64,000 nt of DNA from Gautieria morchelliformis (taxonomy: Eukaryota; Basidiomycota; Agaricomycetes; Gomphales; Gomphaceae), in contig WHVA01000001.1 of NCBI GenBank assembly GCA_015179125.1, forward strand, positions 666,390-730,389. The letters are read 5' to 3'. The translations under genes were made by a program, and so were the position numbers. Position 1 is the stretch's first letter. Every line of letters starts with the position of its first letter. Below, piece after piece: positions 1 through 64,000 of the stretch. Under the pieces are notes generated by a model. It saw only the letters and a program-made list of their open reading frames with translations, was not told the DNA's origin and did not search any database.

Positions 1-3000
1 ATTCCGCTCCGCCTTTTCGACGGGTCTTCCAACATGGGAATTTCCCAAGTTGTGGATCTGTCTATCCGTTTCGCTACTGGGGACAACCATGAAGTTACGT
101 TTTACGTTACTCCGCTAGATGCTAGCTGTTCCGTTGTACTAGGACACAATTGGCTCACCCGATATAATCCGTCGATTAACTGGGCATTGGGTCAAATACA
201 GTTCCGTACCCCGGATCAACTTCCATCTATTCCGACGTCTTCTGCAAAGATGGCTCAGGCCTCTTCTGCAACTCCGCTCGTGGATTCAGTTCCGCACTCC
301 GGTCCCGCTTTAGCACCTCCGTCCCTCGAAGCCCCCCGAATTGCGCTGTTTCCGCCACCGCTTTCCGCGTATTGCAACGGCAAGATGATACGACCGTTTT
401 CCAGCTTCACCTCTCCGATTCGGCTTCAGTCAAGGCTCGTTCCGCCTCGACTTCCGCTCCGGTCGACATGAGCTCAGTTCCGGAAGAATATCGTGACTTC
501 CCGGACGTGTTCAATAAGGCCAAAGCCGACAAACCTGCTGAACATCGACCTTACGACTTGAAGATAGATCTGGAAGAAGGAGCATCTCCGCCCCTTGGAC
601 CGATCTACTCTCTTTCGCAAAGTGAACTCCTAACTCTCCGAGAGTTCGTCGATGAACATCTCAACATGGGCTTTATCCGCCCTTCGCTGTCTCCGCACGG
701 CGCTCCGGTCCTCTTCGTCAAGAAGAAGGATGGATCTCTCCGCCTCTGCGTCGATTTCCGCGGACTCAATGCCCTCACTAAAAAGGACAAATATCCGCTT
801 CCGCGCATTTCCGACTTACTCGACACTCCCCGCAGGGCGAAGATCTACACCAAAATCGACCTCCGGCACGCTTATCACCTTGTCCGCATCCGGGAAGGTG
901 ACGAGTGGAAAACCACCTTCCGCACCCGCTACGGTGCCTTTGAGTGGACTGTCATGCCTTTTGGTCTAACCAACGCTCCCGCCGCTTTTCAGCGATTCAT
1001 GAACGACGTATTTTCCGACCTCCTCGACGTATGCGTTCTAGTCTACATTGACGACATCCTCATCTATTCCGACACACCGGAAAAACATCGGGAACATGTC
1101 CGCGAAGTACTCCGCCGTCTCCGCAAACACATCTCTACGCAAAAGCAGAGAAATGCGAATGGCATCGCGACACGGTCGAATACCTCGGCTACATCCTCTC
1201 TCCAACAGGTCTTACCATGGCAGAGGACAAGGTCAAGGCAATTCAAGAATGGCCGGAACCCCGACGTGTTAAGGATGTGCAGTCTTTCCTTGGCTTCGCC
1301 AACTTTTACCGGCGTTTCATTTATAATTTTTCCGACATTACTGTTCCGCTCACGCGTCTCACCAGGAAGGGTGCCCCATGGAATTTCACACCGGAATGCC
1401 GTTCCGCATTTGAAGCCCTCAAATCGGCCTTCACCACGGCTCCCATACTCGGTTTCTGGATTCCTGATGCCCAACTTGTACTCGAAACCGACGCTTCTGA
1501 CTACGCGCTAGCCGCCATTCTTTCCATCATTTCACCCAACGACGGAGAAATTCATCCGATCGCCTTTCATTCCCGCACCTTTTCCGCCCCGGAACTCAAC
1601 TACGACGTCCACGATAAGGAACTACTTGCGATTTTTGAAGCCTTCAAAATCTGGAGACATTACCTCGAAGGTCCAACTTATCCGATCGACGTTGTAACGG
1701 ATCATAAGAACCTTGAGTATTTTGCAACCACTAAGATTTTGACTCGCCGTCAAGTCCGCTGGTCTGAATACCTCTCACAGTTCAACATGGTGATCCGTTT
1801 CCGCCCCGGAAAGCTCGGAGCAAAACCCGACGCGCTCACTAGACGTTGGGACGTCTACCCGAAAGAGGGAAGTAGCGACTATGCCAGCGTTAATCCGCAC
1901 AATTTCCGCCCAGTATTCTCCACTGAGCAACTGGCATCGTCCCTGCGTGCCACAGCATTGCAGTTTCCACTACTCCGCGCCTCAATTATTATGGACACCG
2001 AGTCTCTCCATTCCGACATCCGTTCCGCACTCCGTTCCGACCCCACCTCCGCAGCCCACCTCGATGACCGCACCAGTCCTGGATGGTCCCTCGATTCCGA
2101 CGGATTTCTCCGGTACAAGTCCCGGATTTACGTTCCGGACACCAACGATCTACGACTTCGCGTGCTCCAGCAAAGCCACGATCATCCGCTCTCAGGACAC
2201 CAAGGCCAGAACAAGACCCTCGACATAATCCGACGCACCTATACTTGGCCTCTCCTCCGCACGATGGTCCAAGACTACTGCAAGTCATGCACCACCTGTA
2301 TGCGAGCCAAGCCTCAACGTCACAAACCCTACGGCCTCCTGAAGCAACTTCCGATCCCGGAACAACCTGGAATTCGATATCCATGGATTTCATTGAGAAA
2401 CTTCCTAAGTCATCCGGCTATGATACCATTCTAGTGATCGTTGACCGCCTTACAAAGCAGTCCATCTTTATCCGACCTACGACACCATAACTTCCGCCCA
2501 GCTCGCACAGCTCTTTGTGCTCCACGTCTTTTCCAAGCACGGAATCCCTTCCCATGTCACTTCCGACCGTGGATCCGAATTCGTGTCCTCCTTTTTCCGC
2601 ACACTCGGCAAGGCTCTCGACATGAAGCTCCACTTCACTTCCGGTTATCACCCCGAAGGAGACGGACAAACGGAACGTACTAATCAGACCCTTGAGCAGT
2701 ATCTCCGCGTCTATTGCAACTACCAACATAGCAATTGGTCCGACCTTCTTCCACTTGCGGAATTTGCCTACAACAATGCGCCTTCCGCTACCACCGGAAT
2801 TTCACCCTTTTATGCCAACAAGGGCTACCACCCGAATCTCGCCATCCACCCTGAACGCGACCTCGCCTCTGCAAGAGCCCGAGATTTCGTTGTGGAACTT
2901 GACGACCTTCACCAGCACCTCCGAGAGAACATTACCGCTGCCCAGAAGAGATACCAAACTTCCGCCGATCGGAAACGCCTTCCGCAACCGGCATTCGAGA

Positions 3001-3461
3001 TAGGCGACAAAGTCTTTGTCAAAGCGGAAAACTTCCGCACCACTCGCCCCTCGAAGAAGCTCTCTGAGAAATACCTCGGTCCTTACGAGATCATCGCTAA
3101 GGCCGGCAGTCGTTCTTTCACCCTCAGACTTCCTGACAAGATGCGCGCAGTACATCCGGTATTCCATGTCTCTATGCTTGAGCCAGCAGTTCCGAATACA
3201 ATTCCGAATCGAGAACAACCTCCGCCTCCGCCAGTCGTCATCGACGGAGAACCGGAATATGAGATTTCGGAAATTCTCAACTCCAAGCTCGACAGACGAT
3301 ACCGCTGCCAACTCCAGTACCTAGTCAAGTGGGCAGGCTATGAAAACACCGACGAAGAGACCTCGTGGATTTCCGCCACGGAACTTGACCACGCCTCTGA
3401 CCTCGTCTCTGACTTCCACAAGTCATATCCTGACAAGCCTGGCCCCATTTCCGCGCCCTAG
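1..3461 (+). pseudogene. Element A pol polyprotein (PR-RT-RNase H-IN-chromodomain), frameshifted
   Basis: Domains run left to right. A protease C-terminal part carries the typical GHNWL segment near 150. Reverse transcriptase (about 480-1130) has [22 protein letters not shown] and the catalytic YIDD at about 1047. The RT connection and RNase H (about 1215-1850) include ETDAS and VTDHKNLE. The integrase zinc finger (about 2190-2310) has H-x3-H and C-x2-C spacing, the core runs about 2380-2830 with a DRG and a GDGQTERTN segment, and a chromodomain follows at about 3240-3430 (YLVKWAGY). The reading frame jumps near 430, near 1130, near 2370 and near 2480, so no full polyprotein can be made. The chromodomain is typical of chromoviruses, where it is thought to guide insertion into heterochromatin. 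Confidence 0.92.
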
Positions 3462-3595
3462 TCAATTCCGACCTCATTCCGACACCACGGCTTGCTTACA
3501 TTTCTCAAGTCATAATTCAAAAGAAAATCCGATTATTATTCCGATATGCTAATTTCCGACACTTCAAGAAAAATACTACAAGTCACCTCGACACC

Positions 3596-4925
3596 CTACT
3601 CCTCCCTCATGGTCTCCGCCTCGACCTCCCTTTCCGCTTCCGGATCCTTTTCCGACTCTCCTACCTCGACGACCACCAACTCCGTGTCTAACCGTTCCCT
3701 CATCGTTTCCGCCTCTTCCTCGTTCTCCGCTTCCGCACCCTCTTCCGCATGCCCCATCGGCACACTCACCAGCTCTGTCTCCACCCTCGTTCCCGCCTCA
3801 TTCTCCTGCTCCTCTCGCAACCCTAGTTGGTCCCGGAACAAATCGTTCCGCCACCGGAACTCCCGCTTCAGCTGCTCCAAAACTGTTGACATTACAGTCA
3901 TCTGATTTTGGAATGACAACACTTGGTGTTGTTGAACCTCTGCCATTTCCAGCAAAATGTTCCGGATCCCGCGCTGCGTTTTCCGGATCCCCCTCAAGGA
4001 CTCGGCGATATCGAGTAGGGGCGACGCCATGGTGAAGTGGTTTAACACCGCTGTTTCCGACTGCCCGGTCACCGGAAAGCCTTCCGCGCCTTTTTTCCCG
4101 CTCGACCTTGGTTTTGACTTTGGGGTTTCTGGCCCCTCGGTCTCGACTTTCCGCCTTTTCCGCTCCACCCTCGCGGAACAACCGTCCACGACGCACCGCC
4201 TCTTCTTGTCACGGCACCGATCGCAAGCGGTTTCCCGCGGATTTTCCGACCAAATACACTCAAGCCCCTTCACCTCGCATGTGTCGCAGGGCGCCTTTTC
4301 TTCTTCCCCGTCCCTTGTCTTCCGTTTCCGGGTCACGGGATTCTCCGGCCCCAACTCCCGGAGGTCGACAATGCGGGCCATCTTGTTCTTCCTGGCCTGT
4401 TGAAATTCGTCCGCCCTCCTTTTCCGATCCGCCACAAGGTTCACAACGGGAACTACTTCCTGTTGTTTTCCCTTCCCTTCAGGAGACGGTGTGTTTTCCG
4501 CCGTGTCTTCCGACTCCGGTTCGGAATCGGATTCGACGATTATTTTCTGCCAAGTTTCTTAAGTCAGTCTCGGGATGAGACTCAGAACCTTTCCGACTCA
4601 CCCGGGATTGTTCCGTTTTCTCCGCCACGGCCTTGTTTCCCGCAGCCTTTTTGGCCGCATCCCGTTTCCGCTGTTCTTCACGGACGCGCGATTCCTCCTC
4701 GCGACGTTTGCGGTCACGCTCCTCCTTCTCTTTCCGCTCCCGTTCCAGACGCTCCTGTTCCTTGCGCTCTTTCTCTTTGCGCTCCTCCTCCAGACGCTCT
4801 TTCTCCTTCCGCGCCGCTTCCTCGGCCTCGCGCTTTTCGGCCAACTCCTTTTGCGCGAGCACGTCAGCAAAGTGTTCTTTCATCTCAGCACTGGTCATTT
4901 TGGAGAAGTCGACTGGAGTGCTCAT
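3596..4925 (-). pseudogene. Antisense open frame of element A: coiled coil plus Zn2Cys6-like cluster
   Basis: Between the chromodomain and the 3' LTR, the minus strand holds two long frames that look like one gene broken by a frameshift around 4480-4560. The upstream part (ATG at 4925) begins MSTPVDFSKMTSAEMKEHF and continues as a highly charged Glu/Lys/Arg coiled coil. The downstream part (to 3596, about 280 codons) has seven cysteines at residues 53, 56, 63, 74, 77, 84 and 89. The first six have the spacing C-x2-C-x6-C-x10-C-x2-C-x6-C, which fits the fungal Zn2Cys6 DNA-binding consensus, with a basic stretch between the fifth and sixth. An acidic Glu-rich tail follows. It is convergent to pol and would be transcribed from near the 3' LTR. 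Function is unknown; DNA or RNA binding is an inference from the cluster. Confidence 0.6.
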
Positions 4926-5034
4926 GATGGACTAAACAGAAGACGCGTCTTGCTTCCCGCCTATCTTTCAAACTCCGACGCATTTGTTCACAGGTCACGT
5001 GATTCCGACTTGTGGTCTCGCGGGGCTCGACCTT

Positions 5035-5044
5035 AGAAGGGAGA
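5035..5044 (+). promoter_or_regulatory. Polypurine tract of element A
   Basis: AGAAGGGAGA lies three bases before the LTR start TGTTACG. This is the expected place for the primer of plus-strand DNA synthesis. Confidence 0.6.
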
Positions 5045-5047
5045 TAC

Positions 5048-5747
5048 TGTTACGACCGTTCATTTCCGACTTCCGACCCTCAGTTCCGCCACTCCTTCCG
5101 CCCCTCCAATAGTTCCGCACAACGTTCCGCCCCTCCGACATTTCCGACATTCCGCCCCTTGTACATTTCCCTTGTTCTTTCGACTCTATTACTCGGACCC
5201 ACCGGACCCACCTCGCCATCCATCAAAACCATATATCCGGTCACCCTTGTAGTTCGTTGTCAGATATGTTTTCCCGACCCCTTGTTCTTTGCCATTGTTC
5301 TACCTTACCCTGAACCCCCCTTGTAGTCCCATTGTTCCCAATAGGTTAGTTCCCACACATTGTACTCGACTTCCGCTTCCTCCGGAATTTGTTTAGTACA
5401 ACACCATTACTTGTTGCTCTGCGCTTTGTATAAAAACCCCCTCATGTATGTCTGTTATTCTGCAATCAGATAATCACCTTCGATACTTGATTTCCTTCGC
5501 TCCATCTCCTGTTCTTAGCACAGCGAGTCTAGCAAGATCTCAGTCTCTCTCTCAGCCTTCCGTCTTCCGCCTTCCGCCTTCCGCCTCAGTTCCGACTCAA
5601 GTTCCGACCAAACCTCTGGTCCAGTACTTTCCGACTTCCGGCTCATTTCCGAAATACCTAGGACGATAGTTCATTGGGGGCGCAACCTATAAGTTGAAGC
5701 CGCTGTCCTTTCCAGTTCCGACTTAGTGGAAATCTCGATACGTAACA
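5048..5747 (+). repeat. 3' LTR of element A
   Basis: The 700-bp segment begins TGTTACG and ends CGTAACA, a perfect 7-bp inverted pair with the TG..CA ends expected of an LTR. A purine tract precedes it. The base after it continues the minus-strand RNase H frame of element B, which fixes the right border. It holds a TATA-like box at 5429-5436. TTCCG is very dense: I count eight in 5041-5160 and nine in about 5565-5665. Confidence 0.85.
5429..5436 (+). promoter_or_regulatory. TATA-like box in the element A LTR
   Basis: TATAAAAA, followed by CCCC, lies about 380 bp into the LTR. This is a plausible core promoter for the element's transcript, judged only by sequence and position. Confidence 0.45.
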
Positions 5748-7675
5748 ACAGGCCGCCATTTGCCATCATCACATAGCTGGGACAGTACTGCTCCTGTGGC
5801 ATAGGCTGAGGCATCTGTTTCAAGACGGAAATGTTTGTCTTGATCAGGGAGGACAAGGATCAGTGTTGAGGTGATGAGGAGTTTGAGCTTGTCGAAGGAT
5901 GCTTGCTCTGGGCCATTTGGATCCCAAGACCATTGGGCATCCTGTTTTGTCAACTGGTTGAGGGGCTTTGCAATGTGTGAGAAGTCTTCCACAAATCTAC
6001 GGTAGAAGTTGATGAAATCAAGGAATGATTTGACTTCAGTGACGTTACGTGGTATTGGCCAGTCCCGCACCCCTGCAACCTTGACTGGGTCCATGGCAAC
6101 CTGTCCTTAAGAGAGGATGAGGCCGAGATACTCCACCTCTAGTTGCTCAAATAGGCATTTTTCAGGTTTGAGGTACAGGTTGTTGGCCCGGAGGATTTCA
6201 AGGACACGTCGTACAATCCTACGATGTTCTTCAAGCGACTCTGTGAAGATGAGAATGTCGTCCATGAACACCACCACAACCCCTTCATCGATGAGACTCT
6301 TGAAGATGTCATTCATCATCGTCTGGAAGGTTGCTGGGCTGTTCGTGAGTCCAAAGAACATGACTAGAGGTTCATACAGGCCCCTATTTGTCCGAAAGGC
6401 TGCCTTCCACTCATCTCCCTCTTTTATGCGTACATTATTATATCCCCAGTGGATGTCAAGCTTTGTGAAGTATTTAGCCCTTCCAGTAGCAATCTTATTC
6501 ATGATGTCTGGAACAAGGGGCAAAGGATAGGCATTCTTGATTGTTATATCATTGAGCTTCCGGTAGTCTTGCACAAATCTAAGACTGCCGTCCTTTTTCT
6601 TCACAAAGAAGACTGGAGATGCCATAGGTGACTTGGAAGGACGGATCCAATGGCTCTTCAGGTTCTCCTCAAGGAAGTTATCCAGTTCCCTTTGCTCAAC
6701 CGGTGACATTGGGTAAACCTTTGTGCTGAAGGGTTGTGCATCTGGAGTGAGCTCAATTGCATGGTCCCAGGGCTTTCGAGGAGGCAGTTGGTCAAACGAC
6801 TCCTTAGAAAACACATCCTTGAACTCCTGGTATGGTTTGGGAACAAGGTCCTCGAAGGATCTGACTGGTGCAGACTTGCTGGCCTGTTCAGCAAGCTGTT
6901 GGGAGACAGTCCAGCCTGCACCAATCATTTCAGGACTCTCATTCACAAAGATGACAAAGGTCCTGTCTCCTTCCTCAAGTAGGGAGGGGGTGTGCTGTAT
7001 GGGAACCTCCTCTTGATCTACACTCTCTTCTGGAACAGTTTCGACTGTGGGCCCTCTGACAACAGGTCTGCCCCCACATGACTTGGGACAGCGTGTCATC
7101 TTCACATCTCCTGTACGCCAGTCAACTTCTGGGTTGTGTTCAACAAGCCATGTGTGACCAAGAATGATGGCAAGTCGTCCAAGGCTCGTGACGGAGAATG
7201 TGGCACGTTCCGTATGATCCCCAAAGGTGCAAATGAGGTCGACTTCTTCCTTAATTGAGCCAGCCTCATTTGGGGTACCATCAATACTGTAGACGGGGAT
7301 GGCACGGGGTAGGGGACGGGTCCGAAGTCTGTGTTCCCTTACAAACTCCACATCGATGAACATCCCTGTAGCACCACTGTCAAGGAGGGAGTCAATTGCA
7401 AGTGGATGCCCTGTGTCAATGGAGTGGACCTTGAGAGGTACTTTGGCGCATCGGCGGAGATCAGCAGTACAGACATATAGAGGGACTGGAAGGTTTGCAT
7501 TAGCAACTGGAGCGATGGGTTGGGTTTTTGGCATGGCTGATTTGGTTTCAGTTCGATCAGGGATAGGAGAAGGATGCATCATATCGCCTGTGATCCCTAT
7601 TGTACATGTTTCGAGAGCTGAAAACCGATTCGTCGAGCGGGGCATGTCTTTCACCGCTGACTGGCCTAAAAACCC
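5748..7675 (-). pseudogene. Element B pol: protease, reverse transcriptase, partial RNase H
   Basis: Entered by -1 frameshift from gag at 7669-7675. The protease has the active-site LLDSGATGMF at about 7370-7395 and the downstream ILGHTWL. Reverse transcriptase has [13 protein letters not shown] (about 6590-6630), the FGLTNSPATF segment and the catalytic FMDD at about 6250-6270. An in-frame stop (TAA, minus strand, 6107-6109) follows the RT YLGLILS segment; the same frame then continues through KSFLDFINFYRRF and ETDASAYATGAVLSQL into RNase H. It ends at 5748, where the LTR of A cuts in after the GKWRPV segment. The stop and the insertion make it non-functional. Confidence 0.9.
7669..7675 (-). 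promoter_or_regulatory. Probable programmed -1 frameshift site between gag and pol of B
   Basis: On the minus strand gag ends with the codons AAG GGT TTT TAG, so the heptamer G GGT TTT fits the X XXY YYZ slippery rule directly before the stop. The pol frame is open through this point in the -1 frame (TTA GGC CAG ...). Gag-pol frameshifting is common in Gypsy elements; a downstream structure was not worked out. Confidence 0.6.
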
Positions 7676-8127
7676 TTTCCTTCTTCTTGGACAGGGGCTT
7701 CCACCTTCTGTTTGCGTTCCTCCATCGCCGCTGCTACAGAATTAGAGACAATTGCTGCAATGTCTGCCTCTGTGAGGTTTGCACGGATTCGTGGCTTGCG
7801 AGGTTCAGGACAGTCTGGTGAAATGTGACCAGGTCTCTTACAGTTGTAGCAGGTCCGTGTTTCGGTGCGGTGGCGGGATGAGTCAATGTCCATAGGTGTC
7901 GCATTACTGGGTGGTGCTGTGACAACAGGAGCCGTAGCAGGAGTGTGGAGTGGTCGGGCAGGAGGAGGGCGATTAGGGACATGAGGTGTCTGTGCCTTCC
8001 TGACCTCTAACAGACGGCGATGATTGCAGTCAATCTGACAGGCTGCTTCCTTCCAGGCTCTGAGGTTGGATGGAAGAAGGGGCTGGGCGTGGATCTTGTC
8101 AAGGATACCTGCTGGAAGGCCACGAGC

Positions 8128-8132
8128 ATAGG
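8128..8132. repeat. Target site duplication of insertion C, left copy
   Basis: ATAGG lies directly before TGTCA. The partner copy is at 9164-9168. Confidence 0.8.
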
Positions 8133-9163
8133 TGTCAAGATTGGTTTTTAGGCGTTAATATCGTGTATTAGTGAACACAGCGAATGCCTGAATAACTTGT
8201 GCGAATAAGTATGCCATTCGGCGAATAAGTGAACCGATGAATGTTCACGGAACAAGAGGGTTGCCCGAACGGGGCTCGCCCTATCTACAGTCGTAGCGAA
8301 ATAGCTCGCAGCACTTGACGACGTAACGTGCAAGATATCGCGGAAGGGCTGTCTAAGTTTCGACGGTCCCTTCGCTGGCGAAGGTGCTCCTTCAGAGCCC
8401 TTCGCCAACAGCACAGAAAATGGTTCGAAGGCTAAGGTAATGAAGATGAAGTATGAGAACTCACCAGTGATGCCTAAGTCCTTGGCTGGTTGAAGATAGA
8501 AATCTTCAAGGAGAGGCTCAAGACGATGACCACAGCGAGGTCAAGTTTGCACAAGATGCACGACGTATGATAATTGAACTGGGAATATACATGCGAATGT
8601 AAACTACTTATATCGAATGCTCATAAGGTATCAGCGAATAGGAAAGAGGCCGTCACGAGTCAGGGTTGGATAGGGGTGCGCAGTCATGATACTAAGGAGA
8701 TGGAATAAACATACAATAGAGTGAGGGAAGAATGCGAACGTGGAACGACGGAGAGTAAAAGGGGGCGAAGGCACTTATGGACAAAACCATGTCTTGGGAC
8801 CCGCATACATGCTACCCTGCACGGACTCTTTGTTGACTGGGTTGATCCCGCACGACCTATGGAAGGGACGCCCTGCAAACACACATTGGCCATACGAACA
8901 CCCAATGGGGTTGGATTAAGAAGATGATGGGGCTAATGATGAACCATCATGCCGAGTGATTGGTATCGATCATTTTTGATGGTGTGCCTGCTGGCGAAAT
9001 GCGCGAGCAGCGAACAGCGGTTCGGGGGATGAGGCGAACAGCGAGTAGGGTGGATGTAGAGGAGGAGTGGTCGGCAGGTGCGGCGAACTCTGACGAAGAT
9101 GCTAGGGAGTGACGAGGGGGAACATGGAGGTAGCGCGGTAGGAGAAATAAACCGGTCATGACA
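8133..9163. mobile_element. Insertion C: solo-LTR-like element inside B gag
   Basis: The 1031-bp segment starts TGTCA and ends TGACA (5-bp inverted, TG..CA) and is flanked by the direct repeat ATAGG (8128-8132 and 9164-9168). The element B gag frame reads straight across if the segment and one ATAGG are removed, so the borders are exact. It holds no long coding frame. GCGAA/TTCGC pentamers are frequent throughout. A solo LTR left by recombination is the simplest reading; the family and orientation are not known from this window. Confidence 0.8.
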
Positions 9164-9168
9164 ATAGG
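9164..9168. repeat. Target site duplication of insertion C, right copy
   Basis: ATAGG lies directly after TGACA, matching 8128-8132. Confidence 0.8.
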
Positions 9169-9948
9169 CATCCTCAAGTGCCTCATCATTAAACCCTGTC
9201 CTGCCTGCCAGGATCTCAAATTGAGCCATGTATTCATCTGCCGACATTCCTGATGCCATCCTAAGGTCATGCAGTTTAGTGCAAGCCATTCTGGCACGAT
9301 CTGGGTCACCAAAGGCCTCCTCCACACGTTTAATGAACCCCTCCAGAGTGGATATAGAGGAGGTGCCATCAATGACAGCCTGTGTCTCGTTGTGTGCCCA
9401 TATCTCCGCAGAGCCTCCTGTCATGAAGGAAAGAGCATATAGGATCTTTGTGCGCTCATCTGGGAAGGATGCTGGCTGGACAGCGATGGACAACTTGATA
9501 GACCTGATAAACCCTTCAGTCTCTGCACGGTCTCCATTGAACTTCTCCGGTTCTGCTGCTTTGATAGAGCGAGTAGATGGAGGGACACTGTGAGGTACTG
9601 AGGGCGCAAGGGCTTGAGCAGCAGCAACAGCAGTGTTGGTGGCAGCATGGGCTAAGTGGTCGTGAACCTTAACAATCTGATTGTGCAGCTCCTGATTCTG
9701 CAGTTGAAGTTGCTGCAGCTGCTGTGCTTGGCTGGAAAGGAGGCCTCGAAGAAATGGCCCATGTTCACCCAAGGAGTCCCAGTATGCGTCTGGGAGTTGG
9801 TTTGCCATAGGCTGAGATGAAGGCTGGTTAAGAAAAGTGTGTGGGGTCGTCCTATGAGCTTGATCTTCTGTGAGGGCAACACTAATGACAAAGCCACAAC
9901 CAAAGATACTCAAGGAGATAAGAGCCGATACTAGGACAATGACCAACT

Positions 9949-10250
9949 GTGTAGTGGGTATCCTCAGTTTATAACTCTACCAACGATAGATACATGGGGA
10001 CTTGCCTGTGTAGTGGGTATCCTCAGAGATCAAGCTGAGGAAACGCCACCACACGGGCTACAGTCTTATAGCGCTGGCAAGGCTTACATAATAGGGGAGA
10101 CGGAAACTTGTAGAAGGTTACGGAAGGTGACGGAAAGTGACATGTGATGGAAAGTGACATGTGACAGAGTGTGACATGTGACAGAATGTTATGGAAACTG
10201 ACGGAAGGTGACGGAAACTCATGGAAGGAAATAGAACCTTGTGGAAGGAA
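9949..10250 (-). repeat. Probable 5' LTR/leader of element B with short internal repeats
   Basis: This stretch lies between the B gag start and the point where the element D frame breaks off (about 10250). It holds a direct repeat of about 19 bases (TGTAGTGGGTATCCTCAG) near 9950 and again near 10011. It also has a degenerate short tandem array at about 10096-10255 built from GTGACATGTGA- and GTGACGGAAAG-like words. The exact LTR ends and the primer-binding site are not resolved. Confidence 0.45.
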
Positions 10251-11640
10251 ACGCATGAACCCTGACAGGTATCCACCACTTCACCATGGTGTACCATTCT
10301 AGTTTTATGGACATTTCCTCACGGAAGTGTTCAGGACACTTGGGTAGTCGATACCACATGCGTTTGTTGGGATCAATGAGATTGGTCTCGTGATTCACCT
10401 CCCATAAGGGAGGGAGTTCTAACAGGATACCGCCAACAAGGTCGGCGATTTTGTCCATCCATTCCTCGCTTGCGCGAGGGATGTCATCATCCGTGAGGAT
10501 GATGGTAGTGGTTTGGGTAGCCATCAAGTGCCATGTGTGTCTGTTAGGACCCCCGGCACTCGGCGGCTTTTTTCTTTTTTCTAGCACTTTCATCCTGAGA
10601 TGACAGCATCTCTCCCTGCATGTGTAGGGAGAGGTTGGGGACGAGTCGCAAGACTCATCCTCCTGGCTTCAATTGGCCATGGTGAGCATGGGCCCCAAGG
10701 TGATTCTACTCACCTTTGGATCTGCGCCTCCCTTCGATGACTTTTTGTCATTGAAGATTACTTTTCCTGTGGGGATGGTTTCATTCCCCACACGGATCGT
10801 CCCTGTTACTCCTAGTTTCCTTAGGAACGGAGTGCCTAAGATAGCGTTGTAATACTCGATGTTTGCTACGTCGAAGTATTCTTCAACTGTTTCACGACCA
10901 AATTTAATGGTCATGTTCATCCCGTAGTTGATCATTGATTGACTACCGATGCACGCCAATTGCAGGGCAATTGGCTGTTCCAAGGCAAATGTTTTGATGC
11001 CTGTGGCATGGGTGAATTTGGGGGATAATAATACCCCTTCGCTCCCGCTGTCTAGTAGGCAGTGGGCCTTCATGCCGTTGATCTCCCAGTACCCCGACAG
11101 GGTACAGTTCTCACTACATGGCCATGCAGGCCGTGTGTGGTGTTTGCTCCGGTGGTGATACATTGGTTCAGATGCCTTGTCTGGGGCCATCATTCGAGCA
11201 GCCATGACTTTGGCTGTCTCGTCTACCGGCACGATTCTAACCACACTGGATCGGTAGGCAATCTGATTGTCTGCCATGTCCTCATCCCAATCATAGTATT
11301 GGGACGGCTCTGGCTCCCAAGCCTCTGTCGGCTCGCCGTTCCTATCCTGATCCTCAGTTTCCTGAGGGTCACCCTCCCCCTCTTCAATCTCTTGAAGAGA
11401 GGTGTCGATGGGGTCCTCAATAACCTGTAAGGATAGACTATACGAAGTTCTACTCAGAGTTTGCACGAAGGTGTCAAACCACTGATATAATCACCTATAT
11501 GTAGTTCTACTGCATACAGGTGAGCAAGAGACAATACATGAGAACTAATTGATTTACCTCAGCATTTTCACAAAGGTGTCAAACCACTGAGGAAGAAACG
11601 ATGCAAACTAGCTATACTAAGATTTGCATTAAGAGAATAA
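10250..11640 (-). mobile_element. Element D: Gypsy-like retroelement fragment (protease and pre-RT)
   Basis: On the minus strand the frame from 11466 to 10669 starts with an acidic stretch. It then has a retropepsin-like domain with HCLLDSGSEGVLLSPKF (about 11030-11080) and AILGTPFLRKLGV (about 10795-10835). After a stop, the frame 10593-10250 holds the segment between protease and RT (TDDDIPRASEEWMDKIADL, RYRLPKC-like WYRLPKCPEHF). It is cut after KWWIPVRVHA, where the probable B LTR begins; the RT proper must lie beyond B, outside the window. An 18-base word is repeated upstream at 11468-11485 and 11573-11590, possibly a local duplication in the gag region. D differs in sequence from A and B, so three Gypsy lineages are stacked here. 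Confidence 0.75.
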
Positions 11641-12176
11641 AGAAATGTTGCAACTAAAGTACGCAAGACCAGAAACGGTCGTGAATGACCTGCTGAGTAA
11701 TCAAGGGCATCGGGCGCCGCGGTTTGCTCCTACGGTTGTAAGCGATTGCGTAATGTCAACAAACACCCTATTATGTGCACCATTTTTCTTTTATTTGTTT
11801 CGCTCGGTTGGTGTGTGTTGCGCTCAGTTAGTCATCTTATGGTCACATATGGTTTCCCTGTTTCGAGCTCCTACCGAAATAGTTAGTAGCATGCTTATTT
11901 TCCTAAGACATCGCTAGTCGAAATAACAACTTATTTTTTTACTATCGTCTACGCCCCAAAGGTGGATGGAATTGAGGATGTCGAGAGACGGCTGCTACTA
12001 GCCTGTTAGCTTATGTAAGGTGTGCTGGAGCGCAAGTCATTTAATGGTGACGTTCTAGGCTCTCGACGCCAATTACCATTCACGGATGCTGTGCAGGACA
12101 TCTACATGGGGTTAAGAGAAGGTTGCTCCCGTCTCACCTGCTCTACGCCACTCTCCTCGAGTACATACTGACAGAA
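11641..12176. other. Spacer between element D and the hemerythrin gene
   Basis: AT-rich in part, with no recognisable domain. It must contain the promoter of the gene starting at 12177, but no clear TATA box or other motif can be named with confidence. Confidence 0.5.
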
Positions 12177-13118
12177 ATGCCCGAAATACCTACCGACCCA
12201 TATGAGCTTCTCCAGTACAACATGATTCGTGGTAAGTGCTGGCTTGGCCTGACAAATTTCATTGCCCAGCGAGTTGAGAACAACTTGCAGCTCATCAGAC
12301 TTTCAAGAACGGGTACCAGAGCATTCTCCCTCGTCTCGATAATCCACCCATGGATGACCTCACCAACTTTCTTGGATACTGCGAAGCCTGGGCCGACGCC
12401 ATTGATGATCATCATGGCGCAGAAGGTCCGCTATCATGCTCAGACTTTGGGACTGATCAAGGTCTTACAGTTGAATGAACACTTAGAGATAGTAGTCTTT
12501 CCCTTCCTAAACAAGAAACTGGACTTTTCGCAGGAAATTGAAGCGCACAAGATCATCCATGCGGGCTTGGACGAGTTACTCGCTACCATCCGCGCTGCTA
12601 AAGCTGATACCTCTTTATTCGATGCTCAAAAGTTGAAGGAAATGATGGTCAAGCTCAAGGAGCCGCTCGTAAGTGGCTTAATTGTCTGAACTTATGGACT
12701 AATAGCGTGCTGTGCCGCAGTTTAAACATCTCGACGAGGAAGTTGCTCACATCGCCCCCGGTGAGCTTAAAGTATGGGAGGCCCACGAGTTGGAGGGCCT
12801 TATAGACACGTTGGAGAAACACGCCAAGTCTGCTGGAAATCCTTTCGTGCTCGTCCCGTACATGCGAAGGTCAGTCGCCCTCTCTGTCATGTAAAGGGTA
12901 ATTTGACTTAAACATACCTCCATCAATATATATAGTCATACGCCTCCAGAGTACAAAGACCTTTGGCCCCCGATGCCCTGGATCGTCCGTAAATTTGTTG
13001 TGCCATACGTACTCGCTGTTCGGTACTCAGGGTCAGTTAAACCCACTTACTTTCCAGCTTATATGTATGACATATACTTCAAAGGTACTGGAAATACTCC
13101 CCGTATGCGATGTCATGA
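12177..13118 (+). CDS. Hemerythrin HHE cation-binding domain protein
   Basis: Best gene model: exons 12177-12231, 12291-12425, 12487-12668, 12721-12869, 12936-13031 and 13085-13118, giving about 216 residues; introns are 52-66 bp. It starts MPEIPTDPYELLQYNMIR; an ATG-less extension to 12123 is open but less likely. Candidate metal ligands follow hemerythrin spacing: HHGAEEIVVFP across the second intron, then a His in IIHAGLDEL, then HLDEEVAHI (H-x3-E). The C-terminal part (LWPPMPWIVRKF, then YWKYSPYAMS) is a tail of a kind I associate with fungal family members. Hemerythrin-like proteins bind a di-iron centre and may sense or store O2 or iron; the cellular role here is not known. The frame is intact. 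It is followed in the same direction by the Ppo gene after 783 bp. Confidence 0.85.
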
Positions 13119-13901
13119 TTCCTGTGCAGCTGTGCTGATTTAATGTTGCATGCTCCATACCTTTTGCTTCTTTTGATTCTTCTCTAGCATGTGTATGACC
13201 GCACAGCCGTTTCTTGCTTGAAAAAGTGTGGTTTTACAATAAGCAAGACGTTCTGCTGAAAGCTTTCGAAGGTGTGAATGGGCCTGAATGGTTAAACCTA
13301 GTGATCCAGACCATATACCCTGGGGTTGTTCTGACGCAGTCATTCAAGTACAGTATAGACATGATCGTACCGTCCTGCCCAAAGATCCTGAGCTTATACT
13401 ATCATCGGAAGTACCCAGCCTGATCCGATCATCATATACAGTGTTATGTAAGCCGCGTTAATCTCCTCCTGGCTGTCCAATTCCTTAGCTCAGGGCATTC
13501 TGAATGTAATACAGCGCGTCGGCCCCTCGCGGCTTCCTGAAGCCACCGGTGAAATGGCAAAGTTTGTCGGTAGTCATTGCGAACAGTGGCAGTGAGGTAT
13601 TGGCAGTTGAGATGATGATGGTTCATCGTTGCCTCAGTTGGATGATCATCGTAGATGCTGAAAAGGGTTTGTTGCTGAACCTGCATCACGCCACATCGAG
13701 CAGTGTATTAGCGGAAAATCCTAGCCTACGGTACGTTTCTCATCGCGAGATTTGGCGCGTGAACGTGTGAATCGGTGCAGCGTTCCTCCGTTCAATTTAA
13801 CGCCTGCTGATGCTCAGGAATCCCTCAAAAGTCGCGGCATGCACGATAGCGATGCTGTACGGTACCTCTCTTCTATCCCTCCTCCACATCGATATTAGCG
13901 A
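13119..13901. other. Spacer between hemerythrin and Ppo genes
   Basis: Short open frames exist on both strands (for example 13214-13423), but none has a recognisable domain or convincing splice pattern. It presumably holds the hemerythrin 3' end and the Ppo promoter. Confidence 0.5.
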
Positions 13902-16900
13902 ATGTCGAGCAACAACCACGAGTATGCCCAGCTTTCAAACCTTTCTGTCAATGTACCCTGACTTCGTTTACAGTAGCCGGGGTCGAGACGCAATAACCCC
14001 CACTACCGACTTCGAAGAAGACGGTACCGGCTTTGTTAGACGCATTGCATCTCTTGATTTTGCTTCATTCTTGGGGTCCCACTCCAGCTCTCCTGCGTTG
14101 TCCAATGACCACGGCGGGTCCCAAAATACTTCGCTCATCCAATCCATCGAAGCCCAGATCAGAAGAGGAAGCCCTGTCAACTTTGGAACTTTGGTACCAC
14201 TAGCATTCAGCCATCCATTATTCTATCTAACTAGAAAGGTCGACAGGGGGCTGTGTGGGATGCATTAAAAAATCAGAATGGCGTTGGTCTTGATGACCGC
14301 AAATACATGGTGAGCCGGCGTTGGGTATTGGTTCGTGGGTTACTTTTTGACGCCACTCCTAGTTAGAGGAAGTGCTCGTCTTCATGTCTCGTCTCCCACC
14401 AGGCAGTCAATTGGCTACTCAAGTGGAGCATTTCATGATCGACTTTCGTGCGTATCTGCTTGAATCCCGCGTTATTTTATACCCTGACTCCATATAGTTT
14501 ATAAGGATTTGCCTCACCCTCCTTGCACCTTCTTGGGCCCCCTCGTGCACTCCATACCTGCCGAAGCCAACGGCAGTGCCCTTGGTCTTAAAAGCTTCGC
14601 CTATCGCCAGGCTGACGGAAGCTGCAACAACCCTCTGATACCCGAACTTGGGGCCGCCCACACACCCTACGCACGCTCCGTCACATCCTCGCACGTCGTG
14701 CCCATCTCGACGCTCCCAGACCCCGGGCTAGTATTCGACACGCTCCTCAAACGTGACCGACAAGTGGACCATCCGACGGGGCTATCTTCCATGTTCTTCG
14801 CCTTTGCAAATCTTATAATTCACTCGCTCTTCCACACCAATAGGAAAACCGACTCGGGCATAAATGATACCTCCAGCTATCTGGACCTCAGTCCGCTGTA
14901 TGGAGTGGATCAGACAGAACAAGATAAGGTTCGGAGGTTTGATGGGACAGGGCGTCTCTGGGATGATGTCTTCGCTGACGCGAGGCTCCTGGGTATGCCT
15001 CCCTCGACTGCTGCGCTCTTGATTGTTTTCAATCGTAACCACAACGTACCTTTTTCTCTGCGTTTTGCATTGAAACCATGCATTTAATTATGCGTCATTC
15101 AGTTCGTCGCCACTCGCATTCTCAATATCAACGAACGGCGAACCTATTCGTCCGATCCTTTACCCGTTGACAATGACAAACTCAGGGCACAAGATAACGA
15201 AATCTTCAACAGGGCAAGGCTCGTTAATTGGTGCGCATCGAGATCCTTTGGCAGCATGACCTAGCACTGATGGTGCATTTTCCAAATAGTGGGGCATTTA
15301 TGCAGGCAAATAGTCTCACCTGCCGACGGTTCTACTATACTTATCCTGCATTATAGGTGATCATGCGCGACTATGTTGGGTGCATCCTGCGTATGATTCC
15401 CGACCTGACACCCTGGCATCTCAGACCGCTGGACGTGAGTAATGTATTGAACCTTCGTCTATCAGCGGTGCTGACAACCACTACGTACCACAGCCTATAC
15501 GAGACTCCCACCACGAAATTACTCCACGAGGCGAGGGTAACGCCTGCTCTGTAGAATTCAACCTGCTGTACCGAGTTAGCACTTTACCGCCGTCCCGAGC
15601 ATTGCTCGTTCTGACGCTCATCCTATAATTTCTTCTGCAGTGGCATGCAACGACGTCTACAAAAGAAGAGAAATGGCTGGATGATACCTGGAAAAGACTT
15701 TTCCCAAACAAGACATATGATGAGGTGACTTATTTCTAATGCGAATCAGCCAGCCGTCCATACTCACGTGAAACCATTTAGATCACGGCTAGAGATTTTG
15801 GCGAAGCTGTTGGAAGGGATTTATATGCCCAAGGTGCCGATGTTAGGAATTGGACACTCGGCCGGCACGTCCATCTTTACCAATTTGTTGCTTGTTCAAC
15901 ACTAAGTGGAGTGGATGCGGCAGATTAAGACGAAACGAGACGACTGGACGATTTGATGATGATGATCTTGCTCGCATTCTCCAGGGTGCGACTGCCGACT
16001 CTGCGAATGCATTCCGGGCACGTGGTATCCCAGCCGCGTTCAAAATCATCGAGATTATGGGTATACAGCAGGCGCGAGCATGGGGTGTGTGTTCGCTAAA
16101 TGAGTTCAGGACTTTCCTCGGCTTGAAACGTGCGTGCGAGCCGTTGTGGCGAACCTAGATGGTGTTGACGGTGTTTTCCCTCAGCATATACAAGCTTCAA
16201 GGAGTGGAATTCCAAAGATGAAATTAGCGTTTGTGCTGTATTTCTTGGGATGGTCTGCTTTTCGCTCATCCGTGATTTGTAGCAAGCAGCTGAACAGTTG
16301 TATCACAACATTGACAATATGGAGCTATATGTGCGTGATCTGTGGGTTATCTCCACAGTAGTCATATTTATGTAACTATTTGATCAGGTTGGGATGCAAG
16401 CAGAGGAGGCCAGACCATCAATCCCAGGGTCTGGATTGTGTTCAGGCTTCACCATGTCTCGCTCGATTCTAGCGGATGCGGTTGCTCTTATTCGGGGAGA
16501 CAGGTTTTTGACCGTTGAATACACGCGTACGTCCTTCCCCATCTTCGTATTTCACTGCTTCTGACCTCTGACCTCGCGTCTAGCATTCAATCTCACCTCA
16601 TGGGGATATCAAGACGTCGAAACGACGGACGACAACGGATCCCTTGGCGGTATGCTTACAAAGCTCCTCTTCCGCACCCTTCCACAACACTATACGCCGA
16701 AGTCCATATATGCCCACTTCCCCTTCATCGTCCCGAGCCGCATGCGCGAAAACATGCAAAGGGAGCCGAGCATGATCAGGAAGTATGATTGGTTGGAGCC
16801 CCACAGCGTATCTGCCATTACTCCTATACAAGGCTTGGAGTTTGTGAGGGAGATCGTCACGAATACAACAACATTCCTTGCACCTTATCAAGCACTTGCT

Positions 16901-18673
16901 CAAAAGCTCACCGACAACCATGTGTTTTACTTTGATGCTAGTGATAGCACCAACCACAGACGGACTCGTGCCACGGTACGTGTAAATTGTACATCTGCGG
17001 GTGGATAGTCAACATGATAAATACTTTTTAGATCCACGGTTTGCTTTTCACCTCTACAGCTAACTCGGAGTATGCCCAGTACTGTTATGAGATGACCCGA
17101 GAACTCTTCGCAGAGAAGTCGTATGCACCTGCGAGAGCGACAACGAGGACCGTCGACATCGTCCGCGAAGTCATCAACGTCCTGCCCTTGTATTGGCTCA
17201 CGACACATGTTGTATGTCCCGGTTGACCAGATGCCTCACGTTACTGAGACTAACGCCTACCACAGGTGGGATTGCCACTCCGAACGAAGGAAAACCCCCA
17301 CGGCAAGTATTCCGAACAGGAGCTATATGGTTACTTCGCCGTCTTGTTTACGTGAATACGTTCATCTGTGTCACCTTCCATAGTGCTGACACTGAGTTGC
17401 GAACCAGATACATCTACCGCAATAATGAGCCCGTGAATGCGTGGTTTCTGGAGTACCATTCTCGCAAGGCAGCAAAATCCCTCCTGGATGACATAACCGC
17501 AAAAATAAATGAGGCGACGTCTGTCGTGGGTGGTTTTAACGCTTCCTTGTCGCGGTTGCCTGACTGGTGGCATACAGTTCTCTTCCATCCGAGGGGTCGT
17601 TGGCAGGTTTGCTGGCCAGCACGAAAATGGCAAACAAGTCGAGAATGCTCTCTATAAACTGCTAAACCGCAGACATGGTGAACCGGACGATGAGGGAAAT
17701 GCGGATATTGTGTGCAACCTCTTTGGCGTTGCGATCAACTCGGTCGCCAATTGGGCTCATGGTACGATCCTCGTCGCAACGCGGCATTCTTTCCTGATCT
17801 GTCTTATAGCCATGACCCACGTCGTCAATTTCTATCTGGAAGTTTCAAGGAAGAACGATAAGGATGCCATTGTTGCCCTAGCTGGACGTCCTGTCAGCGA
17901 GGAAACGGAGAATCTGCTGATAGGGTATGTGCAAGAGGCACTACGTATGTACACCCACTTGTGGTGTAAGCATAATCTAACTGATTATTGAACAGGTATT
18001 GATCCTCCTGCGAGTCCCCAGTGCTCCCTAGCTCAAGTTTGTGAGGCTAATGATGTTCGAGACAGGTTGCTGGTGTGCTCAGAGAAGCCCGCGCGAATAC
18101 CAATGTACAGACAACGGAACTGCAAGGGGGTGAGAGGGTCTTTGTTAATTTGGCTGCAGCGCTTGTGGATGTAAGCCCTGGCTGCTTTCATTACTTTCCC
18201 AATTGTCACGCGCTGGTTGCAGGAGGGCCAGCCTGGAGGCGATGCTTTGGCTGTTAATCCAAGACGACCGCAATCTGAGCTGTCCTTCGTACCAGGAGCA
18301 CACTCGTTCGTAGACTAGCTACACACACAACAGTCCATCCTAACTCTGAATCCAGATCACTGGACCAGGAATTCTCCAACAAGACGATGGCGCATGTCCT
18401 TCGTGCGGTGTTCGGCCAAAAGAACTTGAGGCGAGCGCCTGGTGAATCTGGACAATTGACTCGGTAAGCAGATATCTCCTGTCCATGACTACCTACGAAT
18501 AACAGTTCCTGCAGCTTCACCGAAAACCTGCATGGTACATCTCAAAAACTGTATATTGATACCAAAGGGCAATCGACGTCGTGGCCGTATTCAATGCATG
18601 TTCAGGTGTGTTTTGCCTTTCTAAAGGCAGGTAGTGTCATGTTAACATAGATCTATTTCAGTTTGATATATAA
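13902..18673 (+). CDS. ppo: Psi-factor-producing oxygenase-like fatty acid dioxygenase with degenerate P450 domain
   Basis: A many-exon gene (about 20). The first exons are 13902-13921, 13974-14193, 14235-14309, 14363-14447, 14498-15045, 15103-15230, 15290-15305, 15357-15434, 15494-15574 and 15641-15724; the last ends FDI at 18673. The N-terminal half is an animal-peroxidase/cyclooxygenase-like dioxygenase: the distal haem His is at codon 14821-14823 (LIIHSLF), followed by SSYLDLSPLYG and FNRNHN. The catalytic Tyr is at 15569-15571 and the proximal His at 15644-15646, in a YRWH motif split by an intron. The C-terminal half resembles a P450, with the helix-K EALR motif near 17936-17948. The haem-ligand site reads PGAHSF with Phe (18307-18309) where Cys is expected. 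Such enzymes turn linoleate into hydroperoxides and diols that act as oxylipin signals. One intron (15306-15356) uses a GC donor. Confidence 0.88.
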
Positions 18674-21274
18674 GAATATGTACCGGCAAAGCGGGCGGGA
18701 ATCATAACATATAACAGATGGATTATGTTGTATTTCTATTTATGAATGACAACAAACGACGGACAATGCTTAACTGCTCCCCCAAGCCCGAATTCATTGC
18801 CAGGTATCATTCTCTTGGCTACGTACGCATCACGTGTAAAAGATTCGAGGCAACTCCCGTTTGAACAGCTTGGTCGAATGGTTCTTGAAGGTCCTGTGTC
18901 TATGGCCCTAAAGTATGAGCATACTGTGTCATACCCCAGTGGCTGAAGTGCAAGCCGTGGAGGCATCTACGCTGGCGGTGGGATAACGTACAAAACGCGA
19001 GCATGACTCGGCTACTGGGGGACCATCCAGGAGCTGTAGGACGACGCTAAGAGCTCTGCCGTCAGGCACAAAGACCTTGATTAACTCCAAGGAAGAAGAT
19101 ACCAAGCGCTGCTGGCCAGACACACATAGGGTCTCTACGTCGTCAGTGCGAAGGAGGAGAGACGATGAGCCGTGGCGCATAGTCGACATGGTGACAACAA
19201 AGATACGCCATTGGTGACGAATTGACGTACGTTTGACCTCTAACTTGAAAGTCAGAGGTAGATATATCGTCAGGATGTGAAAGACTCACAATATATGCCT
19301 TTAAAACACCATGCCTGATCTCGGGATACTACTGCCACCTAAGCCCATCTAGGATAACAACGGTACCAACGTCGTCGGATGCGATACGGCGGAACAGATG
19401 AGCTACCGACTTGTCGTATAATTTCCCCCTGAGTAATTCCACTCATGCCTGTTGATATGAACATACACCAACTGGCAGCCCTGGACCATACAAGCAAGGG
19501 TGAAACATATGTCGTTGTATCGTTCAAATTGTACATACCTCAGATCATACCTGTACTTAGAGAGCCATGGAATGAGGGATCGAAAGAGAAGGTGACCAGG
19601 TAAGCGCTTGAGTGTGAACTTTGGTTTGAACCTTCACAACTCACTCTCTCCTAGTGGATCCATCAAGACGAATGGTCTCAACATGCAGGATGGCGGGGAG
19701 GGGGGAGGGGGATCATTGGCATCGATGCTCCCCGTCTGCTTATCCGAGAACGGACCCACTCTTCAATGTCGAAATTCCGCTGTGGTGACATAGGTGGGAG
19801 TTCTAACAATCCCCAAAGTCTCCTGCTTATACATCTATGAATAGGCCATAGCGGAATGGATCTTGCGAGAGGCGAGTTTGCCTGGTATCACTTCCTCGCA
19901 GCAATAATTATCTCAATCGGGCTCTTACAGACGCAATGTCAAATTCTTGAGAAACGACTCAAGGTCTTTAAGAATGCTCAGAACCGATATCACAAGGGCA
20001 GAAAGTTTAGAGAGCGTATTCCCTGCTGCAGAGGAAATGTAGGTTATTTGATGTACATATACGCGAGGCGACTGCTCAAATCCTTGTTAGCTTGCGTTAT
20101 AGATATATATCAGTCTCGGGAAGCCGTCAGAAGGTTATCAGATCGCTCGCGGTGCTACGAGGCTCTTGACACGAGTTCCAGGAGTGACCCATACATTCTC
20201 AAAGGTATGTTTCTACTTCACCTAGATCAACCAGTCTTTCAAAAGTTCCCGACTACAGTCATTTGGAGCCGAATACTGCAGCAGCGTGCCGCTTTGTAGT
20301 GATTTTTTTTGGCACTGTCGTCGTTGTCCCGGGCATCGTCCAGTCATCGTAGAAGTGTACCCCGACAAAGTTCTGTGGGGCTTTGCCGCGGCGAGACAGC
20401 AGCCTGATGGTCGAACGCGATGGGATCCCCATGGATAACACTTACCAGACGCTCACCAAGATTGTTGAGCTTCCCACGGATCTCGATGGTTGGCGCGGTC
20501 GACGAGCAACTGGTAGCCGTCAGTCAGAACCGAGGGTTTGGCTCAAAGTCTGAGGGAAGGGTAGAGGTCTGATGTCTCCAGATAAGTTGTGATGACTGCA
20601 CTGAATCATTCACGGATGACGGGAGATCACGGAGAGATAATGAAAGAAAGTTCGTGCAGTCTTTGCCGCAATCAGTGGCGAGTATGGACAGTGGCTTAGA
20701 TCAGTTCGAAAAGCGCTCGTGCCATCCACAAGGTAGGACTCGCTCATTGCACGCAGTCATAGATTTGATATCAACCTCTAGCTTGCTTTGTCCCGACTCG
20801 CTTGCTTCACATCCGGCGACCTTATGTTACAAAGGCCGCAGCGAAAACAAAGTGGCACACGTTACCCACGGGAATCAACTCTTTTACTACAGTGACATAT
20901 TAGATTTGAGAACCAATGACACAGCCCAGATAATCACTATTCGATTATAGTTCTTCAGCCGTGCGCTGCATGCTGCGGAAGAAGGGGACCGCACACTTGG
21001 GAAGATACACCAGCGTGTGATGGATCAAGCTCCCCGGGCGAAGAAAGCGACCATGGCAACAACATGGGACTGTATTGGGCCTTATTACAGAAATGGTGAC
21101 CATGGTTTTTATTCCTCTAACTCTGTCCTCGAATAAGTCATCATATATTGCACTGGAAAACAGGACACCACTCAAATCCGTTGTACATCAACATCCACGG
21201 TTGGATTCATCTGGCTTGGTCTGAAGTGAAGGTTCATTTAGGGACGAAAATGTTCTCTATTTGATCACCTTCCA
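18674..21274. other. Unassigned region with short frames
   Basis: No gene could be named. Minus-strand frames at 19189-18929 (starting MSTMRHGSSSLLLR) and 18966-18736 could be exons of a small hypothetical gene. A plus-strand frame at 19856-20299 starts MDLARGEFAWYHFLAAI with a short hydrophobic stretch, preceded by possible exons at about 19560-19795. At 20260-20440 a minus-strand frame contains NFVGVHFYDDW. None matches a family I recognise, and splice models do not join them convincingly. The region may hold decayed genes. Confidence 0.3.
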
Positions 21275-22680
21275 GGGAACGTTGCCGAGTATGCCTCGCG
21301 ACACCCACTCAGGCAATGGCAGATAGACTGTCTATTGCTTAGAATATCCGTGAATAAATACATTTTCCATACGAACAGCCCCGGGATCTGGATTCCCGGG
21401 CAGACCCAGGGTCTGTCAGACATGTCATCCGTCAACCCATCTACGACCATGCCCTATCAGTGGAAAAGGGCCCAAGGACGCCAACAGACACGACCACGAC
21501 CAAGATCCTTGAGAATTCCAGTGAGTACATTCCCCGCACTCTTATTCTCATTCTCTTCTCCTCGTTCGTGTTCGTGTTCGTGTTCTGTGTTCGTCCCACG
21601 CATCCCGTTTCCACCTTTTTCTGTTTGTTTGGACGGCGGCGAGTCCGGGTCTGAGACGGAGGAATCAGGATTGACGTGCGTGCGCCGGTCGCGCTGCGCC
21701 TTTGTTGCCCTGGCTCCTGGGTGTGTTTGGGTTTTTGCAGCGTCGCTTTGCCTTTATTTTTTTTATCTTTTTTTTTGGCTGTGGGGCGGGCAACGCTGAC
21801 CGATGCATTTCACAGACGTGGTGTGTCGTGCCTGTACAAAAGCCGGCCTCAACCTTGTCGGTGGATCAACGTCACACACACACTTCGGACGTTGCGCCCC
21901 ACGCCGTGCGCCCGTTGTGCTGTGCTGTTTGTCGTGTCGACAGTTATGTTTTTTTTTTGTCTTGTGCTATCTTTGTTTTCCCATTTTCCATGTTGTCGTC
22001 GCTCTCGCTGCTTTTCCCGCCGTTTCCCCACTATCCGCTCCAAATCCCGTAATCCAAACACGCCTCCACCCTCCTCGCTGTCTCACACCTACCGCACACC
22101 CGCATTCCCCCCATTCCCACTCCAACTTGAAAAAAACACTGCATCAAGGCTCTCGCAGATCCGCTCCGTATGCATCTGTATCCTGCGGTTGTTGCGCTCC
22201 AATGTGTATCATATTGTTCGCTTCATGCTTTTAACCTCGTCGTTCCGGAGGAGAGGAAGCTCGATTCGCACAGCCGGCTTGGATATTGTAAAGTAGCCAC
22301 ACAGTAGTAAATAGATAATAGATTGTATACTTCTAACTGCAGTGCCCAACGTAAAAAAGACATTCGAAGACATAGCATTCGTGTGTGTCCATGGAGGCGT
22401 GTCCGAATGTTAATTGGTAAAAAGTGTCCCAGCTTGCTGAGGCGTGATATATATTATTAGGTATTTTTTTCAGTCGTGGACGTGTCAGAGAATGACAAGA
22501 ATCAAGAAGGAGGTCGGTTGTGTAATGAATGGCGGATAGGCCAGAAGAGCACGGCTCGAGAATGATAGATGACCAAGAAGGGCGGCGACCCGCTCGTGTC
22601 TGGGTGCGAGAGACAGCGACGGGCGTCGTGTCGAGCGTGTGTCACGCCAAGCCGAGGAGAAGAGAGCCGAAAACAGCCAG
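21275..22680 (+). repeat. Inverted-repeat arm 1 (partner at about 41110-42420)
   Basis: This segment matches the reverse complement of about 41110-42420 along most of its length. Examples are the stretch ending GGCAATGGCAGATAGACTG near 21315-21335, the TATCAGTGGAAAAGGGCCCA region near 21455 and the TATATATTATTAGG area near 22450. On the plus strand it encodes PYQWKRAQGRQQTRPRPRSL (about 21453-21512), the same peptide region as the 3' end of the proline-rich gene of repeat copy 2. It therefore looks like the tail of such a gene facing the alpha-amylase tail to tail. Its right end overlaps the last codons of the amylase. Confidence 0.75.
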
Positions 22681-25019
22681 CTGGACCAGCAGCCACTGGG
22701 TACCGCCTTCGAGGGCACCGCGGATGGAGAACGCGCCGTTTCCCTTGCCCGTCCCCGTTGCCTGCCCGCCGTTACACAAACTAGAGCCCGCCAGTGCCGA
22801 TGTAGGGAGGATGATCTGCGCGAGACCGCAATGAGCATCATATCGCCGGCCACAAAAAGGAAAAAGGAAAAAGACAAGGGAAAGGAAACGGACGGCGTAC
22901 CATAGGCTGCCCGGTGGCCGTATTCGCACTGACCCCTCCTTGCCCGTCTGCCTGCATCTTAGTACAGGTCAGGACCTCCATGAGATTCGCATTGGCGCTG
23001 TACCCAGCGTTCAGCACGCCCCACGACGAGACGGAGGCGTTGCCGACGTTGGTGAGGAGTCCGAGCAGGGGCGGTTTGGAGATGGTGAGCGAGTTGGCGT
23101 TGGAGTTGAGTATTTTCATCTGTGAGATTGGTGCGGGAATGTAAGTTATCAGATATAAGTAGGGTTGAAGATAGCCTTGGTTGGGATGGGGTGAAAAGGC
23201 TGCGGATGTGAATAGGGTGCCAGAGAGAGGAATGGGGTACGTGAATGGAGTGATGGGAATGGGCGATTGATTTCAAGGACGGGCGGGGAGTATGAAGTTA
23301 CGTACAGGTGTGGTGAGGAAGGTACTAGAGGCGTTGATCGCAGCCTTTCGCGCTTGGTTCAGCGACGTGACATGCGTGAGGAGCGGTTTGTTCTGGGTCT
23401 GGTACCCAGAGAGCCACAATGCTTCGCGGTTATTAGGGTCTCCAGAGCCCGAGTAGCCTTGCTCCTGGCCGTAGTAAAGGATGGGCACACCATCGGTGAT
23501 GAAAGCCCATGCCATGGCATTCTTGACGAGACTTTGATCTGTGGTCAGGCTTTGGAACCTAGGCTGATCGTGGTTCTCAAGGAACGACGCCGTAGACATC
23601 GCTCCGCCCTAGGAGCGCTGGTAAGGAATTGTGTGCAATGGTTCATGCCAACAACCATGTACCTTGTACGATTGAGTCTGCTGAACGACTTCTACCAGCG
23701 CGGAGATATTGCCGGAAGGATTTTGACTGACGCATTGAATGATGAGACGGATATAACGACCAGAAGCGAACGATGCTTACAACGCCGAGGTGAGGGCAAA
23801 GTAGGCCGGGTAGTCAAGGACGCTGTCCAAGAAATCTGTGTTGCAGTCAAAATCAACGCGGTGTTCTCCAGGTCATGGGACAGTAACTGACTAGTGTAGT
23901 CTCCCACGTAACTCGTCCTGTTATCCAGGACTTCACCAACAGTCCACACGCCAGCACTCTGTGCAAAACCCGGCCAAAAGTCCTTCCGAACTTATCATAC
24001 TTAAATAAGACGAAGAATAATTAAGAAGGTCAGGTTCTCACTGTGCTTCACTGTGTCGATCCTGACCCCATCTACACTATATTTTTGTACGGTTTGATTA
24101 ATCCAGGAGTACATCCCATTAATCACATCTTGATTTTCGGTGTTGAGGTCCACAAGGGCCACGTTGGTGTCGCCGAGGGAGCACTGCTCAACATCTGTCT
24201 GTAATTTCGTCAATTAGAGCCCAATGGCCAAGAGAAATACACGGATATTAAACGCACCTGGTTGTTATAGTCCGTTATGAAACAGAAAGGGTGGAATTCC
24301 GCTGGCTGGTTGAAAGGCGTATAAGCACTAAAGGGGGTGGGCAATGCGGATGCAGCCATGTGGTTGATGACGACGTCCAGGAGGAGATACATCCCTCTGT
24401 CGTGCAAAGCCTTTGAGAGAGCATTGAGCTGTCATTAACGTCGTGAGCCGTCACTATACGCAGGGGCCAAGCAACTGCGTACACTAGTCTCGTCGCCGTA
24501 ATGGGCATTGAGTGTCGTGATATCCTGGCTCCAATACCTTCGGCAGTAGTTAAAGTTAGCTCTCAGAGCAGTAATGGCAGCCGAAGCTGCGCACCCGTGA
24601 TAAGCCTGTCCATAGGCGGTCTCGTTTTCGATATTATGGACAATGGGGGCTATCCACACCGCATCGAACCCCATGCCCTGAATATAGTCTAGCTTCTTGG
24701 TGAGCCCCTTGAAAGTTTATCAGCTGACATTTACTATGATAATAAATAGTCTTCGGCCGCTTACTGTCCATGTACCGTTGCAGTATTGTCGCTGAGACGT
24801 GTCACACGGGGGTCCTGATAAGTCTGATGTTGCAAAGCGGTCAGTGACGACCTGGTCATAGGTGAGACGGGCCTAATAGAGAGGAGCATTCCGCGAAGGC
24901 TCGCAAACCTGATATATCGACCTGCTGCGCCACTGCTCGGCAGACGCGGCATTCGTAAGAGATGTAAGGATGAATTGCAGTATCGTCGTCAACAGCATTT
25001 GGGTCGTGGCTGCGACCAT
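22642..25019 (-). CDS. Alpha-amylase, GH13 family, secreted and probably GPI-anchored
   Basis: Minus strand, about ten exons; start ATG at 25019, stop at 22642-22644. It begins with a hydrophobic signal peptide (MVAATTQMLLTTILQFILTS). Conserved GH13 regions are all present: DVVINHM (region I), DGVRIDTVKH with the nucleophile Asp (II, about 24045-24075), GEVLDN with the acid/base Glu (III, about 23925) and FLENHDQPRF with the transition-state Asp (IV, about 23560-23590). A 47-bp intron near 23880-23927 and two further introns must be removed to join regions III and IV. The final exon (22642-22830) has a Gly-rich linker and a hydrophobic tail (WLLVQLAVFGSLLLGLA), a likely GPI-attachment signal. 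It hydrolyses alpha-1,4 bonds of starch and glycogen outside the cell or in the wall. A fragment of its last exon recurs at 50196-50313. Confidence 0.9.
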
Positions 25020-28000
25020 GGTATTATGGGGGATGGGTAGTATGTAGTATTGTCTACAGAGCGAAACGACAAAGAAGAAAAAGAAACGTTGTGAAGGGCT
25101 TAGGGCGTGCTACGCCCACAGGCCATGCCAGCGTCAACAGCTTCTGATTGACGTACTGTGACAACACTTTGGCAGCCTTCTCCCACTGCCCACGATTTTA
25201 CATATCTTGTCCTCGACATCGAGGGCGTTGACGTGGGAGCATGACTTTTCGCCTTCAACGACGTCACGTTTGAGACCGCCCGAGGCGCATCAGTAGAGTA
25301 CGTCTAGTTGATGGAGATCCTAACATTCCGACGATTCTCAATAATCGACGGTCTCAGCGACGTTTAACAGAAACGTTGGGGTCTAACAAGGCATCGATGG
25401 AGCTAGAGTATGCATGGTGTCTATCTCATGTTGCGATCTGCCTAAACCTCCAGTCGTCACCGACTCGGAGGCCCTCCGCCGACTACTAGGGAACGTCTGC
25501 ATGCATAAACACTTTGAGATGGATGCGTCCGATGCCTGGAAATCCCCGAGAAATGTGTCTATGAACCACGATCCTTTACACACGGTATAAAAGTATATTT
25601 CCGCAAGGTAAGTCGCGCCGATCAATTAAGAGCTTTCTTGGCCATGAGCTAGCGTTCCCTGGAACGGAAGCTCGGTGTCAAGGAGACTGGGTACTCGTAC
25701 GGTGCTATTCATGCTGGAGCTGTTGCCGATCTGAGGAGCCTTTGTCCCAAATGTGAGAGCGCCGGATTCTTGCATGGGCCCCGTCGGGACCTGCGCCTCA
25801 TCAGAAGAAAATAGGGTTTGAACATGCACCGAGGCCTGATGTCAAATTCGAAGCAGATCCGAGATCTGCGCCATCGCGTCCCTGTGACGGGCAATTTTCT
25901 GTGGCAGCGAGATACGGTCCTTGGGAAACGTTTCTAGTGCTATGAGCGGGGACCTTGCTGAGCTCTAGCCGATTGTACCATATGCCAATGGCACCTTGTC
26001 TAACCCCCGGGATCGATCTTCGGGAAGATATGAAGATAGTGCTGTCCCTAGTTCATGTACGCATGAAAGAAGATGGAAAATGTGAATTGAATGGACCGGG
26101 GAGTTACTGCCAGGATAAAAGACCACGAGATTGGTTTTGTGAGATAGCCTTCTTATGTACTGTTCGCCGATACACCGATACGGTACTCCCCACGGTTGGC
26201 AAAATGTGCCCATGCCGGTGATGACATTACTGTAACGATATCATAATATAAATTCGCGGTGTTGAAAGTAAGAGTAATGTGATTGTCAGGGAAAAACTCG
26301 ACCGTGAATACCGACACACCGACGTAGCAGTACTTGTACATCCCAGCCTGATGCAAGGCCACGAGGGAAAATGGTCTGATTTGGGTCGGCTGGTGGTCCA
26401 ATTTTCACGCCATCCCTGCATTAGTGCAGTGCTTTTATTTGAATAAATGGCCATAAGGAAATGACATATATCCTATGAATTTCATGTGGTGTCCCAATTG
26501 ATGAGTGGTCATAGTCACAGGCACATTATGTAAAGAAAAGAAAAGTGAGCCAGACGCGTCAATGAGTTTTCCTGTACCACTCAGAGTCAAAGCTAATACT
26601 TCCGACCCCACTAACTCTTTTTTCATATCTCCCTTCCATCTTGCCACACGCTGCGCCATCCAGCATCACCGGGATTCCTCTATGGTTATCCAATTGCCAG
26701 CTGGACACTCCGGCTAGATGGTGAATTGAAAACCAGCTGCTTATGCATTCAGTCAACAATATGCAAAGTATGTGGCTCTAGTTGGATTATTACATGTATG
26801 GGGCCGATCGTTACTGCATTGTGAGTTGCACGTTGTGGGACACGGGTGCTTACACTCCATCACCAATAAGTCATGGTGTCTCTGTATCTCGGCAGCCTTC
26901 AGAATCTCCCGTTCGACTGTCTCACATCCCCTATCCCCCACTTCCTGTGAGCCGGAGATTTACTATCAATGTTAACGACATGCACTGTGTATGTAAACGA
27001 CATCAAGCCTGAAAATGCGGCACGATGCAGGCTATCGAAGCAAACATACGACATCGTTACGCCTTCACGTCTAAGGATCAAAAGCGGAAAACTGTTCTCT
27101 AAAGAGCTTTCAAATTCGGAACACATTCTTGGTCGATGTCAAATTGTTTCGATTACTGTAAATACAACTAGGAAGATCTGAGGGACAATAATGTAGACGA
27201 CACAAGATTCTGTGGTCTTTCTGAAAGTGCATAAAACCGAATGACTCCATGCACACACAGCGCCTCCAAATTGGTGCTCAGTCGTTTGTGCTATGCAAGG
27301 TCCTCATTACATGGGCTGTGTCTTAGCTGGCAGACCCATGTGGTTCAACTTCGAAGAGCTCTTAGCTGCGAAACTGAGGGATAATCTCTATTACTGCGAA
27401 GGCACACATTATCACTGATATTGATAGCATCAAACAGAGAAGATCAGGAAAAGTAAGACCCTCGTCACTCGAGCCCTCGATTCACTCAAAGTTTTCCCTG
27501 CAGGTCATCATCGCTTCTCTAGGCCATGATGCATGATGCATGGCCAGTGGACCTTTTGGCGTCTCACTCGCAACCAAGTACTCAGTTTGATGACTCATCG
27601 TGGTGCTCCCGCGGCCTTTTGACGCCAGCCTACCAGAGGCACAAACGATCATACTTACTTATTATGTGTAAGTATCGAATACTTGTGTTCCAACGCTCCC
27701 CATTGCACCATTACTTATAGAAGGCTATTAGGACTCTATCACACATGCAACGACGCTCTTCGCTGATGATCGGAGCAGACTTCGCGTTGAACTGCCATTG
27801 GCCGCTAAGTAAACCTGCCTGGTCACGGTGTACGATATCCTCGCAGCTGAGGTCTCGCTTAAGTTCGAGTTCCATCCCCTTAGGGAGTGATATTCAAATG
27901 TGATAATCATAGACGATCGATTATAGCTACCGTTCGAGTCGACTTCATTCACTGAGTCGACACTGACTGACTCGGACTGTTACTCCCGCTGCACTCCCCT

Positions 28001-28069
28001 CTCTCACAGGCCTGGACCGCCTGCGCTGGACGAAATTCATTCATTCCTTCTTTCTTTCTGTATTCATCA
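25020..28069. other. Long gene-poor interval
   Basis: About 3 kb downstream of neither neighbour; it contains the shared upstream regions of the divergent alpha-amylase and cupredoxin-like genes. Only short frames are seen (for example minus 26659-26435, minus 26401-26153 and minus 25625-25383), without recognisable domains. Decayed or orphan exons cannot be excluded. Confidence 0.4.
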
Positions 28070-29548
28070 ATGCCAACACCGTTCCTGATTTGCATCTTGA
28101 TCTCGGCCTTGATCTCTGTTTCTGCTGCCAAAACTCACAAGGTATCTCTTCTTGACGGCTCATAATATTGACTGCGTTTATTTGTCTGCAAATTTATTGA
28201 AGTGTGTCAAACGTCTCTAGGTATCTGTAAAGACGCGATTCGGACCATCCAGCTTCAACGCAAACGTGGGCGATGTGGTTCAAATTCACTTCACGTGAGT
28301 TATCATCTGCGATGATGACCTAATCCTTTAAAGCTCTGATCGACTACTGTGACTTCTCAGAACGGGCAATGCAAGTTTTACCCAATCGACTTTCGATCAG
28401 CCTTGCGTACCGCTCCTGGGAGGCCTTGATTCAGGATTCATCAATATACCACCCGGAAAGCATGTACAGCCGCATGATTTCAACTTCACATTGACATCTT
28501 TGAAACGTGAGTATTCGATTGAAGCTGAGCTTTTCACACTAGTATCAACTGAACACACCATTTCCATTGAAGCCATTTTCTTTTTCAACAAACAGACGGT
28601 CCCCCGGAATGAGTGCATGCACGGGTTTGTTGGGCAAGTGAAGTTCCCCGTCCTGTGGTTTGTTACAATTAACAGCTCCGATCAACAGCTCCATCAACCC
28701 CAATTCAAGCCATCCAGCGTCGGCTTTTCGGGCTAAGGTTATGGTCAGTCTAGAACGGCTTAGAGACGGCAAATTTTTTGACATCTACCTAGGACCTGAA
28801 CGCTGGTGATCTAGTTAACATTTCGTCCGTAACTTTAAACCCTTCGGCATCGACGTCAGCATCATCCCAATCGACGCGGCTGGCAGGTAGCCCTACCAAT
28901 GCCAAAACACTATCTACGACCTTCATGGTCTCATTTACCACCACCGTCTCTTCACCCATACTACCCACGTCACTTACAGCGAAACCAACCAGCAATCCCT
29001 TATCTGGAGTCGGTTCACAAACATCCAATGCGGGTAATTCTGTGCCAACAACCATGGCTTCTGCGGCGGGTAGCAACACTTCAATGGACGGGATAAGTTA
29101 TTTTGTAACTATCTTCGCCATATTGCTGGGCGTGGCGATTTTAATGGCTTCCCTACTCGCACTCCTCGTTGTCCTGAAAAAACGACGGATTGGTGCAGCA
29201 ACACTACCGCAGGGTACTCCTCAGCCTGGAGGATCCACACCACTGTGGCAAGTTTGGGCGTTGCAGCTTGTCGGAGTTATCCAACGTCATACACCATCCT
29301 TTTATTTCCGTCCGCGCTTCAAATGGAATCGCCTGGATGACCCAGAAGCTGCGTACATCAGTGCCTTCCACCCCCCGCGAAGGAGCGTGTCCTTCGAAGG
29401 CAATATTTATAGACCACCCGAAAACGAACCCGCTCGCCACGGCTCGGTCAGAAGTGAATTTACCTTGGTTCCAGATTCTGGCAGGTCACTTTCTGTTCAG
29501 TTGTCAGAACCTGACTCGGAGAAGGACATAACGCAGGCAGAACGCTGA
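28070..29548 (+). CDS. Membrane-anchored cupredoxin-like surface protein
   Basis: Exon 1 (28070-28141) encodes a signal peptide (MPTPFLICILISALISVSAA). Exon 2 is 28221-28294 and exon 3 starts at 28361. The exons give a cupredoxin-like domain (FGPSSFNANVGDVVQIHF, TQSTFDQPCVPLLGGLDSGF, FFFNKQTVPRNECMHGFVGQ). Fungal relatives bind one copper through His, Cys and a third ligand; here only the Cys/His of NECMHG are evident, so copper binding is uncertain. A Ser/Thr-rich stalk follows, then one transmembrane helix (about residues encoded at 29090-29180, ISYFVTIFAILLGVAILMAS), a basic KKRR stop-transfer and a cytoplasmic tail to 29548. The join between the domain and the stalk (28730-28800) is uncertain: an in-frame stop must lie in an intron, or the gene is damaged there. 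Likely a cell-surface protein. Confidence 0.7.
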
Positions 29549-30337
29549 GGTAGAATCCTGTAAGTCTTATTGTGAGATGGTTCAGTGGAAAATAATATGT
29601 CTGACTGTCTAGCCCATAACTCATCATTAGGCATTCTGACGTTCTCCAGGATCCAACGAACGTTTCCACATGGTGTCAGTCGAGTGTCACAGGAGTTGAT
29701 AGATGTGTCCTTTTCGTTACGGTTCCTACGTCGAAATGATGGATGCGCCAGCCTGCGGGATTATGAGACACGCCTATATATCTTCTGGCGTTACCAGGCT
29801 TATCTCGGAATTGAAAGACGGCTGAATCATCCGGAACTTGACCATGTTCCTACGCTGATTAAGGACCGGACGTGGGGAACTTACGTTTATTGGTAGACTG
29901 TTGGAGGAGACGGAGCCTGTTGGTAGTATACGTAGGGAGTACTAGCAGGTGTACCCTGACGACGAATGTGAAGTTGACTTCCATGTATTTGCATTCGAAT
30001 TACCTAACGACCCTTCCCAGTAATCCTTCGATGCAACCGGCAGCAAGAAACGAGAGCTGCACCATTAGTCAGCGCAGGAGTGATCAATAATCATGGAAAT
30101 CTCCAAAAGTTTCTGATCCGCGCATGAAATTATCATAAACATGTCTACGAGACAGACTAAGTACCCCATCTGGTTCAACAGTACTGTCATATGTATGTCA
30201 ATAACCTAATGTGCAGATGCTTTCTGCAGCGTGAGTACACTGCCCCGGCCTACTACCTTATTAGTATCCAGTAGGCCTAAGCACTCTCTAAATTAGCTTC
30301 AAGCGTCACGTGTCAAGCTTCAATCTTGTGTGTTACG
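29549..30337. other. Intergenic stretch
   Basis: No recognisable gene. A plus-strand frame at 29585-29896 has no domain I know. It presumably includes the promoter of the coiled-coil gene. Confidence 0.4.
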
Positions 30338-32277
30338 ATGTGTGACTGTTCGTTCCGCTTTCAACATCCGCTTCTCGGCTTGGATGCAGTTATGGAAATG
30401 TATCTCTTCGATCGACTGGCCATAGGTCTTGAACGACTTTATACAGCAGTTCCCAGCATACTCCTCAACCTTTATGAAGTCACCTGGGTGAGATTACAGA
30501 TTAGAGTGACGTTCACGATACATTCATCCTAAAGTCTCCTTCATCCCTCCACAGGAAGCCTCATCGTTATCTTGCATTTTAAGCCAGGAACTATACAAGT
30601 GCGTGCTGCTAACCTTAAACATTATTCGTGCGATCCTTCGCCTTCTCGCGTACTTCTTTCACTTCGACCCGCCTACTTTCAACACCTTGCGAGAAATGGC
30701 ACACATCTATCTTGACGTAAGACATTCTTCTCCCTTATGTTGTACTCAGTTTCAGGAACGTATCCTTCTAGCCTGATGCAGCTAGCAATCAAAGGGAACG
30801 ATTGTTTATTGAGCATACCATTGCGCGACTAGAGGCCGACAATGTGGTACTTTTGAAGAAAAACGAGGAATTGTCTTCCCGTGTTGACTTTCTGCAGTCT
30901 CATGTTCGAGGAATGGAGTTCTCACTTGCTGAGCGGAAGGATATGGCACATCAGCTCTTACTTGGTATCCTCGCATGTCGACAAAGCGTGCGATCATTTG
31001 CTCCTTGGTCACAGTCTCCCAAGCTACAGCTCGGTGTCTCACCCAGGCTCTTGGCATCCCGCCACATATATAAGGCGGATACAGACGAGACACAAGCACA
31101 AGACACTGTCACGCCTCAGCTGCTTGTTCACCTACTTATGTTCCGCCGGTCGACCAAATGTACAGCAGACGCCGTAACTACCATGACTTCTGCCAACGGG
31201 CAGTTGAAAAAGGCTGTACGATGCTGTGAAGATACTTTGCAGAGCTTGCTCATCGAGCTGCTTACGATTCGGAAGCACGCGCGTGCATTATGTGCCCAGA
31301 ATAGGATGAAGAATCGCTTGGTGATAATTTTGGCTCGCAAGCAGCAGCTGGAAAAGCAGGCCAGGGACGCGGAACATGAGACAGCCACTCAGCATATACT
31401 GGTTCAGACGCTTACGCTTCGAAGGCGACTCTCCGACCTTATCCTGTCTATTAAATCCGCCTCTCTCGTACCTGCCTCACCGAAATTGCCGGTCACACAG
31501 TTGCATCCGGCTAGCTCCTATCAATCACTTGCTGCCCAGCTCGACGCACTTCGACTTTCGGAAGCGCAAGCGCGTGCAGAGAAGGATAGTCTGGCTAAGT
31601 CTCTCTCTGATGTGCTCGCAGACTTGCCATTGCCAGATCTATGCGTGACTGTCGAAGAAGAACCGGTGAGGGAGCTCGTATTGGCTTTAGCATTCACTTG
31701 GAAAATGTTACCAAGGAAGCCTTTGGCTAACTTGAAGCTAGACGTGGTGCACACAGAAATGGCAGACGGTCAAGCTAGCCTCGAACCCATAGGAGAGATG
31801 AAAACGTTAAGGCCTAGTATACTCTCGGATTCTGTTCGTGCTAGAGCCTTCAGACTGAAGCCCGCCATTCCAATACAGGATATTCTCGTACATGGGTATG
31901 TTTTCTTGATCACTTCAGCTTCTTGTCTGACGGATACTAGCAATAGTCCAGTCTATGATTTTATCCATGATGCGCACGCGGCTATCAATCTTGATCCACC
32001 TCAAGGCCGTGGCACAATCCAGGTAATGGACTCCCGAGCACAGTTTCCTCCAAACATGCCTCTTCCTCTGCGTCGAGTGCGATCCCCAGTTCTACGTCCA
32101 CATCATCAACAAGTCCTTAGACCGCTGCTGCCAAGCCCGATCCATCCGCCGCGATCGACAGCCATGTCTCGGGGTGGATATATCTTTGAGACACCTAATG
32201 AGGTCATCTTTGCCCTGACGGACAGGTTCGCCACAAGCCTGCCATTGGTTACTGGAGTTCTGCGCGACCGATCGTGA
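30338..32277 (+). CDS. Hypothetical coiled-coil protein
   Basis: Exons 30338-30487, 30555-30716 and 30772-32277 join in frame through two short introns with GT..AG ends; a 45-bp candidate intron near 31895-31940 keeps the frame whether or not it is removed. The N-terminal part (MCDCSFRFQH, then LFDRLAIGLERLYTAV) leads into long Leu/Glu/Lys-rich helices (RLFIEHTIARLEADN, KKNEELSSRVDFL, and ALRLSEAQARAEKDSLAKSL further on), typical of coiled coils. About 600 residues. The C-terminal 70 residues are Pro/Ser-rich, and the exact 3' splicing there is uncertain. I do not recognise the family. A structural or scaffold role is only a guess from composition. Confidence 0.6.
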
Positions 32278-34039
32278 CGTGTGCTCATGGCTTGGGCGTT
32301 GCGCAATCCGTCTTGCACCATGCGTCACCCCACCCCTCCAGGCTCTCCCCGTCGTGAGGATGTTTATCGGCATCGTCGTCCACAATTCATATATTTAGTT
32401 ATGCTGTCATGGCATCTTGCCACATACACATCCATCATCTGTTCCTTGCATTAGATATGTCCTCTTTCTATGTCCTCTTTCTGTCCTCTTTCAACCAGCC
32501 ACATCATGTATCCGCAAACGGTATAATACTATATTCACCTCGACCTTGTCTACATATATATGGTTTTGTGAATCTGGTTATTACGCAGCCTCATCCTCAT
32601 ACAATTCTACGACGTTTATACCTCGCAGGACCATTTTACCACACAGGACCATGTTCCGACCGTGTCGTTATAACGTAGCTGTCACGTCCGCACCATATTG
32701 ATGATAAACTCTCCAGGCGCGTCCAGTCGCATCGTCCAGCCTTTTGCTGATCGACCAGTGACATATACTTCTAGGGACTCCGAGCTGGATTTGTATTATC
32801 ATCGGTTGTTATGGCAAGGAGACTAAGTAATTCTGAGCCTTGAATTACCTTTGGCAGTGCCCGTTTCATCCTTGTGAAAGCCCTCCCCAGGCAAGCGGAC
32901 AAGCGGACTGTCTCGAACGGACGGACGTGCTACTACTCATCTTGCACATGCAACTCGCCGGGAAAGACTATCCCAGTCTTGCGACACAAGGTTGAGATGA
33001 AAATGCTTCGCGAGCAAAGAACATGGGGCTTGTGTAGCTGAAGTCGCCGACATGTCGGTACATCCACCGACTTGGGGAACGCCCCGCACCATATTCATGG
33101 TAAGCTCTGCGCCGCGTGCTTCTTCGAATACTTGATCGCGTCCAGCCACTGGAATGAAGAAAGACGACAATCGCATACGTGATCATGCCTGATGTTTGGA
33201 TGTCCATTCGAATCTCCTTCAAGTTTCCACTGTCCACAACTTGTCTCGGGTCTTCTAGATGCTTAGTTTCACCAACTATTCGTCTTCATCATCATCTTCG
33301 GCCTCGGCTTCGACAAAACATCTTCATCAGCGCAGGAGATACCACCAGCTCTTTTTTCCGACCACCCATACCAGAACCTTCCTTGGACTCTTTTCGAGTC
33401 TGACATCAAACCCATGCCTGTAGAAAGTTCGAATGCCAACAAACGCTCTGGATGTGGAATGGCAGGCATGTAGATAATACGTCTGCGATGGTAACGGGCA
33501 CTGTTATCTCAAGCTGCACTCCATACGCAGGCGCAGTGGGTGGGAGATAGTTCGCAGAACATCTGAGGACGGCTGGCTTTCCATGTCGCTACGGGCAACT
33601 CGCCCAAAGGTACTTCTTGTAGATGGCTCGTGTGAGAGGCAAGACAAGGATACGGGCTCAAGTCCATAAAGTTGATTCACCGGACGAGAGGTGGTCTGTA
33701 GGAAACTTATGGGCGTCACAGTATTTTAAGCATGTCTACAGGTAACTCACAGCAGAAAATTTTTGTGTGAAAGGCACTCTCGTCTCGAGCCTAAACTTGA
33801 TCCGCCCAGGTAGGAAATAGTTTCGAGAACACTGGAAATTAGAATATGGATGTGACATCGCTACAAATAACACACCCCAGGACCTGTAAAAGCGTTGATG
33901 GCATCCCCGCATTGGAAGTGATAGTGTCCCCAGGTCTGTTAGAAACTCGTACTTCACAAGCGCCTTGGTGGCAATACTTTGTAACCCACATACGGACGTC
34001 AGAATACGCACTAGGGGTCGGTACGAGTGACTTACTCAA
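32278..34039. other. Unassigned region, possible decayed minus-strand gene
   Basis: Short minus-strand frames at 34039-33736, 33719-33504 and 33237-32937 have plausible splice junctions between some of them, with peptides such as AYGVQLEITVPVTIADV near 33490-33540. They cannot be joined into a convincing protein. No family is recognised. Confidence 0.3.
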
Positions 34040-34079
34040 GGTCAGTTCTTATCATGACAAAATTTACCGCTCTAAACGC

Positions 34080-35882
34080 GGTAAATGCTGCTTGCTCCTT
34101 TTCCTCCTTCTCACCTCCGCATCACACTCCTCGCATACCCACCGCGTCTGCTCCAACGTCATCCCCAGCCCCATCCTCCGCTCCACGCCCTCCTCCCGCT
34201 CCATTACCACCTTTCACATTGTCCTGGCGCTGTCCCCGTCCCACCCGCCCCACGAATGCCTGGTGCCGCCCCCACTCCCACTGGCGACCGCGCCGCCCCC
34301 ACTCGCACTCGTGTGCGCGCCCCCGCCACTTCTCGCGACGGCGCCGCCGCCGCGCCGACTCCCCCCCGTGTCTATACGCCCATAGCCGACGCCCGCCCCG
34401 TACCCGGGCACTGCCGGCAAATGGGCATCGAGCATCACCCCGGGGACCGTGCCCGGCGCGGTGTTCGGCGCGCCAGGCATGTCGGCCGGCGGCCCCTGCG
34501 CCGGCGAACCTGCCCCGGGTGCTGGTCTGCTGCTGTTGCATTGGGGTTGCGGTGGCGGATGGTGGCGGAGGGGTTGGTGACGATGGCGGAGGGGTTGGTC
34601 GCGGTGGGGTTAGGGAAAGGGACGGGGGCTAGCGGCCATTCGTGTGTGGGCAGCGTGCCCGTGTAGGGCTGTTCGGACATCGCTGCGTCCGTCGGCATGT
34701 GCAATCGCATCGCGTCAAAATGCCAGGCGGTGGGGGCGTCGGGGCCAGTGTACCCCACATAATAATCATGGCGCTGCTGCGGCTGGGCATACCCGCTTGT
34801 GTCCATGGCAGACCCCGGGGCGGACGGACGAGCCTCTGCGCTCGTTCTCAGCCAGTCAACATCCTGACTGGTGCCCATGGGCCACGCAGACCCCGGCGCG
34901 GCACTCATGGTTGCACCCCAGCCATCGTCGCCCGCGCTGCCATACGGCGACGGCGAACGCGGAGACGTGACGCCCTCAGGTGGCGACCCAGCGGGAACAC
35001 CATGCGTCCCCCACCCGACGTGATAGAACTGATCCTGTGCAGAAGCCGGTTCAGGGCCCGACCCAGATGTAGATGCAAAGGCAGGCATGGCACCCGGCCG
35101 CGACCAGGGAAATGGTGTGTCCTGGATGGGAACCTGGCGGGGGTATATAGGCATGGGGGCAATGGGCGTCGGCATTCGAACATAGGTGACTTGTATGCGC
35201 ATGATTTCGGTCTCGGCGTTGGTGGGATCTGGGGTGGGGAAGGCGCGTCAGTTGGGGTGAAAAGATGGAAGCGGCGCGGTGCACAAGAAAGGCGGAAAGC
35301 AGAAAAAATGAGGGAGAAATGATGGGGGGAGACGTGGCAGCCGCCAGCGTTGGAGAGATGGAAAGCAGGAGATGGGAATGGGAAAGGACACGTACATTGT
35401 GCCCCAGGCGCAGGAGCGCCATCTGGCATATGACTGGTGCTCTCCAAGGCAAGATTTGTGAGGCATTCAGGGCAGTCGAGGGAAAGGAAGTTGTCGGGAC
35501 CCATGTCCAGGACAGCGCCCTGTGGGGGTGGGGCATATATGTGAGGCGTGTCGGCGTGCGCATCGACTGTTGGAGTGTGGCTGGGCCCCGACGGCCCCTC
35601 ACCCGTATCGGCATCGTCCTTGTTGTCCACCGCGGGGTCGGCGGGCATGTACCCCTGCTCTGTGTGGAGGGCAGTCGTGTCGATGCCACCGGGGTCTAAC
35701 CCGGGGGGTGGCGGCGACGGAGGATGGTCAGTTGCGGGTCCTGGGGACAGATTCAGCACGCGCCACACGGATTTTGCGAAGATGGAAAGGGACGTACCCT
35801 GAGGCATATTGTCCGCGAAGGGATCAGTGTATTGGATGGCGAGCCAGGGTGGCAAGTGTGTGGGAGGGCGGGTTGGAGACAT
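34080..35882 (-). pseudogene. Proline-rich protein gene of the block repeat, copy 1
   Basis: Exon 1 is 35882-35798 (MSPTRPPTHLPPW, then SIQYTDPFADN-like residues), exon 2 is 35740-35396 (Pro/Asp-rich, ending near a CPEC motif and GAPAPGAQ) and exon 3 starts at 35228 (NAETEIMRIQVTYVRMPTP). Both introns have GT..AG ends and the phases fit. Exon 3 runs through MSEQPYTGTLPTHEWPL and then shifts frame near 34480-34540 relative to copy 2. A distal C-x2-C segment (WVCEECDAEV, about 34115-34145) follows, after which the sequence is cut at the block end. Length up to the break is about 450 residues. The family is not recognised. It may be a host gene spread by duplication or a passenger of a mobile element. 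Confidence 0.55.
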
Positions 35883-37690
35883 GCCACCTGAGGAAAAGAG
35901 CAGTGGATGGGATTGTGGACATGGGGGGGATTAAATAGTAGTGGATGTAACAATGTGGGACTCCGACGTCTTCGAACAAGCTTATGTTTCGCCCACCACG
36001 CTCCGGGACGACGGGAATCCAAATATACAAACGAGCGCTCCGTCGACAGGGTCTTAGGCACCATTCAGCGAATATCTAAAATTACCCAGTTGGCTTGGTG
36101 CCTCAGGCCTCGGGGCTGCTGCTTCGATGGGTGGGCAGCGCCACCCTTCTGCTGAGGCTTCTTGCACTTTTTGACTTGACACCCACGTGCGTTTCAGAGA
36201 CATGTCATGTAATTCCTAGTACAATACCTTCCCCCCGATCTGGGTCTCATGCCGGGCTCCAGGCGCAGGTCTCTGCGTCTGCGTCTGAGCCCAGGCCATG
36301 TGGCTTGTGTAGCCATCTGCCAGTCCAGGCTCGTGCCCACCGCAGTCTGACCCCCCGCCACAGCGAGGTGACGACCCTGAATCCGCTGAGGCGAGAGTGA
36401 TGAACGTATGATGCCAGGATCATGTGGATCTGCCACGGCAAGGGAAAGGCGTTGGGAAGTACCCAATAAGTGCCCAGTAAACAAGGGTGATTGTGACAAC
36501 GAAAACGAGGCAGCGTACTGCATACCAGAATTGTGGGAGTGTGGAAAATGATAAATGAAGCGGAGAAGGCGCTAGCACTTGAATGCCGGGTTGCCCGATG
36601 CGTGCAAAAAATATTGAAATGGAAAACCACAATCACTGTCCGCAGCTTGCGTTAGAGCGAGAAGGGCACGGTGGCACGTGTTAGCCGGCGTTTCAGCTCA
36701 GATGCTACGCGAGCTCAGCCCCCACAGTCGGTATCAGTATGCGTTCCCCGCGCCGTCGGACGTCGTCCCACGGCGGATGGCCCCCATGCCCCATGCAGAT
36801 CAGATCGACGTCCAGCCTGCGACACCATGATATGCTCACGATCACGGGGACTCGTTTTCCACAGTCTAAACACAGTCCCCGCCATCGTCGCGCACGATAT
36901 CGATAGCCGAACATACCGTCGGAGCTCAAATCACACTCTTCCATCAAACAGGAAGTGGAAGGATTAATATCCATGACCCAAACTTGTCCTCCAGGGCTCG
37001 CTCCACAATTGCTCGCAGATTGTGCTGAGTGTTTTACAGTACAGACCATCCCGGAGCCCCTCACACACTCGCTGCTCCTCCATTCACCACAATTAATCCT
37101 CGATCGCGCTGCTCGCGACGCATGTGAAACACGATCGGGGTCTACCTACCACGCCTGCGACGAGATCACTGTTTACCACGAGGAACGGGGAGCACCATCG
37201 AGATATCGGCGTCGACGGCGTGCATGTCCATGTGTCCGCCAATTCGACGCTGTCATCCACGACTCTGCCTATTACCACAGCAATCCCGCCGACAACCCAG
37301 CCTGAGTCACGCCTGCAAATTTTCCCACCAATCCCCTTTCCAAGCCTGAGCGTCGCGCACCACCCGCCGCATCCCGAGGCATACTCATGCTTATCTGTGG
37401 ACCGTGCGCAGACGCACCAATACGGGCCTCGCGCTGCGGCTGCATGGACGAGGACACCCTGCCCTCATGATGCGCCATGCACAGATGCTTCGGGCAGCGT
37501 ACGACTAGCTCCGCACTGATGCCACCGTACAAGACTACAAGACCGTCGCATCCGCGGGACGCAGCGTCCAAGCTCACGGATGACATCCCCAACGCCATAC
37601 TCTACCTTCCCATGGTGTGGAAGCCCTCACAGCTCTGGCAACAGATCACGCACCCACCCCATGCCCCGTGCGCCATGGCCCCTCGCCCAG
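35883..37690. repeat. Spacer part of block copy 1
   Basis: Upstream region of the copy 1 gene and further block DNA, matched by 44391-45788 in copy 2 and 51000-52860 in copy 3. No protein domain is seen; plus- and minus-strand frames here differ between copies in frame and length, arguing against coding. Confidence 0.6.
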
Positions 37691-39070
37691 ACCCACCCAT
37701 ACTCGTGCCAAAGACTACGGGTGCGCTACCTAAAATGCGAACCGCCGTCCCCATCAGTCCGTCATCGCACATACATACATCCATGTGCCATGTGCAGCTC
37801 AAATCCACCGCACCTGTACCAGGCCTCGAATGTCGTCAAAATTTCTCCGATGTGGTAAGTAATCTTCATTACTGTAATCCCGCTTCTGTTGCACGAACTC
37901 ATAATACTCTGCCAGTGTCCTTCAATTCACGTTTATCCCTGTCAGTCACTGTAATGCTGGTTTTTTTATAGCGTGTCGTTCTCAGGCGCCAACGGGTTCA
38001 TTTAAACGTTTCCATCAGCATTGCATGCATCACTGCAGCTTCTGCTCACGATGCACATGAAACGCATACGAAAGCCTGAGCGTCGCGCACCACAGCAAGC
38101 TCGATCTCATACGTACATGACCCGCGCTGCCGCTGCCGCTGCGTGGGCGAGGACGGCCTGCGACGGCCTACGATGCCCCGTGCACACACACGCCTCTGGG
38201 ATGTGCTTTCGGTCTGCGCCGCGCAGGCCTGAAGCGCAGCCAGACACTCCGGACGGTGTACGAGCCCTCACCAACCCTACCGTACAACACCCGCGGGCCG
38301 CGTCGTCCAAGCTCGTGGATGTCCTCCCCCAGCCATGCTCTACCCTCCCATAGTGTTGAAGTCCTCACAGCTCTGGCAACAGATCATGCACCCACCCCGT
38401 GCTTCGTGCGCCGTGCCCATGGCCCAGACCCGCCCATACTCGCGCCAAAGACCACAGGTGCGCTACTTAAAATGGAGCCACCGTCCCCGTCAGTCCGTCA
38501 CCACAGACACATGCATCCATGTGCCATGTGCAGCTCAACCACTCCACCGGGTCTCGACTCTCGTCAAAGCGTCTCCGATATGGTAGGTAACCTTCATTAC
38601 TGTAATCTCCCTTCTGTTGCACGAACTCACAATACACTGCCAGTGCCCCCAATTCAAGACAGTTAATGCTGGTGTTGAAAGGGCATCCACCTCGGAGGCC
38701 GGGAGTTCATTTAACACATTTCCATCAGCGGTGCATGCATCACTGCAGTTTCTGTTCACGATGCGCATGAAACGTGGATGAGGGCTCCTGTGTTTCAAGC
38801 CTACATAGCCAGCGGTGCATGCAGCGCCCTGTGTCGGTATGGAACCACCGTCCCCGTCGGCCCGTCACTGCACACACATGCATCCATGTGCCATGTGCAG
38901 CTCGAATCCACCGCACCTGCACCTGCACTGGGCCTCGACTCTGGTCAAAAATTCTCCGATGTGGTAAGTAACCTTCATTACTGTAATCCCGCTTCTGTTC
39001 CACGAACTTATAATACTCTGCCAGTGCCCTTCAATTCACGTTTGTCACTGGTAGTCAATGCTGGTTAGTA
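37691..39070 (+). repeat. Tandem units with intron-like segments, copy 1
   Basis: Three units share an ACCGTCCCC..GTCAGTCCGTC start, a CATCCATGTGCCATGTGCAG stretch and then a segment that looks like an intron. That segment starts GTAAGT (GTAGGT in one) and ends CTCTGCCAG (CACTGCCAG in one), about 61 bp long, at 37855-37915, 38583-38643 and 38964-39024. Further units occur at 49020, 49388 and 53393. The flanking sequence has no conserved frame. Confidence 0.7.
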
Positions 39071-40880
39071 AAGAGCGTGGATCCTTACCATCCTTCCATC
39101 ACTGTTGCACCACTGCAGCTTCTGCTCGCGATGCGCTTTAAACGCGGACGAGGGCTCCTGTGTTTCAAGCCTGCGTAGCCAGCTGTGCATGCAGCGCCCT
39201 TTCGGACCCCAAATTATATGCAGACAAGTCACTTGCACGTAAGAGGTCTGACATGCGGGACCAAGGACATGCTCGATGGGGTTAATCTCCGGGCTCCACG
39301 AGGAACAGGTAGCACCATCGAGATATCGACCCTGCGTCTATAGCAACGCCGTGCATGTGCATGTGTCCGCCCATTTGACGCTGCCTCCCATGTTTGTCGA
39401 CTGTTCTGCATATTATCACAGCACGCCTGAGGATGCTCAAGCCTGGAAATCCCTCTCGTAAATCGACACCACCACCGTGGACGTCATGACAAGGGACACG
39501 CATGCACCGGCCGCATTCCAGAGGCATTCCAAGGCATACCTATTCATGCGTGCAACCCGCGCGGAACATTACGCCTGACGCCGATTCCACACTACACAAG
39601 CACAATCGCTACCGCCTGGTCCAAGTCCTTATAATGCCACGGTTCACTCGCCTCCACTGTCCATCCGCCTGTCTCGCAGCTTCATCCACGGAATATATAG
39701 ACCTACTCTCGACAGCCGACACGCCCTCAGCCTGCGACGCATGGCCTTCTTTCCCTGTGCATGATATGCAGCGGCATGGCGATGTCCGTGTCCGAAAACG
39801 CCCACACATTGGTGTCTGTCTGTAAATGGCCTTCGGGACTTGCGTGCGTCTGGGACCGTGTCTGCCAATAAATCTGTATTGCATATACGTCGAACGCGCA
39901 TCCCTCCCGTTCTGGGCGGCCCAAGCTTAGTGCACCCGTCACAGAGTCAGGCTGGTCGCTTCCCTCTAACTAGTGCCATGGGGTTGCCCCAGGCCCTGCA
40001 TGAATTACAAGTATTACCGGTACACAGATTGGTTGCAAAGGCGGCTGAGCAGCGTGGCAGCAGCCAGATGGGCCCAATGTGCACGTTTCAACGACTTCAC
40101 CGACGGCGCTGCCCCAAAATGTGCGTGGCTCAGCGTGCAGAAAACGGCCCAAAGCAGAAACGGCTCAAGAGGGATGTTTCAACCAGCCTTTTCGCGCCGT
40201 TTTTCGCCACCGTTTAGGTCCCTCGGTCCGTTCTACTAGTATCCCACCACTCGTGGATAACCCTCCCCCCCCGGATAAACCATCCACATCCACACGAGCC
40301 GATGATTTTGGAGCTGCTGGCGAGATTTTGATCAGCACTCCATTGGGGCTCGCAGTGTTTAATCCAGCTCTCCGCCAGAGTAATCCCAGCATCTCACTAT
40401 TCAGCACGACACCCAGGATCGAGCACGGCTGGCGGACCGTCCGCTCTGGCCTGTCCGCTCCCAGGACGAAATTACAGGCCACTTCCTCTCCTGGACCTTG
40501 TCATCTGTCCGGGGGTCCGCCGCGATGTAGACAAGGAAGCAATATGCCCCCGGCTACATCTCCTGGTACATATATTTCTTCACGAGCAATGCCTACTCAT
40601 TCCGCACCGAGGAGCGCCTCATCGTCTTTGGAACCAGCCGCCAGCTCGAAGCTCCGCCTGTCGTCCGCCAGAACAACCATTGGCGGGCAAAATATTTGTG
40701 CTCATTCCTTCTCACAAGGAACAGACTGCCTCGTGGTCGCCAGGGACGGCATGCTTCTGCAGCCATTTGCGGACCTGCCGTGGAGACAGTGTCTGCATAA
40801 TGGCTCGGAAATGATATATTATACGGTCAATTAACAAACGGGGATTAAGTTAGACATACCGTCTTGATGGAAGATCAATG
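39071..40880. repeat. Distal part of block copy 1
   Basis: 39225-39480 resembles 37140-37330 of the same block (an internal duplication). 39470-39640 is shared by all copies. 39700-40880 is shared with copy 3 (54130-55300) but missing from copy 2. Minus-strand frames such as 40482-40165 are not conserved in frame between the copies. No gene is called. Confidence 0.6.
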
Positions 40881-41109
40881 GCCCAAATTCAGGAGGTGAT
40901 CGATGTAGAACGAAGGAGTATTTTTTTAGGGGCTTTCAGTCCTGAGGTGGATGAGATCACTTAGGTGTAGGAGCATGTTATCTAGTTCAAACTGGTAGAA
41001 ATAATTGTCAAGTTCTTCTACAGGAATGTATCCCTGATGAACATGTACATCAGGTACACATGGACAAGTTTTACGGCGGTAGGGGACGCGTGTCATAGCA
41101 TGCGCGTTA
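40881..41109. other. Short junction between block copy 1 and the inverted-repeat arm
   Basis: Includes a plus-strand LTR-like TTTTTTTAGG near 40921 and AT-rich sequence. No gene or repeat border could be fixed. Confidence 0.3.
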
Positions 41110-42420
41110 TCTCTTTCCCTCGGCTTGGCGTGACGCCCGTCGCTGTGAGCAGGTCGATGCGCGTTGTCCCGTCGTCGTCGTGGCCGCCCTTCTTGGTTAT
41201 CTATCATTCTCGAGCTGTGCTCTTCTCTTCTGGCCTATCCGCCATTCATTACACAAATGACCTCCTTCTTGATTCTTCTCATCGTCTGACACGTCCACGA
41301 CTGAAAAAAATACCTAATAATATATATCACGTCTCAGCAAGCTGGGACACTTTTTACCAATTAACATTCGGACACGCCTCCACGGACACACATGAATGCT
41401 ATGTCTTCGAATGTCTTTTCCACGTTGGGCACTGCAGTTAGAAGTATACAATCTATTTACTACTGTGTGGCTACTTTACAATATCCAAGCCGGCTGTGCG
41501 AATCGAGCTTCCTCTCCTCCGGAACGATGAGGTTAAAAGCATGAGGCGAACAACATGGTACACATCGGAACACCACAACCGCAGGATACAGAGGCATATG
41601 GAGCGGATCTGCGAGAGCCTTGATGCATGATGCAGCGTTTTTTGATAAGTTGGAGTGGGAATGGGCGGGAATGCGGGTGTGCGGTATGATACAGTGAGGA
41701 GGGTAGATTCGGAACGAATAGCGGGGAAACGGCTGGAAAAGCAGCGAGAGCGACGATAGTGTGGAAAATTGAAAAACAAAGATAGCACAAGACAAAAAAA
41801 AGAAAAAGAAAAAGATAATTGTCGACACACGAACAGCACAGCACAACGGGCGCACAGCGCAGGGCGCAATGTCCGAACACCGACAAGGTTGAGGCGAGCT
41901 TTTGTACAGGCATGACACACCATGCATCGGTCAGCGTTGCCCGCTCCACAGCCAAAAAGGATATAAAAAATAAAGGCACAGTGATGCTGCAAAGACCCAA
42001 ACACACCCAGGAGCCAGGGCAACAAAGGCGCAGCGCGACCGGCGCACGCACGTCAATCCTGATTCCTCTGCCTCAGGCCCGGACCCGCCGCCGTCAAAAG
42101 AAAAAGAAAAAGGGGGAGACGGGATGCGTGGGACGAACACAGAACACGAACGAGGAGAAGAGAATGAGAATAAGAGTGCGGGGAATGTGGAATTCTCAAG
42201 GATCTTGGTTGTCGTCGTGTCTGTCGGCGTCCTTGGGCCCTTTTCCACTGGTAGGGGGTGCTAGTAGATGGGTTGACGGATAACAGGTGTGCCAGATTCT
42301 GGGGCTGTCGTAAAGGTGAAAAAGTCATATATTCAGGGTATTATTCTAAAGCTGCAATAGACAGTCTATCTGCCATTGCCTGCGTGGGTGTCGCCAGGGA
42401 CATTCGGCAACGTTCTCAAA
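41110..42420 (-). repeat. Inverted-repeat arm 2 (partner at about 21275-22680)
   Basis: Reverse-complement match to 21275-22680. At 41115-41140 it still carries the last codons and stop of the alpha-amylase (CTCGGCTTGGCGTGA), now without the rest of that gene. Towards 42420 it runs into the 3' end of the copy 2 proline-rich gene. This arm therefore joins an amylase tail to the block repeat, as in the arrangement at 21.3-22.7 kb. Confidence 0.78.
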
Positions 42421-44390
42421 ACTTACCGCTATAAACGCGGTGAATACTGCTTGCTCCCTCTCCTCCTTGCTCACCTCCGCATCGCACTCCTCGCATACCC
42501 ACCGCATCTGCTCCAGCGTCATCCCCAACCCCATCCTCCACTCCACGCCATTCTCCCGCTCCATCACCACCTTTCAAATGGTGGTGCTGTCGTCGTCCCA
42601 CCCGCCCCACGGATGCCCGGTGCCGCCCCCACTCCCACTGGCGACTGGGCCACCCCCACTCCCACTCGCATGCGCACCGCCCCCACTCCCACCCGCGACC
42701 GCGCCGCCTCCCCTCCTGCTCGCGACGGCACTGCCGCTGCGCCGACTCCCCCACACCTCGCCCGTGTCTATACGCCTATAGCCGACGCCCGCCCCGTACC
42801 CGGGCACTGCCGACAAATATTGGCCATAGAGCATCACACCGGGGACCGTGCCCGGCTGCTGCACCGTGTTCGGCACGCTAGGCAGGTCGGCCGGCGGCCC
42901 CTGCGCCGGCGGACCTGCCCGGGGTGCTGGTCTGCTGCTGTTGCGGCCGCCGGGGGGGTCCGCATTGGGGTTGCGGTGGCAGACGGTGGTGGAGGGGTTG
43001 GTGACGGTGGCGGAGGGGTTGGTCGCAGTGGGGTTAGCGAAAGGGACGGGGACTGGCGGCCACCCGTGTGTGGGCAGCGTGCCCGTGTAGGGCTGTTCGG
43101 ACATCGCCGCGTCCGTCGGCATGGGCAGTCGCGTCGCGTCTAGCCAGGCGGTGGGGGCGGGGGTGTATTGGGCATTGGGGCGAGTGTACCCCGCATTATA
43201 ATCATAGCGCTGCTGCGGCTGGGCATACCCGCTTGTGTCCATGGCGGACCCCGGGGCGGACAGGTGGGCCTCTGCGCTCATTCTCAGCCTGGATATCGGC
43301 ATCAGCGAGCGCATCGGGTCATAATTCCGGGCGGTGGGGGCGGCGGTGTGTGGGGCCTCGAGTGTACCCTGCGGCCGCGGACATGGCCGGACCCGGGCTT
43401 GTGCTCGCACTTGCCCACTTGCCCACTTCATCGCCCGCGCGGTACGGCAACGGCGAACGCGGAAACGTGACGTACGGAGGCGGCGGCCCAGCGCGAACTC
43501 GGAGCCTCCACCGGTGGATGCGATAGGACCGCTCCAGCTGAGAAGCCGATACAGGGCCCCACACAGACCCCCATGCCAGTCCAGGCACGGCATCCGGCCG
43601 CGGGCGTGGCACGGGCAAGGGATACGGAGTATGCTGGCGCCTGATGCGGGGGGATGTAGGCACTGGGGCTATGGGCGTCGGCATTCGAGCATAGGTGGCT
43701 TGTATGCGCGCGTTTTCGGTGTTGGTGTGGGTGGGGTCTGGGGTGGGGAAGGCACGTCAGTTGGGGTGAAAAGATGGAAGCGGCGCGGTGCACAAGAAAG
43801 GCAGAAAGCAGAAAAAATGAGGGAGAAATGATGGGGGAGTCGTGGCAGCTGCCAGCGTTGGAGAGATGGAAAGCAGGAGATGGGAATGGGAAAGGACACG
43901 CACATTGTGCCCCAGGCGCAGGAGCGCCATCTGGCATATGACCGGTGCTCTTCAAGGCAAGATTTGCGAGGCATTCAGGGCAGTGGAGGGAAAGGAAGTT
44001 GTCGGGACCCATGTCCAGGACAGCGCCCTGTAGGGGTGGGGCATATATGTGAGGCGTGTCAGCGTGCGCATCGACTGTTGGAGCGTGGCTGGGCCCCGAC
44101 AGCCCCTTGCCCGTATCGGCATCGTCCTTGTTGTCCACCATGGGGTCGGCGGGCATGTACCCCTGCTCTGTGTGGAGGGCAGTCGTGTCGATGCCACCGG
44201 GGTCTAACCCGGGGGGTGGCGGCGACGGAGGATGGTCAGTTGCGGGTCCTGGGGACAGATTCAGCACGCGCCACACGGATTTTGCGAAGATGGAAAGGGA
44301 CGTACCCTGAGGCATATTGTCCGCGAAGGGATCAGTGTATTGGATGGAGAACCAGGGTGGCAAGTGTGTGGGAGGGCGCGTTGGAGACAT
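42346..44390 (-). pseudogene. Proline-rich protein gene of the block repeat, copy 2
   Basis: Same organisation as copy 1: ATG at 44390 (MSPTRPPTHLPPW), an intron after NMPQ, a second exon with the CPEC segment (about 43960-44000) and a third exon from about 43737. Exon 3 changes frame near 43600 and continues in another frame through SMDTSGYAQPQQR-like residues, MSEQPYTGTLPTHGWPP, a Gly/Ser-rich low-complexity part and DDDSTTI (about 42574). The frame 42570-42346 then gives EQMRWVCEECDAEVSKEERE followed by a GTAAGT donor. The next possible exon, PYQWKRAQGRRQTRRQPR, is in the inverted-repeat arm at about 42220-42260. The gene is therefore longer than in copy 1 but shifted in frame at least once. 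Confidence 0.55.
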
Positions 44391-45788
44391 GCCACCTGAG
44401 GAAAAGAGCAGTGGATGGGATTGTGGACATGGGGGGGATTAAATAGTAGTGGACGTAATACAATGTGGGACTCCGACGTCTTCGAACAAGCTTATGTTTT
44501 GCCCACCACGCTCCGGGACGACGGGAATCCAAATATACAACGAGCGCTCCGTCGACAGGGTCTAGGCACCATTCAGCGATTATCTAAATCACCGACTCTC
44601 TTCCTTCCAAAGTGCTACTTCAAAGGGCGTGCAGCGCCACCTTCGTGCCAAGGCTTCTTCAATCGGGGCACTTTTTGACTTGACAACCGCATGCGTTTCA
44701 GACACGCCATGGAATTTCTAGTACAATACATCCCCCCCCGATCTGGGTCTCGTGCCGGCGCTCCAGGCGCAGGTCTCTGCGTCTGCATCTGAGCCCAGGC
44801 TATGTGGCTTGCATATCCATCTGCCAGTGCCAGCTCGCCATCGCTATCTGACCGCCCGCCACAACGAGGTGACGACCCCGCTATGGCGAATCCGCTAAGC
44901 GTGATGAACGTGTGGGCCAGGATCATATGACTCTGCCACGGCAAGGGGGAGTGGTAAATAAGTGCCCGGTAAACGAGATCGATGATAGAATTGTGGAAGC
45001 GTGGCAATGATAAATGGAGCGAAGACGTGCAGCGTGGAGAGGTTTCTCGACTCGCATCTAAGAATTGTGAGAAGGCTTAAATAAAAATAGGTCGCCCAAT
45101 GCGTGGCAAAAGATATTGAAATGGAAAACCACAATCACTGTCCGCAGCTTGCGTTAGAGAGAAGAGCTCGCAGGCGCATGTTAGCCAACGTTTCAGCTCA
45201 GATGCTACGCGATCTCAGCCCCCACAGTCAGTATCAGTATGCGTTCCCCGCGCCGTCGGATGTCGTCCCGCGGTGGATGGGCCCCATGCCCCATCCAGAT
45301 CAGATGATCAGATCGATGCCCAGCCTGCAACACCACGACATGCTCACGAGCACAGGGACTCGTTTTCCACAGTCTAAACACAGTCCCCGCAATCGTCGCG
45401 GACGATATCGATAGCCGCACATACGGGCAGAGCTCAAATCACACTCTCCCATCAAACAGCAAGTGGAAGGATTAATCTCGCTCCATGACCCAAACTCGTC
45501 CTCCAGGGCTCACTCCACGTTTATCGCTATCGCTCGCAGGTTGTGCTGCTTGTTCTACAGTACAGACCATCCCGGCGATCATTTTCATCAACCCCTCACA
45601 CATTCGGTGCCCTTCCCATTCATCACAATTAATCCTCAATCACGCTGCTCGCGACGCATGTGAACCGCGATCTGGGTCTACCTACCACGCCTGCGACGAG
45701 ATCACTGTTTACCATGAGGAACAGGGAGCACCATTGAGATATCGGCGTCGACGGCGTGCATGTCCATGTGTCCGCCCATTCGACACTG
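42421..45788. repeat. Block repeat copy 2, left part
   Basis: Direct match to 34080-37260 of copy 1, about 8.5 kb apart. The match is broken at 45788, inside a word that reads CGACGCTGTC in copy 1, by the LTR-bounded element that starts at 45789, and resumes at 48395. Confidence 0.85.
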
Positions 45789-45974
45789 TGTAAAGAAGTG
45801 GATTCAGAGGGGGGGGGTCCACAAGACCCCACTGTATAGTAGTGCGTGGGAACCGCCGGCGGTTCCCCAGCTTCATCTTTACCTGTCACCGTCACTACGT
45901 AGCATCTGAATTACCACAAACTGGTTGAATTCAGCGTGCCCTTGTGATAAACAGGTATCAAGCCACTCTTGAAC
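45789..45974 (+). repeat. Left LTR of the hairpin-chain element
   Basis: Its first 95 bp are almost identical to the right LTR, with later indels. It contains a perfect 20-bp palindrome at 45848-45867 (GGGAACCGCC and its complement) and a GGGGTC..GACCCC hairpin. The right end is set approximately by alignment. Confidence 0.7.
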
Positions 45975-45977
45975 CTT

Positions 45978-46238
45978 CTGCAGTCTTTTAAAAAAAGACT
46001 GCAGTGCAGACGGCGGTTCGCCGTTGAGAACGCTGTCGCCGCGATGTTTTCATCGCGGGAATATTCCGAGTCCGAGTTGGACTCGATGATGGAGAGGAGG
46101 AAGGGACGGCTCACTCGCTGGGTGAAGGCATGCGAGATGACGCCCAGCGAGGCGTGGTTCTGGGCAGAGGCCAGTGAGGAGCGTTGGCAAAGCCTCTGCA
46201 GGGCCATGGACGAACGCGATGGCGTCCCTCTGGGACGC
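45978..46238 (+). repeat. 5' hairpin series of the LTR-bounded element
   Basis: Perfect stems in a row: 45978-45989 with 45993-46004 (12 bp), 46010-46015 with 46019-46024, 46039-46046 with 46051-46058, 46067-46073 with 46079-46085, 46114-46122 with 46143-46151 (9 bp), and 46222-46228 with 46232-46238. All were checked base by base. Loops are mostly 3-5 bases. Confidence 0.85.
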
Positions 46239-46419
46239 ATCCACGCGCCACGGCACCTCCAGCACCCTCAGGCCTTCCAGCAGCTGGCCAGACAGGTCGG
46301 CCACGCTGTGCGTGATGTGCGACGTGATGCTGCACTCATCGACGCCGCCTCCACCGCCCACACCGCGCATCCGCGCTCTAGGTTGCCCCAGGCGCACACG
46401 GACGACAGCGAATGGGAAC

Positions 46420-47253
46420 GGTGGTGCATGCTCCCTGGAGCATGCATCCACCTCTGGGGGCCCTCCAGAGGCCCCCAGAACCGGCCAAACGTCGTGAACG
46501 CCGCGCCTGGCGCCCGCGGCCATCCACCCTCGCCTGCGGCCCCAGGGGCCGCCCTGCTCGTTCCCAGCGAGTGGGAAAGGTGGTGCATGCTCCTTGGAGC
46601 ATGCATCCACCTCTGGGGCCCTCCAGAGGCCCCCAGAGTCGGCCAGACGCCGCGCCCGGCGCGCAGCGTCATCCGCGGTCGCGCGCGGCCCCAGGCGCCA
46701 TCCCGGCCGCCCTGCTCGCTCCCAGCGAGCGGGAACGGTGGTGCACGCTCTGTAGAGCGTGCATCCACCTCTGGGGACCCTCCAGAGGTCCCCAGAGCCG
46801 CCCAGATGTCGCGCACGCCACGCCCGGCACGCAACGACATCCACCCGCCCCAGAGCGCGCCCCGGCTGCCCCGCTCGTTCCCAGCGAGTGGGAATGGGGC
46901 TGCACGTCCCAAAGGACGTGCACCCACCGCTGGGAGCCCTCAAGGGGCCCCCAGAGGTCGCCAGGCGCCGCGAAAGCCGCGCCCGCAGCGCCACTCCGCC
47001 CGCCCTCGCTCGCGGCCGCATCCAGGGCCGCCCCCGTCAGCGGCGGGTGCCACGCGGCACACCGGGTCCGCAGCAGACACCCAGGCTGCTAGGGCTCCCT
47101 GCCGCGTGCCAGGGCCGGCCCACCGCCGCGTCAGCGTTCGCGCGCGGGCCCAGAGGCGGTCCCGGCCGCCCTGCTCCCTCCTGTCAAGGGGGAGGGTGCG
47201 GCACGCCCCAAGGGGCGTGCATCCGCACCTGGGGACCCACCAAAGGTCCCCAG
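46420..47253 (+). repeat. 159-bp tandem repeat with two conserved hairpins per unit
   Basis: Units start their first hairpin at 46425, 46584, 46742, 46901 and 47201 (steps 159, 158, 159, then 300). Hairpin 1 pairs: 46425-46434 with 46437-46446, 46584-46593 with 46596-46605, 46742-46751 with 46754-46763, 46901-46909 with 46914-46922, and 47201-47209 with 47212-47220. Hairpin 2 pairs: 46454-46462 with 46470-46478, 46771-46779 with 46787-46795, and 47229-47237 with 47245-47253; the second and fourth units pair with a bulge or a mismatch. Stem sequences differ between units, but both arms change together. A third short stem (46537-46543 with 46545-46551) lies between units 1 and 2. Confidence 0.85.
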
Positions 47254-47260
47254 AAGCTCC

Positions 47261-48196
47261 CGGTTGTGGCATATGTCACAACCGCCGCATTGCCGGCCCC
47301 CTGCGGAGCCACCGCCATTAGTGCGCGACAGTCCGCAGCTAACGAATGCGGTCACGACGTGGAAGACCCGTGCCGAAAGGAGCGGGACAAGCGGCGAATG
47401 CCGCCGCCAGCCGTCCCGGTCGAACAGGACGTAAGGTTCGGGAATGAACCTCAAGAGCAACCAGCTGCCCCCATGGACAGCTGCAAGATAATCCAACAGA
47501 TCATCAGAAAGTGTGCCTCTGCCTGCATCACATGCCTGGCGTGCACACAAATGCACATCCGTTGTGTCCAGGTCCATGGACACAATGCCCAGCGGCTGTA
47601 TGCAGCCGCTGGCCTGTTCGGCCATGAAGTGGTCAAGTATTGACCGCTTCGGTAATTTCATTGCATAGGGCTCCTCCGAGTCCTACGGGTGACATCATGT
47701 CACAAAGCAGTCAATTATTGACCGCTTGGTTATTCCTTGCATAGGGCCCTGCCAGGTCCTATGGCTGCATAACTGCTATCCTTCGCAGTTAGGCACCAAT
47801 GATGCCTAGATCATTGGCTGTTCAGTTCCCCACAGACATCACCTGTCTGTGGGTTTGAGAGCATTCAAGTTGTTCTCAACTGTGGGTTTCGGTTCAGAGG
47901 GGGAAGAACCATGCCCCCAAACCAACCAACCACCCACTACAACCGGGGAGTGCTGGCGAAGCCGGCACAACCACTGGTGTTCAGAATGATGAACACCAGA
48001 ACAGATGTGTTGGCACTATGCCAACACATCTGCCATGATGCCATGTCATGACATCATGCCATTCATGTCAGATCTGAGGCATCAGATCTGCGGTTATTCT
48101 GAGGTACATCAGAATGACCTGGTCCACACACCCATCCCTTTCTCAAGGTCAAAGGGGTGCTTCTTTTGGCTCACCCGGTGGGTTCCTTCTAGAAGG
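47261..48196 (+). repeat. 3' hairpin series of the LTR-bounded element
   Basis: Stems checked by eye: 47261-47268/47277-47284, 47391-47395/47400-47404, 47434-47439/47446-47451, 47562-47570/47577-47585, 47589-47598/47603-47612, 47631-47636/47640-47645, 47689-47695/47697-47703, 47770-47776/47785-47791, 47796-47803/47810-47817, 47829-47838/47844-47853, 47855-47860/47874-47879, 47950-47957/47961-47968 (one G-T pair), 47974-47983/47990-47999, 48002-48015/48019-48032 (14 bp), 48069-48076/48083-48090, 48096-48102/48109-48115 and 48185-48196 (palindrome). Most are perfect. The series has no long unpaired gap. Confidence 0.85.
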
Positions 48197-48202
48197 GGAG
48201 GG
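48191..48202 (+). promoter_or_regulatory. Polypurine tract of the hairpin-chain element
   Basis: AGAAGGGGAGGG lies immediately before the right LTR, the standard position for the plus-strand primer of LTR elements. It overlaps the palindrome CCTTCTAGAAGG (48185-48196). Confidence 0.65.
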
Positions 48203-48394
48203 TGTAAAGAAGTGGATTCAGAGGGGGGGGTCCACAAGACCCCACTGTATAGTAGTGCGTGGGAACCGCCGGCGGTTCCCCAGCTTGATCGCATCTTACT
48301 CTTACCTGTCACTACGTAGCATTCAGAATACCACTCATTGGTCAAGTTCTGCAGTGCCCTTGTGATACAAGGTCCTAAGATCAACATCTTTACA
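48203..48394 (+). repeat. Right LTR of the hairpin-chain element
   Basis: 192 bp, TGTAAAGA..TCTTTACA. It has the same 20-bp palindrome at 48261-48280. The divergence from the left LTR by several indels suggests an old insertion or a chimeric one. Confidence 0.78.
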
Positions 48395-50190
48395 CGCTGC
48401 CTATTATCACAGCAAGCCCGCAGACGACCCAGCCTGAGTCACGCTTGGAAATTTGCCCCACCACCCCCATGCCAAGCCGCCTGAGCATCGCGCACCACCC
48501 GCCGCATCCCGAGGCATACTCGTACTTATCCGTGGACCGTGCGCAGACGCACCAATACATGCCCCGCGCTGCCGCTGCGTGGGCGAGGACAGCCTGTGAT
48601 GGCCTGCAATGCCCCATGCACGCACACAGGCCTGAAGCCCAGCCATACACTCCGCGCGGTGTACGAGTCCGCACCTACGCCACGCTACAAGATTACTAGA
48701 CCGTCGCATCCGCGGGCCGCAGCGTCCAGGCTCGCGGATGTCCTCCTCCAACGCCATACTCTACCCTCCCATAGTGTCGAAGTCCTCACAGCTCTGGCAA
48801 CAGCTCACGCACCCACCGTGTTCCCTTGCGCCATGGCCCATCGCCAGGACCCGCCCATACTCGTGCCGAAGACCACGGGGTGCGCTACCTAAAATGTGCA
48901 CCACCGTCCGCGTCAGTCCGTCACCACACACACATGCAACCATGTGCCATGTTCAGCTCAAATCAGCCGCACCTGCACCTGCACCGGGCCTCGACTCTCG
49001 CCAAAAATTCTCCGATGTGGTAAGTAACCTTCATTACTGAAATCTCCTCGCTTCTGTTGCACGAACTCATAATACTCTGCCAGCGCAGCCAGACACTCGG
49101 GCGGTGTACAAGTCCGCACCGACGCCGCCACACAAGACTACAAGACCGTCGCATCCACCGGCCACAGCGTCCAAGCTCGCGGACGATACCTGGACTCACC
49201 CAGACCGTGCCCGGGACGCCATGGTCCATGTCCCTGACCCGCCCATACTCGTGCCAATAACTACGGGGAGCGCTACCTAAAATGGAACCACCGTCCCCGT
49301 CAGTCCGTCACCGCACACACATGCATCCATGTGCCATGTGCAGCTCAAATCCACCGCACCTGCACCTGCACCGGCATCTCCGATGTGGTAAGTAACCTTC
49401 ATTACTGTAATCCCGCTTCTGTTCCACGAACTTATAATACTTTGCCAGTGCCCCTCAATTCACGTTTGTCAGCGGCAGTCAATGCTGGTTATTAAAGAGC
49501 GTCGATCCTGGATGCTGGGAGTTCATTTACCATCCTTCCATCACCGTTGCATCACTGCAGCTTCGGTTCGCAATGCACATGAAACGCGGACGAGGGCCCC
49601 TGTGTTTCAAGTCTGCGTAGCCAGCTGTGCATGCAGCCCTGTATTTGGGCCCCAAATTATATGCGGACAAGTCACTTGCTCTTATGAAGCCTGACATGCG
49701 GGACCAAGGACATGCTCGACAGGATTAACCTCCGGGCTCCACGAGGAACGGGAAGCACCATCTAGATATCGGCCTCTACTCCGCTGTGTCTATTGCAACG
49801 CCATGCATGTGCATGTGTTCGCCCATTCGACGCTGTCTCTCATGCTTGTCGACTGCTCTGCTTATTATCACAACACGCCCGAGGACGCTCAAGCCTGGAA
49901 ATCCGGCCCGTAAATCGACACCACCACCGTGCACGTCATGACAAGGGACGCGCATGCACCGGCCGCATTCCAGAGGCATTCCCGAGGCATACTAATTTCA
50001 TGCGTGCAACCCGCGCGGAACGTTCCGCCCGACGCCGATTTCACACTACACAACCACAATCGCTACCGCCTGGTCCAAGTCCGTACAATTCCACGGTTCA
50101 CTCGCCTCCACTGTCCATCCGCCCGTCTCGCCGCTTCATCCACGGAAGCGCCAAGCATATATAGACCTGCTCTCGACAGCCGACACGCCC
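48395..50190. repeat. Block repeat copy 2, right part
   Basis: Resumes the match to copy 1 from 37260 onward. It contains two intron-like tandem units (GTAAGT at 49020 and 49388) and the 49690-50160 segment matching 39240-39700. It ends where an alpha-amylase fragment begins, so the distal 1.2 kb present in copies 1 and 3 is missing. Confidence 0.8.
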
Positions 50191-50195
50191 TCCCT

Positions 50196-50313
50196 GTGGC
50201 GGGCTCTAGTCTGTGCAACGGCGTACAGGCAACGGGGGCGGGCAAGGGAAATGGCTCATTCTCCATCCGCGGTGCCCTCGAGGGCGGGACCCCGTGGCTG
50301 CTGGTCCAGCTGC
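50196..50313 (+). pseudogene. Captured fragment of the alpha-amylase last exon
   Basis: On the plus strand this reads AGSSLCNGVQATGAGKGNGS, then SIRGALEGGTPWLLVQL. This is the same peptide region as the amylase C-terminus (about 22690-22810, minus strand), with a few substitutions; the DNA also matches closely. Both the upstream exons and the end of the hydrophobic tail are missing, and the frame continues into unrelated sequence. It is a non-functional gene piece at the junction of block copies 2 and 3. Confidence 0.85.
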
Positions 50314-50399
50314 GTACCACGCTGCCGGGCGCGGGACTGGTACGCGGATCGGTGGGCGAGCGCCCTTTCTACTCCAATTGAAAATGTTAGGCACACCAT

Positions 50400-50819
50400 T
50401 CAGTTCTAATATCTATCGGTAGCAAAATCACTCATTATTCGATGGGTGAGGAGCACCACCTCCCTCTGCCGAGGCTTCTGGCCTCGGGCGATGCTGCACC
50501 ACATTTCAGACAACTCGACAACCGCGTCCCTTTTATTGGCATCCTCCCGTCACGATCTTGACCCTCCATCCAACGCGAATGCACGGTGTTCGATACATGC
50601 AAACCATGGTTTTCGAGAAAGCAAAGTTTGCCCAATAAAGAAGCCGTAGGTCGTGTATCGGTCTCCCCACTGGACCGGACAACGGATTCCTGATAATTCT
50701 ACCATCCTGTAAGTCGAGGGCCGAAAGCGATGGAACCAATGAAAGAGGGATTCGAGGCATTGGGACAAAGGGAACCGACAAGGGCTCCAAGAAATAGAGT
50801 AAACCAGTGTATTATAGTA
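50400..50819. other. Unique stretch between block copies 2 and 3
   Basis: No repeat partner or gene was recognised in the window. Short frames only. Confidence 0.35.
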
Positions 50820-53800
50820 AATCAGCAAGTAAAATTATATACATGAGCTGGTCGTGGCAGTCACCAGCAGTCATATCGAGGACAACTTTCCAGAACGCTG
50901 CCAGTGGGAGCGGCGTGTGAATGGGAATTGCTGGTGGTTCCCTATGCGGAGGTGAGTTGGTAAGATGAAAGCGGTGGATGGGAGGGTGGACATGGGGGAT
51001 TAAGTGGTAGGGGAGGGTGTAATACAGTACGTAAAATGTCCGTAACCACGAGTCCGCACTCGTTGGTGACAAGGTCATGCCTGGACCACACTCCAGGGCG
51101 CGGGACTGCGACTGGAATGCAGATATACAAGGTGGCACCGTTCCGCCGACAGTGCTTCCACCCAAATGAGTGCACGTGCCCGGCCTAGTACATCCTTGTC
51201 CAGCAGATCGTGAGTCAGCGCCCAGAAACGCTAAGCCTCTGATAGTGATAGCCCATTATCTCTGCGCTTCCGCTTCCGCTTCGAGTTCTCCTGCCCCACG
51301 AGGCGCCCCTGCTTCCTTCATCTGTAATGGGGCGGACACCCTTTTTCCAGACGACATCTCCTTGAATTCAGAACTCGACAATCGCCGTGTCAGTTTTCAG
51401 AAGACACGTCATGCCTACATTCTCCTGACCTTGAAGCTAGTACAATACATGCACTGCGCCCCAGCAGCCTGGCCACCGGCGAATTTCGAAGCCACCCGCT
51501 GAGTATCCTATCTCGTTTGCTACGAATCGATCGGTAGTCTCGCCTGAATGGACGACTCCAGCATTTTCCTGCATGTCGTCTCCCACAGTGGGAAGACCGC
51601 GACAGGCGAGACTAGTACTATCTCGCTTGACTTTGCGCGTATGTCCTGGGTCTGAACGTTCAACGTTGAACCCCGTGCCGATCTGCCAGTGCAGACTCGT
51701 GCCCACCCCTGTCTCCAGCAACCCGGGCCCCATTACGGCGAATCCGCTCAGGTGAGCCTGCTGATACGTGTGATGCCAGGATCAGGTGCATCTGCGACGA
51801 CAAGGGGAAAGGGCCTTCGTAAGTAACAAACAAATGCACAACAAAAAATATCGGTGATCGTGAGAACGAGATACGAGATACGAGGCAGCTTCTCCACGAG
51901 AAATTTCCAGACTCGCATAGAAGAATGTCGGTTTAACAGGTGTGGGAGCCGGGTTTAACCATGAGTGATAAGTGAAGCGAAGAAGGTACTTAGGTATAGG
52001 AGTCTGGTAATTTGATAAGTGAGGCGAAGAACATGGCGAAAAATATGGAATGGAAAACCATACAACTTGATAACTGTCCGGCAGTCGCCCCGAGGGCCAG
52101 CTTGCGGTAGAGCGAGAAGAGCGAGAAGAGCGTGGCGCGGAACGGTCACCGGAGCACGTTCCCAGACGTTTTCTGTCTGCCTTTGTGAGTGCAATGCGGT
52201 GCGCTGCAGTTTCGAGGCAGCCCAGATGCGACGCGAGCCCCCACAGTGTATGTTCCCCCCCGTCGTCGGACGCCATGCACCCCGTGCCCTACCCAGATCA
52301 GATCGCCGCCCAGCCTGCGACACCACGACATGCTCACGCGCACGGGGGCTCGTTTTCCACAGGCTAAACCCCGTCCCCGCCATCGTCGCGCACAACATCG
52401 ATAGCCGCACATGGTCTGCGGAGCTTGAATCACATACAGGATCTCTCATGAAACAGAAAGTGGAAGGCGGCAACGTGCATTAATCTCCCTCCAGACTTGT
52501 CCTCGTGCGCGGCGAGGGCCCCACTCCACGGCCATCGCTGGCTGCGTTCTACAGTACAGACGATCCCAAAGGCCGGGAGGTCATTTTCATCAATCCCGGT
52601 GCTCCTCAATTCACGACAATTAATCCTCGATCACGCTGCTCGCGACGCACGTGAAACGCGATCGAACTCTACATACCCGCGCGCGACGAGATTACTACTA
52701 CCATCTCCGGGCTCCATGAGGAACGGGGAGCACCATCGAGATATCGACCTCTGCGCCGCGGCGCTGCGTCTATCGCGACGGCGTCCATGTGCACGCTGTC
52801 TCTCATATTCATCGACTACTCAGCAAGCCCGCGGACGAGGGGGACCCAGCCTGAGTCACGCCGCCATGCAAACCCTGAGCGTCGCCCCGAGGCATATCCA
52901 TGGACCGTTCTCTGCTCCACGCAGCACCCTCGATCTCATTCGTACGTTCCCCGCGCTGCCGCTGCCGCTGCGTGGACGAGGACACCCTGCGATGGCCTGC
53001 GATGCCCCATACACACACACACACGCCTGAAGCCCAGCGACACTCCGCGGGGTGTACGAGTCCGCACCGACCCGCCGTACAACACCGTCCCATCCGCGGG
53101 CCACGGCATCCAAGCTCGCGGATGTCCTCCCCCAACCACGCCATTCTCTAACCTGCCATAGTGTGGAAGTCCTCACAGCTCTGGCAACAGATCACGCACC
53201 CCGTGCCCCGTGCGCCATGGCCTACCGCCCAGACCCGCCCATACTCGTGCCGAAGACCACGGGGTGCGCTACCTAAAACCACCGTCCCCATCAGTCCGTC
53301 ACCACACACACATGCATCCATGTGCCATGTGCAGCTCAAATCCACCGCACCTGCATCGGGCCTCGACTCTCGTCAAAAAATTCTCTAATGTGGTAAGTAA
53401 CCTTCACTCGCTGCTGTTGCACGAACTCATAATACTCTGCCAGTGCCCCTCAATTCACGTTTATCCCTGCCAGTCACTGTAATGCTGGTTTTTTACAGCG
53501 TGTCGTTCCCGGGCGCCGACGAGTTCATTTAAACGTTTCCATCAGTGTTGAGGGGGAAGCGAGTCCTGGCACACGTAGCACAGGCAGCGAAAGCTCTCAC
53601 CTTAGCACAAGCGATCGAGGACCCGACCGAACTGCTCATAGACGACGCGAGAAGAAACCTGCCCAACGCCGTCAGGAAGCTGATAGAAAATGAGACGTAC
53701 GCGGATTCGCCGGAATTCGACAGCCTAGCCCTTCCCTCCAGAGTACACTGCGCCTACCCAACTGCACCCGCACCTTCAACCCGAATCCATCTCCAACCCA

Positions 53801-55300
53801 AAACCCAAACTCAAATTCCAACTCCAACTCCATCTCCATCTCCATCTCAGTTCCCAAGCCTCCAACCCAAACTCAAAACTCTAAATTAGCGGCGACCCCA
53901 CCCCCGACATTCAATCAAGCTTCAAGCCTGAGCGTACCTTTTACCTCTTCAGTTCAACTTTAACTTTCTGGGTGCAGCCCGCGCGGAGCATTGCGCCCGA
54001 CGCCGATTCCACACTACGCAAGCACAATCGCTACCGCCTGGTCCAAGTCCGTACAATGCCACTGCTCACTCGCCTCCACTGTCCATCCGCCTGTCTCGCT
54101 GCTTCACCCACAGAGGCGCCACGCATATATAACCTACTCTCGACAGCCGACACGCCCTCAGCCTGCGACGCACGGCCTTTTTTCCCCGTGCGTGATACGC
54201 AGCGGCATGGCGACATCCGTGTCCGAGAACGCCCACACTTTCGGTGTCTGCCTGTAAATGGCATTCGGGACCTTACGTGCGTCTGGGACCGTGACCGGTG
54301 CCTGCCAATAAACCCGCACGGCATGTATGTCGAACGTGCATCCCTCCCGTTCTGGGCGGCCCAATCTCAGCGCATCCGTCACCGAGTCAGGTTGGTCACT
54401 TGCCTCTGACTAGTGCCATGGGGTTGCCCCGGGCCCAGCGTGTATTACCGGTACACAGATTGGTTGCAAAGGCGGCTGACCAGCGTGGCAGCAGCCAGAT
54501 GGGCACAATGCGCCCGTTTCCGCGGCTGTACCGACGGCGCTGCTCCAAAATGTGTGGCTCAGCGTGCAGAAAACGACCCAAAGCAGAAACGGCTCAAGAG
54601 GCATGTTTCACTGGTCTTTTTGGCCGCTTTCCGGCACCGTTTAGGTCCACTGGTCCATTCCAATGCACGACTCTCGGATACCCCCCGATAAATCATCCAC
54701 ACAAACCGATGTTTTTGGAGCCGTTGGCGAGATTTCGATCAACACCCCATTGGTCTCGCAGTGTTTAACCTGGTTCTCTGCCAGGGGCATCCCAACATCT
54801 CACTATTCAGCACGACGCCCAGGATCGAACAAGGCTGTCGGACCATCCGCCCTGACCTGTCCGCTCCAAGGACAAAATTGCAAGCCACCTTCTCTCCTGG
54901 AGCCTGTCATCTGTCTGGGGATCCGCCGCAATGTAGACAAGGAAGCAATACCCCCCCGGCTGCATCTCCTGGTAGATATACCTATATATTTCTTCGCGAA
55001 CAACGCGTGCTCATCATCTTCAGGACCAACCTGCTCCACCTGTTCATTGGCGGGGAAAATATATGTGCCGATTCCTTGTCACAAGGAACAAACCTCCTCG
55101 CCGTCGCCAGGGCCAAGCTGGACGGCATGCTTCCACCACCATCTGCGGACCTGCCGTGGAGACAGTCGGTCGGCGAGCGACTAACATCGAACGCGTCTGC
55201 AAGATGGCTCGGGACCATGGTCAAATAACAAACGGGGATCAAGTTAGACATACCGTGTCGATGGAAGATCGATGGCCCAGATTCAGGAGGTCATCGAGTC
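50820..55300. repeat. Block repeat copy 3, degenerate
   Basis: Shares landmarks with copies 1 and 2 in the same order, but shortened and more diverged. The proline-rich gene is reduced to a remnant of its upstream region and N-terminus around 50900-51165. One intron-like unit remains (GTAAGT at 53393). The distal part (53970-55300) again matches copy 1 (39560-40880). A foreign stretch interrupts it at about 53545-53935. Confidence 0.75.
53545..53889 (+). CDS. Open frame unique to block copy 3 (possible captured exon)
   Basis: A 114-codon open frame not matched in the other copies. Residues about 3-60 (KRVLAHVAQAAKALTLAQAI, then DPTELLIDDARRNLPNAVRK) look like an ordinary amphipathic helical protein and unlike the Pro/Arg-rich shadow frames nearby. 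The rest is a Pro/Thr/Gln-rich run from a short simple repeat (CCAACTCCATCT- and CAACCCAAA-like words, 53760-53890). The first sense codon is TTG, so it is a partial exon at best. Family not recognised. Confidence 0.3.
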   Translation: MLRGKRVLAHVAQAAKALTLAQAIEDPTELLIDDARRNLPNAVRKLIENETYADSPEFDSLALPSRVHCAYPTAPAPSTRIHLQPKTQTQIPTPTPSPSPSQFPSLQPKLKTLN

Positions 55301-55844
55301 GGCTCGCAGCCGAGACCGAAATGTCTAGACTCATATGGTTCGTCATGTACAGTCGCGGACAACCAAAGTCCACTAAAAAAATCAACCGGTTATGGGCACC
55401 CCACCCGCGTTAGAATATCGTTTTTAAGCCTAGATAGAGTCTATTTAGGTCCTTAAGGGCAGGTTTCCACGAGCCGATTCTTCAGAACGTGCTATTTGAA
55501 AATTTGGCCCTTCAAAATTTGGCCGGACACCAAAAAAATAGCTAAAAATATAGAAAATAGCGGAATCGATAGCTTTCTTCAAGCTGAATCTGATTCTGAA
55601 GAAATAAAAAAAAATTCCACGACGGATGCAGGCGAAATAATTATTTTAATATTACATAACATACTCACATGATTTGGCCAGCTTGACGCATGCGAGGCAA
55701 GAATCAAAAGTGTAATATCACTGGGCTTTGAAACCAAGCCCAGCATGTTGTCTCACCTGTGGATGCACCCTCCCAGGTGTCCCTGCTTCATTCAGCAGCA
55801 GCTATTTCTACTGATCCCAGCAGCACAGAGGAAGATGACCCAGC

Positions 55845-55851
55845 CTGGGAA
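55845..55851. repeat. Flanking duplication of the CACTA element, left copy
   Basis: CTGGGAA, identical to 62176-62182. CACTA elements usually make 3-bp duplications, so the 7-bp length is unusual. Confidence 0.75.
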
Positions 55852-55980
55852 CACTGTAGGAAGAACAGGCACTTAAAATAAGTACTTTATGCACTAGTAC
55901 TTAATTTCAGTAGTTTTTTTCACCCAAAATCAGTGTCAAAAAAAATAATTTAGCTACCACTAAAATTAAGTACATTTAAA
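55852..55980 (+). repeat. Left terminal and subterminal repeats of the CACTA element
   Basis: The inverted end CACTGTAGGAAGAA is followed by several AAGTAC / GTACTT words (TAAGTACTTTA, AGTACTTAAT, TTAAGTACA). They are likely transposase or accessory-protein binding sites by analogy with plant CACTA elements. Confidence 0.6.
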
Positions 55981-56304
55981 CACTTAAAATAAGCCACCCA
56001 AAGCCAGCCCATATCGACAGGTAGACGCATCAAATCACCAAACAAACCGAGTGCTGCGAGCCCTGAGACAGCAAATTCACTTACTAGGTTAGCATAAGCA
56101 AGTCTTAGTGAGTACAACAAAAGAATTATTGCATCGTGCATCGCAAATTGTTCATGCATCAGCTCGAGAGCGCAGGGACTTGGGAGTCTCAGAGAGTAAG
56201 GGGAGTGTTTAAAATAGTGCAATTGATGTGTAGCGACAACGTAGCTTACTGGAGTAATATAAAATGATGAGAACGCAAAGAGAAAAAAGAAAAAAAAAAC
56301 GCAC

Positions 56305-59300
56305 CTATTCAAACTCGACTTCCGGTTCCACGAAAACAGTCCTGGCAAAGTCCCCACTGCGGTCAACAATTCCCCATTCATTCCCGCGCTTGACTTGTCC
56401 AACTACGCATTCGACCGTACGCAAATCCACAACAACAGGGACGGTGGTCTCCGAATACGTGGTCAGCTCGTGAGTCGCATCTTTTCCTCCTGTTGAACAT
56501 GGCTGGATGACTGCTAAAAGATATCGACGGGGCTCCTCGAGGTCGAGTGTACGCGACTGCGGCATGACGACATCGATGATGCAATGTAGCTGTCCATAAA
56601 ATATTTGCCGAACATGTGCTGGCAAATTTTGGCCATGGCGATTGTTAGCCACCATCAATGTATACTGTAAAAATATGATGAGCCATAAAATTTTCTCCTG
56701 ATTTAGAAATCATGCAGTACTCACACGGACAAATGATGAATCACGGCTGATACGAGCCTGAGCTTCACTTATGGCACAACTGGCTCGAATCTTGTCGCCA
56801 TCATTAGTAATACGAACTTTTCCCCATCTCGTCATAATTGAAGGTAGTTCGGTGAGGATGACATTGGCCAGGCAGTTGAACAGCTGCACGAAGTATAAAG
56901 CGATTCTTCGGCGAAGGTCCGGATCTGGCTGAAAAGCAAGGTTACGAGGTGAACGAAGGACTGTATTAGGAACTAAGAGGCCCCAATGTGTTAGCGGCAT
57001 GCAAAAGGGGTGTCATATCAAAGTACGCACATTCTGGGTAGACATGCTCCATCGCGCTCACAGCTCCTTCTATGGCCTCCGGCGTCAGCATCTCATCAAC
57101 TTGCGTATATAAGACCTTGAGCTGGGAGAGCTGCGCTGCACGTGTGACATACACCGACAGTGTGGCATAAGGGTGAAGCCGTGAGGTCACGCGCGATCCC
57201 AGTTTGCCGCAATATCGTTCCATTGGGAACGCCCAAGTCGTCCATGCAGGGCCACAAAGACGTATGTAGTCGGGAACATGCAGGAGCGCATGAATATTGA
57301 AAGTACATGCAGGGAGATTCTTTTGTTCATAACGGTAATACCACCTGCCAGCCACGGTTGCTTCAGAACACGAACTGAGTACAAAAATTCATAACGCACC
57401 TTTCATATTGTTGGACCCACTTTACGATAGATTTATGTAGTTTTTGCAATGCTTCCTCAGTTATGGCGAACTGAAGACACGTCTTGATGATGCTGACAAG
57501 ATCGCAAAAGTGATCGTAATATTTGGGGTTGGGGAACCGATTCCGTAAGAGGATGGGGCCTAAATACTGCACCCAGAATGACCAGAATTCTGCTTTATAT
57601 TTGGAGTTGGTGATGTCGGGCATGGCGCCAACGAAATCGGAGGGCATCATCTTGTAAGCCTCGGCGGTTTCATGGCCTATTTGCTCCATATATGTGGTGC
57701 TAGGCGGTATCCTGGGTCAGCAGGTTCAATGTTCTTGAAGCGGCCCGATCCTGTCCAGTGCTCTTTTAGTAATGGACAGATATTTTCGAAAAAAAGATGC
57801 ATTATGTCATGTGGAAAAGAATCCGGCAGACTGAGTGACTTGAGGCGCAAAAAGCCGAGACAATCGGTTGATTCCGTAGTGCATTCCAAGCCTGTCACGA
57901 CGAGTCGGTTCAGCAGACAATATTTCAGTGAGATGTGTGACGTGGTTGTTGTGTGTGCGGACAGGCAAGTTGTTAGGGTCCCACCCATCATCCCTGCGCT
58001 GTCCTGGTCGTCGTGGCGCCTGTAATGCAGGATAGTAGGTGGAGCTTGGTTTCTTCCCTGGCCGTTGGATCTCATCGCGTTCGCCTCGGATCAGACAGAA
58101 GCGGCATGGGCAATAGGCAGTATGCCCTCTCAAGCATAGTAGCTTGGACATAGCAGGCAGATCACCTGAAAATAAAATGAGATACGCGTGTAAATTGAAA
58201 TTCTCGTTGGTTGCAGCATCATATGTGCATATACCACGAGCAAGTCGTTCGAGTTCCTTGATCAGAGGCACTAAGAATGAGTCCAGGCACTTGGGGCCAT
58301 TGGGACCAGGGATAACCATGACAGGAAGCAGATTGTCGAATTGGGTGCGAACCTCTGATGTGATGTTGTAATTTGTTAATAATACTGGCCAGGCCGAGTT
58401 ACTCTTCTTTCTTCCTAGGGCTGGTCTAATAGCAAACACCTATGAATAGTTTGTGAGTATAAACTATCCTATTTAATTGATAAATACCTGAAACCCATCG
58501 GTCGACCCCCCGAGCGCAATATCACGAGGATCGGAGAAGTATTTATGGCCGAGTGTTTCACCTTGTACTTCGACATGTTGATCCAGGAGACTGCGATAAT
58601 GGGATCCATCAAAGACATCGCTGTATTCCCCAGGCGTGTGAGTGTATTGACTTCTATATTTGAGCCGTTCGATCATCGAGCGGCCTTCATACCACCCCTG
58701 CAGGCGAGGGATGATCGGCAGATAAGGGAGCCGTGCAATCGGTTTGTCATTGGCATGGTAGCGAGGGTTACCACAGATTGAGCAATATGTGTCAGCTCGG
58801 AAGGAATCCACATATAGAAGGCAGGAATTATCACACATGTCGTAGAATTCAGGCTTGATGCCTGAAAGAAACTCAATTCGCTGGTACATTAGATATTCAG
58901 TGTCGAGGTTGAGTTTGCGTCGAAAGAACATGCGCATGTTGTTATATGTAGACCGAGGGAGCCCTGAACCCGACATGCGCAGGGAAAATGCGCAGATGTT
59001 ATCTAGGTCACCATCAGTTAACAGATCTCCACCTGTGGTTGAAGGAAGGTTGTTAGGTACATAATATGTTATATAAATCGAAAATGCAGACGTATGGCAT
59101 GCAACTGTGCTCTCCACTCTTCTCCATAGCGTTCTTGGAGGACACGAACGAGGTCTTCATTGGTGATTTCATCTCGTTCCTCATCTTCAACCTCCTCGAC
59201 TTCGGCCTCTTCCTCGAGTCCTTCATTCTCATTGAGATTTGGGAAAAATTCTTCTTCCTCCACTAAGCTTAAGGACTCGGACGGTGCATCAGATAAAAGA

Positions 59301-59533
59301 TCGTCGAGTATTGTATTGTGCATGATGACATCATTGCCACCCTCGTCGTCGGCAAACTGACCGAGATCTTGATCAGGGTCCAGCTTATCGTGCCTGGTGT
59401 CGGGCGCACTGTCTGAATCCGATGATGAGAGCGCTCGTGCTTTTTTTAGCAGCTCTCGATGTCGTTGACATTGCTTTGCACTAAGCGGTTTCGTGCAGGA
59501 TGGGATACATAGACAAGGGTTCTTTGGGGGCAT
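56305..59533 (-). CDS. tnp2: CACTA transposase, Tnp2 family
   Basis: Minus strand, several exons separated by short introns. Start ATG at 59533 (MPPKNPCLCIPSCTKPLSAK). After an acidic N-terminal part (about 59400-59090) come RMSGSGLPRSTYNNMR, a zinc-ribbon-like CSICGNPRYH (about 58770-58800), DIALGGSTDGFQVF (about 58490-58530), SAWPVLLTNYNITSEVRTQF and LPVMVIPGPNGPKCLDSFLV (58380-58260), and CPCRFCLIRG (about 58100). DSFPHDIMHLFFENICPLL (about 57780-57830) and the ALLHVPDYIRLCGPAWTTWA region (57220-57290) follow; the frame ends at 56305. These match the Tnp2 transposase family of plant and fungal CACTA elements. All segments found are open without stops inside exons, so the enzyme may be functional; the exact splice sites of every intron were not fixed. 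Confidence 0.85.
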
Positions 59534-59688
59534 GGTGGCATGTGCACACAGTAGCAGAATTTGTGAAGTCATTTCAATGTCCGACACTTGACAAATTAGA
59601 ACTCCTTCCTTCCTCCCACCACCACAAACCACCCTCGTCGCCTTCGATACTTACCCTCGATCACCTCCAACCTGTCATACGTTAGATA
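59534..59688. promoter_or_regulatory. Shared divergent promoter region of the CACTA element
   Basis: 155 bp between the two divergent start codons inside the transposon. No clear TATA box was identified; the assignment rests on position only. Confidence 0.4.
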
Positions 59689-61727
59689 ATGGAGCAAGCA
59701 ACTAAGAAAATGCAGAGTAAGTCTCCATTTTGATGTCCCTGTGATTTCCGCTCAAAACCCCTTTTACATGTACGCTAGAGCTATTCAAATCTATGATCGC
59801 ACAGGGTCTCGATCCCAGTAGTTTATTGAAGTCTATCCCTCAATGTAAGTTGCACTTTCATCGCTCTTTGCCACACATACTTATACTCAACTGGGACTAA
59901 GCATCGGCTGCTCCTTCTGGAACGGATGCCTCGCTTTCTTCTGGCACGATGAGTACGTACCAGGAACCTGAGGAGGATGGAAGTTCTTCTGAGGAAGAAC
60001 TCACTCCACCACCGTCTCACTACTCCTCGGACATCTCCTCCGCGCACACACCCAATGAGGCAACCCACGGTAACCCTGAAGCCACGGACTCAGAATCGGA
60101 GGAAGAGAATGATAGTGACGGCCTCTCGGGTGACGAATACGAAAACAAATCCTCACTTGGTCCCATCGCCTCCATTTCTGATTCCCAGGACGAGGAAGAA
60201 GACATCACACCTGGTCATGCTAAGACCACGGACAGTGGCGACGTCGATGCTACCGATGTCAGCAGCGACGATAACAACATGCCAGCTAGGAAAAAGAAAC
60301 GACAGGAGCTTTATTGCGAATTTACTTGGGCTGAGCTAAGTCACAGTATCGATCCGATCCTTCTAATCCCTAAGCGCGATGGTACAGGAGGGCGTGATTA
60401 TAGCATTAAGGAGATGACTAACACATCTTGTATCCCAGCGTTCAGTGCGTTCTCATTGCGGCAAAAACCTCGATCTCTCTCTCCCAATGCGCAAGCAAGT
60501 AAAGGCCAAAACGGTTTTGGTCGAACTCAAAGTATGTAACCAAATTTTCATATATTGCATACTTCTATTGTGACTGTATCAAGGTATGCGAGGATTTTCC
60601 CTTGCTTAGAAACTTCGCTGGCGGCTGGCCAGTTCACACGCTTATTCAACAATACCTCAAGAACACTACGGAACAGGCTCGAAAATCGGCCTTGCGCCAG
60701 GCTACACGAGCGGCCACCATGCCTGCTGCCAGCAGTACCAACCTCACACATGCTCCTCTCCCAGCTGCCCCTCTTATTTCCACCGCTAAATCCAAGTCCA
60801 AGAAGAAATCCGCAGCGGCTTCTGTCCAGCCGGCTGCCAAGCTTGTTGAGTATTTTTTCTTTTATTTTCGTTGTTACATTACTGATTCACTAGGTCAAGT
60901 CCTCAAAGGCTAACCGAGCCCCGGACAATCGCCAGGCGGCCCCCCCAGTCGTCAGCGATGTCCCCATCACCAAGGTCCGTGTTTTATTTTTATTTTTATT
61001 ATATATATGACTCCTACCTTATGATTGTAGGGGACATCCTCTAGCAAAAGCAAAGTGCGGCCCCATCCCAACTTCGCCGCTGTCGAGAATCATGAGCGAG
61101 ATGTCACGCATGATCTGGAGACGCTGGATCTCGGTACCGCCAGCCAAAGTTCCAAGAGCAAGAAGAAGACCTCCATTGCTGTGGCTGCCAGCATGGCCTC
61201 AAAGAAGGGGGTCTCCGGCGTGAAGAGGAAGAAGCCAGTTGAGGACGACGATGGTCCTGGACCGGTGAGTCTAGCTTGCTTGAGTTTTATATTATTCTTT
61301 TTACTGACGCATAGGCTAGTCTAAACGCTACAAGATGCTCGAGTCAATCCCAGTGGTGCGTGTATATTCTGGCCTAATGAATCTACATATCTAACCAGGT
61401 CCTTCCAGCCGGCCAAGGGCAAGGAAAAGGTTAGCTCACGGCCATTTGTCGCATGGCCGCTCCTGACTCGATTGCAGACCGCTAAGAAAACAAAGGTTGC
61501 CAAGGTATTTTCATCATATGCTCGTATACCCTTGCTCACATGGACTCGGTCAGGGTGCTTCGGATAAAAAATCTTCCTCTACTGCCACTGGAAGCTCCGG
61601 GGTGAGAAAAACAAAACGCCAGGTATGTCTTAAGTATCTCTGCCTTCTCTCTCTATCTCATATTCCCTCTCTCATATTCCCTTCGCAGCTGGTCCCGTCT
61701 GCTAGGGCTCGCGGTGATCACCCCTGA
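59689..61727 (+). CDS. Second gene of the CACTA element, unknown function
   Basis: Start ATG at 59689 (MEQATKKMQ). Short introns (about 59718-59779 and 59845-59908) join the first exons in frame to MSTYQEPEEDGSSSEEELTP at 59949. An acidic Ser/Glu/Asp-rich N-terminus is followed by KKKRQELYCEFTWAELSHSI, GRDYSIKEMTNTSCIPAFSA, DFPLLRNFAGGWPVHTLIQQ (60590-60650) and a long Lys/Ser-rich tail over several small exons (SKSKKKSAAASVQ, KKGVSGVKRKKPVEDDD), ending ARARGDHP at 61727. No known domain. It is divergent from tnp2 with 155 bp between the starts, so they probably share a promoter region. By position it could be an accessory DNA-binding protein, as TnpA is in plant CACTA elements; this is inference. 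Confidence 0.65.
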
Positions 61728-61984
61728 TACATAGCCGTCTTATTACAGTTATTGCTGCGTAAAGTATTCTTTTTATTGTCCCATCGCTGAAATTGCCCCT
61801 GCTGTTATTCATGTTTTCACAGTGCTTGATCCTCTCCCACTCGTCATTTTCGTGTTTGCCTGCATCGTATCGCGTACTCATCTGGTCTGCACCGTTTTCT
61901 GACCCAGTTACTTTTTCATGTATTTCAGAACTACATTTCAGTAGTATAATGCACTGGTTTATCAGTATTTTATAACTGCAATTT

Positions 61985-62175
61985 TAAGTACAAAAAAGGC
62001 AGAAAATCAGTGTAAATTGTTTCTGAAATGGACATTCTCTCTACTAGATTTCGGGGTCGCGCCAATTGACCGGTGTACTTAAATTCAGATACGCGAGCTC
62101 TTAGATTTGGTACCTTCGGTACTGATTTATCGGTACGTAATGTACTTAAGTTAAGTACCCTTTCTTCCTGCAGTG
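61985..62175 (-). repeat. Right terminal and subterminal repeats of the CACTA element
   Basis: Contains AAGTAC / GTACTT words, among them GTACTTAAGTTAAGTACC near 62141-62158, and the inverted end at 62162-62175 that mirrors the left one. Confidence 0.6.
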
Positions 62176-62182
62176 CTGGGAA
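62176..62182. repeat. Flanking duplication of the CACTA element, right copy
   Basis: CTGGGAA directly after the right inverted end. Partner at 55845-55851. Confidence 0.75.
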
Positions 62183-64000
62183 CCTCACCAGAACGACAGT
62201 TTGCGGCCAAACTGGGAGGAATTGGAGGAGTTGAATGACGAAGACAACGGGTCAGTGGATTCTGACACTGGATGGCTGGGTTTTGGGGAGGAGGAGCATG
62301 TTTTGTATGCGAGACTCCTGAAATTTGCCATGGCAAATGGAGATGATCCGAGTGATGAGGATTGGATGCCAGAAGCGTTGAAGAGAAAGAGGAAAGAGGA
62401 TGAAGCGACTAATGGATAAAAAAGGTGAGTTATAAGTTTCTGCCGCACTCAAAAATAGACCAACCTTTGTTGCGCAGCTCGTCCCAAACAATATGTCACA
62501 GGCCCAGATGTCGGCAGTAAATCAGAACATACTCGGCGTCGTTATCGTTCCATGTTAGAGGGTCAGCAAACTCTTGATACTTATGTGATGTGCCTGCCTG
62601 TTGTGGACCGCTCTGAAGCACCTGCCATGGCTCCTATGCAGATTCACCAAGAGTCCCTTACTCCTCCACCACTTTCCTTTGAAGACCTTACTCCTATTGC
62701 AACGTCTCGAAAGCGAAAGGAGAGAAGCACGGAGGATGGAAGTGGCAGCGATGGTGAGGCTGAAGAAGGAGGGGATGCTGGTGGAGAAGGAGGTGAAGGG
62801 GACACAGGTGGAGAAGGAGGCAAAGAAGGAGACAAAGGGGACACAGCTGGAGAAGAAGAGCCATGGGAAGATGAGGTTACGGACATGGTGAGGCCATTGG
62901 TGAATATTCATGGCTGGAAGGACTTGCGAGATCAAGTCAAAGATGATTTGAAAGAAAAGCATGCACATATGCCACTGAAGGACATCAACCAGCTAATGAT
63001 CCTTCGTAATTTTGCCACACTTCAGTTGAAGGGTCATGGCTGGATCACTTCAAGCAGGGAGGTGGCAGCACAGTGGCATGAAAAGCAATGTGGATCCAGC
63101 AAACATTTTGGGTGCCATATCAGAGGTCTTGCACACCATTATCAAGTATTTGAGCAGCTCCCTATTGAATCCATGGGTGGCAGAAAGAACTCATGGTCTC
63201 TATTAAAAGATGAGGCTGTCAAAGTTGCGGCAAGAACATGGCTTACAGAACAGCGCATTGGCTCAATCACCCCTCAGCTCTTCTGCCATCCCTCAACTCA
63301 CAGATTCTCCCCTCCCTGAATATTACCTTGAAGAAACCACTCTGTGAGAGGACTGCACGGAGGTTGTTGGTGAAGCTTGGCTGGACATGCACCATCTTGT
63401 GCGAAAAGGGGTCTATATGGATGGCCATGAGAGGGCTGATGTTGTCAAGTATTAGAATGAGGTTTTCCTCCCAATGATGGAGAAATATGAACAACAGATG
63501 ATTAAATTTGAGGGGCCTGAGCCGAAGTGAGTTGGACCCAAACTTCAGCCAGGTGAAAGGCTTCTCATTGCTGAGTTTCACGATGAGAGCTGCTGTCAAC
63601 AAAATGACTTCAAAGGTTCTACCTGGTATGTATGTATATTTAATTCTTATACTTGAATCTAATCAACCATGTCAGGCTACAGAAGGGTGAACAAATCCTC
63701 CAGAAAAAAGGAAATGGTCGGCTGATTCACATCTTGGACTTCATAGAGGAGGTGAACTGACGGTTGGTTTCTTTCAATGATGACGGCAGCATTTCCTCCA
63801 GTGCATGCAAGGTCATCTTTCCCGGTTCAAATGCAGATCCATACTGGGATTGTGCTCAACTCATTGAGCAAGTGAAATCTTCAGCAATTCCAACATTTGA
63901 AGCGGCACACCCTGGCTGTCAAGCCCTTTTTATATTTGATCAGTCATCTGCACATGCAGCACTGCCACCAGATGCACTCAAGGCATTTGAAATGAATAAA

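Follow-up and report, generated by a model that had tools for sequence, protein, structure and literature searches.

A hairpin-rich, non-autonomous LTR-type element of Gautieria morchelliformis with a 3′ R–U5 matching that of a separate gag–pol family

Non-autonomous LTR elements are thought to use the proteins of partner elements with which they share LTR termini, and in such partner-dependent elements both the termini and the primer-binding site are conserved. Elements of this kind that have LTRs and lack pol include TRIMs, mostly under ~1.5 kb, and LARDs, with a non-coding interior of more than ~4 kb. Partners reportedly exchange LTR sequence, going by the title of Du et al. (2010, Plant Cell). 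Retrozymes are likewise non-autonomous, with LTRs and a structured RNA (available part of PMC9695139), and Onsen recombinants in Arabidopsis show LTR recombination consistent with a first template switch in R (available part of PMC5668417). According to excerpts of the respective papers, R and U5 sequences of Ty3 pair in plus-strand transfer and the site copied from the primer is not retained (PMC5371799), and in HIV cell culture intramolecular and intermolecular first transfer occur at comparable frequency (PMC5651808). Both LTR swapping and intermolecular transfer have been described before; among the matches listed in one open-access library, we found no element that depends on them.

Here we describe a genuine mobile element, non-autonomous, hairpin-rich and of LTR type, at 45789–48394 of the window, the whole 64,000-nucleotide stretch of contig WHVA01000001.1 that was analysed. 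A first-pass annotation, made from the letters alone, had placed it at these coordinates with inverted ends TGTAAAGA/TCTTTACA, a purine tract, a 20-bp palindrome in the terminal repeats and a near-perfect 5-bp duplication, and all of these withstood re-examination. Its features are as follows.

37246–37266, + strand: site without the element in the paralogous copy of the block, with about a dozen extra bases
45784–45788, + strand: left target-site duplication, CACTG, pairing with CGCTG with one mismatch
45789–45867, + strand: 5′ U3 of the terminal repeat, ending in the 20-bp palindrome (45848–45867)
45868–45982, + strand: B-specific 5′ R–U5, whose U5 end and primer-binding region are degenerate, without a TTTACA end
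45978–46004, + strand: leader hairpin with a 12-bp stem and 3-nt loop (stem scan)
46044–47321, + strand: open reading frame of 425 amino acids (MFSSREYSES...), with no Pfam domain and no homologue found
46414–47258, + strand: five tandem hairpin units of two hairpins each, spacing mostly 158–159 bp
47324–47502, + strand: helper gag gene segment, 179 bp, 89% identical to L054 1173–1351
47560–48201, + strand: hairpin array of the 3′ body (stem scan, pairing across copies, tile z)
48191–48202, + strand: polypurine tract AGAAGGGGAGGG, adjoining the 3′ U3
48203–48280, + strand: 3′ U3, containing the palindrome (48261–48280)
48281–48287, + strand: CAGCTTG, left over from the beginning of the element's own R, with the junction directly after it
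48288–48394, + strand: helper-type 3′ R–U5 of 107 nt, with no difference from the helper LTRs L050–L053, four of those sampled
48395–48399, + strand: right target-site duplication, CGCTG, pairing with CACTG

TG...CA ends, a short target-site duplication and a polypurine tract are those of an LTR retrotransposon; the gag and pol of an autonomous Ty3-type element are absent. The previously noted empty site exists, as an element-free paralogous block at ~37.25 kb that aligns with the joined element flanks at 79.5% identity, but it is not clean. The relation to TRIMs and LARDs ends with the intermediate length, the hairpin array and the unequal R–U5 halves, and copies of 2,372–3,167 bp in subfamily B (that of the window element) and 2,688–3,601 bp in its sister subfamily A fit neither size class. 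Unlike retrozymes as described in the portion of PMC9695139 at hand, the window element yielded no hammerhead: the five Rfam matches in 45600–48600 all lie far below gathering scores and none is a ribozyme. It also departs from the exchange named in the title of Du et al. in that the helper type is limited to the 3′ R–U5, unlike the element's own 5′ R–U5, and comes from a source that varies between copies. In the Onsen case, as far as the available text of PMC5668417 goes, recombination occurs within one family, without a standing dependence of one element type on another. Finally, whereas termini and primer-binding site are conserved in partner-dependent elements, B has lost the 5′ U5 terminus and its primer region is degraded.

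The window element had been described as lacking any recognisable gene. It indeed has no Pfam domain, but it does contain the 425-residue frame, which is broken in many other copies and found no homologue at E 0.001 among 7,987 candidates, as well as the piece of helper gag. The latter is matched in 34 of the 40 loci L009–L048; because L036 and L044–L048 (6 of the 40, some incomplete), L074 and L075 gave no match, its candidacy as a universal packaging signal is weakened.

At least 40 relatives of the window element, some incomplete, are present in the 122-Mb genome. Target duplications of 5 bp with at most one mismatch flank all 29 A and B copies with both ends located (23 exact); for B alone the figures are 15 of 15, with 10 exact. 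The polypurine tract TAGAAGGGGAGGG recurs in 26 of 28 aligned elements, and the other two carry one-base variants. Nested copies occur among the loci (C161, C287 and C267), and the exact U3 pattern has no match in viral contigs. L097 and L098, considered as an ancestral form of B, were dropped, with 22–31 R–U5 differences from every group.

The direct LTRs of the first-pass annotation stand for their first ~86 bp, but the remainder, the R–U5, is unlike between the two ends of the window element at 41 of 105 positions; its U3 sequences show 0 differences in 76 (poly-G run collapsed). Across 14 B elements, U3 pairs accumulate 40 differences in total, lower than any of 20,000 re-pairings, and R–U5 pairs differ on average at 44.6 of ~105 positions with no within-element pairing (13,251 of the 20,000 re-pairings were as low). 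Individual B elements differ at 41–48 of ~105 positions in R–U5 and at 0–9 of 75–78 in U3, and in 4 of the 14 another element's U3 is nearer than that of its own partner. LTRs alike over their whole length, missing from B, were found in 14 of 14 A elements, whose ordinary LTRs have a mean of 2.1 R–U5 differences (range 0–5), and the helpers with both LTRs in hand have pairs 100% (L054) and 99% (L049) alike. None of 24 B 5′ repeats (that of L010 is broken by an insertion) has a TTTACA-type terminus, which all 18 B 3′ ends, all 28 A repeats and all 27 helper LTRs possess. The primer region of B is degraded or partly deleted in comparison with helper and A; older copies (L044 and L101–L104) retain part of it, so a loss of priming is something that we infer. 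No primer tRNA matched among the 20 of 47 listed tRNA genes that were tested, the best having 11–13 identical bases of 19–21.

The main feature, which the first-pass annotation missed, concerns the source of this divergent half: on sequence comparison, the B 3′ R–U5 is that of a separate gag–pol family in the same genome, the helper. In L054, the one long helper sequence analysed, the coding region is split over several frames; its pieces score above cut-off for zinc-knuckle, reverse transcriptase, RNase H and integrase zinc-binding domains, and below it for protease and capsid/gag. With helper LTRs chosen as best matches to B ends, 19 of 20 B or B-like 3′ R–U5 sequences lie 0–7 mismatches from the nearest sampled helper LTR (12 of them within 3); that of L075 lies 31 away and fits no group. 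Six sampled helper sets, named after the finding query, are represented, differing by 4.8–17.2 on average; two of them are only 4.8 apart, and L010 and L045 tie between these two. With three B 3′ ends as queries, each of the 23 non-B matches retrieved carries the helper U3. For three of the four then worst-matched B copies (L028, L044 and L036), new searches, in which 10 of 12 fetched matches had helper U3, reduced the mismatches from 11, 13 and 16 to 1, 4 and 5.

A 5′ repeat without a terminus, together with back ends matching different helpers, makes a fresh helper end at each move likely. Judging from the genomic copies, intermolecular first-strand transfer from the minus-strand strong-stop cDNA of a helper probably renews the B 3′ R–U5 at each transposition. 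In the proposed cycle, transcription of B would begin close to CAGCTT, and its transcript would share a particle with helper RNA. As the U5 end and primer region are degraded, its leader could probably not give a strong-stop cDNA of its own with an integrable end. Strong-stop cDNA synthesised on the helper would then anneal to B RNA at its helper-type 3′ R, and elongation of this cDNA would copy the B U3, the body and finally the 5′ leader. A plus strand started from the polypurine tract would anneal to the minus-strand end via CAGCTT and partial R homology, and the 5′ U3 would thereby be copied from the 3′ U3 that it resembles. The product would have a B-type 5′ R–U5 and a helper 3′ R–U5, whose TTTACA terminus integrase would use. 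We also regard as fairly likely the fuller reading of B as an obligate strong-stop parasite, a lineage that no longer has a primer site or U5 end of its own, retains at its 3′ end a helper-type R on which cDNA can land and takes an R–U5 with an integrable terminus from any co-packaged helper RNA; its insertions would then record the active helper, and its body would be a chain of selected hairpins.

The stem density pointed out in the first-pass annotation is far above chance: the window element has 24 non-overlapping perfect stems of at least 8 bp (loops of at most 40), where 60 dinucleotide shuffles average 1.5 and never exceed 5, and 7 of at least 10 bp, where the shuffles average 0.2; stems of the 8-bp class number 1, 2, 5 and 0 in four equally long control stretches. 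The 14-bp stem at 48002–48015/48019–48032 is real, and + strand folding energy reaches z of −3.5 to −7.1 in eight of nine 200-nt tiles from 46389 to 48188. The description as almost wholly hairpins was not borne out: z is −0.2 in tile 46189–46388 and −1.3 in tile 46989–47188. Stems folded from the window copy alone recur in other copies, most of those from 47560 on being 95–100% paired in 38 sequences; in 47500–48201, variation at stem sites is half that at other sites. In the tandem unit, whose fuller fold was taken from its majority string, RNAalifold gives covariation at four inner pairs, and those only. The array appears constrained; that it serves in packaging or dimerisation is conjecture. 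Packaging and RNA silencing, both proposed in the first-pass annotation, may be its uses. The stem excess, the reduced variation, the covariation and the presence of hairpins in the tested copies of either subfamily would also suit a different account, in which the hairpin chain is the principal device by which helper particles capture B and A RNAs and the odd 3′ end is incidental. We consider this possible but doubtful: G–U and A–C states among single stem changes are about equal (49 and 41), a lack of strand bias by which selection on the + strand RNA is not demonstrated; stem counts in parts of the helper are likewise above those of shuffled sequence (11 and 11, compared with 1.3 and 1.7); and the ends are left unexplained.

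Repeated acquisition from helper cDNA has further to be weighed against DNA-level gene conversion, by which abundant helper LTRs would have overwritten the B 3′ R–U5 after insertion. Donors abound, each query having 1,299–1,607 first-look candidates for helper-type R–U5, of which 40 were scored, but all 19 assigned 3′ ends share one tract border, even copies whose U3 sequences are identical (window element, L027), and none of the 20 3′ ends read bears a B-type R–U5. Moreover, with no integrable terminus in the 5′ U5 of B, the 3′ end probably differed already at insertion, and we judge conversion very unlikely. A single fixation of the helper-type end in ancestral B with vertical inheritance since, for instance if reverse transcription is primed at the 3′ end of B RNA and the 3′ R–U5 is copied from that RNA, would fit the junction before helper R, CAGCTTG in common across copies (CAGGTTG in L027, CAGCTGA in L044 and L085), and some clustering of end types on the body tree, which is poorly resolved (8 changes, a number reached or undercut in 6 of 200 shuffles, whose mean is 10.4). 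It is nevertheless highly improbable, since in the R–U5 tree B 5′ ends form one clade (100/99) but B 3′ ends are scattered among several helper subfamilies, a single clade being rejected (p-AU 0.0006). Close B copies can, moreover, bear ends of different helpers: the window element and L027 differ at 0 of 80 and 1 of 87 positions in U3 and by 2.5–3.7% in the body, but by 12.4% in the 3′ R–U5. That ordinary LTRs have merely diverged in their R–U5 halves can be dismissed, for although LTR–LTR divergence normally rises with age, the U3 halves of the same copies are alike (0 of 76 differences in the window element), and the sampled helper LTRs include some identical to this element's 3′ half.

The interpretation in the first-pass annotation is partly supported: the element is of LTR type and needs something else to move it, and its stems recur in other copies, but its terminal repeats are not ordinary LTRs. 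With R–U5 halves ~40% apart beside identical U3 halves, LTR-divergence dating and LTR-pair finders are misled. If B does take its end from a helper at each move, an LTR element can persist though its LTRs are not copies of one sequence, and what is needed in cis (polypurine tract, U3 and R homology) could be told apart from what is obtainable in trans (primer site and U5 end). Dependence on a helper end would be an unusual mode of replication for an LTR-type element. Each B insertion would then be a record of the helper active at that moment, so that a genome sequence, in place of mixed-virion experiments, could document intermolecular first-strand transfer.

The borders that the first-pass annotation had drawn around the window element (45789–48394), with TGTAAAGA/TCTTTACA ends and a polypurine tract, were found as described, and the flanking 5-bp duplication is present with one mismatch (CACTG/CGCTG). 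Its main points stand, but its reading of a plain LTR-bounded hairpin element falls short. An element-free paralogous block at ~37.25 kb aligns with the joined flanks (79.5%), but has about a dozen extra bases at the site. Diverged block duplications surround the element at 34–55 kb of the window.

Examples of block duplication pairs around the element (80–89%)
34925–36444 with 43428–44947
38839–39728 with 49282–50192

A genome search revealed many relatives, with 116 matches grouped into at least 40 loci, some incomplete; this number is a lower bound, as 40 of 2377 candidates were scored. The copies read comprise these 40 loci and further loci. Several relatives contain ~157 extra bp at element position 1531/1532 (47319/47320), which is close to one tandem-unit length and is absent from the window copy.

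An alignment of both terminal repeats of 28 copies revealed two subfamilies, A and B, with the window element in B. The 14 A copies have ordinary LTRs, in which the R-U5 segments of the two ends differ at a mean of 2.1 positions. Two sets of A copies (L017–L024 and L035–L042) have a common R-U5 type and different U3 segments; in one of the sets, the U3 and the late 3′ body are those of B. In B, the U3 is common to both ends (40 differences over 14 elements, 0–9 each; 0 of 20,000 re-pairings were as low), and the nearest or tied U3 is the element's own partner in 10 of 14 cases. By contrast, the R-U5 segments of the two B ends differ at 44.6 of ~105 positions on average, without within-element pairing. 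Because an insertion interrupts the 5′ end of the B copy L010, the tree omits that end and the pairing tests omit the copy altogether. All 15 B copies with both ends are flanked by target duplications with 0–1 mismatch (10 exact). Three B loci (C161, C287 and C267) have ~7 kb between their 5′ and 3′ parts, and may represent either nested insertions or longer B forms.

The TTTACA terminus is absent from the 5′ R-U5 in 24/24 B copies, including L010, whereas a TTTACA-type end is present in 18/18 B 3′ ends, 28/28 A repeats and 27/27 helper LTRs. Older B copies have an altered 5′ terminus (for example, AGTTCCA) followed by a partial primer region, and newer copies are ~15 bp shorter there. In L101, an old copy, the sequence that was once the LTR terminus and primer region can fold into a short hairpin (AGTTCCA-CCTGT-TGGAACT) where the 5′ repeat ends. 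LTR-like repeats are also present at L097 and L098; their TTTACA-type terminus is intact, and their R-U5 is of a separate type (22–31 differences from A, B and the helper). L098, with GAATG on its flanks, resembles a solo LTR.

Among 1299 candidates for the 3′ R-U5 of the window element (48288–48394), the 40 scored matches show 98–100% identity, mostly with the same start base; the fetched non-B matches carry a different U3 (TGTAAATAACC...) and belong to a separate gag-pol retrotransposon family, the helper. The 3′ R-U5 segments of two other B copies, L027 and L031, retrieved other helper LTR types, and a helper U3 was present in 23/23 fetched non-B matches to these three ends, selected from three 40-match lists and read as short stretches. 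Further queries used L028, L044 and L036 (11, 13 and 16 mismatches), which together with L074 (12; left out) were the four B copies most distant from the helpers sampled by then. Ten of the 12 fetched matches had a helper U3, one (L085) was B-like and one (L083) had no readable U3, and the nearest-helper distances fell to 1, 4 and 5 mismatches, respectively. In total, the nearest sampled helper LTR is at most 7 mismatches away for 19 B or B-like 3′ ends, and at most 3 for 12 of these. The six helper sets, named by the finding query, differ by 4.8–17.2 on average, and L010 and L045 tie between their two closest sets. The twentieth 3′ end, L075, fits no group (31 mismatches to the nearest helper and 34 to the nearest B 5′ end); its second terminal repeat has a truncated U3. 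In the R-U5 tree, which has few columns and many unresolved forks, the B 5′ ends form one clade (100/99) and the B 3′ ends are scattered among helpers; constraining the latter to one clade was rejected (p-AU 0.0006).

The long helper example L054 (C228) spans 9112 bp between its outer LTR ends and has 100% identical 213-bp LTRs. In its separate open pieces, matches to zinc knuckle, reverse transcriptase (RT), RNase H and integrase zinc-binding domains pass the Pfam cut-offs and those to protease, Ty3-capsid and gag fall below them, with the matches in Ty3 order. The RT piece has 491 relatives; among the 120 listed, a single one bears a species name, the polypore Meripilus lineatus (P0040), in keeping with a basidiomycete host. 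The window itself contains a degenerate helper-family fragment (10268–11401, − strand; 72% to L054 2832–3992), and the open frame 10669–11466 resembles the protease part of L054.

Body and end are discordant in paired copies, of which we compared eight pairs.

Divergence of body and 3′ R-U5 in paired copies
window/L027: U3 0/80 and 1/87; body 2.5–3.7%; 3′ R-U5 12.4%
L009/L015: body 4.1–7.0%; 3′ R-U5 12.4%
L014/L027: body 4.6–5.5%; 3′ R-U5 11.4%
L026/L028: body 4.8–7.7%; 3′ R-U5 11.7%
L028/L031: body 4.3–7.9%; 3′ R-U5 9.4%
L028/L030: body 4.4–9.0%; 3′ R-U5 9.4%
L009/L012: body 8.8–12.5%; 3′ R-U5 12.4%; no contrast with the ORF region
L009/L014 (same helper type): body 3.0–4.8%; 3′ R-U5 0.9%

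Most of the body tree is unresolved, and the end types show some clustering on it (8 changes, with as few in 6/200 shuffles).

The hairpin content exceeds that of dinucleotide shuffles, the control that the first-pass annotation had proposed. Counting non-overlapping perfect stems of at least 8 bp with loops of up to 40, we found 24 in the window element; 60 shuffles average 1.5 and never exceed 5, and four equal-length control stretches contain 1, 2, 5 and 0. Stem counts are 28 and 20 in two A copies and 12 and 23 in two B copies, for which shuffles average 1.7–2.6. The folding energy is well below that of shuffles in most, though not all, 200-nt tiles. Perfect stems in helper L054 (3700–9212, oriented) are also above shuffles (11 and 11 versus 1.3 and 1.7).

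The stems recur in other copies. In 38 sequences, with L025 and L048 excluded, 95.5% of 3′ body cells are standard for the pairs of the window fold, as compared with 36–40% when the fold is slid; most stems from 47560 onwards are 95–100% paired, and those of the gag-derived piece 78–93%. Stem sites in 47500–48201 vary half as much as other sites (0.026 versus 0.053), whereas those in the gag-derived piece are not less variable (0.092 versus 0.069). With few double changes, covariation in the 3′ body is modest. The RNAalifold structure has 9 such pairs, comprising 18 cells, values that 2 and 0 of 200 shuffles reach (2–5 pairs when slid); the window fold has 18 pairs, comprising 40 cells (13 and 0 of 200 shuffles; 3–9 pairs when slid). 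Among 175 distinct tandem units (of 202, from 41 loci), four inner pairs have 125 compensated cells, versus at most 65 in 200 shuffles and at most 66 when slid. Stems with single changes showed no strand bias (G-U 49 versus A-C 41), and stem mismatches thus do not support selection on a plus-strand RNA; conversion between stem arms is possible.

The B ORF, which starts with MFSSREYSES and is intact in the window (425 amino acids), had no domain or homologue in a Pfam scan and homologue search. Over its first 366 nt in 19 copies, including the window copy, the third, first and second codon positions show 178, 120 and 93 changes. Of the single-change codons, 150 are synonymous, 174 are non-synonymous and 6 are stops, as compared with 117, 236 and 16 for all possible transitions; weak constraint is possible. 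A 179-bp helper gag piece (47324–47502) has a match in 34/40 loci. In its late 3′ body, one A group (L017–L024 and L029) resembles B (96.7%) more than it does the other A group (93.1%), which is suggestive of RNA recombination between the two subfamilies.

Several kinds of sequence test indicate that B likely acquires its 3′ end in trans. The minus-strand strong-stop cDNA of a helper would transfer to the 3′ end of the B RNA, where the R is of helper type, DNA synthesis would proceed through B, and the plus-strand DNA would then pair with the minus-strand end through CAGCTT and R homology. This pairing step agrees with a review of Ty3, in which plus-strand transfer is to R and U5 sequences and the primer-copied site is not preserved (PMC5371799). 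Other reports describe a first transfer that occurs within or between molecules about equally often for HIV in cell culture (PMC5651808), Onsen LTR recombinants consistent with the first switch (PMC5668417), and wheat partner elements that retain their termini and primer site (PMC11302176 and PMC9744471). As for the hairpins, we would guess that they may serve in packaging or dimerisation with the helper RNA.
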